DNA of 64,000 bases from the NCBI RefSeq assembly GCF_001639145.1, contig NZ_LROY01000002.1:652501-716500 (forward strand). Reading direction: 5' to 3'. Shown here piece after piece: positions 1-64,000 of the stretch (position 1 is the stretch's first letter; every line of letters begins with the position of its first letter). A program made the translations under genes and the position numbers. The stretch comes from Microbulbifer sp. Q7 (GTDB lineage: Bacteria; Pseudomonadota; Gammaproteobacteria; Pseudomonadales; Cellvibrionaceae). The notes beneath the pieces were generated by a model. It was not told the origin of the DNA. It worked only from the letters and a program-made list of their open reading frames with translations, and searched no databases.

Positions 1-231
1 CGACTGACGGGCACCCTGACGTCCGCCAGTGAAGGTGTCTGGGCGCTGCACTGGGATGATCGCAGTCTGAATGCGGATGCGTGGATGATCGCGGATCGCA
101 GTGAAACCGGGGCACTGTTGCTCACCATGCAGGCGAAGTCCCGCGGTACAGATTTCAGTTACGATTTTCATGATCTGCGCTTTGAAAAAGTCCAGCGGGG
201 CAGCCGGGTAGAAGCGGCCGCTGGCCACTAG
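1..231 (+). CDS. C-terminal fragment of an unidentified protein (possibly a serine hydrolase)
   Basis: An open frame enters from the left edge and ends at TAG 229-231, giving the last 76 residues of a protein. The piece is rich in Asp, Ser and Thr and ends with an aromatic stretch (FSYDFHDLRFEKV) before a short Ala/Gly tail. The wording vaguely recalls the C-terminal end of exported beta-lactamase-fold serine hydrolases, but no catalytic motif lies in the window, so the family is a guess. It reads in the same direction as the LD-carboxypeptidase that starts 54 bases downstream and could share its transcript. Confidence 0.55.
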   Translation, partial: RLTGTLTSASEGVWALHWDDRSLNADAWMIADRSETGALLLTMQAKSRGTDFSYDFHDLRFEKVQRGSRVEAAAGH

Positions 232-285
232 CGAGCGACGGGCAGAAAAACAGTTTATTTATCGACTTAATTTTCAGGAGTAGTC

Positions 286-1371
286 ATGCAGCGGCGTACC
301 TTGATCCAGTCCATGATGTCAGCACCCCTGTTGGGGGCGGCCGCGGCCAGTGTAGCCAGAGACAGTGGCCCATTGGCGTCCGCCGGCTACAGCAGCGGCG
401 ATTCCAGCCAGAAGGGTGCGGGTCTACTGCGTCCCAAGCGGCTCGAGGCGGGCATGACCGTGGGGCTGGTCACGCCGGCGAGTAATGCCTGGGAGGACGA
501 GGATATTCGTTTCGCCGGCGATGTGGTGCGCTCATTGGGGTTTGAAGTGAAGGAGGGCAAGCACCTGTATCGCCGCACCCAATACCTTGCGGGCCCGGAC
601 TCTGCCCGTGCCGAAGATTTCAACGAGATGTTTGCCGACAGCAACGTGGATGCCGTCTTCTGCCTGCGCGGCGGCTATGGTACGCCACGCATCCTGCCCA
701 TGCTCGACTACGGGTTGATTCGCAACAATCCCAAAGTATTACTCGGCTACAGCGACATAACCGCGCTGTTGAATGCGATCTATCACAGAAGTGGGGTGAT
801 GACCTTCCACGGTCCGATCGCTGCGCAGAATTTCACCGATTACACCCTGGCCGAATATCAAAAGGTACTGGTACACGGTGAGCGGCCGATACCCCTGGGC
901 GCGCCGCCACCCTTTGACTCGGCCCCGGGCCGGGTCGAAAACCGCAATCGCATCACCCGTTTCGCCGGTGGCCGCGCACGGGGACGCTTGATTGGCGGTA
1001 ACCTGTCTCTGATGACGAGTCTGGTCGGTACGCCCTTCGAGCCCGATTATCGCGGCAAAATTTTGTTTCTGGAAGACGTCAGCGAGGCACCGTACCGGGT
1101 GGATCGTATGCTCACCCAGCTCTGGCTCGCGGGAAAACTACAGCAGGTCGCAGGCATCGCTTTTGGCAAGTTCACGGATGCGGAAACCAGTGGCAATACC
1201 TTCAGCATGGAGCACGTATTACGCGAGCGCACCGCCAGTCTTGGCGTACCAGTCGTGCGCGGCCTGATGATTGGGCACGTGGAAGACCAGACCACGGTGC
1301 CGGTGGGGGCCATGGCAGAGCTGGACGGCGATGCCGGCACGCTGGTGTTGCGGGACTCGGTTGTCAGCTAA
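286..1371 (+). CDS. S66 family LD-carboxypeptidase (LdcA-like), probably exported
   Basis: Serine peptidase of family S66. Characterised LdcA enzymes remove the terminal D-Ala from murein tetrapeptides by cutting the L,D bond after meso-diaminopimelate. The family hallmarks are present: the GGYG turn (residues 129-132) and the nucleophile elbow GYSD with Ser156, followed by a TFHGP segment. At 361 residues it is longer than cytoplasmic LdcA (about 300) because of an N-terminal extension of about 45 residues that starts QRRTLIQ and continues with a short Ala-rich hydrophobic stretch. This looks like a Tat-type signal, so periplasmic action is inferred. The ATG has AGGAG about 8 bases upstream. 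The related MccF immunity peptidases share this fold, but the muramate genes downstream favour murein peptides as substrate. Confidence 0.85.
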   Translation: MQRRTLIQSMMSAPLLGAAAASVARDSGPLASAGYSSGDSSQKGAGLLRPKRLEAGMTVGLVTPASNAWEDEDIRFAGDVVRSLGFEVKEGKHLYRRTQYLAGPDSARAEDFNEMFADSNVDAVFCLRGGYGTPRILPMLDYGLIRNNPKVLLGYSDITALLNAIYHRSGVMTFHGPIAAQNFTDYTLAEYQKVLVHGERPIPLGAPPPFDSAPGRVENRNRITRFAGGRARGRLIGGNLSLMTSLVGTPFEPDYRGKILFLEDVSEAPYRVDRMLTQLWLAGKLQQVAGIAFGKFTDAETSGNTFSMEHVLRERTASLGVPVVRGLMIGHVEDQTTVPVGAMAELDGDAGTLVLRDSVVS

Positions 1372-1521
1372 TCGTGGGCTGCAGACTAAAAATTGGTGGC
1401 AGGTATCGGCCGCAGCGATAACTGCCACCAGTCTTCATCGGCAGCCAGATGTTAGTATGCATTTTGCCGCCCCGGTCGAATGCACATCGGCTTTAAAAAT
1501 ATAACAATAGCTTTACATCCT

Positions 1522-2916
1522 ATGACAGAACTTTCCTGGCTTACTCTTTTGCCGCCTTTTATTGCGATAGGCTTGGCTCTGCTCACCCGACAGGTTTACC
1601 TGGCCCTGTTTGCCGGAATCTGGCTTGGTTTTTTCCTGCTCAATCACGACGGTTTCTTCGCTTCGCTGGCGCAGGCACTGGATGGGGTGCTGGCGGTTCT
1701 GGCCAATCCCGGCGATGCGCGTGTAGTGATGTTCACACTGGTGATCGGTGCTTTCATTATTACTCTGGAGCGCAGCGGCGCGGTCAGCGGTTTTGTACGA
1801 TTTCTGGAACGCAGTCGCTGGGTTACCAACGGCAAGCGCGCGCAGTGGATGGCGTGGCTGGTGGGCATCGTCATCTTTATCGAGTCGAATATCACTGTGC
1901 TGGTGGCGGGCACCGTTTCGCGCCCGTTGTTCGATCGCTTCCGGATTGCCAGGGAGAAGCTCGCGTACATCATCGATTCCACGTCAGCGCCGGTATGCAT
2001 GTTGATTCCATTGAACGCTTGGGGTGCATTTAACCTCGGGCTGCTGGATGGGCTCGGTGTGGAGGATCCGCTGAAAGTACTGCTGGCGAGTATCCCGCTG
2101 AACCTGTACGCCATTGCTGCGGTCGCGCTTACGGCCTACACGATTTCCCGAAACTATAATCCGGGCCCGATGGCGGATGTGCAGGCGCGCACCAGTGGTG
2201 GTGATCTGGATGGTATCGACATCAGCGAAAGTATCGGTGAGAAAAGCCATATCAAACCGCGGGCCATTAATATGTTTTTGCCCGTTCTGGTATTGATTAT
2301 GGCGATGCCCCTCAGCCTGTGGGTCACCGGCGATGGCAAAATATTCGAGGGCTCTGGGTCGACTTCCGTACTCTGGGCGTCTCTGGCTGCTCTCACCACC
2401 GTTTCGGTGATGGTGTTGTTGCAGCGCAGTATGTCGCTGGACGAGCTCAGCCACACCTGGATGGAGGGCGCCGGGCGTATGCTGCCGTTGGCCATTATTC
2501 TGGTGTTGGCGCTCGCTCTGGGTGCGATCTCCAAGACTCTCGGCACTGGCCAGTATGTTGCCGGGATAGTGGGGGATACGATTCCACTGGCATTGTTGCC
2601 GGTGGTTATTTTTCTCGTATCTGGCGTGATTGCTTTTTCTGTGGGCTCTAGCTGGGGAACCTTCTCCATCATGTTGCCCATCGCCATTCCCGTAGCCAGC
2701 GCACTGGGTGCGGAGCCGGCACTATTCGTCGCCGCGGTACTGTCCGGTGGCATCTTTGGCGATCACAGTTCGCCCATTTCCGACACCACCATCGTGTCAT
2801 CCCTGGCGGCCGGCACCGAGCATATCGAGCATGTGCGCACACAGATACCCTACGCACTGCGCGCCGGTGCCGTGAGTGCGGTGGGTTTTGTTGTGCTCGG
2901 TTATGTAATGCTCTAG
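1522..2916 (+). CDS. NhaC-type Na+/H+ antiporter family membrane protein
   Basis: Polytopic inner-membrane protein of 464 residues with about 11-12 hydrophobic segments. It belongs to the NhaC-type ion transporter superfamily, recognised by the conserved C-terminal stretch GIFGDHSSPISDTTI and the preceding GSSWGTFSIMLP segment. Members exchange Na+ for H+, and some relatives carry organic or amino acids, so the substrate is open. The frame is open back to 1480, but the first residues of that longer version are not membrane-like. The ATG at 1522 begins MTELSWLTLLPP, the usual start of the family. It lies between the LD-carboxypeptidase and a PLP decarboxylase, which suggests either uptake or export of an amino acid or amine, or pH and sodium balance alongside decarboxylation. 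Confidence 0.8.
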   Translation: MTELSWLTLLPPFIAIGLALLTRQVYLALFAGIWLGFFLLNHDGFFASLAQALDGVLAVLANPGDARVVMFTLVIGAFIITLERSGAVSGFVRFLERSRWVTNGKRAQWMAWLVGIVIFIESNITVLVAGTVSRPLFDRFRIAREKLAYIIDSTSAPVCMLIPLNAWGAFNLGLLDGLGVEDPLKVLLASIPLNLYAIAAVALTAYTISRNYNPGPMADVQARTSGGDLDGIDISESIGEKSHIKPRAINMFLPVLVLIMAMPLSLWVTGDGKIFEGSGSTSVLWASLAALTTVSVMVLLQRSMSLDELSHTWMEGAGRMLPLAIILVLALALGAISKTLGTGQYVAGIVGDTIPLALLPVVIFLVSGVIAFSVGSSWGTFSIMLPIAIPVASALGAEPALFVAAVLSGGIFGDHSSPISDTTIVSSLAAGTEHIEHVRTQIPYALRAGAVSAVGFVVLGYVML

Positions 2917-2973
2917 CACGGTACAGGAAGACATTTAGATGAATGACAGGGGTTTTAAACAGGGTAAAGTGAA

Positions 2974-5049
2974 ATGACAAAAAGCCCTTGTGAAGTGGTG
3001 CTGTTAACTGGCGATGGTGTATTTGCCAGCCGCTGGATCGAAGAACTGACGCCGCTCGCCGAACACGATACGGATGCGCCCATCGCGCTGGCATTTACAT
3101 ATGCCAGCGAAGGCGGATTGGAGTCTGCTCTGGCACGGGGTGCCGTACAGGTTCTGGTGGTGGACGATCAGGGGCTTGATGAAGACGGTGTGTCCACGAT
3201 CCTGGCCCGGGTGCGGGCGCAGCGTGCAGAGATTGACTGTGTACTGCTTACCGGCGCCGACGAAGCCTCGGGAACTGGTTTTGAATGCGTGATCTCCCGG
3301 GGCGAGTCCAATTACGGGGTGGTGTACCGCACCCTGCGGCGAATTCTGTTGGAGCGTATTGCAACGCCCTTCGCCGATGCACTGCGGGAATATGTGTACG
3401 CGGCGCGCGACTCCTGGCATACGCCCGGACACTCCAGTGGCGATAGTCTCAGCACCAGCCCGTGGATCGCCGACTTTTATCGCTTTATGGGCGAGCATAT
3501 CTTCAATACCGATCTCTCGGTAAGTGTGAAAATGCTGGACTCTTTGATGGACCCCATCAGTGTGATTCGCCAGGCCCAGCAACTCACTGCCAAGACATTT
3601 GGTGCGCACCAGAGTTACTTTGTTACCAATGGCACCTCTACCTCGAACAAGATTGTGCTGCAGCACCTGCTGCGCCATGGCGATCGGGTGATCGTAGACC
3701 GCAACTGCCACAAGTCTGTACACCATGCCATGATCATGAGCGGTGCGCTGCCGGTGTATCTGGAGTCTGCGGTCAACCAACACTTTGGCATCTACGGCCC
3801 GGTGCCGCAGCGGGAAATCTTCCGTGCCATTGATGCCAATCCTGGTGCTCGTCTGCTGGTGCTCACGTCATGTACTTATGATGGTCTGCGCTACGATCTG
3901 CGCCCAATTATCGACTACGCACACGCTGCCGGGTTGTACGTCCTGATCGACGAAGCCTGGTATGCCCACGGTCGCTTTCACCCGGCCCTGCGCCCAACTG
4001 CACTGGAATGTGGGGCGGATTTTGTTACCCAGTCGACGCATAAGATGCTCTCGGCCTTTTCGCAGGCGAGCATGATTCATGTGGGCGATTTCTCGTGGCA
4101 ATCGTCGGGTGATGGTGAGGCCCACGATGCATTTGATGCGGCCGGTTTCCGCGAAGACATCAATATGCACACCTCTACCAGCCCCCAGTACGGCATGATC
4201 GCGAGTCTCGATGTGGCGCGTAAGCAGATGAGCATTGAGGGTTATGAGGTGCTGGATCGCACTCTGGGATTTGCCGAGGAAATACGTCAGTTTGTCGATC
4301 AGAATACGGTTTTTCGCAGTCTGAATGCAGAAGACTTGTGTGGCCAAGCGCTGGCCAACGACGGCATTCGCCTCGACCCCACAAAAGTCACCATTGATGT
4401 AGGGCAGGCGGGCGTCAGCGCACCGCACGCACAGGCCTTGTTATTTTCCGATTTCGGTATTCAGGTGGAGAAGAACACCCACAATACGCTGTCGTTTCTG
4501 GTCACCATTGGCACCACCGAGAGCAAGGTATTGCGTCTTAAGCAGGCTCTGCGCAAGCTGTCAGACGGCGCATATCGTATCCGGGTACGCCGGGTTGCCG
4601 CCGCTGGCAATGAGGAAGAGCCAGTGCGCGGGCAGGGCCTGCCTAACCTGAGTGCAATTGTTGTTCTGCCACGCACGGCGTACTTTGCCCGGGGCGAAAA
4701 ACTGGCCTGGGAAGGGGATGGGCGCGCTGAGCTGATTGGCCGTATTGCCTGTGATGAGGTGGTGCCCTATCCACCGGGTATTCCCCTCCTGGTGCCTGGC
4801 CAGAAAATTACCCAAAGAATTCTCGATGCCATTATCGCTTTTACCAGTGAACGTGCCGATCTGGAAATGCACGGCTTGCGCCGTGAGGGCGGCTTACCGG
4901 CAATACGCGTATTGACGGAAAGCGAGACCGCTTTGGCGATGAAAGAGTACGAGGAACTGTTCACTCAGGAAAGTACCGAGGCGTCGTCCGGACTTGTGGT
5001 GTCAAAGGCTGTGGTATCAACGGTTGATACAGCGCGGGAGGTCGTGTGA
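2974..5049 (+). CDS. Orn/Lys/Arg decarboxylase family PLP enzyme
   Basis: Fold-I pyridoxal-phosphate decarboxylase of 691 residues. An N-terminal receiver-like wing domain (about 1-125) precedes the large PLP domain (about 135-520) and a C-terminal domain. The Schiff-base lysine is Lys357 in QSTHKMLS. Asp326 in LIDEAWYAHGRFHP should bind the pyridine nitrogen, and HKSVHHA (about 246-252) is typical of the family. Known members convert lysine, ornithine or arginine to diamines with release of CO2 and uptake of a proton. The form resembles the pseudomonad lysine decarboxylase group more than E. coli CadA, but the substrate cannot be read from the sequence. Its TGA overlaps the GTG of the next gene by four bases (GTGA), so it is translationally coupled to the dipeptidase-muramidase fusion. 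That places it in the peptidoglycan operon. Confidence 0.85.
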   Translation: MTKSPCEVVLLTGDGVFASRWIEELTPLAEHDTDAPIALAFTYASEGGLESALARGAVQVLVVDDQGLDEDGVSTILARVRAQRAEIDCVLLTGADEASGTGFECVISRGESNYGVVYRTLRRILLERIATPFADALREYVYAARDSWHTPGHSSGDSLSTSPWIADFYRFMGEHIFNTDLSVSVKMLDSLMDPISVIRQAQQLTAKTFGAHQSYFVTNGTSTSNKIVLQHLLRHGDRVIVDRNCHKSVHHAMIMSGALPVYLESAVNQHFGIYGPVPQREIFRAIDANPGARLLVLTSCTYDGLRYDLRPIIDYAHAAGLYVLIDEAWYAHGRFHPALRPTALECGADFVTQSTHKMLSAFSQASMIHVGDFSWQSSGDGEAHDAFDAAGFREDINMHTSTSPQYGMIASLDVARKQMSIEGYEVLDRTLGFAEEIRQFVDQNTVFRSLNAEDLCGQALANDGIRLDPTKVTIDVGQAGVSAPHAQALLFSDFGIQVEKNTHNTLSFLVTIGTTESKVLRLKQALRKLSDGAYRIRVRRVAAAGNEEEPVRGQGLPNLSAIVVLPRTAYFARGEKLAWEGDGRAELIGRIACDEVVPYPPGIPLLVPGQKITQRILDAIIAFTSERADLEMHGLRREGGLPAIRVLTESETALAMKEYEELFTQESTEASSGLVVSKAVVSTVDTAREVV

Positions 5050-6914
5050 AGAAAGAATGGAAGCAGGGTGCGCTATTTGCTCTCGTCGGCGCACTGGTGA
5101 TAGGCGGGGTTGCGCTCACCACCCACTATTCACAGGGAGAAATCCCGTCGTCAGAAGAAGCCAGTAGCGCTAATCAGGTTAAGCCGGATTTTGTATCGGT
5201 GCGTGGTAGCAATATCAAGGTTGCCATGCGCTATGTGACCACGGACAACCTGGTTGGCGAGCCGCTGGACGGGTACCGGGATAATCTCTGCATGTTGGCA
5301 GCGCCAGCCGCGCGCGCACTGGAAAAGGTTGCTGTGCGGCTGGCGGAAGAGGGGCTGGGGCTGGAACTGTTTGACTGTTACCGCCCGCAGCAGGCCGTCA
5401 ACCACTTTGTGCGCTGGGCCGCTGCGCCGGAAGATCACAGCACTAAGGCAGACTTCTACCCCCGGGAAAAAAAGTCCGAGATGTTTGAGCGGGGCTATAT
5501 TGCCGAGCGCTCTGGACACAGCCGTGGAGCGACCGTGGATCTGACGCTTTACCGATTGGATACCGGTGAAGCGCTGGATATGGGTACCGGGTTTGATTTT
5601 ATGGATACACGCTCGGCCACAGAGTATCCGCTGGATGATACCAGCGCGCGCGTCAATCGACTGCACCTGCGGGATGTCATGGCCGTCGAGGGTTTTGTCA
5701 ATTATGCGCAGGAGTGGTGGCACTACACTTACAAGCCCGAGCCCTATCCGGACACCTATTTTGATGTGCCGGTTTCTCTAGCTTCACTGCCAAATAAGGA
5801 GGCCACTGTAGCGGTATTGCGAACCGGCGCGGAGCAGGCCGAACTTTACCTCCCGTTACTGCGTGACCAGAAGGTGGGTCTGGTGGTGAACCAGACTTCC
5901 CGTGTGGGTGAATCGCATTTGATCGATTTCCTGCGCCAGCGACAGGTTGGCCTGCAGAAAATTTTCGCCCTGGAGCACGGTGTGCGCGGCGATGTGGAAA
6001 ATGGTGGCAAGGTAGAAGATGGTGTCGACGGGCCCAGCGGACTGCCCATTGTTTCGCTCTATGGCGGTAATTACGCACCCAGCGCGGAAGCTCTGGCGGA
6101 GCTGGACTGGCTGGTATTTGATATCCAGGACGTGGGAGTGCGCTTCTATACCTACATCAGCTCGTTGCACTACCTGATGCAGGCCTGCGCCGATCAACAG
6201 ATCCCGTTGCTGGTACTGGATCGTCCGAACCCGAATGGTGACTACATCGACGGACCTGTACTGGAAAAATCTTTTGAAAGTTTTGTGGGCATGCACCCCA
6301 TTCCGCTGGTACACGGCATGACGGTGGGAGAACTGGCGCAAATGATCAATGGTGAGGGCTGGCTGGATGGCGGTGCGCAATGTCCACTGACGGTCATTCC
6401 CGTAGCGAATTACCGCAAGAGCATGGCCTACAGCCTGCCTGTGCGCCCATCGCCCAACCTGCCGAATGATCTGTCGATCCGGTTGTATCCTTCCCTGGGA
6501 TTGTTCGAGGGCACCACCGTGAGTGTTGCGCGCGGTACCGATTTCCCGTTCCAGGCGCTGGGGCATCCGGACGATACCCAGGGTGCTTTTTCGTTTACCC
6601 CACAGCCAGTCGCCGGTGCCAGCGAGAATCCAAAGCACAAGGGTACTTCCCTGAGCGGTGACGATCTGCGCAATGCGGATACGCAGGTGCGCTTTTCACT
6701 GGAGCCGTTACTCTCCTGGTCTCGACGCACGGGCGAGTCACCCGAGGCGTTTTTCTCTCGCGCCGGTTTTTTTGACAAGCTCGCCGGCACCGATCAGTTG
6801 CGCAAGGCGGTTATGGTCGGGGCGTCTGCGGAACAGATCCGCGCGTCCTGGCAGTCGGATCTCGCGGCCTTTCGTGAGCAGCGGCAGCCCTATCTGTTAT
6901 ACCCGGAGCAATGA
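5046..6914 (+). CDS. Fusion: VanX-type D-Ala-D-Ala dipeptidase + NamZ exo-N-acetylmuramidase (DUF1343)
   Basis: Two enzymes in one 622-residue chain. Residues 1-25 form a signal sequence or membrane anchor (MKKEWKQG, then a hydrophobic run). Residues about 45-245 are an M15D VanX/DdpX dipeptidase: YRP with Arg113, the zinc motif SGHSRGATVD (His158, Asp165) and EWWH (Glu223 base, His226 ligand). Residues about 260-622 are a DUF1343/NamZ domain: VNQTSRVG, EHGVRG with the likely catalytic Glu310, FDIQDVGVRFYTYIS and GMHPIPLVHGMTVGELAQMI. NamZ releases MurNAc from the non-reducing end of murein fragments; VanX-type enzymes cut D-Ala-D-Ala. The start is GTG 5046, overlapping the decarboxylase stop. 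The stop overlaps the ATG of the next gene (ATGA). All key residues of both halves are present, so both activities are expected, most likely in the periplasm. Confidence 0.92.
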   Translation: MKKEWKQGALFALVGALVIGGVALTTHYSQGEIPSSEEASSANQVKPDFVSVRGSNIKVAMRYVTTDNLVGEPLDGYRDNLCMLAAPAARALEKVAVRLAEEGLGLELFDCYRPQQAVNHFVRWAAAPEDHSTKADFYPREKKSEMFERGYIAERSGHSRGATVDLTLYRLDTGEALDMGTGFDFMDTRSATEYPLDDTSARVNRLHLRDVMAVEGFVNYAQEWWHYTYKPEPYPDTYFDVPVSLASLPNKEATVAVLRTGAEQAELYLPLLRDQKVGLVVNQTSRVGESHLIDFLRQRQVGLQKIFALEHGVRGDVENGGKVEDGVDGPSGLPIVSLYGGNYAPSAEALAELDWLVFDIQDVGVRFYTYISSLHYLMQACADQQIPLLVLDRPNPNGDYIDGPVLEKSFESFVGMHPIPLVHGMTVGELAQMINGEGWLDGGAQCPLTVIPVANYRKSMAYSLPVRPSPNLPNDLSIRLYPSLGLFEGTTVSVARGTDFPFQALGHPDDTQGAFSFTPQPVAGASENPKHKGTSLSGDDLRNADTQVRFSLEPLLSWSRRTGESPEAFFSRAGFFDKLAGTDQLRKAVMVGASAEQIRASWQSDLAAFREQRQPYLLYPEQ

Positions 6915-8104
6915 GTGTGCAGCGGCATATCAACGACATTTTGCAACAGGTACCCAGCGGCCGACTGATGTCGGTTGATCTGCTGCGGGGGCTGGCCATC
7001 GCGGCCATGGTTCTGGTTAACAATCCCGGCAGCTGGTCTTACGTGTATGCGCCCATGGCCCACGCGCAGTGGCACGGCTGGACTCCGACCGATGTGATTT
7101 TCCCGCTGTTTCTGTTTGTCGTTGGCCTGTCGATGGTGCTGTCCTGTGGTCGCAGCCGGCCTTTCCCCGCAGTCGGTTGGGGGCAGTGGAGCAGGGCGCT
7201 CAAGTTGTTTGCACTGGGGCTGTTTCTGGCGGTGTTTTTCTACAATTTCCGCGACGACACCTACAACTGGGTACAGGATCGGCTTGAAGGCATTCGTTGG
7301 ATGGGTGTGTTACAGCGGATCGCGCTGGTTTACATCCTCTGCTGTTATCTGGTGCGCTGGCTTTCTTTGCCTGGGTTGGTGATCGCGGCGGTGCTCTGCA
7401 GCCTGATCCCCTGGCTGATGATGCTATTTTTGCCCTACCAGAATGCCGCTGGAGAAACCTTTCAGGGACAACTGGCATTCGGCAATCATTTTTCTGCCTG
7501 GCTGGACCAGTGGTTGCTCGGTGCAGAACATGTTTATTACCGCAGTGCCGAGCCTTTCCCGTTTGATCCCGAGGGTGTGCTGACCACCTTTGCTGCGGCT
7601 TCTACCTGTCTGCTTGGGGTCCTGGCCGGCCTGGCCTGGAAGCACTCGGCAGCGGATCGTGCATCGCAACTGCGTCTCTGTCGCACCTGGGCACTGGGTG
7701 GCGCGGCAATGTTGCTGGTAGGGCAGTTCTTGCATCCGCTGGTGCCCATCAACAAGGCGCTCTGGTCGCCGAGTTTTGTACTGGTTACAGCGGGTGTGTC
7801 TGCTCTGTTGTTGTCCGGACTCTATTACCTGGTGGATATTCGCGAACGCCGCCGGGCCCTGGCACCACTGCTGGTATTCGGCGTCAATGCCATCGCCCTG
7901 TTTATGCTCGCGGGTGTGGTGGGGCGGCTGCTGATCATGATGCCGGTGGGGGATACCACACTCAAAGGCTGGCTGTTCCATACTGTGTTCCAGCCCTTGT
8001 TTGGCAGCTACGGCGGTTCACTGGCATTTGCCGTGTCCAGCCTGGCGCTTTTCTACCTGGTGATGTGGCAGATGTATCGTCGCCGTATTATCTGGAAAGT
8101 ATGA
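6911..8104 (+). CDS. NagX-like / DUF5009 multi-pass acyltransferase family protein
   Basis: Integral membrane protein of 397 residues with about ten hydrophobic helices. It opens with the family signature SVDLLRGLAIAAMVLVNNPG, then HGWTPTDVIFPLFLFVVG. This group (DUF5009, NagX) is related to heparan-alpha-glucosaminide N-acetyltransferase, which acetylates glucosamine across a membrane. Bacterial members are often found in GlcNAc or chitin utilisation clusters, but their reaction is not firmly established. The ATG overlaps the previous stop by four bases, so it is coupled to the muramidase fusion. A role in handling amino sugars or muropeptides at the inner membrane is inferred from that position. 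Confidence 0.82.
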   Translation: MSVQRHINDILQQVPSGRLMSVDLLRGLAIAAMVLVNNPGSWSYVYAPMAHAQWHGWTPTDVIFPLFLFVVGLSMVLSCGRSRPFPAVGWGQWSRALKLFALGLFLAVFFYNFRDDTYNWVQDRLEGIRWMGVLQRIALVYILCCYLVRWLSLPGLVIAAVLCSLIPWLMMLFLPYQNAAGETFQGQLAFGNHFSAWLDQWLLGAEHVYYRSAEPFPFDPEGVLTTFAAASTCLLGVLAGLAWKHSAADRASQLRLCRTWALGGAAMLLVGQFLHPLVPINKALWSPSFVLVTAGVSALLLSGLYYLVDIRERRRALAPLLVFGVNAIALFMLAGVVGRLLIMMPVGDTTLKGWLFHTVFQPLFGSYGGSLAFAVSSLALFYLVMWQMYRRRIIWKV

Positions 8105-8126
8105 GTGGCTGTGTGTTGGCGCTTTG

Positions 8127-8162
8127 GTTGGACTGATTGTTGAACTAATTGTTGGACTCATT
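8127..8162 (+). repeat. Three tandem copies of a 12-base unit before glcD
   Basis: The bases 8127-8138, 8139-8150 and 8151-8162 are three adjacent near-copies of GTTGGACTGATT (second GTTGAACTAATT, third GTTGGACTCATT). They fill most of the gap between the NagX-like gene and the glcD start, and the last copy ends just ahead of the AAAGG ribosome-binding site. The unit is a multiple of three, and the third copy is open in the glcD frame, while TGA and TAA in copies one and two close it further upstream. The array could change glcD leader length by slippage. Confidence 0.8.
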
Positions 8163-8178
8163 GGTAAAGGTGAATCGT

Positions 8179-9633
8179 GTGACCGAAGGTGTGGATTCCA
8201 GTACACGGGCATTTCTCGCCGCACTTCGCCGAGTGTTCCCCGGCGAGCGCTTGCTGTGCGGGCGCGAAAATACAGCACCTTTCGAATGCGATGCGCTGCC
8301 GGTCTACTGTGAGGCGCCGCTGGCGGTTGCCCTCGCGCACAGCGAGCAGGATGTGGTGGCAGCGGTTCGGTTGTGTCATGAATATGGCGTGCCGCTGGTT
8401 TCCCGCGGAGCCGGCACCGGCCTCTCCGCCGGCGCTAAACCCATCGCGCAGGGCTTGCTTCTGGTCACCGCACCGATGAACCAGATTCTCGACCTGAATC
8501 CTCAGGCGATGACGGCGCGGGTGCAGCCCGGTGTCATCAATCAGCAGATTTCCGCCGCCGCGGCGCCACACGGGCTGTACTATGCGCCCGATCCCTCTTC
8601 CCAGATCGCCTGTTCCATTGGTGGCAACGTTGCGGAAAATGCCGGTGGTGTGCATTGCCTGAAATACGGCGTCACCGTACAGAACGTGCTTGCAGTGCGG
8701 GTAGTATCTGCCGCTGCCGGCAGTGTGGGCGAGGTGCTGACCCTCGGCGGCGATTGCCTCTGCCAGCCGGGATACGATTTACTCGCACTGGTGCACGGCA
8801 GTGAAGGCGGTCTGGGGGTGATTACCGAGGTGACCGTCAAACTGACACCGGTACCGGAAAAAACACACACCCTGATGGCGGATTTTGCCAGTGTTCGCGC
8901 CGCGGCCGATGCGGTGTCCGCCATCGTGCGGGCGGGCGTGATCCCCGCCGCCCTGGAAATGATGGACAAGCTTGCCATCTCTGCCACCGAAGCGTTTTGC
9001 CATGCCGGCTATAACCTGGAAGCGGCGGCGATACTGTTGATTGACCTGGACGGGCACCCCCTGGAAGTGGACGCGGAGCTCGCGGTGGTAGAACAGGTCT
9101 TAAGTGCTTCTGGTGCCGTGCAGGTGCAGCGTGCGGCAGACACAGTACAGCGGGCTCGCTGGTGGAAAGGGCGCAAGAGTGCCTTCCCAGCCATTGGTCG
9201 TTTGAGCCCGGATTACTACTGTATTGATGGCACGGTGCCTCGGCACCGGATCGGCGAGGTGCTGGAAGCAACCGCGCGATTCGCCGAGCACTATAAGCTT
9301 CAGGTAGCCAATGTCTTTCACGCGGGTGACGGGAACCTGCACCCGATCATTATGTTCGACGGTAGCGTACCGGATGCCCTGGAGCGCACGGAAAAACTGG
9401 CCGCGGACATTCTCGAATACTGCATAGCGGTGGGTGGCACCATTACCGGCGAACATGGTGTGGGTATCGAAAAAATCAACCAGATGGCGGTGCAATTCAG
9501 CGATGCCGAGCTGGAACAGTTTCGCGCGATCAAACGCGCATTGGATCCTTTCCAGCTTCTGAATCCCGACAAGCAGATTCCTACCCTGGCCCGGTGCCAG
9601 GAGTATCGCGCGTTGAGGCAAGACCGTGGCTGA
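8179..9633 (+). CDS. glcD: FAD-linked 2-hydroxyacid oxidase subunit GlcD-like (likely D-lactate)
   Basis: FAD-binding (PF01565) catalytic subunit of a GlcDEF-type oxidase, about 484 residues. It shows the N-terminal FAD-binding segments SRGAGTGLSAGAKP and GGNVAENAGG, and the C-terminal FAD-linked oxidase part with NVFHAGDGNLHP and GTITGEHGVGIEK. The family oxidises glycolate or D-lactate and passes electrons through the FeS subunit to quinone. The open frame reaches TTG 8149, but GTG 8179 has AAAGG about 8 bases upstream and is preferred. It is followed by glcE (8-base overlap) and glcF. No malate synthase or GlcC regulator is nearby. A MurQ gene, which makes D-lactate, lies next door, so D-lactate is the more likely substrate. 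That assignment is inference. Confidence 0.85.
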   Translation: MTEGVDSSTRAFLAALRRVFPGERLLCGRENTAPFECDALPVYCEAPLAVALAHSEQDVVAAVRLCHEYGVPLVSRGAGTGLSAGAKPIAQGLLLVTAPMNQILDLNPQAMTARVQPGVINQQISAAAAPHGLYYAPDPSSQIACSIGGNVAENAGGVHCLKYGVTVQNVLAVRVVSAAAGSVGEVLTLGGDCLCQPGYDLLALVHGSEGGLGVITEVTVKLTPVPEKTHTLMADFASVRAAADAVSAIVRAGVIPAALEMMDKLAISATEAFCHAGYNLEAAAILLIDLDGHPLEVDAELAVVEQVLSASGAVQVQRAADTVQRARWWKGRKSAFPAIGRLSPDYYCIDGTVPRHRIGEVLEATARFAEHYKLQVANVFHAGDGNLHPIIMFDGSVPDALERTEKLAADILEYCIAVGGTITGEHGVGIEKINQMAVQFSDAELEQFRAIKRALDPFQLLNPDKQIPTLARCQEYRALRQDRG

Positions 9634-10756
9634 AATGACAAACCCGGATACCAATCAGGATTGTTCCGAAGACCTCGCCGCTCAGGTACGTGAATGCTAT
9701 GCCGCAAATGCAGAGCTTGAAGTGGGAGCGACTTCGCGGCCGCATCTGGTGGTGGGAGGCAACGGTAGCCGTGTCGCATTGGGTATGCCCGGCGACGCCA
9801 CGCTCATGCTGGGCGCGCACCGGGGCATTATCGACTATCAGCCCGAGGAGCTGACGCTGCGCGCCCGTGCGGGCACCCTGCTGAGTGAATTGGAAACGTT
9901 GCTGGCAGAAAATAACCAGTGCTTTGCGGCGGAGATACCACAGCCTTCCCCGCAGAGTACCCTCGGTGGCGCCATTGCCTGCGGATGGGACGGACCTTCC
10001 CGTGCGTTTGGCATGGCACTGCGCGACAGCCTGCTGGGCTGCAGGTTGATCAATGGCCGCGGGGAAATCGTCAACTTCGGCGGGCAGGTCATGAAAAATG
10101 TGGCGGGCTATGATCTGGCGCGCCTGCAGGTTGGCGCGCTGGGTACCCTGGGGGCGATTCTCGATGTCACCCTGCGACTGCAACCGCGCGCTGAACATAC
10201 GACCTCGGTCAGTTTTGTGGTCGAGCCGGATGCACTGGGCCAGTGGTGGCAACGCACACGGAATCTGCGCCCACTGCTGACGGGTACCTGCTATCTGGAA
10301 GGGCGACTGTATCTGCGCATCAGTGGACGAGCCATCGCGGTACAGGACCTGCTCACACAGCTGGGTGGCGACGCCACGGACTTCGACTGGACAGCGTTGA
10401 CGAACCTTCAGTTACCGTTTTTCTGCAGTGAGCGACTCGCCTGTGTGCAGGTGCCGCGATATGCCCGATTGCCGGTAACCACCGGGCGGGCGCTGATCGA
10501 GTGGGAAGGTGCGCGGGTCTGGGTGCGGGATGGTGATCATCACGGACTCGCCCGTGCCGCCGCCGATCTCGGCGGCTTCGTACAGGTGCTGCGCGGACCG
10601 CTGGTTTCTGCACAGGCGGATGCGCCGGAGTGGCATCGCGCATTGCGCGACGCCCTCGACCCCAGGGGCCTGTTTAATCCCGTACAGTTCCAGACACGAT
10701 TTTGCAGCACTGACGTGTCGCCCGAACACGTGGCTGATGGAGTGGGGCACGAATAA
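9626..10756 (+). CDS. glcE: Glycolate/D-lactate oxidase FAD subunit GlcE
   Basis: Second FAD-binding subunit of the GlcDEF complex, 376 residues. It carries the PF01565 fold, seen as GNGSRVALG, then QSTLGGAIACGWDGPSRAFG and GQVMKNVAGYDLARL, and is shorter than GlcD, as expected for GlcE. In E. coli all three Glc subunits are needed for activity. The GTG start overlaps the end of glcD by eight bases, giving coupled translation; an internal ATG three codons later is an alternative start. glcF follows with no gap. Confidence 0.87.
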   Translation: MAEMTNPDTNQDCSEDLAAQVRECYAANAELEVGATSRPHLVVGGNGSRVALGMPGDATLMLGAHRGIIDYQPEELTLRARAGTLLSELETLLAENNQCFAAEIPQPSPQSTLGGAIACGWDGPSRAFGMALRDSLLGCRLINGRGEIVNFGGQVMKNVAGYDLARLQVGALGTLGAILDVTLRLQPRAEHTTSVSFVVEPDALGQWWQRTRNLRPLLTGTCYLEGRLYLRISGRAIAVQDLLTQLGGDATDFDWTALTNLQLPFFCSERLACVQVPRYARLPVTTGRALIEWEGARVWVRDGDHHGLARAAADLGGFVQVLRGPLVSAQADAPEWHRALRDALDPRGLFNPVQFQTRFCSTDVSPEHVADGVGHE

Positions 10757-12040
10757 ATGCAGGTCAATCTGATTGACGGGCTTCTGCAGGAGTCCGAAAA
10801 GCAACGCGCCGAGCAGGTACTGAATGCCTGTGTGCACTGTGGGTTCTGCACCGCAACCTGTCCCACCTACCTGCAGGGGGGCAATGAGCTGGATAGCCCG
10901 CGCGGGCGCATTTACCTGATCAAGGAAATGCTGGAGCAGGGTACTGCGAGCGATGCCACCCGCACCCATCTCGACCGTTGTGTTACCTGTCTCAGTTGTG
11001 AAACCACCTGTCCCTCCGGAGTGGAATATCACACGTTGGTGGCCATTGGGCGCACCACCAGTGAACGCCTTGCCCCCCGCAGCCCGTGGCAGAAGGCACT
11101 GCGCTGGGGACTGCGCAACTTGCTGGTAACCCCCGGGCTTTTTTCCGGGTTAATCAACATTGGTCGGAAATTTTCGGCACTGTTGCCGGCAGCGGTCAAG
11201 CGCGTGTACTTTCCTCCGCAAGCAGAAAAGATGGCACTGACCAACCCGGTGCTCACCGCAAACACACCGCGTCCGGCCCTTGAGCGTGGCACGGTGCTGA
11301 TCGTGCGTGGGTGCGTGCAGCCGTCGCTGAGACCGGAAACCGATGCGGCGCTGGAAAAGATACTGCAACACTGTGGCGTACCCGTCTGCATCAGTGCGGC
11401 GGTCAGCTGCTGCGGTGCGGCCAGCTTTCATACCAGTGGCGAAGCCCAGGCGCGCGTACTGGCGCGGGCCAATATCGATGCCTGGTGGCCCCTTTACGAG
11501 CAGCAACAGGCGGAAAGCGCCCCGCTGCGGGCCATTGTGTCGAGCGCATCTGGCTGCGGTGTGCATTTGAAAGATTATCCCCATGTGCTCGCGGATGACA
11601 CGGAATACCTGGAAAAAGCCCAGGTTCTGGCCGACTTGATGCGCGATCCTGTCGAGCTACTGGAGTCGGTGTTTGACGAGTCCACGCCCGAGTTTCTGGA
11701 AAAACTGCGTGAACAAAAGCTCGTGTTCCACTGTCCCTGTACCCTGCAGCATGGTCAGGCGCTGCCCGGCCGGGTTGAGGCTCTGCTGCATAAACTGGGG
11801 GTACAACTCCCGGTAGTGACCGATACCCACCTGTGCTGTGGTTCCGCAGGTACCTATTCCATTTTACAGCCCACCATGTCCAGGCGGTTGCGCGAAGAAA
11901 AGCTGCAATCGTTGCAGGCGAGCCATCCTGAGACCATCATCACCGCCAATATCGGATGCCAGCTTCATTTGCAGGCCGGAACCGAAACGCCGGTGCGTCA
12001 CTGGCTGGAACTTCTGGCGGACGGGCTACAACCCTCTTGA
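10757..12040 (+). CDS. glcF: Glycolate/D-lactate oxidase iron-sulfur subunit GlcF
   Basis: Iron-sulfur electron-transfer subunit, 427 residues. Two ferredoxin-type 4Fe-4S motifs are visible: Cys25, 28, 31 and 35 (CVHCGFCTATC) and Cys75, 78, 81 and 85 (CVTCLSCETTC). They are followed by two CCG-type cysteine-rich domains (SCCGAASFH near 216, LCCGSAGTYS near 360). Such subunits carry electrons from the FAD subunits to the quinone pool at the inner membrane. The ATG directly follows the glcE stop codon. A convergent hairpin lies between this gene and murQ. Confidence 0.9.
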   Translation: MQVNLIDGLLQESEKQRAEQVLNACVHCGFCTATCPTYLQGGNELDSPRGRIYLIKEMLEQGTASDATRTHLDRCVTCLSCETTCPSGVEYHTLVAIGRTTSERLAPRSPWQKALRWGLRNLLVTPGLFSGLINIGRKFSALLPAAVKRVYFPPQAEKMALTNPVLTANTPRPALERGTVLIVRGCVQPSLRPETDAALEKILQHCGVPVCISAAVSCCGAASFHTSGEAQARVLARANIDAWWPLYEQQQAESAPLRAIVSSASGCGVHLKDYPHVLADDTEYLEKAQVLADLMRDPVELLESVFDESTPEFLEKLREQKLVFHCPCTLQHGQALPGRVEALLHKLGVQLPVVTDTHLCCGSAGTYSILQPTMSRRLREEKLQSLQASHPETIITANIGCQLHLQAGTETPVRHWLELLADGLQPS

Positions 12041-12183
12041 GTACTATGTTTCGCACTTGCCTGTTGCGTTATAGCCCTCACCGATAGCAGCTAACTGGTC
12101 GACATCCCGGCTGCAGGGTGTGATTCGCCTGTGATGCGTATTTCTCTCTTGTGAATTTTACTGCAGTTGCACGAAGTGCTATG

Positions 12184-12214
12184 AAAGCCGGTGCAGTGAG
12201 CGCTGGCTTTCTTT
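12184..12214. terminator. Hairpin between converging glcF and murQ
   Basis: An 11-base-pair stem with two G-U pairs (AAAGCCGGTGC 12184-12194 with GCGCTGGCTTT 12200-12210) and a 5-base loop, followed by CTTT. It sits midway between the ends of two convergent operons. The U tract is short on both strands, so its strength is uncertain. Confidence 0.55.
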
Positions 12215-12224
12215 CGGATTGAAC

Positions 12225-13211
12225 TCAGGTCACAGGTTCTTCCACTGTTCGGCCAGTATTTCGAGCCTGGTCAATCTTTTGTTCCTGCTTGATTGCATTG
12301 ATTTGCCGCAGTGCCTGGCGTAGAAAACCGTCGGATTTTTCCAAGGCGCTTCCGGCATCGTGACGGTTCAGGCCGCTCAATATCATCATGATGGCCAGTT
12401 TGGCATTGTGCTCACATTCCTCGAGTACACGATCTGCCTCCGCCAGCTCCACGCCGGTCGCTTCCATTACAATTCGACGGGTGCGGCTCACCAGCTTTTC
12501 ATTGGTCGCTTTTACGTCCACCATGAGGTTGTAAAAGCTCTTGCCAATACGGATCATGCTGGCGGTTGTCAGCATATTGAGTACCAGCTTCTGAGCCGTG
12601 CCGGCTTTCATCCGTGTAGAGCCGGTTAACACTTCCGGGCCGACTTCGGGGAGGATTGCAATGTCTGCTTCAGCGGCGATGGCGGCAGATTTGTTACAGG
12701 AAAGTGCTACGGTGGTACAGCCCAGGCTGCGGGCGTAGCGCAGTCCGCCTATGACATAGGGCGTGCGACCGCTGGCGGCGATACCGACAACCACGTCATT
12801 TTCCGTCAGTTGAATCTTGCGGAGATCCTCACCCGCGAGGGTGAGGCTGTCTTCGGCCCCTTCCTGGGCGCGATATACGGCCTCTTCACCACCGGCGATC
12901 AGCGCCACCACCATCTCTTCACTGACGCCATAGGTGGGCGGGCACTCTACCGCATCCAGAATACCAAGCCTGCCGCTGGTGCCTGCCCCGATATAAACGA
13001 GCCGCGCACCGCGTTTAAAGGCCTCCGCGATGGCATCGACGGCCCGGGCGATTTGGGGGATTTCGCGGTGAACCGCGGCGGGTACTTCCCGGTCCGCCGC
13101 GTTGATCTTTTCCAGAATCTGCTCACTGGGCAAGAGATCGATGTCCAGGGTGTCTGCGTTGCGCGCCTCACTGGCGAGGGTAGCCAACTCATTGATCAGT
13201 TGCGTATTCAT
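12225..13211 (-). CDS. murQ: N-acetylmuramic acid 6-phosphate etherase MurQ
   Basis: Cytoplasmic SIS-domain lyase that splits the ether bond of MurNAc-6-phosphate, giving GlcNAc-6-phosphate and D-lactate. Clear family marks are [21 protein letters not shown] (Glu89 is the likely catalytic acid), [28 protein letters not shown] and the C-terminal RHDAGSALE segment. At 328 residues it is slightly longer than E. coli MurQ (298) through a charged C-terminal tail of about 25 residues. It is the last gene of a leftward operon after the kinase and symporter genes, which would supply its substrate. The D-lactate product links it to the adjacent convergent glcDEF genes. Confidence 0.95.
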
Positions 13212-13289
13212 GCTTGGTTGTTCCTTGATGCTCCAGGGGTATACGCCCCATTCATCTGACGTTTTTTGAGATATGACGGTGACCAGGAT

Positions 13290-14177
13290 TCAGCGAAGTG
13301 GGTCGATGCTGTGCGCTAGTGCTTTCTGTCGTGCCAGCATGCAGGCGCCGTCCAGCGCGGTTCCCAAGGGTGGGATTTGTCGCTGTTGATGGTCGGGGTG
13401 TAAATGCGGACTCAGCTTGTCCGCGAGACCGCCAAGAATGGCCAGTGGTAAATTCTCGTCCCCACTGGCAGCCTGAATCAGGCGATCGACTTCTGCGGCG
13501 GTTTTTCCAATGATGTCCCGTGCCAGAGGGCATTCTGGAAGATGACTGAACACGGCTGGGGCCAGCGCCGCGTATTCACGGGATCCGGCTTGCTGTAACC
13601 ATGGCAGAATTTGCGCGCGCTGCTCCCCAACCTCGGTCATCACCTGCTGGCAAAGTGCGCTCACCGCTCTGCCGTGGGTATCCAGCTCCCACAACAGTGC
13701 GCGTACCAGGCTCTTGCCAATGGCTGCGCCGCTGCCTTCATCGCCAACGGCCAATCCCCAACCGCCGTATTGGCGGATTTCACCGTTGCGCCCGAGTCGC
13801 ATCGCCACCGAGCCGGTACCAATAGCGACCATCACAATCGGGGTCCCAGCGCCGGCCCCCAGCAGCGAGGTCTGTGCGTCCGACGCGATCTGCACACTGG
13901 CAAACCCCAGTGTACAAAGGCGCTGCCGAAGCTTCTCTGCGGAAGCCGGGTTGCCGGCGCCGGCGACACCGCAGGCCAGATGCACCTGGTTGGGGTGAAC
14001 CCGCTCCCGCGCCAGTACCTGCCGGCTCAGGCCGGCAATATTGTTGATCGCTCCGTCCAGGTCCTGGGTCAGTGAGCTTGCACCGGACTTGAGCGTGAGT
14101 CGCTCACCATGCGCATCCTCAAGGCGGGCCAGTGTCTTGGTGCCACCACCATCTATCCCTAGAAAATATCCGTTCAT
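13290..14177 (-). CDS. BadF/BadG-type sugar kinase, probable MurNAc kinase
   Basis: ATP-dependent kinase of the BadF/BadG/BcrA/BcrD ASKHA family, 295 residues. The N-terminal phosphate-binding loop is FLGIDGGGTKT, the second is VAIGTGSVAMRLG, and WGLAVGDEGSGAAIG is characteristic of N-acetylglucosamine kinase-like members. MurK of Clostridium, which phosphorylates both MurNAc and GlcNAc at the 6-position, belongs to this family. It lies 15 bases after the symporter and 78 bases before murQ in the same operon. No PTS component is present, so a kinase is required to make the MurQ substrate. MurNAc as substrate is inferred from this context. Confidence 0.87.
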   Translation of the reverse strand: MNGYFLGIDGGGTKTLARLEDAHGERLTLKSGASSLTQDLDGAINNIAGLSRQVLARERVHPNQVHLACGVAGAGNPASAEKLRQRLCTLGFASVQIASDAQTSLLGAGAGTPIVMVAIGTGSVAMRLGRNGEIRQYGGWGLAVGDEGSGAAIGKSLVRALLWELDTHGRAVSALCQQVMTEVGEQRAQILPWLQQAGSREYAALAPAVFSHLPECPLARDIIGKTAAEVDRLIQAASGDENLPLAILGGLADKLSPHLHPDHQQRQIPPLGTALDGACMLARQKALAHSIDPLR

Positions 14178-14192
14178 GGTTGCGTACGTTGG

Positions 14193-15782
14193 TTATCCAT
14201 TGGCTGTGGTCTGATTGCGGATGATTGCGTTGTCCGCTGAGAGCTCGGGAGATGGCTTACCCAGGTTGCACACTGCAAAGGAAGCCAGCGTGCCCAGGCA
14301 AAGCTGCCAGGGGAACGCGATAACCAACGGATCGTCCGTGCCGGTGAGCAGGGTGATCATCCAGGGTTGCTGTAGCAGAGTCACCACAAACCCGACAACC
14401 AGGGCCCAGCCGACACTGCCGGCGTTGCCGCGGCCGGTAAACAGGGCGGTGAAAAATACACCCAGGAGTCCCGAGTAGGCGAAGACCATCACTGACAGCG
14501 CAAAGGTGATCAGCGGCAGGTCGCTCATCTGTTGCCAGTAAAAACACAATATCGCCATACCGCCCAAGGTAGTTGCCACAATCGCCATACCCCAGCGGCC
14601 GGCACGCACGAAATGCGCGGCCGGCTTTTGTACCTTGCGCTGACTTAACCAGTGCCGGTACAGGTCTTCCGTGAGCACGCTGGCCATGGAATTGAGACTG
14701 GAATTGAGCGTGGACAGTGCCGCGGCAATCACACCGATGGTGACCAGGCCGCGCAGACCGGCGGGCATTTCATGCAACACGTAGTGCATGAACACGGTGA
14801 CATCGCCACCGCTGGGTTCGGACACACTGGCGCCGGCCATCAATTCAGGGGACTGGTAAAAAATATGCAGCAGCAAACCGATACCCATGAAAACGGCCAT
14901 GACCGGTACCACCATGACCACGGAATACAGCACTGCACGGGCGCCATCGCGGGGCGTTTTGCAGGTAAGAATGCGCTGAGTAACATCCTGGTCGAGGCCG
15001 AAGGCCGCAATGTTTAACAGTACAAAACCGGTTAGCGTGGCCCAGAGATTAAATGGGTCACTCAGGTCCCAGCGGGTATCGACCAGCGTGAGTTTGGAAG
15101 CCCCGCCATCGGATGGGGCGGCGAGTGCCCCAACAATTTGACCCAGATCAGCGGGAATCTGCCAGAGCAGCACTGCCACTACCGCGATCGCGGCACTGAC
15201 GTAAACCGCGCACTGCAGTACATCGCTCTGAATCACCGAGCGCACGCCCCCGATCAGCGTCTGCAACAAGCCTGCCGCACTGAGAAGAATGACGGCGGCA
15301 ATGACGTGGTTTGCGGCAATGTCGTTAAACAGAATCATGGAAACCGCGATGGCTGCCATATACAGGCGTGCGCCACTGGCAAATACCCGGCCGAGCAGAT
15401 AAATACCGCCGGCGCGATGTTTCGCTCGCTCCCCGAAGCGGGATTGCAGTAATTCATAAACGGTCGTGACGCGATTGGCGTAAAAGCGTGGTATCAGATA
15501 GCGGGCAACGATAACTGCAGCAATCACCGCGCCTACATTGGTGAACAGGTAGGTGAGGTCGCCGCGATAACCCAGGTCCGGTCCGCCGAGAAACGTGGCG
15601 GCGGATTGCGTGGTGGCCAGGGTAGAAATGGCGACCATCCACATCGGCATGCTGTTTCGGGCCAGGAAGTAATCGCGGCTATCTTCTGTGCGGCGCTGGC
15701 TGAAGTGCCAGCCGGACGCGGCCAGTATTGCCAGGTAAAGCGCGAAAATTCCCCAGTCCAGTCCGGTAAACTGCAGTTCCAT
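14193..15782 (-). CDS. Sodium/solute symporter (SSS family), probable MurNAc importer
   Basis: Inner-membrane protein of 529 residues with about 13 hydrophobic helices. It belongs to the sodium:solute symporter family: DYFLARNSMPMWMVAISTLATTQSAATFLGGP near the N-terminus, then GGVRSVIQSDVLQ and FGLDQDVTQRILTCKTP. Several SSS carriers import sugars or sialic acids with Na+. It is the first gene of the leftward kinase-murQ operon and diverges from the murR-type regulator, so uptake of free MurNAc (or a related amino sugar) is inferred. The ATG has a purine-rich TGAGAG about 10 bases upstream. Confidence 0.85.
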   Translation of the reverse strand: MELQFTGLDWGIFALYLAILAASGWHFSQRRTEDSRDYFLARNSMPMWMVAISTLATTQSAATFLGGPDLGYRGDLTYLFTNVGAVIAAVIVARYLIPRFYANRVTTVYELLQSRFGERAKHRAGGIYLLGRVFASGARLYMAAIAVSMILFNDIAANHVIAAVILLSAAGLLQTLIGGVRSVIQSDVLQCAVYVSAAIAVVAVLLWQIPADLGQIVGALAAPSDGGASKLTLVDTRWDLSDPFNLWATLTGFVLLNIAAFGLDQDVTQRILTCKTPRDGARAVLYSVVMVVPVMAVFMGIGLLLHIFYQSPELMAGASVSEPSGGDVTVFMHYVLHEMPAGLRGLVTIGVIAAALSTLNSSLNSMASVLTEDLYRHWLSQRKVQKPAAHFVRAGRWGMAIVATTLGGMAILCFYWQQMSDLPLITFALSVMVFAYSGLLGVFFTALFTGRGNAGSVGWALVVGFVVTLLQQPWMITLLTGTDDPLVIAFPWQLCLGTLASFAVCNLGKPSPELSADNAIIRNQTTANG

Positions 15783-15819
15783 CGTTCGACTCTCATTTTC
15801 CCGCGGCTATTTGCGTTCG

Positions 15820-15867
15820 GGATAATTATTTATTCCTGTTATTCTATGCAATTGGTATCATTTATTC
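15820..15867. promoter_or_regulatory. AT-rich operator candidate in the symporter/murR divergent region
   Basis: The 229-base gap between the symporter and the regulator contains an AT-rich island. It has an imperfect palindrome at 15820-15836 (GGATAATTATTTATTCC) and two copies of ATTTATTC (15828-15835, 15860-15867), 32 bases or about three helical turns apart, with a further TTATTC at 15839-15844. E. coli MurR is known to bind two adjacent inverted repeats in its divergent control region. This is the expected place for the equivalent site, but binding here is inferred. Confidence 0.45.
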
Positions 15868-16011
15868 TTATGAGGTGCAAAGCATTTTCCATCGGTAGTA
15901 CCGATAGTGGTAACCTGACTGGCAGCAGAGGTACCCGATGAGCGGCCCGGGGTTTTGGGCATTGTTACATTTGTCGCGTTGAACATGGCGACACCGAGAT
16001 AGACCGTAGTT

Positions 16012-16866
16012 ATGGGATCACTGGCCAAAATCCGCGCAATGCGCGACTCCATGTCAAATCACGAGCGTCGTATAGCCGATTTTCTCCTGGATAATGTGGA
16101 AATCGTGCGCTCGCATTCATCAAAAGCCCTTGCGGAACAGGTGGGAGTTTCACAGTCGAGTGTCGTGAAATTCAGCCAGAAGCTGGGTTATAAAGGTTAT
16201 TCGGACTTCAAACTTTCCCTCAGTGAGTCCGTGGCCCGTTCAGCAATGTTGCCTCAGGCGATTCACGGTGACATTGCTTCAGACGATGACCTGGCAACGG
16301 TCGCTCGAAAGCTAATTAGCCGGAAGAATATGGCCCTGAATGAAACGGTCATGGCCAACTCGGAAGATTCGTTGATCCGCTCAGCGGAGGCTTTGCGAAC
16401 GGCTAAGCGAATATTGCTGTTCGGGGTGGGTGCGTCCTCATTAGTGGCTCGGGATATTGCTTACAAGCTAATGAAACTGGGTAAATCGGTGCTGATCGAA
16501 AGCGACACCCATGTCCAGGTGGCCAATGCTGCAACGCTCGGGGAAGGTGATCTGGTTTTTGCGATTTCTGAGTCTGGAACCACTCAAGACGTAGTCAGGG
16601 TTGCTCAGACTGGCGTTGCCCAGGGTGCTGAGGTTTTATCTCTGACCCGCTTCACCCGGAACCCACTGACTGAATTGGCGACCTTTCCCCTCTACTGCGT
16701 GGCAAACGAAACGGAGGCGCGCAGTTCATCGATCCTTGCGCGCACCGCACAGTTTATGGTGATTGACCTTCTGTTTATTCTAATTTCACAGAGAGACCGA
16801 AAAGCCAATGAACTGTTTGAGCGCAGCCGGCAGGCGGTTGAAGTGTTGAGACACCATTCCAAGTGA
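16012..16866 (+). CDS. MurR/RpiR family transcriptional regulator
   Basis: A 284-residue regulator of the RpiR type. An N-terminal HTH_6 domain (about 1-77, with SKALAEQVGVSQSSVVKFSQ) is joined to a C-terminal SIS phosphosugar-binding domain (about 120-260, with LLFGVGASSLVARDIAYKL and FAISESGTTQDVV). Family members sense phosphorylated sugars; MurR of E. coli represses MurNAc genes and is released by MurNAc-6-phosphate. It diverges from the symporter-kinase-murQ operon, which is the natural target. The ATG at 16012 is chosen because an upstream in-frame ATG at 15985 runs into TAG after five codons. No strong ribosome-binding site is evident. Confidence 0.88.
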   Translation: MGSLAKIRAMRDSMSNHERRIADFLLDNVEIVRSHSSKALAEQVGVSQSSVVKFSQKLGYKGYSDFKLSLSESVARSAMLPQAIHGDIASDDDLATVARKLISRKNMALNETVMANSEDSLIRSAEALRTAKRILLFGVGASSLVARDIAYKLMKLGKSVLIESDTHVQVANAATLGEGDLVFAISESGTTQDVVRVAQTGVAQGAEVLSLTRFTRNPLTELATFPLYCVANETEARSSSILARTAQFMVIDLLFILISQRDRKANELFERSRQAVEVLRHHSK

Positions 16867-17167
16867 TGATCAGTCATTGTGGGGCGCTGAGTGGCGGTCC
16901 CGCGTCCGGGGATGAAAATTCCGGTTGAATTGTGCGGTAAGGAATAATATATTCTTTTTGTCCGCTGGCATTTGGAATTGTTGCTTTTGTGGCGAGCCCG
17001 GTCTCGCGGACTCTGGTTTTGGTCATTGAACTTCGGTTTACCGTGGCCAGGGCCGTTCACCTTGTACTTCCAATTCGGATTTCCTCTTGTTGAATTGGCA
17101 TTGGAGCCCTATTTGGGCTCCGCTTTTTTCCCCGTCATTCGCCTGCGAATTCTGGTTTCCTAACGGT
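16867..17167. other. Gene-free stretch after murR with a perfect AT-rich palindrome
   Basis: No convincing gene lies here; the only short open frame runs through a terminator. At 16942-16954 there is GAATA-ATA-TATTC, a palindrome with perfect 5-base arms. It shares the string GGAATAA with the reverse strand of the operator candidate upstream of murR. The rest is GT-rich sequence with no further structure that I can name, ending in the hairpin described separately. Confidence 0.5.
17103..17129 (+). terminator. Rho-independent terminator (rightward)
   Basis: Stem GGAGCCC (17103-17109) with GGGCTCC (17115-17121), loop TATTT, then GC and six T. It would stop the murR transcript about 240 bases after its stop codon, just before the convergent antiporter gene. 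Confidence 0.85.
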
Positions 17168-18529
17168 TTAACCCGGGCTGGTGGTTTTCCGGCGAAACAC
17201 GCCAAAGAAAATAGATATCAGTGCGGTGACTCCCAGCAGCCAGCAGTAGTGAATACTCCCCGCCAGAGCCAGTGGCGAAACCTTGGCCAGCGAGGAGGCC
17301 AGTAGTATCTGGGCACCGTAGGGCAGCAGGCCCTGTACGGTACAGGAGTAGATGTCTAACAAGCTGGCGCTGCGCCGCGGGTCGACACCGTAGCGGCTGG
17401 CCATGTTTCTGGCGAGCTGGCCGGTAAGCAAAATCGCAACGGTATTGTTGGCGGTGCAGACATTGGTTACGGCCACCGCCGCGCTGATGCCCAGCTCCCC
17501 GGTTTTGCGTCCGGGGGTGCCGCCGCCCCCGAGGCGGCTGATTCGATCGATCTGCTGCTCCAGCCACGCAATGCCACCGCCGGCGCGCATCAGTGCGCCG
17601 AGACCGCCGATCATCAGTGACAGGATGAGGATTTCCTGCATACCGGTGTAGCCGGCGTAAATGTCTTTGGAAAATCCAATGATGGAGTAATCCGGTTGCA
17701 GCGCCATGCCAATCGCGCCCGCCAACAAAATTCCCACAAACAGTACCAGCAGCACGTTCACACCGCTTACCGCCAGTACAAGCACCAAAAGGTAGGGCAG
17801 CACCCGGACCAGCTCGTAGTCTCCGGGCGCGGATACCTGCGCGGTGCTGCCGGCAAAGTACAGCCAGATCAGGGCCACAATGGCGGCGGGGAGGGCAATC
17901 AACAGGTTCATGCGGAACTTATCGCGCATTTTTACACCCTGGGTGCGGGTGGCGGCGATGGTGGTGTCGGAAATAATCGACAGGTTGTCGCCAAACATGG
18001 CACCGCCCACCACCGTGCCAATGGTCAGCAGCATGGGTAATTCGGTGGCATCACTGAGCCCTGCCGCGATGGGTGCAATCGCCGCAATGGTACCCATGGA
18101 CGTTCCCATGGCGGTGGCCACAAACGCAGTGATCAGAAACAGGCCCGGCAGCACCAGCGTGGGGGGAATAACACTCAGGCCGAAGTTCACGGTGGCATCC
18201 ACACCACCTGCGGCCTTGGCGACGCTGGCGAATGCGCCCGCAAGAAGGTAGATCAGCACCATGGTAACAATGGTTGGGTCGCCCACTCCGTGTACGAACG
18301 TATCGATACGGCGGCTGAGTGGCCCGCGCGCAAGCAGGATTGCCAGGGCGATGGCCGGCAGGATCGCGACCGGTGCGGAAACCTGATAGAACGCCATGTC
18401 CACGTCCTGTGCCTGAAACCAGAGTCCGGCACCAACAAAGAGCGCAAGAAACAGGGCCAGTGGCAGTAGGGCGATGGCAGAGGGGCTGGGTGCTGGTGTG
18501 GGCGATTGTTGAGATGATTGAGGTGTCAT
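17168..18529 (-). CDS. NhaC family Na+/H+ antiporter (second NhaC-type protein)
   Basis: Polytopic membrane protein of 453 residues with about 11 helices. It carries the NhaC-type hallmark GGAMFGDNLSIISDTTIAATRTQG and the repeated GTSMGTIAAIAPIAAGLSD segment. The open frame extends upstream to 18586, but ATG 18529 (MTPQSSQQ) gives a compact N-terminus directly before the first helix. It belongs to a different subgroup from the NhaC-type protein at 1522, with clearly different motif wording. It is a lone gene between converging murR and the RND terminator. Exchange of Na+ and H+ is the family expectation; the substrate is untested. Confidence 0.82.
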   Translation of the reverse strand: MTPQSSQQSPTPAPSPSAIALLPLALFLALFVGAGLWFQAQDVDMAFYQVSAPVAILPAIALAILLARGPLSRRIDTFVHGVGDPTIVTMVLIYLLAGAFASVAKAAGGVDATVNFGLSVIPPTLVLPGLFLITAFVATAMGTSMGTIAAIAPIAAGLSDATELPMLLTIGTVVGGAMFGDNLSIISDTTIAATRTQGVKMRDKFRMNLLIALPAAIVALIWLYFAGSTAQVSAPGDYELVRVLPYLLVLVLAVSGVNVLLVLFVGILLAGAIGMALQPDYSIIGFSKDIYAGYTGMQEILILSLMIGGLGALMRAGGGIAWLEQQIDRISRLGGGGTPGRKTGELGISAAVAVTNVCTANNTVAILLTGQLARNMASRYGVDPRRSASLLDIYSCTVQGLLPYGAQILLASSLAKVSPLALAGSIHYCWLLGVTALISIFFGVFRRKTTSPG

Positions 18530-18721
18530 GGATACCGCTGTTACCGCATTTTTCCGTGGGGAGTGCCGACACCGCATAGGGCGCAACGTGAAAAAAGGCG
18601 CGGATTCTAAACAGTATAGCGGGCAGAGGCTAACCGATTCGCGGGTGGAGCCTGATGGGGGCCGGTGACGCTTGAGCCGACCGGTGGTAACTGTGTTGTC
18701 GACGGGCTCTGTGCGGCATAA

Positions 18722-18755
18722 AAAAAGCCCGGGGGTTTTCGCCCCCGGGCTTTTT
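18722..18755 (-). terminator. Strong terminator after the RND operon
   Basis: A long GC-rich hairpin, AGCCCGGGGG paired with CCCCCGGGCT across a 5-base TTTTC-type loop, is flanked by A6 on the left and T5 on the right, so it can work in both directions. For the leftward RND genes it lies about 30 bases past the stop codon. Confidence 0.9.
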
Positions 18756-18786
18756 CAACACTTGCCCCGGTTCAGGGGGCGAGTGA

Positions 18787-21700
18787 TTAGCTTTGTACCT
18801 GGTTCAGTGCCGGCTCCTGCGCAGGTTTACCGCCCAGGCGGCGTGCCACCGAGGCCTTGGTGCGTGCTCCCAGCTGGTGGATATCTACCCCAATGGCGTA
18901 CATGGCGGGCACCAGCAGCAGGGTGACAAAGAAGGCGACAAATACACCAAATGCCAGAGCCACCACAATGGGTTTCAGGAAGGCCGCCTGAATACTGCGC
19001 TCCAGCATCATGGGCACCAGGCCGACAATAGTGGTGACGGTGGTCAGCAGGATCGGACGGAAGCGCGCCACGCCGGCTTCGACGATGGCCTTCAGGGGCT
19101 CCATGCCTCTATCGCGCAATCGATTGCAGTGGTCCATCAAAACCAGGTTGTCATTGACCACCACCCCGGCCGCCGCGGCAATACCAAAGTAGCTGAAAAT
19201 GGCCATGGTCATGCCCATCACGGCGTGCCCGAAAATGGCACCCACGAACGCGAAGGGAATCGCGATCAGGATCAGGATCGGCTGCGAGTAGCTGCGGAAG
19301 GCAATGGCCAGCAGGCTGTACATCGCGAAGAACGCCATGGTGTAGAGACCGAGTACTTCCTGAATAAAGCGCTTTTCGCCCTCGGCCTGGCCCACGGCAC
19401 CGCGGGAGATTCCTGGGTAGCGTTTTTCCCAGTCGGGGAAGAAGTTCTCTTCCAGGTCCTTCATGATCTCACCGCGCACTTCCTCTTTCAGGTCCGCCAT
19501 CACCCGTGCCGCGCGGCTGCCATTCCAGCGTTGGATGCGCTTGATGCCCGGGGCGTACTCCAGCTCGGCAATCGCCAGCAGTGGCAATTCACGACCATCG
19601 TTTGTACGTACACGGAAATCCTTCAGGCTCTCGATGGAGCGGCGAGACTCCAGCGGATAACGCACCATGACTTTCACATCTTGCCCGGCGCGGGGCAGGC
19701 GCTGTACCTCTTCCCCGAAATAGGCCTGACGGACCTGGCGGTTGACGTCCGCCAGGGTAAGCCCGAGCTTGGCGGCACCGGGTTTCAAGTCGATGCGGAT
19801 TTCCTCGGATGCGCCCTCAAGATTGTTGCGTACATCGTACAGGCTCTCGTAGGTGCGCAGCTTTGTTTCCAGCTCTGCGGTGGCCTCGCGCAGCACATCC
19901 AGATCCGGGTGACGGATGGAAAGCTCGAAGCCGGGGCCATTATTATTGAAGGAATACTGCACCGAGACTTCCTTGGCATCCGGAATGTCACCCAGCAACT
20001 CGCGCAACCGCAGCGCGGCGTCCTTGGCAGACATATCGCGTTCTTCCGGCGGCGCCAGCTGAACAATGGCCATCACGCTGTCGCGACGGGAGCGGGTATA
20101 CCAGTTTTCGATCAGGTGGCCGGATTGCCCCTGTTCTGCGGCGCGCTGGTTGACTTCTTGTTCAAGGCGCTTTTCTGCATCTTGCAGTTGCGCCAGCACT
20201 TCCAGGGCGCGGCTGTAAGGGGCACCTTCGGGCATCACCACATTGACGATGACCTGGTCAGATTCGATTTCCGGCATAAAGCTTTTTTTCACCCAGCCAT
20301 TGCCGAACATGCCAAACCCGATCATCAGTACCGCGATGAAAATACTTACCATCAGGTAGCGACGATTAACTGCCCACTGGCCGATACGGCGATAGTGGTG
20401 CTGCGCAAAGTAAACGATGCGGTCAGCGATACCTTTCTGGATGCGTCCGAAACGGCCGAGGTTGGTGCGCGGCTTCAAGTTGTTCAGGTGCGCCGGCAGG
20501 ATAAACAGGGACTCGATCAGGGAAAATAACAGCGCGAGTATGACGACCCAGGTGATGTGCCGGGTGAATTCACTGGTAGAGCCGCTGATGAAAATCCACG
20601 GCAGGAATGCGAGCACGGTAGTGACGACAGCGAATACGACCGGCTTTGCCACCAGCTGCGTGCCCAGTGTCGCCGCATTCAGGCCGCCCCCGGGGTGCTG
20701 GTGCTCGGGATTGTGGGATTCACTGTGAATGCTTTCCCCCACCACGATGGCGTCGTCAACCACGATCCCCAGTACCAGCAGGAAGGCAAATGTGGACAGC
20801 ATATTCAGGGAAACACCGACACTGGGGAGCAGTACAAAGGCGCCCGCATAGGCGGTCGCGATACCGATGGCAACCCAGAAGGCGACCTTCGGGCGCAGAC
20901 TGAACACCAGAACCAGCAACACCAGCAAGAGGCCTTGCAGCGCCGATTTACTGATGGTCTCCATACGACCCTTGAAGGCCTCGGCGTTGTCGGTCCAGAG
21001 CGTGAGCTTGGCGCCTGCGGGCAGGGAATCCGTGCGCTCGCCGATCCATTTACGGATGCTGTCTGAGGCGGTGACAATGTCCATGATTTCTGTGGTCATG
21101 ACCTGCAGCAGCACGGCGGGCTCGCCGTTGAGGGTGGCGAGAATCTCCTGGTCTTCAAAACCATCGACCACCGTGGCCACATCGCCCAGACGAATGGTGC
21201 CGCCATCACTGGTCTGGCGCACGATGATGTTGGAAAAATCCCGCTGGGTGTCAGCCTGGTTGCGTACCTTGAGCTGATAGGTGCCTGCTTCCGTGCGTAC
21301 GGAACCCGAGGACTGGTTGATCGAGCTTTTGCGTACCGCGTCTGCGATCTCCTGGAAGGTGAGGCCGTAGCGGTGCAGTGCCTCTTCGCTCACCTCAATA
21401 GAAACCTCTTCCATGCGCGTGCCGAATAGTTCCACCACAGAAATAGCCGGCAGCGCCGCTACTTCCCGGCGCAGCTGCTCCGCCAGTCGCTTGAGTTCGC
21501 GCTCCCCGAGGTCACCATGCACGGCGACGCGGATAAACTCCTGACGGTTCACCCACTGGTGAACCTGGGGTGGTTCGATATCCCGGGGGAAGGAGGAAAT
21601 ACCATCGATGCGAATTTTTACATCGTTCATGAAACGGGAAAAATCCACACTGGTTTCCGCGAGGATATACACCTCGCCCACGCCCTCGGCGGAGGTCGAG

Positions 21701-21945
21701 CGCACCCAGTCGATGTTGTCGAGGTCGCTCACCGCCTCTTCAATACGGGCGACGATCTGCTCCTCGACTTCCTGTGGTGCCGCGCCGGGCCAGGAAACCC
21801 GAATCTCCAGGCCAGGAAAGCGCACCTGCGGGTCCATTTCCCGCTCCATGCTCATGAATCCGATCATGCCGGCGACGAAAATGCCGATCATTGCGAGGTT
21901 GGCGGCCACAGGGTTGCGTGCCCACCATGCGATTAAACTGTTCAT
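18787..21945 (-). CDS. RND efflux transporter permease (AcrB/HAE1-like)
   Basis: Inner-membrane proton-driven efflux pump subunit of 1052 residues, the usual size. It has the RND layout: one helix (about 12-30), a large periplasmic loop, helices 2-6, a second periplasmic loop and the last helices. TM4 carries the proton-relay acidic pair in GIVVDDAIVVGES (about 393-405), and SGSTSEFTRHITWV and FGIAAAAGVVVNDNLVLMDH are family segments. It lies 12 bases after the adaptor gene. No outer-membrane TolC partner is encoded here, so a TolC elsewhere must complete the pump. Substrates cannot be deduced. Confidence 0.93.
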   Translation of the reverse strand: MNSLIAWWARNPVAANLAMIGIFVAGMIGFMSMEREMDPQVRFPGLEIRVSWPGAAPQEVEEQIVARIEEAVSDLDNIDWVRSTSAEGVGEVYILAETSVDFSRFMNDVKIRIDGISSFPRDIEPPQVHQWVNRQEFIRVAVHGDLGERELKRLAEQLRREVAALPAISVVELFGTRMEEVSIEVSEEALHRYGLTFQEIADAVRKSSINQSSGSVRTEAGTYQLKVRNQADTQRDFSNIIVRQTSDGGTIRLGDVATVVDGFEDQEILATLNGEPAVLLQVMTTEIMDIVTASDSIRKWIGERTDSLPAGAKLTLWTDNAEAFKGRMETISKSALQGLLLVLLVLVFSLRPKVAFWVAIGIATAYAGAFVLLPSVGVSLNMLSTFAFLLVLGIVVDDAIVVGESIHSESHNPEHQHPGGGLNAATLGTQLVAKPVVFAVVTTVLAFLPWIFISGSTSEFTRHITWVVILALLFSLIESLFILPAHLNNLKPRTNLGRFGRIQKGIADRIVYFAQHHYRRIGQWAVNRRYLMVSIFIAVLMIGFGMFGNGWVKKSFMPEIESDQVIVNVVMPEGAPYSRALEVLAQLQDAEKRLEQEVNQRAAEQGQSGHLIENWYTRSRRDSVMAIVQLAPPEERDMSAKDAALRLRELLGDIPDAKEVSVQYSFNNNGPGFELSIRHPDLDVLREATAELETKLRTYESLYDVRNNLEGASEEIRIDLKPGAAKLGLTLADVNRQVRQAYFGEEVQRLPRAGQDVKVMVRYPLESRRSIESLKDFRVRTNDGRELPLLAIAELEYAPGIKRIQRWNGSRAARVMADLKEEVRGEIMKDLEENFFPDWEKRYPGISRGAVGQAEGEKRFIQEVLGLYTMAFFAMYSLLAIAFRSYSQPILILIAIPFAFVGAIFGHAVMGMTMAIFSYFGIAAAAGVVVNDNLVLMDHCNRLRDRGMEPLKAIVEAGVARFRPILLTTVTTIVGLVPMMLERSIQAAFLKPIVVALAFGVFVAFFVTLLLVPAMYAIGVDIHQLGARTKASVARRLGGKPAQEPALNQVQS

Positions 21946-21957
21946 CGGTGGGCTCCG

Positions 21958-23142
21958 TTAGTTTCTGGCCAGCTGGGTAATGGGCTGCACTTTCATTCCA
22001 TCCACCGCATTGGCGACGGCCGAGATCACCACGCGTTCACCGTCGGCGAGACCGCCGTCGATCACTACCCGGTCCTCGGACGTGGACAGCACATCCACGG
22101 TGCGGATACGCAGTTCGTCGTTTTCAGTGACCACATACACCTTGTCGGCATTGCGCAGCGCTTCACGGGGAACCACAACGGCCGTGCGTGCCTGGGTACT
22201 TTCGGCTTCGGCGGTAACAAACAGGCCGACAGCCAGCGGCATGCCATTGCTCGCGCCCTTGCCATAGGGGTCTTTGACTTCGGCAACGGCGTAGATGAGC
22301 CGGGTTTGCTGGTCTACGGCCGCCTGGGTTCTGACGATGCGGCCGCGCCAGTATTGCCGCTCAGGTCCAATCTGGGCTGACAGGGTGACTTCCGGGCCCG
22401 GCGTTTTTTCGCTGGCAACAAAGCCCATGGGGAGGTCCAGCTCCATGAGTTGTGCATCGGTCAGTGGCAACCGGATCTCAACCCGGTCTGTGGCGAATAC
22501 ATGGCCGAGTACCGTGCTGGGGGTGACATACTGTCCGACACCGATTGCGCGCGAGGCTACGCGACCGCGAAATGGCAATTGAATTTTGGTGCGTGCCAGG
22601 TTGAGTTTGGCATCGGCAAGCTCGGCCTTTGCCGAGCGCAGGTTGGCTTCGGCTTCCAGCACCTGGGGCTTGTTGACCTGAAGTGGCGTGGGTTCTTTGT
22701 TCGGGTGGAGGTCGAGCCATTGCTGGCGCTTGATCGAGGCGGCCGCGCGGGCCTGGAGCAGCAGAACTTCAGCCCGGGCAACGCCCGCTTCCGCGCGGGT
22801 GAGCGCGAGCCGATAGTCGGAGTCATCGATTTGCAGCAGGGTCTCCCCGGGCTCGAATCCGGCGCCTTCAGAGAAGCTGGATGAAACGGATACAACACGG
22901 CCGGAGACGGCCGGGGTAAGGTCAATTTCCGTATGTGGGCGCACCTCACCCTGAGTGGCGACGGTCAGGTGAACCGACTCTTCCCTGGCCTCGCGATAAG
23001 TGAGTGAAACCAGGCGTTGTTCGTGTTCCTTTTTCTCGGGGGCCGGCTTGGACGCCGACATCAGTTGCACTGCGCCAAAGCCCAAGACCAGCACAGCGAC
23101 GGGGGCCGCCGCCTTAAAATATTTTTTGTTCATCGGTTTCAT
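21958..23142 (-). CDS. RND efflux periplasmic adaptor subunit (MFP/HlyD type)
   Basis: Membrane fusion protein of 394 residues that links an RND pump to an outer-membrane channel. An N-terminal hydrophobic segment (about 8-28) is followed by a biotinyl-lipoyl-like half-motif (VRPHTEIDLTPAVSGRVVSV), an alpha-hairpin (about 105-175), the second half-motif (LPFRGRVASRAIGVGQYV) and beta-barrel domains. Two starts are close together (23142 and 23133); the first is listed. It is the first gene of the operon with the pump. No regulator is adjacent, and the divergent neighbour is an unrelated peptidase. Confidence 0.9.
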   Translation of the reverse strand: MKPMNKKYFKAAAPVAVLVLGFGAVQLMSASKPAPEKKEHEQRLVSLTYREAREESVHLTVATQGEVRPHTEIDLTPAVSGRVVSVSSSFSEGAGFEPGETLLQIDDSDYRLALTRAEAGVARAEVLLLQARAAASIKRQQWLDLHPNKEPTPLQVNKPQVLEAEANLRSAKAELADAKLNLARTKIQLPFRGRVASRAIGVGQYVTPSTVLGHVFATDRVEIRLPLTDAQLMELDLPMGFVASEKTPGPEVTLSAQIGPERQYWRGRIVRTQAAVDQQTRLIYAVAEVKDPYGKGASNGMPLAVGLFVTAEAESTQARTAVVVPREALRNADKVYVVTENDELRIRTVDVLSTSEDRVVIDGGLADGERVVISAVANAVDGMKVQPITQLARN

Positions 23143-23434
23143 CTTGCCTGTTGTGATTTTTCCGCCAACTGTCCCGTTGGTGTGTGCTGCTCATAAAACA
23201 ACGGAACCGCGAAGCCTGACAACGGGGGTGGCGTCAGACCGAGTGGGTTCAGCGGCGAATGCCATTTGCTAACACTGTTACTGACCGGCTGACGTGGCAA
23301 TTCGGATGCAGTACCCGGGGAATTTTTTTAGAAGAGGGCTTTCGCGCCTGTTGGGAGACCCGTTTCAGAATTGGAGTTGAGCGGTTGCTGGAGCTAAAGT
23401 ATTCGTGCTCTGAAATGAACAAACAGGAAAAGCA

Positions 23435-24466
23435 ATGAAGTCACTTTACGGGATAGCCATGGGATCACTGCTGTTGTGCATGGGTGCGCATGCTCAACAG
23501 ACAGGCCCGGAGAAGTTCGCCATCGCGATTCACGGCGGTGCCGGCACGATTGAAAAATCCAGCATGACCCCTGAAAAGGAGGCCGCGTACCGCGCCAAAC
23601 TTGAAGAGGCATTGAATGCGGGGTACCGGATACTGGAACAGGGTGGTGCCAGCCTGGATGCGGTGGTGGCGGCGGTCAACGTGATGGAAGATTCACCGCT
23701 GTTCAATGCCGGCAAGGGTGCGGTGTACACCTATGACGGGACCCATGAGCTGGATGCATCGATTATGGATGGCCGCAATCGCGATGCCGGCGCGGTGGCC
23801 GGGGTGAAGCGTGTGGCGAACCCGATTAATCTGGCGCGCATGGTGATGGAAGATTCCCCGTTTGTCATGCTGGCGGGGGAGGGCGCGGAGTCGTTTGCCA
23901 AGAGCCGGGGTGTGCCCATGGTCGACAACAAAATGTTCGACACCGAAGAGCGTCGCGAGCAGCTGGAGCGGGCAAAGAAGAAGCTCGATGAGGAAAATCA
24001 GCAGGACAAGGATTATCGCGCCGCAGTGGGCGCGCTACCGGCGCCCTACCGTATGGGCACGGTGGGTGCGGTAGCTCTGGACAAGCATGGGAACCTGGCC
24101 GCGGCCACTTCGACTGGTGGTATGACGGCAAAGCGTTACGGCCGTATTGGCGATGCACCGATCATCGGTGCCGGTACCTTTGCAGACAACACCTCTTGTG
24201 CGGTTTCTGCCACCGGGCACGGTGAGTACTTTATCCGCTACAACGTGGCGGCCGACATCTGCACTCGGGTCGCCTATCAGGGCAAGTCAGTCGCGGCTGC
24301 GGCGGATGAGGTCATCAACCAGGTGCTGCGGCCCATTGGTGGCACCGGCGGAGTGATTGTGCTGGATGCCAAAGGCAATATCGCCCTCACCTTCAATACC
24401 AAGGGCATGTACCGCGGTAGCCGGGCGGCGGGGCAGAAGCCTGAGGTCGCTATCTTTGGCGACTAG
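23435..24466 (+). CDS. Exported isoaspartyl peptidase / type 2 L-asparaginase
   Basis: Ntn-hydrolase of 343 residues that self-cleaves to expose an N-terminal threonine and then removes isoaspartyl residues from dipeptides or hydrolyses asparagine. Thr209 in MGTVGAVALD is the expected nucleophile and cleavage point. The N-terminal part has AIHGGAGTIEKSS, SLDAVVAAV and NAGKGAVYT. The C-terminal part has STGGMTAKRYGRIGDAPIIGAGTFA. Residues 1-20 form a Sec signal ending AHA, so it should act in the periplasm. AGGAAA precedes the ATG. It may work on damaged or diet-derived beta-aspartyl peptides; a link to murein peptides with D-Asp bridges is possible but not supported by this sequence. Confidence 0.9.
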   Translation: MKSLYGIAMGSLLLCMGAHAQQTGPEKFAIAIHGGAGTIEKSSMTPEKEAAYRAKLEEALNAGYRILEQGGASLDAVVAAVNVMEDSPLFNAGKGAVYTYDGTHELDASIMDGRNRDAGAVAGVKRVANPINLARMVMEDSPFVMLAGEGAESFAKSRGVPMVDNKMFDTEERREQLERAKKKLDEENQQDKDYRAAVGALPAPYRMGTVGAVALDKHGNLAAATSTGGMTAKRYGRIGDAPIIGAGTFADNTSCAVSATGHGEYFIRYNVAADICTRVAYQGKSVAAAADEVINQVLRPIGGTGGVIVLDAKGNIALTFNTKGMYRGSRAAGQKPEVAIFGD

Positions 24467-24517
24467 TATGGCGCTGGAGCGGCTGGGCGCTGCGGCGCGC
24501 ACCGCGGCGTGAAAAGA

Positions 24518-24593
24518 TGGCGCCCCCGGGTGGACTCGAACCACCAGTCCGGACTTAGGAGGTCCGTGGTTTATCCTGTTAACCGACGGGGGC
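24518..24593 (-). tRNA. tRNA-Arg (anticodon CCT)
   Basis: Complete cloverleaf read on the minus strand: acceptor arms GCCCCCG and CGGGGGC, D stem GGTT/AACC, anticodon stem CGGAC/GTCCG around loop CTCCTAA (anticodon CCT, reading AGG), T stem GGTGG/CCACC around TTCGAGT, discriminator G and an encoded CCA. No integrase or duplicated 3' end is seen nearby. Confidence 0.96.
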
Positions 24594-24609
24594 CGCGGGA
24601 AGGGCGGTC

Positions 24610-24638
24610 ATTCTAGCGACTGTTGCCCCGTGTGTCAT
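24610..24638 (-). promoter_or_regulatory. Promoter of tRNA-Arg
   Basis: On the minus strand a -35 box ATGACA (24633-24638), a 17-base spacer and a -10 box TAGAAT (24610-24615) lie 16 bases upstream of the tRNA 5' end. Each box differs from consensus by one base. Confidence 0.7.
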
Positions 24639-24670
24639 GGGCCGGGATCGAGAGGTCCCGGCCCTTTGCT
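24639..24670 (+). terminator. Hairpin terminator right of the tRNA gene
   Basis: Perfect 9-base-pair stem GGGCCGGGA (24639-24647) with TCCCGGCCC (24656-24664), followed by TTTGCTT. It probably ends the isoaspartyl peptidase transcript after it runs antisense through the tRNA gene. The T run is short. Confidence 0.65.
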
Positions 24671-25059
24671 TATTCGGCGATCACTTCGTAAAAAAATGAC
24701 GGGCCAGGGCTCGGCCCAAAGCCCCCTGTAACCAAGGGTAACGCAGCAACGTCGGTGGTTACCGGAATGCACCGGCCTGGGGCGTGGGCGGTGTGACTCT
24801 GCCAGTGAAAAAATTGAGGAAAATTGTCGCTATTTGGTCATAAAAAGCAGGTATTTTTGCGCCAGCCGTGGTGTGTTGGGGAGAGGCTTTTCCCGTCGCC
24901 CGGTGGCGCGGATACCGCTGGTGTAACCGCGTGAAAAAACTTGTTTCCGCGGTGCAAAAGATGCTTGACCGGGGAAGTCCGGGCTGGCTAATCTGCAGCT
25001 GCACAACAAAAACAGACAACGTGTTTCTGCCCTGGCAGATCGAGATTATGGAGTTTTCT
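24671..25059. other. Gene-free stretch with a candidate promoter
   Basis: No convincing gene is visible. Near the end, TTGACC (24965-24970), a 17-base spacer and CTAATC (24988-24993) form a plausible promoter for the small gene at 25060, leaving a leader of about 60 bases. I see no riboswitch or named RNA in the rest. Confidence 0.45.
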
Positions 25060-25233
25060 ATGAGCGGCAACGTTATCGAAAATGACATGGATTTTGATGA
25101 AGGTGATTCCACTCTGGTGGAGGAACTACTGTATACGCCTCAGAGCCCAAGGGATGCCCGCCGAATGGTCGAAGACCGGCTGGAGGAGATGCGTCTCAGG
25201 CGGGAGCTGATGGACTATCAGTACGAGTTCTAA
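25060..25233 (+). CDS. Small PA3496-family putative envelope integrity protein
   Basis: A 57-residue acidic protein with no signal peptide. Its second half (RDARRMVEDRLEEMRLRREL) is a charged amphipathic helix of the kind found in the PA3496 family of short gammaproteobacterial proteins, tentatively linked to envelope integrity. The molecular role is unknown. The start is ATG 25060, preceded by TGGAG at 7 bases; an in-frame ATG at 25048 is less well placed. It is a single gene followed by a clear terminator. The family assignment is from memory of the sequence pattern and is moderate. Confidence 0.7.
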   Translation: MSGNVIENDMDFDEGDSTLVEELLYTPQSPRDARRMVEDRLEEMRLRRELMDYQYEF

Positions 25234-25348
25234 GCCGAGTTGAACCAACAGACCTTTTAGCACCAATCGGGGGAATGCCCGAGTACACTGATCGAAACAC
25301 TGCCGGGTTTTTGTGAGCATTGTGTCTCACACGCCGCGGCAGCTCCCT

Positions 25349-25374
25349 AAAGGGTGCCTCTGGCACCCTTTTTC
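25349..25374 (+). terminator. Rho-independent terminator
   Basis: Stem AGGGTGCC (25351-25358) with GGCACCCT (25362-25369), a 3-base loop, then a T run. It follows the PA3496-like gene by about 115 bases and separates it from the STAS gene. Confidence 0.88.
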
Positions 25375-25495
25375 ATTGAGTGGGCACGGAGTTTGGCAAG
25401 CCCGCACCACCTTCAAACTACTGGTTTGCACGCCCCTGCCGCGGGTGTATATTGGGGTGGAATAGTCAGGAAAGGGAAGGAAAAAGGACCTTCAG

Positions 25496-25840
25496 ATGGT
25501 GGTTTCCGACAGGTTTGAAAGCAAGGTTTCTTCGGTCGTCTCTGACAGTGGAGGTGATCTGGTTATCCGTGTTGCGGGGAATTTTGATTTCAATATGCAC
25601 CGGGAATTTCAGCGTGCCTATCGCAATGTGAGTCCGCCGCCCGAGCGTTTCCTGGTGGACCTCTCCGAGACGGATCATCTGGACAGCGCGGCCCTGGGCA
25701 TGTTGTTGCTGCTCAGGGACTACTGCGCGGAGCTGGGGGCTGGCGGTGATCAGCCCACGGTGGAGTTGATGAATGCAAACGCGCACGTGTCCCACATCCT
25801 TTCCGTGTCCAATTTTGATCGTATTTTCAGCATTCGCTGA
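25496..25840 (+). CDS. STAS-domain anti-sigma factor antagonist (HsbA/CrsA-like)
   Basis: A 114-residue single STAS domain. The predicted phosphorylation site is Ser64 in HLDSAALGMLLLL, the standard position in SpoIIAA-type antagonists. Such proteins switch partners depending on phosphorylation by an HPK-type kinase and removal by a PP2C phosphatase. Both activities are encoded in the next gene, 15 bases downstream. The pair matches the HsbA-HsbR arrangement of Pseudomonas and CrsA-CrsR of Shewanella, where the STAS protein binds an anti-sigma factor or a diguanylate cyclase. The final target here is not in the window. Confidence 0.87.
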   Translation: MVVSDRFESKVSSVVSDSGGDLVIRVAGNFDFNMHREFQRAYRNVSPPPERFLVDLSETDHLDSAALGMLLLLRDYCAELGAGGDQPTVELMNANAHVSHILSVSNFDRIFSIR

Positions 25841-25855
25841 GGATGACCATTCCTG

Positions 25856-27634
25856 ATGCCTTCCTTCCGGGTATTGATTGTCGAGTCCGATACCTGCGAG
25901 GTGGTCGAACTGCGCCAGTTGATCGAGAGCTGGGAGTACACCAGTTCCAGTGGCGACAAGCCGCCTGCATCGGTGCACACAGTCCATTCGGTGCCTGCGG
26001 CGCTGGATTGCTATCACGAAGTTCAGCCCAGCCTGGTGATTTTGGGGCCGATGGCCGCGGCAGCGGCAGTTCCCGCTGAAATCCGCCGGCTGCGACAAAG
26101 CGGTGGTGTCGAGCCCGTACCGATTCTTTTCGTGCAGGACCTGACCGGCCTGGAATCTTCGCCGGCTCCTCCCACCCTGTGCGATGACATCCTCACCAAG
26201 CCCTATAGCCAGCCACTGGTACAATTGAAGCTTGCCTCCATACGGCGTTTTTGTGAATTCAATCGCTCTTTGATGGCGCAGCGGGATCGCTTGCGGCGCC
26301 ACCATGCGGACTTTCTGCAGGAGCAGGCCAGTGCACGAGAGATTTTCAGTAATCTTGGCAACGAAAGTTGCCTGGATGATACGCCGGGTATTCGTTACCA
26401 CCTGTCACCGCGGGCAGTATTGAACGGGGATCTGCTGGCCGCGACCCATGCCCCAGATGGCAAGCTTGTATTAATGCTGGGAGATTTTTCCGGCCACGGG
26501 CTGGCCGCCGCGGTGGGGGCGGTGCCCCTGACCTCCATTTTTTACTCGATGATTCCCCGGGGCTTTTCCATGAGCCGGGTGCTGCGGGAGATCAATCGCA
26601 AGCTGTACAGTATTCTTCCTCGCCAGATGTTTTGCTGTCTGGCGATGCTGGAGCTGGATACCCGTCGCCAACACCTGCGCCTCCTCAATGCCGGCATGCC
26701 CAGCCCCTGCCTCAAGCGCAGCAGCGGAGAACTGTACATGCTGGAGTCGCGCCATTTACCCCTGGGGGTGCTTTCCTCCGACCAGATCGACACGGCGATC
26801 GTGAATGTCCGCGTGCGGCCAGGTGACCGCTTGTTCCTGTGGAGCGACGGTATTCACGAAGCCCGGAACGCTCAGGGTGAGCACTTTGGTGAGAGCCGGC
26901 TTCTCAAGCTGCTGCGTGAGGACAGCGAGGGTGACGTACAGTCGTTTGACCGGATTCTGGTTGCCGTCAATGCGCACGCAGCAGAGCAGCACGATGACCT
27001 CTCTCTCGTGGAGCTGGATCTCACTCATCCCTCATTGCGGAAAGCGGACTTTCCCACGCTGGCCAGTGGGGAGGGGCGCAAGGGCGGCCGGGTAGGCGAG
27101 TGGGCCATACAGCTTACCCTGTCCCACGAGGAGTTGCGGACGACGGATCCACTGCCTCATCTGTTGAGTGTGCTGGTGCAGATGCCCGGTGCGGTGCGGT
27201 TTCAGGAAGATCTCGCCATTGCGCTTGGCGAGCTGTTTCGCAATGCGCTTGAGCACGGCGTGCTGGAACTCGATTCGGCCATCAAGTCCACAGATGAAGG
27301 TTTTGTGCAGTATTACGACCTGATGGCCCAGCGTCGCGGTCAGCTGGACGAGGGCTGGGTGCGCATCTCGCTCAGCGGTAGCGAGGGTGACGCGGGCGGG
27401 GAGTTGACCCTGGTCGTCGAGGATAGTGGCTCCGGGTTCCCCGAGGTGCGGGAGGCCGCGGGTACGTATGCGGGCCGTGGGCTCAAACTGCTGCAAACGG
27501 TCTGCGATGAAGTCCGTTTCGAGCCTGGTAGCAGCCGTATAGAGGCCACCATTCATTGGGGGAAAGGGCCCGGGAGTCGTGATGCGGGCAATGCATGCGG
27601 GAATGCCATGCAAAACCCGCCGCTCCCGGTATAA
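25856..27634 (+). CDS. Receiver-like + PP2C (SpoIIE) phosphatase + HATPase regulator (HsbR/CrsR-like)
   Basis: A 592-residue cytoplasmic regulator with three parts. Residues 1-125 resemble a response-regulator receiver. Residues about 175-395 are a SpoIIE/PP2C phosphatase (LGDFSGHGLAAAV near 207, HDDLSLVELDL near 380). Residues about 430-575 are a GHKL ATPase kinase domain (N box ELFRNALEHG near 458, DSGSGFP, GRGLKLLQ). The phosphatase and kinase would act in opposite directions on the STAS protein upstream. In the receiver, the position expected to hold the phosphorylated Asp reads Gly64 (SLVILGPM), although the conserved Lys survives (ILTKPYS). It is therefore probably a pseudo-receiver controlled by something other than phosphorylation. 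The two genes form one transcription unit. Confidence 0.9.
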   Translation: MPSFRVLIVESDTCEVVELRQLIESWEYTSSSGDKPPASVHTVHSVPAALDCYHEVQPSLVILGPMAAAAAVPAEIRRLRQSGGVEPVPILFVQDLTGLESSPAPPTLCDDILTKPYSQPLVQLKLASIRRFCEFNRSLMAQRDRLRRHHADFLQEQASAREIFSNLGNESCLDDTPGIRYHLSPRAVLNGDLLAATHAPDGKLVLMLGDFSGHGLAAAVGAVPLTSIFYSMIPRGFSMSRVLREINRKLYSILPRQMFCCLAMLELDTRRQHLRLLNAGMPSPCLKRSSGELYMLESRHLPLGVLSSDQIDTAIVNVRVRPGDRLFLWSDGIHEARNAQGEHFGESRLLKLLREDSEGDVQSFDRILVAVNAHAAEQHDDLSLVELDLTHPSLRKADFPTLASGEGRKGGRVGEWAIQLTLSHEELRTTDPLPHLLSVLVQMPGAVRFQEDLAIALGELFRNALEHGVLELDSAIKSTDEGFVQYYDLMAQRRGQLDEGWVRISLSGSEGDAGGELTLVVEDSGSGFPEVREAAGTYAGRGLKLLQTVCDEVRFEPGSSRIEATIHWGKGPGSRDAGNACGNAMQNPPLPV

Positions 27635-27667
27635 TGCCGCCTAGTTTTTCATCAGCTGCGGTGGGTG

Positions 27668-28357
27668 ATGGTGCCTGAACATTCGGAATCAATGACAGAG
27701 GCAGTGGGCGATCGCGCACTTTGCGCGCGCGGTCTGGCCTGTGAGCGAGACGGGCGTGTTCTGTTTGCCGGGCTCGGGTTCCGTCTCGAGCCCGGTATGG
27801 CGCTGCAAATCGTGGGCGCCAATGGTGCTGGCAAAAGCACCCTGATTCGCACCCTGATCGGCACCACCTCCGATTACACCGGGGATATCCTCTGGCAGGG
27901 CGTCCCGTTTCCTCAGGCCCTTCCCGCACTGCGCGCATCGCTGCTGTATATCGGGCACAACGCCGGTGTTCGGCGCGGATTAAGCCCGCTGGAGAATCTG
28001 GCCTGGTACGGGGCTTCACCGGCCGACGCAATGTCGGCGCTGGAGTCGGTCGGCCTGTATGGCTTTGAAGAGGTGTTATGCCAGCAGCTTTCCGCCGGTC
28101 AGAACCGGAGGGTGGCCTTGGCACGCCTCTACCTGCCCGGTGCCCCCGCGCTCTGGATTCTCGATGAACCCCTCGCCGCCCTGGATGTTGCCGGGGTGGC
28201 CAGCCTGGAAGCCCAGATGTCCCGTCATTTGCAGCGTGGTGGCAGCGTGCTGCTGACTTCCCACCAGCCAGTGGCCGTGGCGCCGCTGGAAAAGGTTGAT
28301 CTGGCGGCTTTCCAGGTCCGCCCGGAGATGCTTGAGGCGCTGGGCTATGGGAGCTGA
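27668..28357 (+). CDS. ccmA: Heme exporter ATPase CcmA
   Basis: ABC ATPase of the CcmABCD heme-handling complex for cytochrome c maturation (System I), about 229 residues. Walker A is GANGAGKST, the signature is QLSAGQNRRVALARL (the QLSAGQ form is typical of CcmA) and Walker B is LWILDEP. ATP hydrolysis by CcmA releases holo-CcmE from CcmC/D. The ATG at 27668 is listed; ATG 27692, just before the conserved region, is a possible alternative. It is the first gene of ccmABCDEFG and starts 33 bases after the phosphatase/kinase gene. Confidence 0.93.
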   Translation: MVPEHSESMTEAVGDRALCARGLACERDGRVLFAGLGFRLEPGMALQIVGANGAGKSTLIRTLIGTTSDYTGDILWQGVPFPQALPALRASLLYIGHNAGVRRGLSPLENLAWYGASPADAMSALESVGLYGFEEVLCQQLSAGQNRRVALARLYLPGAPALWILDEPLAALDVAGVASLEAQMSRHLQRGGSVLLTSHQPVAVAPLEKVDLAAFQVRPEMLEALGYGS

Positions 28358-28361
28358 TTCT

Positions 28362-29081
28362 ATGGCGGATACCGCCCGATGTTCGGCGCCGGGCGAGACC
28401 TCGCTGGTGAGCGCCCCTGGCTTTTACACGCTGGTGCGTACGGAGTTTATCCTCGCGGTGCGGCGGCGCTCAGATATCGTCAATCCGCTGCTATTCTTTG
28501 TCACCGTGCTGGCAATGATGCCGCTGGGCATCGGGCCGGAGCCGGATATGCTGGCGCGTATGGCGGCGGGCTTGATCTGGGTAATGGCGCTGCTGGCGAC
28601 GTTACTGTCTCAGGAATCCCTGTTTCGTGGCGATTATGAGGACGGTTCCCTGGAGCAGCTCGCTTTACAGCCGCAGCCGCTGTATTTCCCGGTGCTGGCC
28701 AAGGTGCTGGTACACTGGCTGGTGACCGGGTTGCCACTTGCAGTATTGTCGCCGCTGCTTGGCATGATGCTGAATCTGGGGGAGGCGGGGTACTGGCCGC
28801 TGTTTGCCTCCCTCTCCATTGGCACGGCGACGCTCAGTCTGATTGGCGCCGTAGGGGCTGCTCTGACGGTGGCGCTGCGCCGGCCCGGGCTGCTGCTTGC
28901 CCTGATTATTATGCCGCTCTATGTGCCCGTGTTAATCTTCGGCACCGGAGCGGTGCAGGCGGCATTGGATGGGTACAGTTATGGCCCGCAAATGGCGATT
29001 CTTGGCGCAATTCTGGCGGCATCTGCGGCGCTGGCTCCGCTTGCGGCCGCAGGCGCTATCCGCATCAGTCTCGAGAACTGA
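28362..29081 (+). CDS. ccmB: Heme exporter membrane subunit CcmB
   Basis: Inner-membrane protein of 239 residues with six hydrophobic helices, the partner of CcmA. The start FYTLVRTEFILAVRRRSDIVNPLLFF is typical of CcmB, as is LLSQESLFRGDYEDGSLEQL. The frame is open upstream into ccmA, but ATG 28362 has GGGAG at 8 bases and gives the usual length with a short N-terminal extension. It lies directly after ccmA. Confidence 0.92.
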   Translation: MADTARCSAPGETSLVSAPGFYTLVRTEFILAVRRRSDIVNPLLFFVTVLAMMPLGIGPEPDMLARMAAGLIWVMALLATLLSQESLFRGDYEDGSLEQLALQPQPLYFPVLAKVLVHWLVTGLPLAVLSPLLGMMLNLGEAGYWPLFASLSIGTATLSLIGAVGAALTVALRRPGLLLALIIMPLYVPVLIFGTGAVQAALDGYSYGPQMAILGAILAASAALAPLAAAGAIRISLEN

Positions 29082-29148
29082 CCCTGCTACGTGCATTGCA
29101 CGCGGTTGGCTCGGAAATAGATGAGAGAAGGGCATAGGAGTACGTATT

Positions 29149-29907
29149 TTGTCCTGGCAATGGTTTCACAGATTGGGATCGCCGCGCTGGTTTTATCAGA
29201 AGACCAGCGCCTGGCTGCCTTGGCTGGGCGCGGCTAGCGTATTGGTGCTGGTGGTGGGCGCAGTCTGGGGGCTGGGCTTCGCGCCGCAAGACGCCAAGCA
29301 GGGCAATAGTTACCGCATCATTTATATCCATGTGCCGGCGGCGTTTCTCGCCCTGGCCGGCTATTACATCATGGCCATTTCCGGGGCCATCGGCCTGATC
29401 TGGAAAATGAAGCTGTCTTTCGTGGTGATGCGTGCGGCGGCGCCCATTGGTGCGGCGCTCACGTTTCTTGCGCTGTTTACCGGTGCCGTGTGGGGCAAGC
29501 CTACCTGGGGCACCTACTGGGTGTGGGATGCCCGCATTACCTCCATGCTGATCCTGCTCTTCCTGTATCTCGGGGTGATGGCGCTGTCCGGGGCCTTTGC
29601 GCGGGAGCAATCCGGCGATAAGGCGAGCGCGTTGCTGGCTCTGGTGGGTACGGTAAATATCCCGATCATCTACAAGTCGGTGGACTGGTGGTTCACCCTG
29701 CACCAGCCGGCAACCCTGAAGCTCACGGAAGCCAGCACCATTGACCCGAGTATGTTCTACCCGCTACTTACCATGATCGCCGGCTTCTACCTGTTTTATG
29801 CCTGGGTACTCATTTTGAACACCCGCACGTTGGTTTTGCAGAGAGAGTGGCGGACCCAATGGGTACGCGAATTGTTCGGGCAACCCTCGGCAAAACGGGA
29901 GGGGTAG
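29149..29907 (+). CDS. ccmC: Heme lyase/transfer protein CcmC
   Basis: Six-helix inner-membrane protein of 252 residues that loads heme onto CcmE. The tryptophan-rich heme motif is WGTYWVWDAR, with IIYIHVPAAFLAL and the periplasmic histidines typical of CcmC. The start is TTG 29149: AGGAG lies 8 bases upstream, and no ATG fits the family N-terminus (SWQWFHRLGSP). The rare start codon may keep expression low. ccmD follows after one base. Confidence 0.93.
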   Translation: MSWQWFHRLGSPRWFYQKTSAWLPWLGAASVLVLVVGAVWGLGFAPQDAKQGNSYRIIYIHVPAAFLALAGYYIMAISGAIGLIWKMKLSFVVMRAAAPIGAALTFLALFTGAVWGKPTWGTYWVWDARITSMLILLFLYLGVMALSGAFAREQSGDKASALLALVGTVNIPIIYKSVDWWFTLHQPATLKLTEASTIDPSMFYPLLTMIAGFYLFYAWVLILNTRTLVLQREWRTQWVRELFGQPSAKREG

Positions 29908-29908
29908 T

Positions 29909-30136
29909 ATGAAGTTCCAGTTTGAAAGTTTCGCCGACTTCCTCGCCATGAACGGCCATGGCCCCTACGTTTGGGCGGCATACGCTGTCGCGACCCTGGT
30001 GCTGGTTGCGCTGGTGGTGACACCGTTACTGCGCCAGAAGAAGCTCAGGCAGGAGTTTCGCCAGCAACTGCGTCAGGAAGAGGCGCGCCGCCGCGCTGCC
30101 GCGCAACGCAAGGCGCAAACGGCGTCCGTAGCGTGA
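29909..30136 (+). CDS. ccmD: Heme exporter protein CcmD
   Basis: Small 75-residue protein with one hydrophobic helix (about 22-42) and a long charged cytoplasmic tail rich in Arg, Gln and Ala. The FLAMNGHGPYVWAAY stretch before the helix is the CcmD pattern. It is required for release of heme-loaded CcmE from CcmC in known systems. Position between ccmC and ccmE confirms it. Confidence 0.9.
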   Translation: MKFQFESFADFLAMNGHGPYVWAAYAVATLVLVALVVTPLLRQKKLRQEFRQQLRQEEARRRAAAQRKAQTASVA

Positions 30137-30183
30137 CGCCCACATCTCAGTAACCCTATTGATAGATTTACAACAGGTCAAAC

Positions 30184-30633
30184 ATGCACCCAGCCCGTAA
30201 ACAACGCCTGATCCTGGTGGTCCTCCTGGTGGCGCTTTCCAGTGTTGCCGTCGGTTTCGTCACCTATGCGATGCGCGCGAATATGGACTATTTCTATGCG
30301 CCCAGTGCCTTCGTGGCCGGAGAGGTGCCGTTTGAAAAGCGTATTCGTGCCGGCGGCTGTGTGGTCCCGGGTAGTGTGGTTCGCGATGGCGAGTCTCTGG
30401 ATGTTCGTTTTGCCCTGACCGACGGCGAGGCCGAGCTGGAAGTGGTATTCAATAAAATCCTGCCGGATCTGTTCGCCGAGGGCGAGGCCGCGGTGGTGAC
30501 CGGTAAGTTGCAGCAGGGTGGCTATGTTCGCGCGGATCAGGTACTGGCCAAGCACGATGAATCCTACACCCCGCCCGAAGTCGCCGAGACTATGGTCGGT
30601 AAGGCCGACTGCCATGGAGATCCCAAGATATGA
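30184..30633 (+). CDS. ccmE: Cytochrome c maturation heme chaperone CcmE
   Basis: Membrane-anchored periplasmic heme chaperone of 149 residues. An N-terminal anchor (about 8-28) is followed by a small beta-barrel domain. His124 in LAKHDESY forms the covalent heme bond in the family, with Tyr128 as likely axial ligand. The segment usually read as R-x-GG-x-V-x-PGS is RAGGCVVPGSV here, with a cysteine (Cys59) at a variable position. The stop overlaps the ccmF ATG by four bases. Confidence 0.93.
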   Translation: MHPARKQRLILVVLLVALSSVAVGFVTYAMRANMDYFYAPSAFVAGEVPFEKRIRAGGCVVPGSVVRDGESLDVRFALTDGEAELEVVFNKILPDLFAEGEAAVVTGKLQQGGYVRADQVLAKHDESYTPPEVAETMVGKADCHGDPKI

Positions 30634-32630
30634 GTCCTGAACTGGGCCATTTTGCCCTGATCGTCGGCCTGCTGTTGTCCGTGGCCCTGTCGGTTGTGCC
30701 ACTGCTCGGTACTTACGCCGGTCGTGTACTCTGGATGGATACCGCGCGGCCCCTGTCGATGGGGGTGCTGGCGTTTACTGCACTGTCTTATGTTTGTTTA
30801 ACCGTGGCCTTTGTGAACAGTGATTTCTCCGTGGCGTATGTTGCGCAGAACTCCAATAGCATCCTGCCAATGGTGTACAAAGTCACCGCGGTGTGGGGTG
30901 GTCACGAGGGTTCCATTCTGCTTTGGCTGCTGATGCTGGCTGGCTGGACCGCGGCGGTGGCCGTATTTAGCCGTCAGCTGCCGGATGTGCTGGTGGCGCG
31001 CGTGCTGTCCGTGATGGGCATGCTGCTGATCGGTTTTTTCCTGTTTATCCTGCTTACCTCGAATCCATTCGACCGCATTCTGCCGTTTCCGCCCACCGAT
31101 GGCTCGGACCTGAACCCGTTGTTGCAAGACCCCGGCATGATCATCCATCCGCCGTTGCTCTATATGGGTTATGTGGGATTTGCAGTGGCATTCGCCTTTG
31201 CGGTGGCTGCCTTGCTGGAGGGGCGCCTGGATAGCGCCTGGGCGCGCTGGGCTCGCCCCTGGACCGCCGTGGCCTGGTCGTTCCTGACTCTGGGCATTGC
31301 ACTGGGCAGCTGGTGGGCCTACTACGAGCTGGGCTGGGGCGGCTGGTGGTTCTGGGACCCGGTGGAAAACGCCTCTTTCATGCCATGGCTTGTGGGCACA
31401 GCGTTGCTGCACTCCCTTGCGGTGACCGAAAAGCGCGGAATTTTCCGCAGTTGGACCATTTTACTGTCGATATTCGCCTTCAGCCTGAGTCTTCTGGGGA
31501 CCTTCTTGGTGCGCTCCGGGGTACTGACGTCCGTGCACGCCTTCGCCACAGACCCGCTGCGCGGTGGCTTCATTCTCGCTTTCCTGGCGGTGGTGGTGGG
31601 CCTGTCCCTGTTGCTGTTTGCGGTGCGTGCACCGGCGGTGAGCGCGGGCAGCGTGTTTTCTGCGAAATCCCGCGAGACCTTCCTGCTGAGCAACAATGTC
31701 GTACTGATGCTGATCATGGCGGTGGTAATCACCGGCACCCTGTACCCGTTGCTGGCGGATGCGCTCAACTGGGGCAAAATCAGTGTGGGTCCGCCGTTCT
31801 TCAATCTGTTCTTTGTGCCCCTGATGGTGGTGTTGTGCGTGCTTCTTGGGCTTGGCATTCACGCTAACTGGAAAGACACCAAAGCGCGCAGGCTGGTCAA
31901 GGCCTGGGGGCTGCCGGCTCTGGTTGCCGTGATTGCCGCACCGATAGTCACCGTGATGGCGGGCGATTTCCACTGGGGTGCGATGCTGGGTGTACTTGCG
32001 GGCCTGTGGGTTGTCACCTCGAGCGTTGCCGACATACTGGCGAAATCCCGCAATGCGGAGACGCGTTGGGCGGGCCTCAAGCGGCAGCGCGCGAGCTACT
32101 ACGGTATGCATCTGGGACATATAGGTCTTGCGGTATCGGTGCTCGGTGTTGCCCTGACCACGGTTTACAGCGTGGAAAAAGATCTGCGCATGTCTCCGGG
32201 GCAGAGTGAGGAAATGTCCGGCTACGAGTTTACTTTTGAAGGTGTGCGCCAGGTTCGCGGCCCCAACTACCAAGCGTCCGAAGGGGTTCTGGTGGTGCGC
32301 AACAATGGCCAAGTGGTGGCTGAATTGCTGCCCCAGAAACGGAGCTATTTTTCCGGCGGCAACATCATGACCGAGGCCGCAATTGATAGCGGGCTGTTCC
32401 GTGATCTCTATGTTGCGCTGGGGGATCCGATGGATAAAAACAACCTCAGTGGTGACTGGGCTGTGCGCGTTCACTACAAGGCGTTTGTTGTCTGGATCTG
32501 GTTGGGTTCGGCCCTCATGGCATTGGGTGGTGCGATTGCCGTTGCCGACAAGCGCTATCGCAAGGCGAGTGCGACGCGTGCGCGCTCGGTGTCTGCTGCC
32601 CGGAGTGAGGCTTCGCTGGCCGGGACCTGA
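30630..32630 (+). CDS. ccmF: Heme lyase CcmF
   Basis: Large polytopic inner-membrane protein of 666 residues that takes heme from CcmE and attaches it to apocytochrome c together with CcmH. The tryptophan motif is GWGGWWFWDPVENASFMPW, with the GHEGSILLWLLML segment near residue 90 and a periplasmic C-terminal loop. The length matches the family. It overlaps ccmE and is followed by ccmG after about 60 bases. Confidence 0.95.
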   Translation: MSPELGHFALIVGLLLSVALSVVPLLGTYAGRVLWMDTARPLSMGVLAFTALSYVCLTVAFVNSDFSVAYVAQNSNSILPMVYKVTAVWGGHEGSILLWLLMLAGWTAAVAVFSRQLPDVLVARVLSVMGMLLIGFFLFILLTSNPFDRILPFPPTDGSDLNPLLQDPGMIIHPPLLYMGYVGFAVAFAFAVAALLEGRLDSAWARWARPWTAVAWSFLTLGIALGSWWAYYELGWGGWWFWDPVENASFMPWLVGTALLHSLAVTEKRGIFRSWTILLSIFAFSLSLLGTFLVRSGVLTSVHAFATDPLRGGFILAFLAVVVGLSLLLFAVRAPAVSAGSVFSAKSRETFLLSNNVVLMLIMAVVITGTLYPLLADALNWGKISVGPPFFNLFFVPLMVVLCVLLGLGIHANWKDTKARRLVKAWGLPALVAVIAAPIVTVMAGDFHWGAMLGVLAGLWVVTSSVADILAKSRNAETRWAGLKRQRASYYGMHLGHIGLAVSVLGVALTTVYSVEKDLRMSPGQSEEMSGYEFTFEGVRQVRGPNYQASEGVLVVRNNGQVVAELLPQKRSYFSGGNIMTEAAIDSGLFRDLYVALGDPMDKNNLSGDWAVRVHYKAFVVWIWLGSALMALGGAIAVADKRYRKASATRARSVSAARSEASLAGT

Positions 32631-32693
32631 CCCCGGTCATCTCGGTACGCCAATTACCCAAGCCGGACTTTATTAAAAGGATCACCTCTGTCG

Positions 32694-33275
32694 ATGGCCA
32701 GGTTGAAACTGTTTCTTCCGCTTATTATTTTTGCCGCGCTAGCGCTGCTATTCTGGCGGGGTTTGTCGTTGAACCCGCAGGACATGCCATCGGCACTGGT
32801 GAATAAGCCGGTTCCACAGTTTGCGTTATTGGATGTGGAGTCCAACCGCGAGCGGAAAAATTCCGATCTGCCCAAAAAGCCGCTGCTGCTGAATGTGTGG
32901 GCCACCTGGTGTATTGCCTGTCGGGTGGAGCACCCGTACCTCAATGATCTTGCTGCGAAGGGGGTGCCGATCGTTGGTGTCAACCTGAAAGATGACAATG
33001 AGGCCGCGCAAAAGTGGCTGGAAAAATTCCATAACCCCTACCTGTTTTCCGTTTCTGATGTGGAAGGGCGCCTGGCGATGGATCTGGGGGTGTTTGGCGC
33101 ACCGGAGACCTTCCTGGTGGATGCGGGCGGAACCATCCGCTGCAAGCATGTGGGTGTGGTGGACGACAAAGTGTGGCAGACCAAGCTGCAACCCCTCTAC
33201 GAGCGCCTCCAGACCCAGCAATGGAATGAGTTTTCCGGTGAGCTATCAGATTCCCTGCTCGCCCGTTGTCGCTGA
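32694..33275 (+). CDS. ccmG: Periplasmic thioredoxin CcmG/DsbE
   Basis: Membrane-anchored thiol-disulfide oxidoreductase of 193 residues that keeps the CXXCH cysteines of apocytochrome c reduced. The N-terminal anchor covers about residues 5-22. The redox site is WATWCIACRVEHP (Cys73 and Cys76), and GAPETFLVD holds the cis-proline. The end of the gene overlaps the start of the next by about 50 bases if the first start there is used. Confidence 0.93.
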   Translation: MARLKLFLPLIIFAALALLFWRGLSLNPQDMPSALVNKPVPQFALLDVESNRERKNSDLPKKPLLLNVWATWCIACRVEHPYLNDLAAKGVPIVGVNLKDDNEAAQKWLEKFHNPYLFSVSDVEGRLAMDLGVFGAPETFLVDAGGTIRCKHVGVVDDKVWQTKLQPLYERLQTQQWNEFSGELSDSLLARCR

Positions 33276-33843
33276 GACGGAAGAGAAAAAGAGCCGCTTT
33301 ATCTGCTGGCTCGGGCCGGTAACCGAAAAAACTGTATTCCTGCGGGAGCTGGCCGCTATCCGTGCCCGTTATCCCGACGCTTCACACCATTGCACGGCTC
33401 TGGTGATCGGCAATCCATCCAACCCCCAGATAATGCAGTCCGACGACGACGGCGAGCCGGGAGGCAGTGCCGGCCGGCCGATGCTGGAACTATTGCTGAA
33501 GCAGGGCGTAGGCAACGTTGGCGCCATCGTTACGCGATATTTTGGTGGTACCAAGCTGGGGGTTGGCGGTCTGATGCGCGCCTATCGTGGTGCGGTTGGT
33601 GCCACGCTGCAGACTGTTGAGCTGACGACCTTTATTCCACTGTTAACGATTCAGGTGACTTGCGATTTTGCGGAGGAATCGCGGGTGCGCTTTCTGGTCG
33701 CCCAGGCCAAAGGGGTGTGCGGTGAGCCTCGATACTCCACGCAGGTGGCTATGCCGATAGAGCTGCCGATGGATCAGTGGCCTCGTTTGCAGGCGCAGCT
33801 GCAGGCAGAAAATATTGTGTGTGAGGCGCTCACGCCGACCTAG
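33226..33843 (+). CDS. YigZ/IMPACT family protein
   Basis: A 205-residue protein of the UPF0029/IMPACT family, known from E. coli YigZ. Key segments are EEKKSRFICWL, HHCTALVIG, SDDDGEPGGSAGRPML and VTRYFGGTKLGVGGLMRAYRGAV. The eukaryotic relative modulates Gcn2 kinase; the bacterial function is not established. ATG 33226 lies inside the ccmG reading frame in another phase. GTG 33238 is an equally possible start and would shorten the overlap. It separates ccmG from the rest of the maturation genes. Confidence 0.85.
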   Translation: MSFPVSYQIPCSPVVAETEEKKSRFICWLGPVTEKTVFLRELAAIRARYPDASHHCTALVIGNPSNPQIMQSDDDGEPGGSAGRPMLELLLKQGVGNVGAIVTRYFGGTKLGVGGLMRAYRGAVGATLQTVELTTFIPLLTIQVTCDFAEESRVRFLVAQAKGVCGEPRYSTQVAMPIELPMDQWPRLQAQLQAENIVCEALTPT

Positions 33844-33888
33844 TCTCTACTCGTGCTTGTTCTTTGTTCGGCATGACATTTTGACAAA

Positions 33889-33922
33889 CAAAAAAGGCCC
33901 ACACTTTCGTGTGAGCCTTTTC
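33889..33922 (-). terminator. Terminator of the tRNA-Val/tRNA-Asp unit
   Basis: On the minus strand a hairpin (AAGGCTCACAC paired with GTGTGGGCCTT, one mismatch) ends in six T, 7 bases after tRNA-Asp. The A-rich other side lets it also stop the rightward yigZ transcript. Confidence 0.85.
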
Positions 33923-33928
33923 TGTATA

Positions 33929-34005
33929 TGGCGGACCGGACGGGACTCGAACCCGCGACCTCCGGCGTGACAGGCCGGCATTCTAACCAACTGAACTACC
34001 GGTCC
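33929..34005 (-). tRNA. tRNA-Asp (anticodon GTC)
   Basis: Cloverleaf on the minus strand: acceptor arms GGACCGG and CCGGTCC, anticodon loop CTGTCAC (GTC) on stem GCCGG/CCGGC, T arm with TTCGAGT, discriminator G, CCA encoded. It is the second gene of a two-tRNA unit. Confidence 0.96.
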
Positions 34006-34054
34006 GCATTCCTGACTTTCCTTTAAGAACTCTGCCAAGCAGATGAAAGGATAG

Positions 34055-34130
34055 TGGTGGGTGGTACAGGGGTCGAACCTGTGACCTACGCCTTGTAAGG
34101 GCGCCGCTCTACCAACTGAGCTAACCACCC
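34055..34130 (-). tRNA. tRNA-Val (anticodon TAC)
   Basis: Cloverleaf on the minus strand: acceptor arms GGGTGGT and ACCACCC, D loop with AGTTGGTAGAG, anticodon loop CTTACAA (TAC), T arm ACAGG/CCTGT around TTCGACC, discriminator A, CCA encoded. It lies 49 bases upstream of tRNA-Asp and is probably cotranscribed. Confidence 0.96.
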
Positions 34131-34147
34131 CGCGTCAGGAGCTGCGT

Positions 34148-34175
34148 ATAGTAATGATATTTTTTGGGGCGTCAA
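34148..34175 (-). promoter_or_regulatory. Promoter of the tRNA-Val/Asp unit
   Basis: On the minus strand TTGACG (34170-34175), a 16-base A-rich spacer and TACTAT (34148-34153) lie about 17 bases before the tRNA-Val 5' end. An A/T-rich stretch further upstream (34176-34200) may act as an UP element, as is common for stable RNA genes. Confidence 0.75.
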
Positions 34176-34273
34176 CGCTTTTTAAAAAAATTTTTGTGAT
34201 TCAATGAGTTAAGCCCGGATTCGGCTTGCAAAGCCCGCGCGGTACGGGGCGTGTAGGAGTGCGGTTGCGCTGC

Positions 34274-34279
34274 TATAAT
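34274..34279 (+). promoter_or_regulatory. -10 box TATAAT upstream of ccmH
   Basis: A perfect TATAAT lies 28 bases before the GTG start of ccmH. No good -35 box is seen at 16-18 bases upstream, so the promoter is tentative. If used, it gives ccmHI its own transcript, separate from ccmA-G. Confidence 0.4.
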
Positions 34280-34306
34280 CCGCGCAGTTTCCGCCGGAGA
34301 ACGTCA

Positions 34307-34837
34307 GTGCTAAAGAACATCGACACAACACACCCCGTTACCGTACTGGCCTTGCTGGTCATTTTGGCCATGCCATTTTCCGCGGTGCGCGCATCGGTGG
34401 AGGTTGAGCCATTGTCCACTCCCGAGCTGCAGGCGCGCTACCTGGTGCTGATCGAGGAAATGCGCTGCCCAAAATGTCAGAACCAGAATCTCGCGGGTTC
34501 CGATTCCATGGTGGCCACGGATTTGCGCCGGGAGATTCGTCGGCTGCTGGAAGAAGGGTTCAGCGATCAGGAGATCAGCGAATACATGGTGGCGCGCTAT
34601 GGCGATTTCGTGTTGTATCGCCCGCCGCTGCAGCGCAATACCGTGGCACTGTGGGTTGCCCCTGGTGTGTTTGCTGCACTGGGCCTGTTGACGCTGATCG
34701 TGGTGGTGGCGCGCTCGCGCAGCGGCCGCGGACGCTCGCAGGCAGACGAGTCTGAAGAATTGAGTGCGGAAGAGCAGGCGCGTCTGGCGCAATTGCTGAA
34801 TAACGGCGAACAGGGCGGAAGTAAAAACAATGATTGA
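34307..34837 (+). CDS. ccmH: Cytochrome c maturation protein CcmH
   Basis: Membrane-anchored periplasmic thiol protein (CcmH/NrfF type), 176 residues from the chosen start. A signal peptide leads into the domain with the redox motif MRCPKCQNQNLAGSD (Cys54 and Cys57), followed by YMVARYGDFVLYRPP and a C-terminal membrane helix (about 112-132). It helps reduce apocytochrome c and works with CcmF. The frame is open back to 34226, but GTG 34307 has GGAGA at 7 bases and follows a TATAAT box, so it is preferred. ccmI overlaps by eight bases. Confidence 0.92.
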   Translation: MLKNIDTTHPVTVLALLVILAMPFSAVRASVEVEPLSTPELQARYLVLIEEMRCPKCQNQNLAGSDSMVATDLRREIRRLLEEGFSDQEISEYMVARYGDFVLYRPPLQRNTVALWVAPGVFAALGLLTLIVVVARSRSGRGRSQADESEELSAEEQARLAQLLNNGEQGGSKNND

Positions 34838-36101
34838 TCTGTGGTTGGTGCTGGCGCTGCTTGTGTTGCCGTTGGCTGTATGTATCGCCTGGCCCCTGTT
34901 GCGCTCGCAAACGCGGGGCGCACGGCCACCGGTGGAAAGCGCAAATCACAGTACGCAGGCCATGCTCTATCGGGAACATCTGGCTGAGCTGGAGGCTGCC
35001 CTCGAAAGTGGTTCGGTAGATGAGGCGCAGTATGCGTCGCTCAAGAATGAGTTGGCGCGCAAGCTGCTGGCCGAAGAGGGCGCTGCTTATCGGGTGTCAG
35101 CAGCCCGCAGCGGTGGCCGAGGACTGCTTTTCGCGCTGGCGTTTGCGCTGCCGTTTGCGGCTGTTGGCCTGTACTTCTCCTGGGGGGCGCATGACGACGT
35201 GGCGCTTTACCGGGATATCGCCGCCAGTCATTCGGGGCAATCCGATATGGTGGTGGAAGCCCGTATTACCCAGCAGCTGCGCGAGCGTGCGAGCACCCAT
35301 CCTCAAGACCTCTCCAGTCGCTATGCCCTTGCGCAACGCCTGCTGGTGAGCAACGACATTGAAGGCGCGGTGGCGCAGTACCGTTATATCGTGGCCCATG
35401 AGCCCGAGGCGGTGAACGTTCGTGCGGAGTTGGCGCAGGCGCTGTTTTTTGCCGGCGGCTCAAAAATGACTCCGGACGTGTTAAGTGAAGTGAACCAGGT
35501 GCTTGAGGTGCAGCCGAATAACACTACGGCGCTGGGTCTGGCCGGTATTGCGGCGTTCGATCGCAAGGATTACGGTGGTGCCAGGGCGTTCTGGCAGCGC
35601 GCTCTGGACCAGTTGACGCCGGGCTCCAATGCGGCGCAGGCCCTGGCAGCAGGGGTCGCGCGTGCGGAAAAGGCATTGCGGGGCGCGGGCGAGCAACTGG
35701 CGGCTGGAGAGGTGCCCTCTGATGTGCCGTCGCAGGGCGATGGCGACGATGTTGCCGATGAGGCCAGCCGTATCGCAGTGCAGGTCACGTTGTCAGGATC
35801 CGTTCAGCCCGCCCCGGATACGCCGGTATTTGTCTACGCACGTACCGCAGATAGCCCGATGCCGCTGGCCATAGTGCGCCTGACAGCGGGAGAGCTGCCG
35901 GCAGAGGTGGTGCTGGATGAGTCTCGCGCAATGATGCCCGGCCGCAGCCTCAGTACCGTCAATGAGGTGCAGCTGGTGGCTCGGCTTGCCATAGGCGGCA
36001 ATGCGCGCCCCGCGCCGGGAGACTGGCAGGGCGAAGTCAAAACCTTGTCCCGCGCCCAGTGGGGTAAGCCTGTCCACATCGCCATCGACCAGAAAATCTA
36101 G
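34830..36101 (+). CDS. ccmI: Cytochrome c maturation TPR protein CcmI
   Basis: A 423-residue membrane protein with two N-terminal helices (about 3-22 and 93-115) around a cytoplasmic loop, then a periplasmic TPR region (about 130-290; SSRYALAQRLLVSNDIEGAVAQYRYIV is one repeat). The C-terminal beta-rich domain (about 315-420, ISVQVTLSGSV-like) is the type seen in CycH/CcmI. It presents apocytochrome c to the heme lyase. The start overlaps ccmH. It is the last gene of the split maturation set. Confidence 0.9.
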   Translation: MIDLWLVLALLVLPLAVCIAWPLLRSQTRGARPPVESANHSTQAMLYREHLAELEAALESGSVDEAQYASLKNELARKLLAEEGAAYRVSAARSGGRGLLFALAFALPFAAVGLYFSWGAHDDVALYRDIAASHSGQSDMVVEARITQQLRERASTHPQDLSSRYALAQRLLVSNDIEGAVAQYRYIVAHEPEAVNVRAELAQALFFAGGSKMTPDVLSEVNQVLEVQPNNTTALGLAGIAAFDRKDYGGARAFWQRALDQLTPGSNAAQALAAGVARAEKALRGAGEQLAAGEVPSDVPSQGDGDDVADEASRIAVQVTLSGSVQPAPDTPVFVYARTADSPMPLAIVRLTAGELPAEVVLDESRAMMPGRSLSTVNEVQLVARLAIGGNARPAPGDWQGEVKTLSRAQWGKPVHIAIDQKI

Positions 36102-36327
36102 TCGAAACGGGTGTAGAGGTATCGCGGCTCTTTCCCCGCAATGGGGAGGAGTCGGTCAAAAATAGCGCTGAAACCGCGCCCGCAGCCATGTACAATCGGC
36201 GGTTTGCAAAAACAAACTGGCGATCCGGCAGCGTGGCTGTCTGGTCCTCCCTGAGATGACAACGAAGAGCGTTCGGCGGCGGTAAAAGTGACCGTACGGA
36301 CGCCGGGTATTACCGAGTTTCAAGACC

Positions 36328-39300
36328 ATGCGTTTGAAGTGCATCAAGCTGGCCGGATTCAAGTCCTTTGTCGATCCGACCACCGTTTACTTCCCCTCCA
36401 ACCTCAGCGCCGTGGTCGGCCCCAACGGCTGTGGTAAGTCCAATACCATCGACGCGGTGCGCTGGGTAATGGGTGAATCCTCCGCGAAAAACCTCCGCGG
36501 CGACTCCATGACTGACGTCATCTTTAATGGCTCCAGCGGCCGCAAGCCCGTGGGGCAGGCCTCCATCGAACTGGTGTTCGACAATTCTGCCGGCAAACTG
36601 ACCGGTGAATACGCGGCATTCAGCGAAATCTCCGTAAAGCGCAAGGTGACCCGTGACGGGCAGAACAACTACTACCTGAACGGTGAGAAGTGTCGCCGCC
36701 GGGATGTGACGGACTTGTTCCTGGGGACCGGTCTCGGCCCGCGCAGCTATGCGATTATCGAGCAGGGCATGATCTCCAAGCTCATCGAGGCCAAGCCCGA
36801 AGAGCTGCGCGTATTCATTGAAGAGGCCGCAGGCATCTCCAAGTACAAGGAGCGCCGCCGCGATACGGAAAATCGTATGCGCCGCACCAAGGAAAACCTG
36901 GAGCGATTGACCGATATTCGCGACGAGCTGGATCGCCAGCTGTCCCGCTTGGAGCGGCAGTCTGCGGCTGCAGAGAAGTACAGCCGCTTCAAGGAAGAAG
37001 AGCGTACCCACAAGGCGCACCTGCAGGCGCTCAAATACAAAGACCTGGACGATCAGGCCAAGGCCAAGCAACAGCAAATTGGCGAACTGGAGCTGACCGT
37101 CGAAGAGTTGGTGACTCGTCAGGTCAGTTGCGATACCGGTATCGAAGAGCAGCGCGTGGCGTATCACGATCTGTCCGATGCGTTTAACGAGGTACAGGGC
37201 CGTTTTTACTCGGTGGGCGCCGATATTGCGCGTCTCGAGCAGAGCATTTCCCACGCACGCGAGCGCAACAATCAGTTACAGACCGACTTCTCACGTACCG
37301 AACAGGAATACAGCGAGTCCCAGTCCCTGCTGGCGGCGGACCAGGAAAAGGCCGTCGAGTTTGATGCTGAGCTCGAGGTCATCGTGCCGGATCTGGAAAT
37401 GGTGCAGGCCGCGGAGGAAGAATCTGCGCAAATGCTGCTGACCGCTGAAGACCAGATGCGCGACTGGCAGAACGAGTGGGACCAGTTCAACCAGGGCGCC
37501 TCCGGTTCCCGGCAGAAGGCCGAAGTGCAGCAGTCTCGGATCCAGCACCTGGAAACCTCCACCCAGCGCCTGCAGGATCGCATCAGCAAGCTGCAAACAG
37601 AACTAGAGAGTCTGTCCGGCGCCGGTGATGACGGCGAGCTGGAACAGCAGAACGAAGAGTTGGCAGAACTGGAAATGCAGCTGGCGGAGTTGCGTGAATC
37701 CATTGCCGAGCAAGTTGAACAGCTGGCGGCCTTGCGCCGTCAGGAAACAGATATCGCCTCCGAGCTGGACAAAGAGCGCCTGCAATTGCAGACCAGCCGT
37801 GGGCGGCAGGCCTCTCTGGAAGCCTTGCAGCAGGCGGCTCTGGGGCAGGGCAAGTCGGTGGCAAACTGGCTGGAGCAGCAGGCGCTGCACCAGCGTCCGC
37901 GCCTGGCGGATCAGATCAGTGCGCAATCCGGCTGGGAAACCGCGGTTGAAACCGTCCTCGGCGCCCAACTGCAGGCGGTATGTATCGATCAGATCGAGTC
38001 GCTGCAGGAATCCCTCGCCAGCCTCGACGGTGGTCAGGCGGTGTTTGTCGATGGCCAGCACGTCAACGCAAGCGCGGATGGCAGCCTGCCGAAACTGTCC
38101 GCCGTGGTGGAAGGGCCCAGCTCCCTGACTGGCCTGATCGATGGCATTTATACCGCCGAAGATCTCACCGCCGCTCTGACGCAACGCGCCCAGTTGCGCG
38201 CAGGGGAATCCATCGTTACCCGCGATGGCCTCTGGGTTGGCCCCAACTGGCTGCGGGTCAGCCGCGGGACCGATGCCGAGTCTGGTGTGCTTGCGCGCAA
38301 ACAAGAGTTGGAAAGCCTGGAAGTCTCCCTGGCAGAGTGCGAAGGGCGTATCGAAGAGCTCACCGGGCAGCGGGAGCAGCTGCGCAGCCGCGCCGATGCG
38401 TTGGAATCTGGCATCGAGCAATCCCGTAATAATGCGGAACAGTTGAACCGTCGCACCGGTGACTTGCGCAGCCAGTTATCGGCCCAGCGCGCGCGTCAGG
38501 AACAGATGGACGAGCGCCGTCGTCGTATCGAAGCGGAAATCAGCGAAGTCAAAGAACAGAAAGAGATGGAGTCTGAAGCCATCTCTGAAGCGCGTATTGA
38601 ACTGCAGGAAGCCGTCGAGGCGATGAGTGATGATACCGATCGTCGCGAATCCCTTCTGGCGCGCCGTGAAGAACTGCGTGAGGCGTTGGATGCGGCACGC
38701 CAGCGGGCCCGTGAAGACAAAGACCGGTCCCACGAGCTGGCCATGCGCGAGCAATCGGTGCGCACCCAGAAAGTGTCCTTGGAGCGTACCCTGCAGGTGC
38801 TGCGCGAGCAGGTTGAGCGCTTGCAGGAGCGCCGCGAGCAACTGAAACTGCAGATGGAAGAGGCCCAGGACCCGTCGCAGGACTTCCAGGCAGAACTCGA
38901 AGAAAAGCTCGCTCAGCGTATCGATGTCGAAAATGAGCTGGGCGACGCGCGCAAAAAACTTGAAGAAGTGGAATCCAGCCTGCGCAATCAGGAGCAGGAA
39001 CGCCACAAGGCGGAGTCCGCGTTGCAGGGCGTGCGCGCCCAGCTGGAGCAACAGCGCCTGGTGGCACAAACTCTGGAGACCCAGCGCAATGGGCTGGTAG
39101 AGCAGCTGCGCGAGACTGATCACGATGTCGAGGCGCTGCTGGAGGAACTCCCGGAAGAATTGACCATCGAAGCAGTGCAGCAGGATATTGAGCTGGTGGC
39201 TGCACGGATTTCCCGTCTGGGGCCAATTAACCTGGCGGCGATTGACGAGTACAAGCAGGAATCGGAGCGCAAGAACTATCTTGATCGCCAGTACGAGGAT

Positions 39301-39831
39301 CTGACCGACGCCCTGGAGACCCTGGAAAACGCCATTCGTCGTATCGACAAGGAAACCCGCACCCGTTTCAAGGAGACCTTTGACCAGGTCAATAGCGGGC
39401 TGCAGGAACTGTTTCCGAAAGTGTTTGGCGGTGGCCATGCGTACCTGGAGTTGACCGGCGACGATTTGCTGGATACCGGTATTGCGATCATGGCGCGGCC
39501 GCCCGGCAAGCGAAACAGCACCATTCATCTGCTTTCGGGTGGTGAAAAGGCACTGACGGCGATCGCTCTGGTGTTCTCGATCTTCCGTCTCAACCCCGCA
39601 CCTTTCTGTATGCTGGACGAGGTGGATGCACCCTTGGATGACGCCAACGTCGGACGCTATGCGCGCATGGTGAAAGAAATGTCCGCGCATGTGCAGTTCA
39701 TCTACATTACCCACAACAAGATCGCCATGGAAATGGCCGATCAGTTGCTGGGTGTAACCATGCACGAGCCGGGCGTCTCTCGCCTGGTGTCGGTCGATGT
39801 GGAAGAGGCGGCGGAGCTGGCGTCCGCATAA
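36328..39831 (+). CDS. smc: Chromosome partition ATPase SMC
   Basis: Full-length SMC of 1167 residues. The N-terminal head has Walker A GPNGCGKSN (31-39). It continues as a long coiled coil (about 170-500), a hinge (about 510-660), a second coiled coil (about 670-1000) and the C-terminal head with LSGGEKALTAIAL (near 1068) and Walker B FCMLDEVDAPLDDAN. It compacts and segregates the chromosome together with ScpA and ScpB, which are not in the window. Most Gammaproteobacteria of the enteric type use MukB instead, so SMC here fits a pseudomonad-like or Cellvibrionales lineage. zipA follows by 105 bases. Confidence 0.97.
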   Translation: MRLKCIKLAGFKSFVDPTTVYFPSNLSAVVGPNGCGKSNTIDAVRWVMGESSAKNLRGDSMTDVIFNGSSGRKPVGQASIELVFDNSAGKLTGEYAAFSEISVKRKVTRDGQNNYYLNGEKCRRRDVTDLFLGTGLGPRSYAIIEQGMISKLIEAKPEELRVFIEEAAGISKYKERRRDTENRMRRTKENLERLTDIRDELDRQLSRLERQSAAAEKYSRFKEEERTHKAHLQALKYKDLDDQAKAKQQQIGELELTVEELVTRQVSCDTGIEEQRVAYHDLSDAFNEVQGRFYSVGADIARLEQSISHARERNNQLQTDFSRTEQEYSESQSLLAADQEKAVEFDAELEVIVPDLEMVQAAEEESAQMLLTAEDQMRDWQNEWDQFNQGASGSRQKAEVQQSRIQHLETSTQRLQDRISKLQTELESLSGAGDDGELEQQNEELAELEMQLAELRESIAEQVEQLAALRRQETDIASELDKERLQLQTSRGRQASLEALQQAALGQGKSVANWLEQQALHQRPRLADQISAQSGWETAVETVLGAQLQAVCIDQIESLQESLASLDGGQAVFVDGQHVNASADGSLPKLSAVVEGPSSLTGLIDGIYTAEDLTAALTQRAQLRAGESIVTRDGLWVGPNWLRVSRGTDAESGVLARKQELESLEVSLAECEGRIEELTGQREQLRSRADALESGIEQSRNNAEQLNRRTGDLRSQLSAQRARQEQMDERRRRIEAEISEVKEQKEMESEAISEARIELQEAVEAMSDDTDRRESLLARREELREALDAARQRAREDKDRSHELAMREQSVRTQKVSLERTLQVLREQVERLQERREQLKLQMEEAQDPSQDFQAELEEKLAQRIDVENELGDARKKLEEVESSLRNQEQERHKAESALQGVRAQLEQQRLVAQTLETQRNGLVEQLRETDHDVEALLEELPEELTIEAVQQDIELVAARISRLGPINLAAIDEYKQESERKNYLDRQYEDLTDALETLENAIRRIDKETRTRFKETFDQVNSGLQELFPKVFGGGHAYLELTGDDLLDTGIAIMARPPGKRNSTIHLLSGGEKALTAIALVFSIFRLNPAPFCMLDEVDAPLDDANVGRYARMVKEMSAHVQFIYITHNKIAMEMADQLLGVTMHEPGVSRLVSVDVEEAAELASA

Positions 39832-39936
39832 TGAGCAAGCAGTGTTGTTTTAAGCGGGTGGACCCGGTGGATTACAACAGGTGGAATCTGGGCCTGCAGA
39901 TTCGTCGGATGTCGGCTTAGGGAGAGGGAAGCAACA

Positions 39937-41367
39937 ATGGATAACTGGCTGATCAATTTGCTGGCGCTGATTCTGCTCGCGGTGGTGGTGGATGGTGCGC
40001 GCCGTGCCTACCTCAAGCACCGCGATACGGTAAAAGTTTCCCGCAATCTGACCCGATCCATGCGTCGGGACCTGGACGGCCGCGACGAGGATATTCTCTC
40101 CGCCCCGCGCGCCTCGCATACCCCGCCGGGCACCGGCTCTCCGTCGGCTGAGCCACATACCGTCAGCAAGTCCCAGACTCGGGGCGCTACGGAACTCGCC
40201 GATTCCGAGCTCGAGTACATCGATCCGGAAGAGGCCGAAAAGCGACGCCAGATTTCTGCAGAATTGCCCGGCAGTGTGCGTGTGGTACAGCGCCGCAAGC
40301 CCGAGGACGCCACGCAGGTGAACCGTCAGGTTCAGCAGAACTTTCAGTCCTCCCGCAAGCCGTTGGCTGGCAGTAAGCCCGAGCGCCGGGAGGAAGAGTC
40401 TGCAACGGTGGATGCCGGAGTGCGTGCGGGCGTGCCCGAACAGGCTTCTCTCAACTTGGAGGAGCAGGTGCCGATGCTGATGGATTCCATTGTCGACGCG
40501 CCGTTGGAGCGCGGTCTGGAGCGCGGTCTGGAGGGGGGTGTGGAGCAGCCTCGCGAGCACCTCAGTGCTGAAGCAGCTGCTGACGAACCTGTGGTGGAGG
40601 CGACAGACCCGGAGATGCCGTTGTCCGAGGAGCTTGTTGTCACGGACCGTCGGGAGCCCTCCCTGGACGAAACCGTGAGCCTAGAGTCTCTGCAAGCCAT
40701 GCCGGAAAAGGACGACTATTCCGGCAGTGAAACAGCGCCTGCCGAGCAAGGCACCACCGCCTCTACCGGCTGGTCGGCACCAGATCTCAAGCTCCCCGAG
40801 CTGAAATTCCCCGATCTTAAAAAAGCGGTTGCCCCGTCTCGCGAAGCGCGCGCGGCAAAGCCAGTGGACGCTGTCGCAGGCAGCACTGACAGAGCGACTA
40901 CCCGAGGCGCAAGCCGCAAGGACCGCGATGTGGAAGAAGTCCTGATTTTGAACATCATGGCTCCCGCAGGTGACTGCTTTGAGGGAAATGATTTGTTGCG
41001 GGTGCTGCTGTCCAGTGGTTTGCGATTTGGTGAAATGAACATTTTCCATTACCACTGTGGCGAGGCGGGCGAGGGCCCTGTGCTATTTAGCCTGGCCAAT
41101 GTCGTCGTGCCGGGTACTTTCGACATGTCCGAGATGGAGGAGTTCACCACCCCGGGAATCAGCCTGTTCCTGGCGCTACCCGCGGAAGTGGAGGCTCTGA
41201 AAGCTCTCGACACGCTGCTCACGACCGCGCGTTACATCGCGGAGCAGCTGGGCGGTGAACTGAAAGACGAAAATCGCAGCGTGTTTACCGCCCAGACCGC
41301 GGAACACTATCGCCAGCGCGTGATGGAATTTCAGCGGCGCAAGGCGCTGGCCCGCGCACAGGCCTGA
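39937..41367 (+). CDS. zipA: Cell division protein ZipA
   Basis: Divisome protein of 476 residues. An N-terminal membrane anchor (about 4-18) is followed by a basic patch (RRAYLKHRD), a long charged disordered linker (about 40-325) and the C-terminal FtsZ-binding domain (about 330-465; LILNIMAPAGDCFEGNDLL, FHYHCGEAGEGPVLFSLAN). It tethers FtsZ to the inner membrane and is found only in Gammaproteobacteria. The linker is acidic and Glu/Ser/Ala-rich with a short ERGLERGLEGG repeat (about 188-198), and it is longer than in E. coli (328 residues in total). The smc-zipA-ligA order is conserved in pseudomonads. Confidence 0.95.
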   Translation: MDNWLINLLALILLAVVVDGARRAYLKHRDTVKVSRNLTRSMRRDLDGRDEDILSAPRASHTPPGTGSPSAEPHTVSKSQTRGATELADSELEYIDPEEAEKRRQISAELPGSVRVVQRRKPEDATQVNRQVQQNFQSSRKPLAGSKPERREEESATVDAGVRAGVPEQASLNLEEQVPMLMDSIVDAPLERGLERGLEGGVEQPREHLSAEAAADEPVVEATDPEMPLSEELVVTDRREPSLDETVSLESLQAMPEKDDYSGSETAPAEQGTTASTGWSAPDLKLPELKFPDLKKAVAPSREARAAKPVDAVAGSTDRATTRGASRKDRDVEEVLILNIMAPAGDCFEGNDLLRVLLSSGLRFGEMNIFHYHCGEAGEGPVLFSLANVVVPGTFDMSEMEEFTTPGISLFLALPAEVEALKALDTLLTTARYIAEQLGGELKDENRSVFTAQTAEHYRQRVMEFQRRKALARAQA

Positions 41368-41452
41368 GCCTGCCCAAGCCGAAACCCAGGCTCTGGCGCC
41401 CGGCGCTGGGCCTGGCTCCCCACCGGCAAGAATTCCCTGTTTTTGCGAATAG

Positions 41453-43492
<2,040 letters not shown>

Positions 43493-43725
43493 TCTTCCCG
43501 GCCGCCTGTTTTCTGCACAAAGTGTTGGGTGGATAGACACTGGGAATCGACCCGCGTGGCATTGGCGTTCCGCTGATACCGAAAATGCGATCGGATTACG
43601 AATTTGTCGCTCGCCCGCTGTAGAATTCTGATTGCTGCGCCGTTACAGTTGACTGAATTAGTTTTTTGAATTGGCTAGCTGGCAACCGGACTGTGTTGCG
43701 GTGGCGGCGTAGGGGTTAGCGCAGA

Positions 43726-44160
43726 GTGATTCAGGGCGATCAGGAATCCATTGTTTACGGCTGTATCAAAGACAGTAACAGCCTTTCCGGCGGCAGTGAC
43801 CGCCGTCGGGTTAATCGGGAAGCCGTGCTGGCTCTGCCCAGTGCGGACGAGTGGCCGTTTCTTTGCCGCGATATGTTTGCCGTCCCCACCATCAAGATGA
43901 AGCAGTCGCAATACCAGACCGATGTGATCCATTTTGGTGCCTCATACCGCGCCGTGGAATACGAGTGGAATCACTGGATCCAGAAATTCGAAGAACTTCT
44001 GCAAAGCATGTACTGGGTGTCGGCAACGGTGCATCTTGAAACCGAGCTATCGGGTACCCATTCGTTTACCTGGGAGGCTGCCGGTCTCTATCACGAGCCG
44101 GGCTGTGGCGACATGCAGGTGCGCTGTGAGTGGACCCAGGAAGGCCGCGTCAGCATGTGA
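43726..44160 (+). CDS. Conserved-looking protein of unknown function
   Basis: A 144-residue protein I do not recognise. There is no signal peptide or membrane helix. The C-terminal half is rich in aromatic residues and reads like a beta-sandwich (VSATVHLETELSGTHSFTWEAAG, split here only for description), with two Cys near the end. The start is GTG 43726; the next Met is about 50 residues in. Codon use matches the neighbours, and the gene lies alone between ligA and fumC with 230 and 114 bases on its sides. Confidence 0.6.
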   Translation: MIQGDQESIVYGCIKDSNSLSGGSDRRRVNREAVLALPSADEWPFLCRDMFAVPTIKMKQSQYQTDVIHFGASYRAVEYEWNHWIQKFEELLQSMYWVSATVHLETELSGTHSFTWEAAGLYHEPGCGDMQVRCEWTQEGRVSM

Positions 44161-44274
44161 CGCGCACGTTTCGCACACTATCCTGTGACACTGTCCTGTT
44201 GAGTGTATTCTGGCCGGCCATACTGAACAGCGCTGTTCCTTCCATTCAGTCTACCGATCGACCGGGGGTGCCCC

Positions 44275-45720
44275 ATGTCCGACAGCCTGCCTGAAAACCC
44301 GTCTGAAGGCCCCTCTGAGGGCCCATCTAAAGAACCACAAAATTTCCGCATCGAAAAAGACAGCTTGGGTCAAGTGCCAGTGCCCAAGTGGGCGCATTTC
44401 GGCGCACAGACGCAGCGCGCGGTCGATAATTTTCCAGTAAGTGGGTACACGTTGCCGGTCGAGTTTTTGCGAGCGGTCGTCGCGATTAAAAAAGCCGCTG
44501 CGGAGTCGAACCAGTACCTTGGCCTGCTCGACGAAGCGCTGGCTGAGGCGATTGTCCAGGCATGCGACGGACTCAACGCTTCCGATTATGCCAAGCAGTT
44601 TCCCGTGGATGTGTTTCAGACAGGCTCCGGCACCAGCACCAATATGAATGTGAATGAGGTGCTCGCCCATATCGCCTGTGCGCAGAGCGGTTTGAATGTC
44701 GGGGCCAACGACCACGTCAATATGTCCCAGAGTAGCAACGACGTAATTCCCACGGCCATACACCTGTCTGCCCTGCTGGCGCTGCAAAATAAACTGTTGC
44801 CGGCACTGGTGCACTTTATTGATGTGGTCCAGGAAAAGGCGAAGTCGTTAGATGGGGTTGTTAAAACCGGGCGTACTCACCTGATGGATGCGGTGCCGAT
44901 TACCCTGTCGCAGGAGCTGCATGCTTGGGCGGCCCAGATTCGTTTGTGCAAGGAGCGCATTGAAGCCGCGTTACCGCGCCTTGAACAGCTGGCACAGGGG
45001 GGCACCGCGGTGGGCAGTGGGCTCAATGCTCACCCGGAGTTTGCTGAAGTGTTTGCCCGCCGGTTGAGTAGTGAATGCGGTGTCTCATTGCGCCCGGCAG
45101 AAAATCTGTTCACTGCCATCGCCTGTCAGGACACGGCGGTTGAGGTTTCCGGACAACTGAAAACCCTTGCTGTCGCACTGATGAAGATTGCCAATGATTT
45201 GCGCTGGATGAACAGCGGCCCACTCGCCGGTTTCGGTGAGATAGCATTGCCCGCACTGCAGCCAGGCAGCAGTATTATGCCCGGCAAGGTCAATCCGGTG
45301 ATTGCGGAGTCCATTGCCATGGTGGCGGCGAAGGTGATGGGTAACGACACCACCATTACCGTAGCGGGGCAAAGTGGAAATTTTCAGCTGAACGTGATGC
45401 TGCCGGTTATCGCTTTTTCCCTGCTGGAAAGCATTCGGACCCTGGCGAGCAGCACCCGATTATTGGCGGATAAGGCCATTGCCGGATTCAGTGTCAATGA
45501 AGATCGCATACAGCAAGCGCTGGCGAGAAACCCCATTCTGGTGACTGCGCTGAATCCGGTCATTGGTTATGGCAAGGCGGCAGAGATTGCCAAAGCCGCC
45601 TACACCAGTGGGCGGCCTGTGCTTGAGGTGGCGGTGGAGATGACGGACCTGTCGAAGAGCGAGCTGGAGCAGTTGCTCGACCCTGCGCGACTGAGCCGGG
45701 GAGGAATTGTGGGTGGTTAG
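44275..45720 (+). CDS. fumC: Class II fumarate hydratase FumC
   Basis: Oxygen-stable fumarase of 481 residues that interconverts fumarate and malate in the TCA cycle; the active form is a tetramer in the cytoplasm. Substrate-site motifs are SGTSTNMNVNEV, KTGRTHLMDA and the superfamily signature GSSIMPGKVNPV (near 331). The first 20 residues are a low-complexity addition with a PSEGPSEGPSKEP repeat that FumC proteins normally lack. The core begins at about residue 22 (FRIEKDSLGQVPVP). A start inside that extension cannot be excluded, but no better ribosome-binding site is visible. Confidence 0.94.
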   Translation: MSDSLPENPSEGPSEGPSKEPQNFRIEKDSLGQVPVPKWAHFGAQTQRAVDNFPVSGYTLPVEFLRAVVAIKKAAAESNQYLGLLDEALAEAIVQACDGLNASDYAKQFPVDVFQTGSGTSTNMNVNEVLAHIACAQSGLNVGANDHVNMSQSSNDVIPTAIHLSALLALQNKLLPALVHFIDVVQEKAKSLDGVVKTGRTHLMDAVPITLSQELHAWAAQIRLCKERIEAALPRLEQLAQGGTAVGSGLNAHPEFAEVFARRLSSECGVSLRPAENLFTAIACQDTAVEVSGQLKTLAVALMKIANDLRWMNSGPLAGFGEIALPALQPGSSIMPGKVNPVIAESIAMVAAKVMGNDTTITVAGQSGNFQLNVMLPVIAFSLLESIRTLASSTRLLADKAIAGFSVNEDRIQQALARNPILVTALNPVIGYGKAAEIAKAAYTSGRPVLEVAVEMTDLSKSELEQLLDPARLSRGGIVGG

Positions 45721-45754
45721 CGGTCGGCCGGTGGGTTGCAATCGTTGACCGGGA

Positions 45755-45877
45755 TCAGCCAAACAGCAGAATGCCCAGCAGGATACTGCCGACAAACAGC
45801 ATCATACATTCCACCCAGATGGCGAGCTTGCGTAGAATGGCCCTGTCTTCGCGACGGTAAAGCAGACGTTTTTGCAT
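45755..45877 (-). CDS. 40-residue single-helix membrane protein
   Basis: A short gene too small for most gene finders. The ATG at 45877 is preceded by AAGGAGGACAGG, a near-perfect ribosome-binding site at 7 bases. The product has a basic start (MQKRLLYRREDRAILRK) and one hydrophobic helix (about 18-39, with WVECMMLFVGSILLGILLFG), then a TGA. The positive-inside rule predicts the N-terminus in the cytoplasm. It lies opposite the end of fumC, in the gap before the next small gene. I do not recognise a family. Confidence 0.65.
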   Translation of the reverse strand: MQKRLLYRREDRAILRKLAIWVECMMLFVGSILLGILLFG

Positions 45878-46113
45878 GACCTGTCCTCCTTGTTGGCAGA
45901 CGATCAGCGGGTTCGCACCGCGGTTTCGTTGACAGCGTGCGGTGGATGCTGCACGATTCTGCGCCGTGTATGGCGCCCGACCTTAAGGTCCTCGCCTGTG
46001 TACACAAGGTCTTTCGAGTGGCCGCGAGTGCAGGTGAGTCTCTATATTGATAAGGATAGTGTTGTCCAGCTGCGCCGACCAATCATCCATTTTCCAGTCA
46101 AAGTGTGTCTGTT

Positions 46114-46320
46114 ATGGCCTCAAAACGCCGCCGCTCATTTGTTACCAGTGTGCTGGCCTGCATCGCATTTATCGCTGCGGCCATCTGGAGCTGGGATCTT
46201 CCGGTTGCCGATCTGCTCAGCTATCTGGTGTTGCTGCTGGTTTTTCTGGTGGTGATCGTGGCCGTGGCCTTCGGGTTTGGTGCGCTGCTGAACTGGTTGC
46301 GCAATCGTCGCAATAAATAA
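46114..46320 (+). CDS. Small two-helix membrane protein
   Basis: A 68-residue protein with a basic start (MASKRRRSF), a first hydrophobic helix (about 8-27), a short loop (WDLPVADLL) and a second, longer helix (about 32-56), ending in LNWLRNRRNK. A GTG at 46105 would add three residues. Function is unknown. It ends exactly where the open frame of the AraC regulator begins, so the two may be cotranscribed. Confidence 0.6.
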   Translation: MASKRRRSFVTSVLACIAFIAAAIWSWDLPVADLLSYLVLLLVFLVVIVAVAFGFGALLNWLRNRRNK

Positions 46321-46353
46321 GTGATTTCAACGGATCGGACTGCCAGCCCCAGA

Positions 46354-47418
46354 ATGGACAATTCCAACGACGATATCCGTATACCCATTGCCTATGTGCA
46401 GCGACTGCTGGATGAGGCCGCCAACCACGGTTGTGACCGCGACGAACTGCTCTCTTCGGTAGGGATTTCCGAAAACGATCTGGAAGATACGGCCGCGTTC
46501 TCGGCGGTGAAGTACGGTCGCCTCTACCAGCGTGTGATGTGGCTTGCCCAGGATGAGTGGTTTGGCATGTTGAGTGGTGGGCGGGTACGCTCCGGCTCTT
46601 TCCGGCTGTTGTGCCTGACGGTGGTCAACTGCGCGACGGTGCGTCAGGCCATCACTCTCAGCGCGGAGTTTAATGAAATCTGCCGCGGCTTCCGTGTCAA
46701 ACCCGTACTGCACCCGGAGGGTGACAGGGATCGGGTGGTGATTGAGGGAATCAGCTCTCTGGCGCCGGGAGAGTTTGAGCAGCTGATCGCGGAAACCACA
46801 CCGGGAGTGATTCGCACCACCCTGGCGGTCTGGCATCGCTTCTATTGCTGGCTGGTGGGGCGTGAGATTCCGCTGGCCAAGTTGCACTTTTCGTTTCCCT
46901 GTCCGGAAGAATTTCTGTCGCTGGCGCAGAGTGAGGCGGGTGAACTGCTATTTGACCAGCCGGCCAATGCTCTGGAATACGAGAGCCGCTACCTGGATTA
47001 CCCCATCGTCCAGAGTCCGCAGACCGTGGAAGATTTCATTCGCACGGCGCCCTATCACCTGGTGATCAGTGACGGCAGTGCCAGCAGTATCAAGACCAAG
47101 GTCAAGACCATTCTCAATCGCGACGTGAGCGAGTCGATGCCGGCCGCGGAAGCCGTGGCCGAGCGCCTGAACATGTCGGTGACCACCCTGCGCCGTAAGC
47201 TGCAGCAGGAAAATACCTCCTACCAAAAACTGAAAGACGAATGTCGGATGGAAGCGGCATTCCACTATCTCAGTTGTCCGGACCTGTCGAACACCCAGAT
47301 CGCGGAAATGCTCGGTTTTGACGAGGCCAGCGCTTTTTTCCGCGCCTTCAAAAAGTGGACTGGGGTAACCCCCGGGGAGTATCGCAAAAGTCCGCGCGCT
47401 ACTGCCGCCGGTCTTTGA
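46354..47418 (+). CDS. AraC-family transcriptional regulator
   Basis: Regulator of about 354 residues. The N-terminal two thirds form the Arabinose_bd-type domain seen in OruR/VirS-like AraC members (IPIAYVQRLLDEAANHG, GRLYQRVMWLAQDEWFGM). The C-terminus is a double HTH (AEAVAERLNMSVTTLRRKLQ, then IAEMLGFDEASAFFRAFKKW). The frame is open to GTG 46321; ATG 46354 just before the conserved part is preferred, though neither has a strong ribosome-binding site. The acyl-CoA dehydrogenase gene starts 287 bases downstream in the same direction and is a plausible target. Related AraC proteins often control lipid genes. Confidence 0.85.
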   Translation: MDNSNDDIRIPIAYVQRLLDEAANHGCDRDELLSSVGISENDLEDTAAFSAVKYGRLYQRVMWLAQDEWFGMLSGGRVRSGSFRLLCLTVVNCATVRQAITLSAEFNEICRGFRVKPVLHPEGDRDRVVIEGISSLAPGEFEQLIAETTPGVIRTTLAVWHRFYCWLVGREIPLAKLHFSFPCPEEFLSLAQSEAGELLFDQPANALEYESRYLDYPIVQSPQTVEDFIRTAPYHLVISDGSASSIKTKVKTILNRDVSESMPAAEAVAERLNMSVTTLRRKLQQENTSYQKLKDECRMEAAFHYLSCPDLSNTQIAEMLGFDEASAFFRAFKKWTGVTPGEYRKSPRATAAGL

Positions 47419-47705
47419 TGTCGCCCGGTGGCGTCATTTTTCACGGGTTCGCCGCCATCGATTGCGCCGCTTGGCGCTGTGAATATTTGACTGCCCCGTC
47501 AGCCCTTTCCCCCTGTTTGCCCGCCGTATTTTGTTAGTGCTTTGGACACTTTTCGCCATAGTGAGTTTTGCCAATTTGGAACTACTATGAATAAAACCAA
47601 AAGTTGAGTCACAAGCTGAGGCGCTGGATTTTGCCCTAGCCACTGTGGCTCCCGGGATGACATGCCCGGTCCACCGACGACAAATATCGAAAGAGGGTAC
47701 ACAGG

Positions 47706-49499
47706 ATGAGCGAGATCAAGATTCCGCTGCGTGACATGCGATTTGCAATGCGTGAGCTGTTTGGCTGGGATCAGCACTATGCGACGCTTGGCTACGAGGA
47801 TGCGAGCCCGGACGTAGTGGACGCCATTCTGGAAGAGGGTGCCAAGTTCTGTGAAAACGTGTTGGCGCCTCTGAACCAGATCGGTGACCAGCAGGGCTGT
47901 ACCTGGGTTGACGGCGAAGTCAAAACACCGGAAGGCTTCAAAGAGGCTTACCAGCAGTTTGTAGAGGCCGGCTGGCCGTCTCTGCCGCACAAGGAAGAAC
48001 ATGGTGGCCAGGGCCTGCCGCCGTCGCTGGGCACCATCCTGAGCGAAATGGTGGGTACCGCCAACTGGTCCTGGGGCATGTACCCGGGGCTTTCCCACGG
48101 CGCTATGAACACCCTGGAAGCCCATGGTACCGACGCACAGAAGGATACTTACCTGACCAAGCTGGTTGAAGGCAGCTGGACCGGCACCATGTGTCTCACC
48201 GAACCGCACTGTGGTACCGACCTGGGCATTCTCCGCACCAAGGCGGAACCGAATACCGACGGCTCCTATTCCATTAGCGGTACCAAAATTTTCATTTCCG
48301 CCGGCGAGCACGACATGGCGGAAAATATCGTACACATTGTACTGGCACGCCTGCCTGACGCCCCTGCGGGTACCAAGGGTATATCCCTGTTTATCGTACC
48401 GAAATTCCTGCCCAGCGAAGATGGATCGGTGGGGGAGCGCAACGGTGTGACCTGTGGCTCGCTGGAGCACAAGATGGGTATTCACGGCAACGCCACCGCG
48501 GTGCTGAACTTCGATGGTGCCAAGGGTTTCCTGATTGGTCCGCCGAACAAGGGCCTGAACTGCATGTTCACCTTTATGAATACCGCGCGTCTGGGTACCG
48601 CGCTGCAGGGCGTGGCGCACGCAGAAGCGGGCTTCCAGAAGTCCCTGGCGTATGCCAAAGATCGTCTGCAGATGCGCTCCCTGAGCGGCCCGAAAAACCC
48701 GCAAGGCGCAGCAGACCCGATCATCGTGCATCCCGATGTACGCCGCATGCTGATGACGCAAAAGGCATTCGCCGAGGGCGGCCGCATGCTGGTTCTGTTG
48801 TGTGCACAGCAGGTGGATCGCTCTCAGAGCGGCTCGGAAGAAGAGCGCAAAGACGCGGACGACCTGCTGGCATTCCTGACGCCCATCGCCAAGGCATTCC
48901 TGACCGAAACCGGCTATGAGTCGGCTAACCTCGGCCTGCAGTGTTTCGGTGGTCACGGCTACATCGCCGAATGGGGCATGGAGCAGAACGTACGTGACGC
49001 GCGTATCGCCACGATCTACGAGGGTACCACCGGTATTCAGGCTCTGGACCTGTTGGGCCGCAAGGTACTGATGAGTCAGGGTGAGTTGCTGCGTAAGTTC
49101 ACCAAGATCGTGCACAAGTTCTGCCAGGCCGAAGTGGACAACGAAGCGCTCGCGCCTTACGTCTCCAAACTTCAGGAGATCAACAAGGAGTGGGGCGAGC
49201 TGACCATGAATATCGGCGTGAAAGCCATGGAGAATCCGGACGAAGTGGGTGCTGCATCGGTGGATTACCTGATGTACTCCGGCTACGCGGTGCAAGCCTA
49301 TCTGTGGGCGCTGTCGGCCAAGGTGGCCAATGCGCAGATCGCAGCGGGTACAGCGGAGGAAGATTTCTACCGCTCCAAGCTCGCGACCGCTCGGTTCTTC
49401 TTTGACCGAATTCTGCCGCGCACCGCTACCCACGCGGCCGCCATGCAGACTGGCGCGGATAACCTGATGAGCCTGGACGCGGAACACTTCGCCTTCTGA
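47706..49499 (+). CDS. Acyl-CoA dehydrogenase (C-terminal-domain type, FadE-like)
   Basis: FAD enzyme of 597 residues that makes the first double bond in fatty acid beta-oxidation. The start PLRDMRFAMRELF is typical of the subgroup with an extra C-terminal domain of about 130 residues, common in Pseudomonas and relatives. Core segments are GTMCLTEPHCGTDLG, GTKIFISAGEHDMAENIVH and CFGGHGYIAEWGMEQNVRD. The gene has strongly biased codons, which produces a very long spurious frame on the opposite strand. A terminator follows directly. Confidence 0.93.
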   Translation: MSEIKIPLRDMRFAMRELFGWDQHYATLGYEDASPDVVDAILEEGAKFCENVLAPLNQIGDQQGCTWVDGEVKTPEGFKEAYQQFVEAGWPSLPHKEEHGGQGLPPSLGTILSEMVGTANWSWGMYPGLSHGAMNTLEAHGTDAQKDTYLTKLVEGSWTGTMCLTEPHCGTDLGILRTKAEPNTDGSYSISGTKIFISAGEHDMAENIVHIVLARLPDAPAGTKGISLFIVPKFLPSEDGSVGERNGVTCGSLEHKMGIHGNATAVLNFDGAKGFLIGPPNKGLNCMFTFMNTARLGTALQGVAHAEAGFQKSLAYAKDRLQMRSLSGPKNPQGAADPIIVHPDVRRMLMTQKAFAEGGRMLVLLCAQQVDRSQSGSEEERKDADDLLAFLTPIAKAFLTETGYESANLGLQCFGGHGYIAEWGMEQNVRDARIATIYEGTTGIQALDLLGRKVLMSQGELLRKFTKIVHKFCQAEVDNEALAPYVSKLQEINKEWGELTMNIGVKAMENPDEVGAASVDYLMYSGYAVQAYLWALSAKVANAQIAAGTAEEDFYRSKLATARFFFDRILPRTATHAAAMQTGADNLMSLDAEHFAF

Positions 49500-49512
49500 G
49501 CTTGATGTGAGT

Positions 49513-49547
49513 AAAACACCGCCGCTGGAGACATCGGCGGTGTTTTT
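49513..49547 (+). terminator. Terminator after the acyl-CoA dehydrogenase gene
   Basis: Stem ACACCGCCG (49516-49524) with CGGCGGTGT (49535-49543) and a 10-base loop, followed by five T. The A run on the left would also allow leftward function. Confidence 0.88.
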
Positions 49548-49603
49548 GGATCTGGCTTTTGCCAACGGCGGCAAAAGCGGGGCGTGTTTTATCTGGAGCT
49601 CCG

Positions 49604-49933
49604 ATGCAATTACCCGTGCACATCATTGAGCGGCTGCAGCAGCTGACTTGTTTGCCCAATACCGCTCGGGTACAGTTTCGATTGCCAGACGGCAGTGATT
49701 TTTACCTGCAGGTACAGAAAGGCAGCGAAGCTGTGGATGCGATTGCCGCTGAGCAGGTATCAGGTCTGATTGCGGATGCCGACCTGGAACTGGAAATGTC
49801 GTATCACACGTTGAAAGACATTACCCATGGCCAGCTAAGCGCGCGCCACGCGTTTCTGCTGGGGGATATCCGCTACACCGGCAACCGGGAGCTGGCGGCG
49901 GCACTGGCGGATCTTTTTTCCGCGCGGTCGTAA
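49604..49933 (+). CDS. SCP2 sterol-binding-domain-like small protein
   Basis: A 109-residue cytoplasmic protein resembling a single SCP2 domain: a mixed fold with VQFRLPDGSDFYLQV, then DLELEMSYHTLKDITHGQL and a C-terminal hydrophobic helix (ELAAALADLFS). SCP2 domains bind fatty acids, acyl-CoA or sterols. ATG 49604 has TGGAG at 7 bases; the frame is open 15 codons further upstream but runs close to the terminator. Position between an acyl-CoA dehydrogenase and FadD supports a lipid role. The assignment is moderate. Confidence 0.68.
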   Translation: MQLPVHIIERLQQLTCLPNTARVQFRLPDGSDFYLQVQKGSEAVDAIAAEQVSGLIADADLELEMSYHTLKDITHGQLSARHAFLLGDIRYTGNRELAAALADLFSARS

Positions 49934-50253
49934 CTGAGAGGACCGCGCAAGACCCCGGAGGTGGAGCCTTGCGATGTCCGGAGATCGCGGCGCGCATTGC
50001 ATCCTCCTGACAACATTCACCGAATAACTATCAAAACTTACAATAATTATCTGCCCGAATGGGGCTTGTCCTGAAGATTTCGTCTATATAGGGACTTGGG
50101 TACCACAAAGACGCTGAGCACAGCCGGTTCCCCGCGGCGATTAATGCGCATGTCATGGTATCTTCGGCCTGAAACCTGATTGATAATCCCGGGAAAGGCG
50201 CGCACCGTACCAGGCGGATAGCACCACAAAAACAACATATTGGGAGAAATAAG
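49934..50253. other. Gene-free stretch upstream of fadD
   Basis: No gene is apparent in these 320 bases. The left part is GC-rich, and the middle (50010-50060) becomes AT-rich, as expected for the control region of the fadD gene. I could not identify a convincing promoter pair or regulator site. Confidence 0.4.
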
Positions 50254-51891
50254 TTGGACATCGAACGCAGCATTCTTGACGTGTTTTCCACCGCTACGGC
50301 CAAATACGCCGATCGACCGGCCTTTACCTGCCTTGGGCATACTTTGAGCATCGGTGATATCGATCGGCTCAGTGCCAACTTCGCCTCCTATCTGCAACAC
50401 AAGACAAACCTCAAGCCGGGTGATCGTATTGCGGTGCAACTGCCGAACGTGTTGCAGTACCCGGTTGTTGTGTTCGGTGCCCTGCGTGCGGGCCTTACGG
50501 TGGTCAATACCAATCCCCTGTACACCAAGCGCGAGCTGAAGCACCAGCTGAACGATTCCGGTGCCAAAGCGCTGGTGGTGCTGGCGAACATTGCCGACGT
50601 GGCCTCTGAAGTCATCCCGGAAACGGGCGTAGAGCAGGTGATTGTGTCGGAGATTGCCGATCTGCACCCGCCGCTCAAGCGCGTTCTGATCAACAGTGTC
50701 GCCAAGTACGTCAAGAAGATGGTGCCAGAGTTCAGCTTCTCCAACCGCGTTAACTTTCGTGATGCCATGTCTGCCGGAGCAGGGCAGCAGCATCAGGACG
50801 TGCAGCGCACCCCAGACGACATTGCGGTGTTGCAGTACACCGGTGGTACCACGGGTGTCGCCAAGGGCGCCATGCTGACCAACCGCAACCTGGTTGCCAA
50901 TATGGAGCAGGTGCGCGAAGCGCTTGGTGACTCCATGAAGGAAGGTGAAGAGTACTATGTGGCGCCGCTGCCGCTGTACCACATTTACGCGTTCACCATC
51001 CACTGTATGTGCCTGTTCACCACCGGCAACCACTCTTTGCTGATTCCGAATCCGCGGGATATTCCGGGTTTTGTCAAAACCCTGAAGGGCAAGCGATTCA
51101 CCGGTTTCTGCGGCCTGAATACCCTGTTTAACGGCCTGATGCGCTTCCCCGATTTTGCCGACCTGGATTTCAGCAAGCTACATACCACCTGTTCAGGCGG
51201 TATGGCATTGACACGTGCGACCGCAGAGCGGTGGGAAAAAATGACCGGTTGCGTCGTGACCGAAGGTTACGGCATGACCGAGACCTCGCCGGTAGTGTCG
51301 TTCAACCCGGCGGATGCCGTGCAGCTTGGCACTGTGGGTGTGGCGGTACCTGAGACCGAGGTGAAGGTGATTGACGAGAACGGCAATGACCTGCCCAACA
51401 ATACCCCGGGAGAGCTCTGTGTGCGCGGCCCACAGGTAATGAAGGGTTACTGGGAGCGCCCGGAAGCGACACAGGAGACTATCGACTCCGAGGGCTGGCT
51501 GAAAACCGGTGATATGGCGGTGATCCAGGATGACGGGTATATCAAAATTGTCGACCGCAAGAAGGACATGATCATCGTGTCAGGCTTCAATGTGTACCCC
51601 AACGAAATTGAAGATATTGTTGCCGCGCATCCCAAGGTTGCCGAAGCCGCCGCCGTTGGTATTCCGGATGAGCGCAGTGGTGAGGCGGTAAAACTGTTTG
51701 TAGTGAAGACCGATGAATCGCTGACCGAGGACGAAGTCATCGCCTACTGCCGTGAAAATATGACCGCGTACAAGGTCCCGAGGAATATCGAGTTCCGCGA
51801 AGATCTACCCAAGACCAACGTGGGCAAGATTCTGCGTCGTGAACTGCGCGATGAAGAGTTAAAAAAAAGTGAAGAGGCGACCGCTGCCTGA
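50254..51891 (+). CDS. fadD: Long-chain fatty acid-CoA ligase (FadD-like)
   Basis: AMP-forming acyl-CoA synthetase of 545 residues that activates fatty acids for beta-oxidation. The ATP loop is YTGGTTGVAKGAML (about 194-207), then GYGMTETSPV and the fatty-acyl signature region GWLKTGDMAVIQDDGYIKIVDR, with the C-terminal KVPRNIEF and the catalytic Lys in KTNVGKILRR. The start is TTG 50254 with GGGAG at 8 bases; no ATG is available before the conserved N-terminal region. It is shorter than E. coli FadD (561) at the N-terminus. A strong terminator follows. Confidence 0.92.
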   Translation: MDIERSILDVFSTATAKYADRPAFTCLGHTLSIGDIDRLSANFASYLQHKTNLKPGDRIAVQLPNVLQYPVVVFGALRAGLTVVNTNPLYTKRELKHQLNDSGAKALVVLANIADVASEVIPETGVEQVIVSEIADLHPPLKRVLINSVAKYVKKMVPEFSFSNRVNFRDAMSAGAGQQHQDVQRTPDDIAVLQYTGGTTGVAKGAMLTNRNLVANMEQVREALGDSMKEGEEYYVAPLPLYHIYAFTIHCMCLFTTGNHSLLIPNPRDIPGFVKTLKGKRFTGFCGLNTLFNGLMRFPDFADLDFSKLHTTCSGGMALTRATAERWEKMTGCVVTEGYGMTETSPVVSFNPADAVQLGTVGVAVPETEVKVIDENGNDLPNNTPGELCVRGPQVMKGYWERPEATQETIDSEGWLKTGDMAVIQDDGYIKIVDRKKDMIIVSGFNVYPNEIEDIVAAHPKVAEAAAVGIPDERSGEAVKLFVVKTDESLTEDEVIAYCRENMTAYKVPRNIEFREDLPKTNVGKILRRELRDEELKKSEEATAA

Positions 51892-51930
51892 GGCGGCACC
51901 GCTCTCCACCTGATTCGAGTAATTGGGTGT

Positions 51931-51963
51931 AAAAAAACCCGCTGCTTGCAGCGGGTTTTTTTG
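51931..51963. terminator. Bidirectional terminator between fadD and the M28 peptidase
   Basis: Stem AACCCGCTG with CAGCGGGTT and a short CTTG loop, flanked by A7 on the left and T7 on the right. It serves both the rightward fadD gene and the leftward peptidase gene. Confidence 0.93.
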
Positions 51964-51991
51964 TGCGTGTTGATTAACTGCTTCAGGCGAC

Positions 51992-53797
51992 TCAGTTCCG
52001 GCTATCCGCGCTCTTGTCGCGAATTGCACGAAACTCGTTGCCCTTGTACCAGTTCGGCCAGTCCCGACTGTTCGCCAGTGCCAGGCCGATGTCGAGACCC
52101 AGCGCCAGATCCAGTGCCGCGCCTTCCAGGTTCCACTCCGGGTCATATTCGTCTCCCGGCTTGTGGTAGTGATCGGCGGTGTATACGTCGGCTTTCTTCT
52201 TGGCCCAGTCGCGGCCGTGTTCAAAGCTGTCGGTGCCGGATGAGAAATAGAGCATGGGCACGCCCTTCTTCGCCAGGCTGAAGTGATCGGAACGGTAGAA
52301 GTAGCCGCGCTCCGGGTGATCCTCCGGTGCCAGGTAACGTCCTTGGGTGCTGGCCACATCTTCCAGCATTTTTTCCAGCTCGCTGTTGCCGTATCCCACG
52401 ACGATGACATCGCGCATGGGCCCGAGAACGCCCATGGCGTCAAAGTTGATACCGGCCACGGTATTTTCCAGGGGAACGACCGGGTTAGCGGCATAGTATT
52501 TCGAGCCCAGTAGTCCGGACTCTTCTGCGGTCACGGCGACAAACAGCAGGGAGCGCTGTGGAGCCTCTTCCATTTTGGCAACCTGGTGTGCCATGGCCAG
52601 CAGGCCGGCGGTACCGGTGGCATTGTCGACGGCACCGTTGAAGATGTGGTCCTGCCCCTCTGCGTGGTCATTGACACCGAGATGGTCCCAGTGAGCGGTG
52701 TAGATGATCGCTTCATCCGGGTGGGTAGTGCCCTCGATTTTGGCGATCACATTGCGCGAGTTGGACGTGCGGACTTCGCTTTTCAGGTCGACGGATGCGG
52801 TCAGGTTCAGTGGCTTCGGCTGGAAGCCCTGTTGCTTGGCAGCGTCCATCTCTTTCGCCAGATCCAGGCCAGCGGCGGTGAACAGCGACTTGGCTGCGTC
52901 GCTGGTGATCCAGGATTCCACCGCAACCCGGTCGGCGTTCTTGTCTTCAGACTCCAGGCTGATTTGAGCACCGGACCAGCTGCCGCTCACCACTTCCCAC
53001 GGATATCCGGCGGCGCCGGTCTCGTGAACAATGATGGCACCTGCGGCGCCCTGACGCGCGGCCTCTTCAAACTTGTAGCTCCAGCGGCCGTAGTAGGTCA
53101 TGGCGTTGCCGTTGAACAGGTTGTTGTCCTGAGTGGCGTAGCCCGGGTCATTGACAAGAATCACGGCGGTTTTGCCCTGCATGTCGAGGCCGGCGTAATC
53201 GTTCCAGTTGTTTTCCGGAGCGACGATGCCGTACCCCACAAACACCAGTGGACTGTCTTTCAGTTGGCTCTGGGGTGTCTGGCGCTGGGTAAAGGCGACC
53301 ATGTCGGTGAGCGGCTGCAGCGACTTTTCAAAACCCTCGCCACGGATTTCCATCGGGGTGCTCTCGATCTGCATTTCGACCACGGGCACTTCCTGGAACC
53401 AGCTGGGGTTGCCATCGGCATCCACTGCGCCGGGCTTCAGGCCGAGTTTTTTGAACTCATCGGCCAGATAGTTCACCGTCAGCTCTTCACCTTTGGTCGC
53501 GGGCGCGCGGCCCTCAAATTGATCGGAAGCAAGCACGGCGATGTGTTTGTGCAGGTCTCGCGCGATTTCCGCAACTTCGGCCTTGTCGGCGTCGCTGAGT
53601 GTCGGCTCGGCAGTCGTATTTGCACCAGCATCGTTTGCTGCTGAAATCTGGCGTTCTTCTGCCGGTGCATTCTGGGACTCCGGTGCGGTGCTGTCTGCGC
53701 TGGTGCCTGCACCGTCTTTGCTGCAGGCGGCAATCGCGGTCAGCCCGGCGAGTGCCAGTGGCAGCGCCAGGCGCCGCCAGTGATCAGGAGTGTGCAT
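51992..53797 (-). CDS. M28 family metallopeptidase lipoprotein
   Basis: Exported zinc aminopeptidase of 601 residues. The lipobox TAIAAC gives Cys25 as the lipidation site, followed by an Ala/Ser/Thr-rich spacer. The N-terminal domain (about 75-135) and PA-type insert (about 150-320) lead to the M28 catalytic part, with zinc ligands in TAHWDHLG, GAVDNATG, AEESGLLG, INFDAMG and ADHYHKPGDEYD. It should remove N-terminal residues from peptides in the envelope. The next gene upstream on the same strand is an M14 carboxypeptidase, so the two could act together on peptides. Confidence 0.93.
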   Translation of the reverse strand: MHTPDHWRRLALPLALAGLTAIAACSKDGAGTSADSTAPESQNAPAEERQISAANDAGANTTAEPTLSDADKAEVAEIARDLHKHIAVLASDQFEGRAPATKGEELTVNYLADEFKKLGLKPGAVDADGNPSWFQEVPVVEMQIESTPMEIRGEGFEKSLQPLTDMVAFTQRQTPQSQLKDSPLVFVGYGIVAPENNWNDYAGLDMQGKTAVILVNDPGYATQDNNLFNGNAMTYYGRWSYKFEEAARQGAAGAIIVHETGAAGYPWEVVSGSWSGAQISLESEDKNADRVAVESWITSDAAKSLFTAAGLDLAKEMDAAKQQGFQPKPLNLTASVDLKSEVRTSNSRNVIAKIEGTTHPDEAIIYTAHWDHLGVNDHAEGQDHIFNGAVDNATGTAGLLAMAHQVAKMEEAPQRSLLFVAVTAEESGLLGSKYYAANPVVPLENTVAGINFDAMGVLGPMRDVIVVGYGNSELEKMLEDVASTQGRYLAPEDHPERGYFYRSDHFSLAKKGVPMLYFSSGTDSFEHGRDWAKKKADVYTADHYHKPGDEYDPEWNLEGAALDLALGLDIGLALANSRDWPNWYKGNEFRAIRDKSADSRN

Positions 53798-53835
53798 AAA
53801 GATTCCTTTTTCTGGTTATAGGAAAGGGGTTGATG

Positions 53836-54966
53836 TTATTTGTTGTCCATAAACGCCAGGGTCTGGCGGATGGGGAAGAGCATGTCCCGGGCCAGAGTGC
53901 GGCAGCGCGCTGGCGACCAGCCTTCCAGAGGATCCGGGAGATTGTCATTGTCTTTGAAGGGCATCTCCAGGGTGAGTGCCAGGGTGCGGAACTGGTGGCC
54001 ACACCAGTTGGTGCCGACGGTCATGTTGGCTTCACCGGGCTTGTCCAGGGGGTAGCCGCGCTCGGTCTGAAAATCCGGGCTGACCTGTTCGAAAGCCTGC
54101 TTGAAGGTGTTTTCCAGGGCAGCGTGCTGGTCGTCGTAGCCAGGGATGCCCTCGCAGGCGGCGACAAAATTGAACGGCAGGGCTTCGTCGCCATGGATGT
54201 CGAGGAACATATCTCCGCCAGTGGCGAGCATGCGCTCGCGCACCAGGTAGACCTCAGGGCTGCGTTCCATGCTCGGCGACTGCCATTCCCGGTTGAGGTT
54301 GGCGCCGGCGGCATTGGTGCGCAGGTGCCCACGCACGCTGCCGTCCGGGTTCATATTTGGAACAACGTAAAACACCGTGTCCTGCAGCAGCTGCATGGCG
54401 GCGGCGTTGGACTCGTCCAGCAGGGTTTCCAGGAAACCCTCGACAAACCATTCGGCCATGGTTTCGCCGGGATGTTGGCGGGCGATCATCCATACTTTGT
54501 GCTTGGCCGTTTGCGGATTGCCGACGGTCAGCAATGTCATTTCCCGCCCATCCAGTGTCAGGCCCAGGGTTTCTGCCTGTACGCGCTCGTCGGACTGCGC
54601 CCAGGCGATCAGATCCAGGTGCCGTTCCCAGGAGTAGGGCGCGAAATAGGCCAGGTAGATGGCGGGCTGTTCCAGGGAAACCGAGAAATCGAGCGTTTTG
54701 CCATCGTACTGGGTATCGATACGGAACCAGTGGTGGCGGTCGTAGGAGGCGCAGAGTCGATAGTTTTCCCAGCCCTCGGGGTAGGCCGCCTTGCCCGCAT
54801 TGCCGATACGCAGGGCGTACTCTTTGCCGACTTCACCCTCGAGGCGAAAGTGGAACCACTGGTAGAAATCGGACTGGTTGTCGATCCGGATGGCGAGCTC
54901 GATGGGGCTGCTGTTCTTGTCGATGACTTTGATATTGCCGCTGTCGAAAGCGCTGCTGATGTGCAT
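53836..54966 (-). CDS. M14 family zinc carboxypeptidase (cytosolic CCP-like)
   Basis: A 376-residue metallocarboxypeptidase of the cytosolic carboxypeptidase group. A beta-sandwich N-terminal domain (about 5-115) precedes the catalytic domain. Zinc ligands are His and Glu in RQHPGETMAEW plus a later His in DIHGDEALPF; NPDGSVRGHLRTN and ANLNREWQSP complete the site, and the catalytic Glu is expected in LALTLEMPF. There is no signal peptide, so it is cytoplasmic. ATG 54966 is chosen because CGGAG lies 8 bases upstream; ATG 54981 lacks one. It precedes the M28 gene by 38 bases. Confidence 0.9.
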   Translation of the reverse strand: MHISSAFDSGNIKVIDKNSSPIELAIRIDNQSDFYQWFHFRLEGEVGKEYALRIGNAGKAAYPEGWENYRLCASYDRHHWFRIDTQYDGKTLDFSVSLEQPAIYLAYFAPYSWERHLDLIAWAQSDERVQAETLGLTLDGREMTLLTVGNPQTAKHKVWMIARQHPGETMAEWFVEGFLETLLDESNAAAMQLLQDTVFYVVPNMNPDGSVRGHLRTNAAGANLNREWQSPSMERSPEVYLVRERMLATGGDMFLDIHGDEALPFNFVAACEGIPGYDDQHAALENTFKQAFEQVSPDFQTERGYPLDKPGEANMTVGTNWCGHQFRTLALTLEMPFKDNDNLPDPLEGWSPARCRTLARDMLFPIRQTLAFMDNK

Positions 54967-55538
54967 GCGTATGCTCCGCATTGGTCGTGGACGAAAAGGG
55001 GTTCACGTCAGATAGAGTTGTCGTATCCAACGGTTTGATTTGCATAATGCTGCAGGATACGGATTCGAATCAAACGTTCAGGATAGCCCGGGATAGCTTG
55101 GAGGAAATACCTGTCGCGCTTTTGTTTGTGAGAACAAAATATTGAAACAGCGAAGTATCCAGATATTTTTATGGCGACTTTGCGATCACCACCAGTGGCG
55201 GCGCGAAAATAAAGGCGTGAAAATTAAAAAGGCGCGGTGCTCTTGCGAACACCGCGCCCCTGCCAATCCATGGCGGCACCTGCTGAGACTACTGCTCCTT
55301 GAAATTTCTGGCGTCAGACCAATGACGACTTCTCACTGCCCGGTCAATGCGCGGTGCGAACCACAACCGCACCATCAGAAACGTTGTACTGCTCCCTGAC
55401 ATTCCTCAGCAGGTGCTGTCTAAAGTTTAGGCAGGCTGTGTGCATGTCGCCCTGCCGGGGGCAAAAGTTGGCGTGCGGTTGGTTAACTTTTGAACAGCTC
55501 TAGGGGCGCCGTGCAACTGGCGGGCAAGTCGCCCGGGG
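54967..55538. other. Gene-free stretch of about 570 bases
   Basis: No gene is supported. The left part is the upstream region of the M14 gene. A leftward terminator lies at 55226-55258. The remainder has short open frames without ribosome-binding sites or recognisable products, and I see no named RNA motif. Confidence 0.5.
55226..55258 (-). terminator. Leftward terminator downstream of the YSC84 gene
   Basis: On the minus strand GGCGCGGTG and CACCGCGCC pair over a 10-base loop and are followed by five T. It lies about 280 bases past the YSC84 gene stop, so the message may have a long 3' end. Confidence 0.75.
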
Positions 55539-56114
55539 TTAATCGAAATTCAGCGCACTGTCTTTCCAGTATTTGGTTCCCTTGAGCGTGGCCTGTAGTG
55601 CGATGCCGCTTTCCGTCAGCTGATACACCCGCATTCCATCCGCGACAACCTCGCCGCCGACGGCCACTCCCTTGTCCTGGGCTTTGGCGGCGGCATCTGC
55701 GTGGCCACCGAAGGACCAGCCGTGCTCCACAAAACGATTCATCACTGCCGGCGAGTCAAAGACAAACAGTGCACGAAAATCCTTAACACCGAAGCCGAGG
55801 CCAACGCCGACCTCGCCCATTTTCATGTAGGTACGCTCGCCGGACCCACTAACCGCAACGCCGTAGCCGGTGGACGCGCTGGCCAATAGCAGGTTGACGT
55901 TTACGTTGCTGAATACGGCGTAACCGGGCGCCTTGGCTACGTCGCCACGCAGGTCGGGTTTCAGCCGATACAGCGCATCGAGCACTTCGCGTTCGGTTTG
56001 CTGTATGTGTTGCCGCTGCTCGTCACGGGTCTGGCCGGGTGCCGCACAGGCGGCCAGCAGGAGCACCTGTATGAGCAGTGCCAGCAGGGTGCAGTATCGA
56101 AAGTGGATGGGCAT
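55539..56114 (-). CDS. YSC84/Ysc84-domain lipoprotein
   Basis: A 191-residue lipoprotein: signal peptide with lipobox LAAC (Cys23), a helical section (about 30-60) and a YSC84 (PF04366) domain with GYAVFSNVNVNLLLASASTGYGV, KMGEVGVGLGFGVKD and a conserved C-terminal beta region. The domain binds phosphoinositides in yeast; the bacterial role is unclear, probably lipid-related at the outer membrane. The frame is open to 56312, but ATG 56114 is the start that yields a signal peptide. Confidence 0.85.
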   Translation of the reverse strand: MPIHFRYCTLLALLIQVLLLAACAAPGQTRDEQRQHIQQTEREVLDALYRLKPDLRGDVAKAPGYAVFSNVNVNLLLASASTGYGVAVSGSGERTYMKMGEVGVGLGFGVKDFRALFVFDSPAVMNRFVEHGWSFGGHADAAAKAQDKGVAVGGEVVADGMRVYQLTESGIALQATLKGTKYWKDSALNFD

Positions 56115-56409
56115 GGTGTGGTCTCCGTTGGTGTCCGCAGGGCCATTGTGGCGCCTGCGCTGATCGGTAGGGTCTTGTTGGTTGTTATTGAAGCCGTGAT
56201 CAGACGGTTGTTTCGGACACCCTGGCGCGTTACGGCCAGGGTGTGCCAGCTTTTTGCTACGGTTGTGACCAGAATACCGACGAAGTAGCGGTGTGCCTGC
56301 GACCTGGCGCACAAAGATACAATGGGCGCCACTTTCGGGGCGGCGGACAAATCGGTATTCTTGCGAGCCTGAACTCTCTGGTGAACTTATCTTTCAGGAA
56401 TGAAAATCC

Positions 56410-56937
56410 ATGAATACATCGATTAAACGGGGCATTGCTGCTTCCTGTCTGTTGACCCTGATGCTGAACCTCACAGCCTGCGGTTACTTTTTATATCCGG
56501 AGCGGAAAGGTCAAACCGGTGGTCGGGTCGATCCGGTGGTGGTTATTCTGAATGGTGCCGGGCTGCTGTTCGGAATCTTGCCGGGGGTAGTTGCCTTTGC
56601 GGTGGATTTCACCAATGGCACCATCTATCTGCCGGCGGGCGGCTCTTCTGCCATTGATCGGCACATCAGCGCAGTGGATCAGGGTGACGATAACGGCAAA
56701 CTGGCGAGCCTGCTGGACAGCGGGAAGCCGGTAGTGGATCAGAGTGGACAGGCGTGGATCGAGTTGCCGCTTGATAGCGTGACCGGCGGTGCTGAAGCGA
56801 CCAATCTGGAGCAGGTGGGTGCAGCTCTGGGCGCTTACACCGGGCAGCCGGTGGCTGCCGCTGATATCGTATGGCTGCAGGACCTGGCCGCGCTGAATCA
56901 GGCGCGCGCTGCTCAGCAGGCCACTGCGGCCCGCTAA
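56410..56937 (+). CDS. Predicted lipoprotein of unknown function
   Basis: A 175-residue protein with a signal peptide and lipobox LTAC (Cys24). A conserved-looking block follows (GYFLYPERKGQTGGRVDP), then a hydrophobic segment (ILNGAGLLFGILPGVVAFAV) and FTNGTIYLP. The C-terminal half is Ala/Gln-rich. I recognise the block as widespread in Gammaproteobacteria but cannot give a function. The next gene starts three bases after its stop codon. Confidence 0.75.
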   Translation: MNTSIKRGIAASCLLTLMLNLTACGYFLYPERKGQTGGRVDPVVVILNGAGLLFGILPGVVAFAVDFTNGTIYLPAGGSSAIDRHISAVDQGDDNGKLASLLDSGKPVVDQSGQAWIELPLDSVTGGAEATNLEQVGAALGAYTGQPVAAADIVWLQDLAALNQARAAQQATAAR

Positions 56938-56940
56938 CGG

Positions 56941-58032
56941 GTGGCCCTATTGTCCGGGGCGCAGTCTGCCCCTGAGGGTGTGGCGGGCCGGGATCACCGC
57001 CGCTACGCCCAAAACCTTCTCTCTTCCGACAGGGTGCTCCCGTTTGTACGGGATCCTCGCATCGTGCATATGGGGCTGAACCGGCTTTCCCCGGATCTCT
57101 GGCTCCAGGATTGCCCCCGTTTGCCCCACTACCATCACAACAAACTGTGTGCCCGGCGCAGGCTGGGGGACAGGGTGTATGCGCAACTGCCGTCGTCTTT
57201 GCCGGCGCAGCGGGAATTGGTGGCACTGTTGGCGCAGCACCTTCGGCAGCACCACCCGATGTACCATTTCCAGTCGGGCGGCGATCTTGCGTGGCAGCAT
57301 TCGGCGGGATGTCTCCGCTGGCCTGGCCCGGCGGCCGCCATTGTGAGCGGTGAGCCGCTGTGGAACGCGAGCCTCTGGGTGGCGGATGATCTTTGTATTC
57401 TGATGCCCGGTGAGCGCGGCTATACGCTGGTTGCGGCTTCTCTGGCAGCGCCAAGTTACTGGCGGCTGGAGGAGAAAATTGGCCAGCCGCTGGCAGAAAT
57501 CCATCGGCCGGTACCGGGGTTTGCAGAAAACATCGGTGCCCAGGTCTCCCGCTTTTTTGATCACCTGTTGCCGGAGTTCCCGGTGTGGCGCGGTAACTGG
57601 TCGGTGGTGGATTCGGCGGAGCTGCTGCATCGTGGCGAGAGCAGTGAGACGGGTAGTAGCGAGACGGGTAGTAGCGAGGCGGATAGTAGCGAGGCGGATA
57701 GTAGCGAGACGGATAGTAGCGAGGCGGGTAGTAGCGAGGCGGATAGTAGCGAGGTGGATAGTAGCGAGGCGGATAATGACAATACCGAGAGAGGCCTGTT
57801 CCTGCGAGTCGAGCGTCAGTCCCTGCGGCGCCTGCCGCAAACCGGTGCGGTGGTGTTTTCCATTCGGGTGATGATTAACCCACTGGAGGATTTGCTGGGG
57901 ATGGCGGGTGTGCTCCGGCAACTGCAGGCGGCGGTAGCATCCATGTCACCGCAAGAGTCGCGCTACAAGTCCATTGCACCGTTCCGGCACCAGCTGGAGG
58001 CATTTTTCGCCGCACACCTGGCACCGTCTTGA
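56941..58032 (+). CDS. DUF3445 / heme-dependent oxidative N-demethylase-like protein with a repeat insert
   Basis: A 363-residue cytoplasmic protein of the DUF3445 family, some members of which are heme-dependent oxidative N-demethylases. Family segments are MGLNRLSPDLWLQ, ASLAAPSYWRLEEKIG, PLAEIHRPVPGFAENIG and, after the insert, LRVERQSLRRLPQTGAVVFSIR. Between the two conserved parts, residues 236-280 are nine copies of a five-residue E-[TAV]-[GD]-S-S repeat, coded by a DNA minisatellite. The family normally has only a short loop there. The start is GTG 56941, three bases after the previous stop codon; it lacks a clear ribosome-binding site and may depend on coupling. Confidence 0.82.
   Translation: MALLSGAQSAPEGVAGRDHRRYAQNLLSSDRVLPFVRDPRIVHMGLNRLSPDLWLQDCPRLPHYHHNKLCARRRLGDRVYAQLPSSLPAQRELVALLAQHLRQHHPMYHFQSGGDLAWQHSAGCLRWPGPAAAIVSGEPLWNASLWVADDLCILMPGERGYTLVAASLAAPSYWRLEEKIGQPLAEIHRPVPGFAENIGAQVSRFFDHLLPEFPVWRGNWSVVDSAELLHRGESSETGSSETGSSEADSSEADSSETDSSEAGSSEADSSEVDSSEADNDNTERGLFLRVERQSLRRLPQTGAVVFSIRVMINPLEDLLGMAGVLRQLQAAVASMSPQESRYKSIAPFRHQLEAFFAAHLAPS
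57646..57780 (+). repeat. In-frame 15-base minisatellite, nine units
   Basis: Nine adjacent units of GAGRYGGRTAGTAGC (R is A or G, Y is C or T), 135 bases in all. Units differ mainly at positions 4, 5 and 8; the last ends AATGAC. A partial unit precedes it (57634-57645). The reading frame is kept in every unit, so gain or loss of units changes loop length by five residues without a frameshift. It is coding sequence, not a CRISPR, since there are no spacers. Confidence 0.95.
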
Positions 58033-58033
58033 G

Positions 58034-59044
58034 TCATGTGGAGCGCTCTGCCTTGAAGGCTTTTGGTGACAGGCCGGTCCAGCGCCGGAACGCCTTGCCG
58101 AAGGCACTCTCGTCGCAATAGCCCAGTGCCGCGGCTATATCCACGTTGGTTTTTTCGCCTTCCCGCAGCCACTGGCAGGCATAGTGGCTGCGCACTTCGT
58201 CCTGAATCGCCCTGAAACTGGCGTCTTCTTCCAGTAGTTTGCGCCCGAGGTGGCGCGGGCTGATGCATAGCCTAGCGGCGACCTGCTCGCGGCTAAGCTG
58301 CGGTTCCTGCTGCAGCAAATGCGCCACGCGCAGTTGCAGGCTTTTGCTGGTCAGCGCCTTCAGCAGTGCGTCTGCTTCCGGCTTGAGGCGGGCCATCACC
58401 TGGCGGTCGGCGGCCACCAGCGGAATTTCCAGATCCTGCGGGCGCAGGCGAATGCCGGAGAATTCCGCATTGAACTGCACTGGTGCCTGCAGCAGTTGCT
58501 GGTACTGCTGCTGTACCGCCAGCGACGGGGTAGGGTAGGCAAACTGGACGCTCTGGGGTTGGAAGTGCCGGCCGGTCATGGCCCGGGCCTGGGCCAGGCA
58601 AATGGAAAGCACGGTTTCGACCCGCAGGCGCGCGCAGCGCAGGTAATTCGGGCGGTAACAGAAATCCACATAAAAGCTGCCGCGGCGCATTTCAAACTGC
58701 CCGCCTTCACCCAGCAGTGGGTGGTAGATCAGCAGCTGGTCGAGCGCGGCCCCCAGGTTTTTCTGTGTCATCAGCAGGTAGCCCACCAGGCCCATCTGGC
58801 TGCCCTGCATGGCCTGACCGAGCCGGATTCCCAGCAGTGGGTCCGGATGCGCTGCTTGGACGGCCAGCCAGATCGCCTCCTGCACCTGCATTGGGACGCG
58901 CTCTTCCTCGTTAATGTCGGCCAGAAGGGCCTCGGCCTCAGCGGGGAGTTTTAGCTGCAGCCGTTCCAGAGCGCTTATAATTGCGCGCGTGTAGCTTAAG
59001 GTTACGCTTCTACTGTCTCTCGTGTTCACTAGGTCTGTCCGCAA
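58034..59044 (-). CDS. AraC-family regulator (VirS/OruR type)
   Basis: A 336-residue regulator with an N-terminal Arabinose_bd-type domain (about 15-205; PMQVQEAIWLAVQAAHPDPLLG, GLVGYLLMTQKNLGAALDQL) and a C-terminal AraC DNA-binding domain (about 235-330; VAARLCISPRHLGRKLLEE and IAAALGYCDESAFGKAFRRW). No ATG lies near the expected N-terminus; TTG 59044 gives the listed frame and GTG 59029 is a good alternative. It diverges from the monooxygenase operon with a 157-base gap and is its likely regulator. Confidence 0.87.
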   Translation of the reverse strand: MRTDLVNTRDSRSVTLSYTRAIISALERLQLKLPAEAEALLADINEEERVPMQVQEAIWLAVQAAHPDPLLGIRLGQAMQGSQMGLVGYLLMTQKNLGAALDQLLIYHPLLGEGGQFEMRRGSFYVDFCYRPNYLRCARLRVETVLSICLAQARAMTGRHFQPQSVQFAYPTPSLAVQQQYQQLLQAPVQFNAEFSGIRLRPQDLEIPLVAADRQVMARLKPEADALLKALTSKSLQLRVAHLLQQEPQLSREQVAARLCISPRHLGRKLLEEDASFRAIQDEVRSHYACQWLREGEKTNVDIAAALGYCDESAFGKAFRRWTGLSPKAFKAERST

Positions 59045-59201
59045 TTAACCAGATGCTGCCCGATTATGACGACGGCGCCTCTGAATGTCACGTTATATTG
59101 ATTGCCAGTACATATTGGCAACAGGCCGATATACAAAGAGCGCGCTTGGCCCTTGCTTGAGTATCGGGCAGTGAGCTGAGAAAGAAGCCCGGAGAAGAAT
59201 A

Positions 59202-60548
59202 ATGAAGCCTTTCGCTGTGATCGGTGCCGGCCCCATGGGGTTGTGCAGTGTACGCAATCTGGCCAAGCATGGGATCCCCTGTGTCGGTTTCGAGACCCAC
59301 AGTGATGTGGGTGGGCTGTGGGATATCGACAGTCCCACCAGCACTATGTACGAGTCGGCGCACCTGATCTCGTCCAAGAAGATGACGGAGTTTGCAGAAT
59401 TTCCGATGGGGGATGATGTGGCGCTGTTCCCACATCACAGCGAATTGCGCGAATATTTCCGCGCCTACGCCCGTGAATTCGACCTCTATCGTCACTACGA
59501 ATTCGAGACCGAAGTGGTTCACTGCGAGCGCGTGGAGGACCTATGGCACATCACAACCCGCCGCGGCGGTGAAGAGCAGACACGGGTGTTCGGTGGCCTG
59601 CTCATTGCGAACGGTACCCTCCATCACCCCAATATGCCGTCGCTGCCCGGTGAATTTGCCGGTGAGCTGCTGCACTCCTGCGACTACCGCGATCCAGCGA
59701 TCTTCGAGGGCAAGCGTGTTTTACTGGTGGGCTGCGGCAACAGTGGCGCCGACATCGCTGTGGATGCCGTGCACCGCGCCAAGAGTGTCGATATCAGCCT
59801 GCGCCGCGGCTACTACTTCTTGCCGAAGTTCATCGGCGGTCAGGCCACGGATGCCCTGGGGGGGCGCATCAAGCTGCCGCGGTTTGTGCAGCAACGTATC
59901 AGCGCAGCGCTGTCCAAGCTTATGCTGGGCTCTCCGGAGCAGTACGGCCTGCCCAAGCCAGATTACAAGATGTTTGAGTCACACCCGGTGATCAACTCCC
60001 TGATTTTGCATCATATTGGTCATGGGGATATCAAGGCGCGCAGCGACGTTGCCGAGGTGGAAGGGAGTAGGGTGACCTTTACCGATGGCGCCAGTGGTGA
60101 CTACGACATGGTCCTGATGGCGACCGGCTACAAGCTGCACTATCCGTTTATCGACCGCGCGCACCTGAACTGGGAGGGGTTTGCACCGCGGCTGTATCTG
60201 AACGTGTTCCATCCGCAGTACGACAACCTGTTCCTGATGGGCATGGTGGAAGCGGCCGGACTCGGCTGGGAAGGGCGCAACCGGCAAGCGGAGATGGTGG
60301 CCCTGTACATCCGACAGCTTGCCGCCGGCGCCGCCTCTGCCCACAAGCTCCAGCGAACCAAGCAGGAAGAGGCCGCGAATCGCGCCGACGGCGGGATGAA
60401 CTACCTCGAGCTTGAGCGCATGGCGTACTACGTGCACAAGGACACCTACCTGAAGGCACTGGCCGGTCACACCAAAGACTTGCTCCGGGACCTACCTGTT
60501 GCGGATACTGGACACTTTTCAACCAGTTCGGCCGCAGCGACTCGCTGA
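59202..60548 (+). CDS. Flavin-containing monooxygenase
   Basis: NADPH-dependent FAD monooxygenase of 448 residues. The FAD loop is GAGPMG (8-13), the NADPH loop is VGCGNSGADIA (about 174-184), and DMVLMATGYKLHYPF matches the ATG-containing motif of this superfamily. Such enzymes oxygenate soft nucleophiles or ketones, including Baeyer-Villiger reactions; the substrate is unknown. It is the first gene of a rightward cluster with a BASS transporter and two SDR enzymes, opposite an AraC regulator. Confidence 0.9.
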   Translation: MKPFAVIGAGPMGLCSVRNLAKHGIPCVGFETHSDVGGLWDIDSPTSTMYESAHLISSKKMTEFAEFPMGDDVALFPHHSELREYFRAYAREFDLYRHYEFETEVVHCERVEDLWHITTRRGGEEQTRVFGGLLIANGTLHHPNMPSLPGEFAGELLHSCDYRDPAIFEGKRVLLVGCGNSGADIAVDAVHRAKSVDISLRRGYYFLPKFIGGQATDALGGRIKLPRFVQQRISAALSKLMLGSPEQYGLPKPDYKMFESHPVINSLILHHIGHGDIKARSDVAEVEGSRVTFTDGASGDYDMVLMATGYKLHYPFIDRAHLNWEGFAPRLYLNVFHPQYDNLFLMGMVEAAGLGWEGRNRQAEMVALYIRQLAAGAASAHKLQRTKQEEAANRADGGMNYLELERMAYYVHKDTYLKALAGHTKDLLRDLPVADTGHFSTSSAAATR

Positions 60549-60561
60549 GGCCACCCAGCCC

Positions 60562-61515
60562 ATGAATGTATCTAACCCGGTAGTCATCGCTTCGATCGAC
60601 AGCTTCCAAATGTCCCCGGCCGCCCTCGTCGCCCTGAATGCGGTGCTGGCATTTATGATGTTCGGGGTCTCCCTGGGGCTCCGCAAAGCCGACTTTGAGC
60701 GGGTTCTCAGGCGCCCGGTGGCGCCGCTCACCGGGCTCGTTGCACAGTTTCTGTTACTGCCCGCCATCACGTGTCTGGCTACCTGGGCATTGAACATCAG
60801 CCCCGGGCTGGCGCTCGGCATGATCCTGGTCTCCTGTTGCCCCGGGGGAACCTTTTCTAACGTGATGACCTGGATCGGGCGCGCCAATGTTGCCACCTCC
60901 GTGAGTATGACGGCTGTTTCCAGTGTGGTGGCGGTGGTCATGACGCCGTTCAATTTCGCTCTGTACGGAAGCCTGAACCCCCACACACGTGAAGCCCTGC
61001 AGGCGATTGCGCTGCCGGCAGAAAATATGGTGATGATGGTGGTGCTGGTGCTGGCCCTACCGATGGCGCTGGGCATGATTGTCGGTGCACGGCTGCCGCG
61101 CTTTGCCGCGCGCAGCGAGCCGTTTTTTCGTGCCGCGTCGCTGCTGGTGTTCCTGCTGTTCGTGGTGATTTCATTCAGCAAGCACTGGCACACGGCGCTG
61201 CAAATCGCGGGCGCGGTGCTGGTACTGGTGGTGGCCCACAATGCTCTCGCCTTCCTGATAGGCGATCTGGCCAGCCGCGCGGCGCGCCTGCCGCAGGGGG
61301 ATCGTCGCGCGGTGACCATGGAGGTCGGGATTCAGAATTCGGGGCTGGCGCTGGCGATTCTTTTCACCTTCTACCCCGAGGCGGGGGAGATGTTGGTGAT
61401 CGCCGGGTTCTGGGGCGTGTGGCACTTGGTTTCCGGCCTGTGCCTGGCGGGCTACTGGAACCTGAATCAGCGTCGTGAGGCGGTGCGTGCGAGCACCGGC
61501 GAGTGCGCCGGCTAG
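60562..61515 (+). CDS. Bile acid:sodium symporter (BASS) family transporter
   Basis: Inner-membrane protein of 317 residues with about nine or ten helices. The family hallmarks are LVSCCPGGTFSNVMTWIGRANVATSVSMTAVSS and, near the end, TMEVGIQNSGLALAILF. BASS carriers move organic anions such as bile acids, pantoate or keto acids with Na+. ATG 60562 is chosen because it follows the monooxygenase stop codon by 13 bases and opens just before the first helix; the frame is open further into that gene. It probably imports the substrate of the enzymes around it. Confidence 0.88.
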   Translation: MNVSNPVVIASIDSFQMSPAALVALNAVLAFMMFGVSLGLRKADFERVLRRPVAPLTGLVAQFLLLPAITCLATWALNISPGLALGMILVSCCPGGTFSNVMTWIGRANVATSVSMTAVSSVVAVVMTPFNFALYGSLNPHTREALQAIALPAENMVMMVVLVLALPMALGMIVGARLPRFAARSEPFFRAASLLVFLLFVVISFSKHWHTALQIAGAVLVLVVAHNALAFLIGDLASRAARLPQGDRRAVTMEVGIQNSGLALAILFTFYPEAGEMLVIAGFWGVWHLVSGLCLAGYWNLNQRREAVRASTGECAG

Positions 61516-61556
61516 GCTCCGTGTACGGCCCGTAAAACAATAAGAGCAGTGTAAAA

Positions 61557-62549
61557 ATGCGTGAACAAAGAGTTTTGATTACCGGTGCCGCCGGCTACGT
61601 GGGTGGCCAGCTCGGGTCTCTGCTGAGCGGTCAGATGCCGGTGGTGGGTGTGGATATTCAGCGGAAGGACACCCCATTCCCGTTGTTTGTCATGGATATC
61701 TGTGACGACGCGCTGGTGGAGTTGATGCGCGCGGAACGTATCACCCATGTGGTGCACCTGGCCTCGGTGGTTTCCCCGGGGCGAGACCGCGCGCGGGAAT
61801 ACCGTATTGACGTCGAGGGCACCCGCAACGTACTCGATGCCTGTATTGCCGCGGGCGTCGAGCATCTCACTCTCACCAGCAGCGGCGCGGCCTATGGCTA
61901 CCATGCCGACAACCCGGCTTGGCTCGACGAGCAGGATCGCTTGCGCGGTAACCCGGCGTTTGCATACTCGGATCACAAGCGGCGGGTGGAAGAGATGCTC
62001 GCCGACTATCGTGTGAAGCATCCCCAGCTCCAGCAGCTCATCTTCCGTCCCTGCTCCATTGTTGGCGCGACCACCAACAGCAAGATCAGTGACCTGTTCG
62101 CCGGTGGCAGTATTCTGGATCCCGGTGGCTATAACTCCGCATTCGTCTTCGTATGGGATCAGGATGTCATTGGAGCTATCGAATTCGGTGTAAAACGCAG
62201 TGCGAGCGGCATCTACAATCTGGCGGGTGATGGTGCCCTGACACCGGAAGAAATCGCGCGGCTGCTGGGCAAGCCCCTGCGGCGACCGCCGGTGTGGTTG
62301 CTGAAAACTTTACTGGGGCTGAGCTACTACCTGGGACTTGGCAATGTGCATCCGGCACAACTGATGTTCCTGCAATACCGGCCTGTGCTGCTGAATACCC
62401 GCTTGAAGACCGAGCTGGGCTATCAACCCCAGAAAACGTCCGCCGAGGCGTTTGCCTATTTCGCCCGCGAGGCTCTGAACATTCCGGTTGACGCCGACAC
62501 GGCAAGGGTCACCTTTGCCGAGCCTGCACTGGCCGGAGGGCAGCTCTGA
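61557..62549 (+). CDS. Extended SDR family NAD(P)-dependent oxidoreductase/epimerase
   Basis: A 330-residue extended short-chain dehydrogenase/reductase. The cofactor loop is ITGAAGYVGGQLG, the catalytic Ser is in LTSSGAAYGY, and Tyr and Lys are in AYSDHKRRVEE. It could be an epimerase, dehydratase or hydroxysteroid-type dehydrogenase; the substrate is not readable. Its TGA overlaps the next ATG by one base (TGATG), so the two SDR genes are coupled. Confidence 0.87.
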   Translation: MREQRVLITGAAGYVGGQLGSLLSGQMPVVGVDIQRKDTPFPLFVMDICDDALVELMRAERITHVVHLASVVSPGRDRAREYRIDVEGTRNVLDACIAAGVEHLTLTSSGAAYGYHADNPAWLDEQDRLRGNPAFAYSDHKRRVEEMLADYRVKHPQLQQLIFRPCSIVGATTNSKISDLFAGGSILDPGGYNSAFVFVWDQDVIGAIEFGVKRSASGIYNLAGDGALTPEEIARLLGKPLRRPPVWLLKTLLGLSYYLGLGNVHPAQLMFLQYRPVLLNTRLKTELGYQPQKTSAEAFAYFAREALNIPVDADTARVTFAEPALAGGQL

Positions 62550-63409
62550 TGCGCACTGGCCGGGAGGATGCTACTAAGACCTTTGTGGTGACCGGTGCCG
62601 CCGGCGGGCTCGGCTGGGCGCTGGTGAGCGCGTTGATCAAGGCGCATGGCGGCGGTTGCCGTTTGCGCTTTGCCCTGGTGGATGTGGATGGCGAGGCGCT
62701 GGCCGCTCGCAGCCGTGAACTGAAGCACGAGAATATCGACGCCGAGGTGTTTGTGGCAGACCTGTCTAGCGAGGTGGCCGTGGCGGAACTCTGCGCACAG
62801 CTGCGTGAGCGCTATCCGACGATTCACTTGTTGATCAATAATGCGGGGATTACCCACCGCAGCCTCGCGTGCCAGACATCCAACGCGGTTATTCGGCGGG
62901 TTATGGCGGTCGACTACCATGCGCCGGTCGAGCTGGCCCAGGGATTACTGGCACCGTTGCGGGCGGCCGCTGGTTGTGTGATCAATATCAGCTCCATGGC
63001 GGGCTGGATGCCCGTGCTCGGGCGCGCGGGATACTGTGCAGCGAAAAGCGCGCTGCACCAGTACTTCGAAACCTTTCGCGAAGAGGTGCGCGAGGAGGGG
63101 GTCCGGGTGCTGATGGTGTACCCCAGCTTTGTGGCCACCAACATCGATGCGAATGCGCTCTCCGGAAATGGTGGGCGAGCCCAGCACGCGCAGAGCACCA
63201 TTGGCGTGGTGCGCAGCGCAGACTGGATGGCTGAGCGTATTGTGGCCGCGCAAAGCGCCGGCAAGGAACGCCTGTTCGCGAAAGACAAAAGCCTGCTCGG
63301 AGCCTGGCTTTACCGGCTCGCGCCAGGTTTGTTCCTGCGGCAGATGGTCAAGAACTTCCGCGTAGAGCTTGAAGCGGGCCGCAAACTGGCGGAGCAGGGC
63401 GGCCAATAA
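62549..63409 (+). CDS. Classical SDR family dehydrogenase
   Basis: A 286-residue short-chain dehydrogenase. The loop VTGAAGGLGWAL binds NAD(P), NNAGITHRS is the structural motif, and NISSMAGWMPVLGRAGYCAAKSAL carries the catalytic Ser, Tyr and Lys. The C-terminal tail is basic and amphipathic (FLRQMVKNFRVELEAGRKLA), as in membrane-associated SDRs of the SadH type. It is the last gene of the monooxygenase cluster. Confidence 0.88.
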   Translation: MRTGREDATKTFVVTGAAGGLGWALVSALIKAHGGGCRLRFALVDVDGEALAARSRELKHENIDAEVFVADLSSEVAVAELCAQLRERYPTIHLLINNAGITHRSLACQTSNAVIRRVMAVDYHAPVELAQGLLAPLRAAAGCVINISSMAGWMPVLGRAGYCAAKSALHQYFETFREEVREEGVRVLMVYPSFVATNIDANALSGNGGRAQHAQSTIGVVRSADWMAERIVAAQSAGKERLFAKDKSLLGAWLYRLAPGLFLRQMVKNFRVELEAGRKLAEQGGQ

Positions 63410-63572
63410 TCCTTCCAATATCCCCTCCGGGGTTGTCATCCTCGCGTAGCCATAAAGCAACGTGGCCGCGTTCAGTGTGGCCATGCCTGCCCCGCCGAAT
63501 TTGTCGCGCACAGGCCTGACAAAAATCCTACAATGCCACGCATTCCCCCAAAGACCCGGAGGGTTTTTCGCG

Positions 63573-64000
63573 ATGCCGCTGGTCGACAGTCACTGCCACT
63601 TCGATTTTGACGCCTTTGCGCCGGATCGCGCTGAAGTCTGGGCGCGCTCTGTCGCCAACGGTGTTGGCGCGCTCATTATTCCGGGCGTGAGCATCCCCCA
63701 GTGGCGGCACCTGTTTGCACTGGTGGATTCCGAGCCCGACTGGTATGGCGCAGTGGGAGTGCACCCCTGGTGGGTAAAGGATCTGGCGCTTGCGCCGCAA
63801 CAGCTGCGGCGGGCGCTGATTGAGCGGGTGGAGCGGGAGCGGCGCCGCGGTGGCTGCGTGGCGATAGGTGAATGCGGGCTGGATGCCAACATAGACACCT
63901 CGATGGAGGCGCAGCTGGCCGTTTTTGAGGCGCACCTGATCGCCGCCAGGGAACGTTGCCTGCCGCTGATCGTGCACGTTGTGCGCGCGCATAATGAAGT
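63573..64000 (+). CDS. TatD family metal-dependent hydrolase (truncated by the window edge)
   Basis: The first 142 residues of a TatD-type protein. The N-terminal metal motif is DSHCHFDFD (His7 and His9), followed by YGAVGVHPWWV and AIGECGLDANI with the conserved Glu. TatD proteins are 3'-5' exonucleases or related deacylases. GGAGG lies about 10 bases before the ATG. The gene runs off the right edge and no stop is seen. Confidence 0.88.
   Translation, partial: MPLVDSHCHFDFDAFAPDRAEVWARSVANGVGALIIPGVSIPQWRHLFALVDSEPDWYGAVGVHPWWVKDLALAPQQLRRALIERVERERRRGGCVAIGECGLDANIDTSMEAQLAVFEAHLIAARERCLPLIVHVVRAHNE

Follow-up and report, generated by a model that had tools for sequence, protein, structure and literature searches.

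We consider it probable that a protein of Microbulbifer sp. Q7 that joins a VanX-type M15 peptidase to a NamZ exo-N-acetylmuramidase is a bifunctional enzyme facing the periplasm, and that it arose once in Microbulbifer by a deletion between two adjacent, export-signalled genes of a peptidoglycan locus. In the window, the 64,000-nucleotide stretch of DNA analysed here, its gene is a single intact frame of 622 codons (622 amino acids) opening with GTG (Table 1), and a GGGAGG ends 4 bases before this start.

Domains, active sites and export signal of the fusion protein

An initial annotation had described the two domains in one chain; this fusion is real, and the coordinates, strand and start codon given for it were right. 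Pfam scores lay far above the cut-offs for Peptidase_M15 (PF01427, 160.4 bits against 27), NamZ_N (PF07075, 259.5 against 26.9) and NamZ_C (PF20732, 100.4 against 25). In sequence comparisons, residues 58-243 matched VanX of PDB entry 1r44 (E 3.6e-53), aligned without gaps over 186 residues with an offset of +42, and residues 260-621 matched PDB entry 4jja (E 1.3e-99). The AlphaFold model built from alignment A2 had a good NamZ half and a poor VanX half, and the reverse was obtained from alignment A3.

The 1r44 alignment placed Arg71, His116, Asp123, Glu181 and His184 of VanX, which we take to be its zinc ligands, base and arginine, at Arg113, His158, Asp165, Glu223 and His226 of the fusion. 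These residues were invariant in a 47-row M15 alignment, as was Glu310 of the EHG motif, presumably the catalytic glutamate of NamZ, in a 50-row NamZ alignment. All were unchanged in 8 of 8 fused genomes, confirming that the active sites are intact, as initially described. Against the NCBIfam VanX equivalog NF033115, the VanX half scored 220.8 bits, under the cut-off of 320, which makes it VanX-type but not VanX proper. Y21, S114 and D142, to which we ascribe dipeptide-binding roles in VanX, are retained as Y63, S156 and D184, and Gly157 stands where VanX has Ser115. Because of this substitution and the score under the equivalog cut-off, we assign an exact dipeptide specificity only tentatively.

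The export signal of the initial annotation was right in kind, a hydrophobic stretch being visible by eye (Table 1). Also by eye, the window protein has LTTH and no lipobox-type Cys, a residue that 6 of the 11 fused proteins under comparison do carry. In the genus, 7 separate VanX genes that are intact were found (6 adjoining NamZ, 1 elsewhere), and by eye each of them opens with a stretch that resembles a signal and ends in Cys. The proposal that VanX is cytoplasmic and the exported copy special is therefore not supported. Separate NamZ relatives likewise have signal-like starts, so export did not arrive with the joining. A periplasmic D-Ala-D-Ala dipeptidase is on record in Salmonella, by the title of a paper cited in PMC7641745.

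Table 1. Features at the fusion locus, in window positions; many neighbour-gene names rest on scores under curated equivalog cut-offs.
Feature	Position	Strand	Basis
LD-carboxypeptidase (S66, LdcA-like)	286..1371	+	twin-arginine-type start (by eye); NF008424 below cut-off
Na+/H+ antiporter-family (PF03553) transporter	1480..2916	+	profile match
Orn/Lys/Arg-type PLP decarboxylase (OKR_DC)	2974..5049	+	profile match
VanX-NamZ fusion gene	5046..6914	+	4-base overlap with OKR_DC gene and with NagX gene
N-terminal export region, residues 1-44	5046..5177	+	hydrophobic at about 8-24, no lipobox Cys (by eye); helix 3-24 in predicted model
Peptidase M15 (VanX/M15D) domain, residues 49-243	5190..5774	+	Pfam, 1r44 match, invariant residues
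Linker, residues 244-258, fast-changing, gene-join site	5775..5819	+	
NamZ_N domain, residues 277-474, holds Glu310	5874..6467	+	Pfam, PDB match, NamZ alignment
NamZ_C domain, residues 480-619	6483..6902	+	Pfam
NagX/HGSNAT-like membrane acetyltransferase	6911..8104	+	NagX equivalog 162.1 bits, under cut-off 480
GlcD-like FAD oxidase, candidate D-lactate oxidase subunit	8149..9633	+	below GlcD equivalog cut-offs
GlcE-like subunit	9626..10756	+	270.2 bits, cut-off 284
GlcF-like Fe-S subunit	10757..12040	+	510.3 bits, cut-off 333
MurQ, MurNAc-6-phosphate etherase	12225..13211	-	TIGR00274 400.8 bits, cut-off 302
BadF-type sugar kinase (NagK/MurK-like)	13290..14177	-	107.8 bits, under NagK equivalog cut-off 370
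Sodium:solute symporter-like, candidate sugar importer	14193..15782	-	168.5 bits, under TIGR00813 cut-off 184
MurR/RpiR-type regulator	16012..16866	+	254.3 bits, under equivalog cut-off 355

Distribution and single origin of the joint

Among the 48 genomes of the genus, 22 have NamZ and 8 the unbroken fused frame. The other 14 NamZ genomes carry an intact VanX adjacent to NamZ, as two separate frames side by side (6 genomes), a broken VanX (1, G046), a VanX elsewhere (1) or no VanX match (6), and the order of genes at the locus is conserved across the genus. VanX looks dispensable to the locus, because 6 of the 22 NamZ genomes gave no match to it. An assembly or frame artefact was ruled out by the recurrence of the same unbroken frame in 8 genomes and in separate metagenome records. 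Of the sequencing join considered in the initial annotation only half stands: relatives do encode the two domains in separate genes, but the joint itself is inherited in 8 genomes.

The 11 fused rows formed one clade in both domain trees (NamZ 95/92, VanX 90/83) with no separate row inside it in either, the trees omitting P0001, P0004 and P0006, of six close fused proteins, and the broken VanX of G046. By eye, P0001 is near-identical to the G032 protein. The distance from EWWHY to GAEQ/R was 120-153 bp in 8/8 fused genes and 231-260 bp in 6/6 separate pairs; about 80-140 bp were lost at the joint, and with them the stop codon of VanX, the spacer and the signal that NamZ itself had. The linker varies in length among the fused forms. 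For 6 pairs, dN/dS was 0.02-0.06 in VanX, 0.04-0.11 in NamZ and 0.27-1.08 in the linker, values that are rough since several dS exceeded 1. Purifying selection acts on both halves and not on the linker, and the joint is an inherited fusion of single origin in Microbulbifer. Four protein records, P0007, P0008, P0009 and P0010, begin within the fused frame; the frames corresponding to P0007, P0009 and P0010 (in G025, G002 and G019) are open throughout, and the internal starts of these three look like gene-call starts.

Among 293 genomes sampled from the order, members of the genus included, 57 had any match, and the full-length fusion occurred only in G000 and G017, both of the genus. For five genomes of the order that lie outside the genus and have a NamZ-type match, an M15 match was obtained in one only, on another contig, in a search that may miss some: its E. 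coli control, presumably carrying a VanX homologue, gave no PF01427 match. Among the best 80 of at least 592 NamZ stretches, Simiduia not included, the Microbulbifer loci numbered 8, of which 6 had VanX beside NamZ (in one case as a remnant), against 0 of the 72 others, within 6 kb or as far as the contig reached. P0126, a 623-aa metagenome protein with the same domains in the same order (39% identity over 589 columns), is a second, independent VanX-NamZ fusion, because neither tree places it in the Microbulbifer clade; in the NamZ tree it sits on a very long branch. In JGI it is named DUF1343 family / D-alanyl-D-alanine dipeptidase.

Gene neighbourhood and proposed function

Judged by their sequences, the neighbours of the fusion gene likely form a peptidoglycan-utilisation, that is cell-wall-eating, locus. 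The LD-carboxypeptidase is the genome's sole PF02016 match and the GlcD-like gene its sole full-length match. On its upstream side the locus includes genes for GH3, amidase, NlpC/P60 and D-glutamate cyclase; about 26 kb separate the Amidase_2 gene there from the fusion gene, and TonB-dependent receptors accompany the D-glutamate cyclase genes near the NagZ-like GH3 gene (193.7 bits against the NF003740 cut-off of 207). The genomes with GH3 (E up to 1e-100) and those with NamZ are the same 22 of the 48, the other 26 having neither, and in 21 of these 22 the two genes share a contig, 2.9-33 kb apart. Elsewhere the VanX domain is fused to an S66 LD-carboxypeptidase (P0188), to Amidase_2 (P0127) and to PF00144 serine hydrolases (at least 60, among 120 matches listed of 286); S66 and PF00144 genes also occur in the fusion locus, as separate genes.

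As the most likely working we infer activities, localisation and substrates, and an order of steps. The amidase, the NlpC/P60 endopeptidase, the NagZ-like GH3 and the LD-carboxypeptidase, which bears a Tat-type signal, would cut wall fragments outside the cytoplasm, and the NamZ half would take MurNAc off the free end of peptide-free MurNAc-GlcNAc. D-Ala-D-Ala, assumed to be freed from pentapeptide ends through cutting by the LD-carboxypeptidase or in a like manner, would be split by the VanX half into two D-Ala. MurNAc would be imported, then phosphorylated, then converted by MurQ to GlcNAc-6-P and D-lactate, the latter being oxidised by GlcDEF.

The VanX half would most likely split free D-Ala-D-Ala rather than pentapeptide. 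Both roles had been suggested in the initial annotation; scavenging of D-Ala-D-Ala suits the locus well, and pentapeptide trimming is the weaker guess, VanX being a dipeptidase. It is highly improbable, in our view, that the VanX half is a DD-carboxypeptidase acting on stem pentapeptides, an activity by which the protein would work on a single murein fragment from both ends. An exported-type enzyme within a murein locus and the replacement of Ser115 by Gly157 would agree with it, and M15 relatives of the VanXY type can do both, although in the accessible part of PMC6403190 these dual-specificity enzymes have a second cavity without equivalent in the dipeptidase VanX. However, VanX itself is the closest solved relative, ungapped over the whole match, and Y63, S156 and D184 are kept. 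We also find it unlikely that the locus recycles products of the cell's own wall turnover instead of using foreign wall as food. Related genes do serve recycling elsewhere: the accessible part of PMC5061867 describes a murQRP-amiE-nagZ-ybbC recycling cluster in B. subtilis, where ybbC also lies with murQ and nagZ, and places NagZ, LdcA and AmpD among the recycling enzymes of the cytoplasm. The all-or-none occurrence of the NamZ-GH3 pair argues against this, and the TonB-dependent receptors and D-glutamate cyclase genes near GH3, like the GlcDEF oxidase in the operon, suit use as food.

The joining itself could be a neutral accident, an operon deletion having united two independent, co-exported enzymes and been kept as nothing was lost; this is plausible, but we lean against it. 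It accords with the unconstrained linker, with the genomes that hold both genes apart in the same order and with a joint that took out a stop codon, a spacer and the second of two signals, but not with the single fused clade free of separate rows, nor with the second, unrelated fusion of the same domain order. For the bifunctional enzyme that we prefer, the main effect of the fusion is probably co-export and equal amounts of both halves.

Related systems and biological meaning

The VanX/M15D dipeptidase (1r44) has its domain and active-site residues in common with the VanX half, but the fusion has an export-type start and a NamZ partner and sits in a cell-wall-use locus, not in a glycopeptide-resistance cluster. 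PcgL of Salmonella is, going by the title of a cited paper, likewise an exported DD-dipeptidase, which we take to be single-domain, unlike the fusion. Going by titles and recall, we assign the NamZ half to the same family as NamZ/YbbC of Bacillus subtilis, an exo-N-acetylmuramidase, and NamZ1/2 of Tannerella forsythia, which presumably are not joined to a peptidase. A DD-peptidase (PF00144)-DUF1343 fusion, in a table of PMC2605481, the accessible part of that source, also combines a NamZ domain with a cell-wall peptidase, but of the serine type and not M15. By eye, G075 of the order has a similar frame, NamZ with a serine-hydrolase-like start. Among the literature matches listed, whose coverage leaves out most subscription journals, no title dealt with a VanX-NamZ fusion or with a Microbulbifer peptidoglycan locus.

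These results give VanX-type dipeptidases, so far known chiefly for their part in vancomycin resistance, a link to the scavenging of cell wall, and reveal fused and separate states of one gene pair both alive within one genus. We propose, at odds a little short of even, that about 40-50 kb form a dedicated wall-eating gene set, the counterpart of a polysaccharide-utilisation locus, in which the fused periplasmic enzyme clears D-Ala-D-Ala and MurNAc ends together. If so, the VanX-type enzymes of such bacteria would be wall scavengers unconnected with glycopeptide resistance, and the all-or-none gene set could allow marine bacteria to feed on the walls of dead bacteria.

Fused and separate states of VanX and NamZ

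The fusion gene overlaps by four bases both the decarboxylase gene upstream and the NagX-like gene downstream. The nearest solved structures by sequence are VanX (1r44) and a NamZ-type protein (4jja), and the active-site residues named in the initial annotation are all present and identical across eight fused genomes. When 48 genomes of the genus, identified as Microbulbifer through named relatives, were searched, 23 gave a match, in G016 only a weak M15 one; 22 carry NamZ, eight of them in a full fused frame without stop. Among the 14 other NamZ genomes, six (G047, G026, G013, G004, G012, G014) have an intact separate VanX gene directly upstream of NamZ, VanX lies far from NamZ in G022 and is broken in G046, and no VanX match was found in the remaining six. 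In G046 (M. yueqingensis; L047 10205-10423; L086) only a C-terminal part of VanX stands beside an intact NamZ. The domains are separate genes in some relatives, but a sequencing artefact at the joint, which would have refuted the initial annotation, is rejected by the eight fused genomes. Database entries P0007, P0009 and P0010 (and P0008) begin within the fused frame, in or just past the VanX domain; since this affects some fused species, annotation probably under-counts the fusion.

Features of the fusion protein and of its neighbourhood; several names of window neighbours rest on scores under equivalog cut-offs
Feature	Position	Strand	Remarks
VanX-NamZ fusion gene	5046-6914	+	622 residues; GTG start preceded by GGGAGG
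Peptidase_M15	residues 49-243		Pfam, far over cut-off
NamZ_N	residues 277-474		Pfam, far over cut-off
NamZ_C	residues 480-619		Pfam, far over cut-off
Orn/Lys/Arg-type decarboxylase	2974-5049
NagX-like gene	in window		directly downstream of fusion gene
GlcD/E/F-like genes	8149-12040
S66 LD-carboxypeptidase (LdcA)	in window		RR start
PF03553 transporter	in window
MurQ	in window
BadF-type kinase	in window
Sodium symporter-like protein	in window
MurR-type regulator	in window
Two D-glutamate cyclase-type genes	L174 9149-10955, upstream of window		adjacent; D-Glu_cyclase PF07286, GLUCM-like_C PF14336
NagZ-like GH3	upstream of window		193.7 bits vs cut-off 207; lipobox-like start by eye
L-Ala-D/L-Glu epimerase-like protein	upstream of window		254 bits vs cut-off 500
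PF00144 serine hydrolase	upstream of window		lipobox-like start by eye
NlpC/P60	upstream of window		lipobox-like start by eye
Amidase_2	upstream of window		lipobox-like start by eye
Second RpiR regulator	upstream of window
TonB-dependent receptors	upstream of window

The interval from the VanX motif EWWHY to the NamZ motif GAEQ/R measures 231-260 bp in all six separate pairs, where it spans the stop codon of VanX, a spacer and the signal-like start that belongs to NamZ itself, and 120-153 bp, in frame, in all eight fused genomes. In trees of 36 NamZ and 29 VanX domains, the 11 Microbulbifer fused rows form a single clade (support 95/92 and 90/83, respectively). Together, clade and distances indicate that the Microbulbifer fusion is a single event, most simply a deletion. 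P0126, a metagenome protein with the same domain order and 39% identity, falls outside this clade and is a second fusion event, its exact place being unsure because of a very long NamZ branch. Simiduia sp. 21SJ11W-1 has NamZ and VanX as two proteins (P0037 and P0257), recorded on a contig of one and the same length, which in the trees group among the Microbulbifer rows.

In six pairwise comparisons, dN/dS was 0.02-0.06 in VanX and 0.04-0.11 in NamZ; the signal region gave 0.19-0.57 and the linker (13-15 codons) 0.27-1.08. The low values show that selection keeps both halves.

Gene neighbourhood and proposed working

Gene order near the fusion is conserved, with MurQ in 20 and LdcA in 19 of 21 relatives' stretches; the RR start recurs in all 19 LdcA genes examined. 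With an E-value cut-off of 1e-100, chosen to exclude other members of the family, the GH3 gene is found in exactly those 22 genomes that carry NamZ and is absent from the 26 others; because the genomes are related, a Fisher test overstates the independence of this co-occurrence. In 21 of the 22 the two genes share a contig, at a distance of 2.9-33 kb; in G015 they are on different contigs. The decarboxylase is present in all 15 loci, window included, where NamZ has a fused, separate or broken VanX next to it, and in 3/7 NamZ loci without VanX alongside; we guess that it is tied to use of the stem-peptide diamino acid. The adjacent PF07286 and PF14336 genes would aptly suit D-glutamate use.

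The NamZ half would free MurNAc, which would be imported and acted on by the kinase, then by MurQ; the D-lactate released by MurQ would be oxidised, putatively by GlcDEF. This coherent route would account for GlcDEF, whose GlcD is the sole full-length match in the genome. Against it, GlcDEF was not found in five of 22 loci (G006, G022, G037, G042, G005), all retaining NamZ and MurQ. The natural substrate of the VanX half is most likely D-Ala-D-Ala, the likely source being an LD-cut of pentapeptides. VanX domains fused elsewhere, among the matches listed, to S66 LD-carboxypeptidase (P0188) and Amidase_2 (P0127), both in metagenome proteins, and to serine hydrolases indicate the same setting. 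A precomputed list also holds a metagenome protein (P0194) joining VanX to PF03734.

Export

By eye, all seven intact separate VanX proteins and 8 of 14 separate NamZ proteins begin with a signal-like stretch that closes with a lipobox-type Cys; the other six NamZ proteins have a hydrophobic start without this Cys. Fused proteins retain the VanX start only, with the Cys kept in six of 11 rows and absent from the window protein and four others, so that the window protein may either stay anchored in the membrane or simply be cleaved. One AlphaFold model of it has a helix at residues 3-24.

Relation to known proteins

Each domain is known, and their union in one protein, proposed in the initial annotation, is already listed by automatic annotation. 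A table entry in PMC2605481 reports NamZ joined to a serine DD-peptidase; a 791-residue frame in G075, a genome of the same order (L065 250-2625), resembles this entry, since by eye its first part looks like a serine hydrolase and its second half is of NamZ type. What is new is the single origin of a fusion whose fused and separate states both occur within one genus, a second independent VanX-NamZ fusion (P0126), and an all-or-none locus whose predicted functions would serve wall use.
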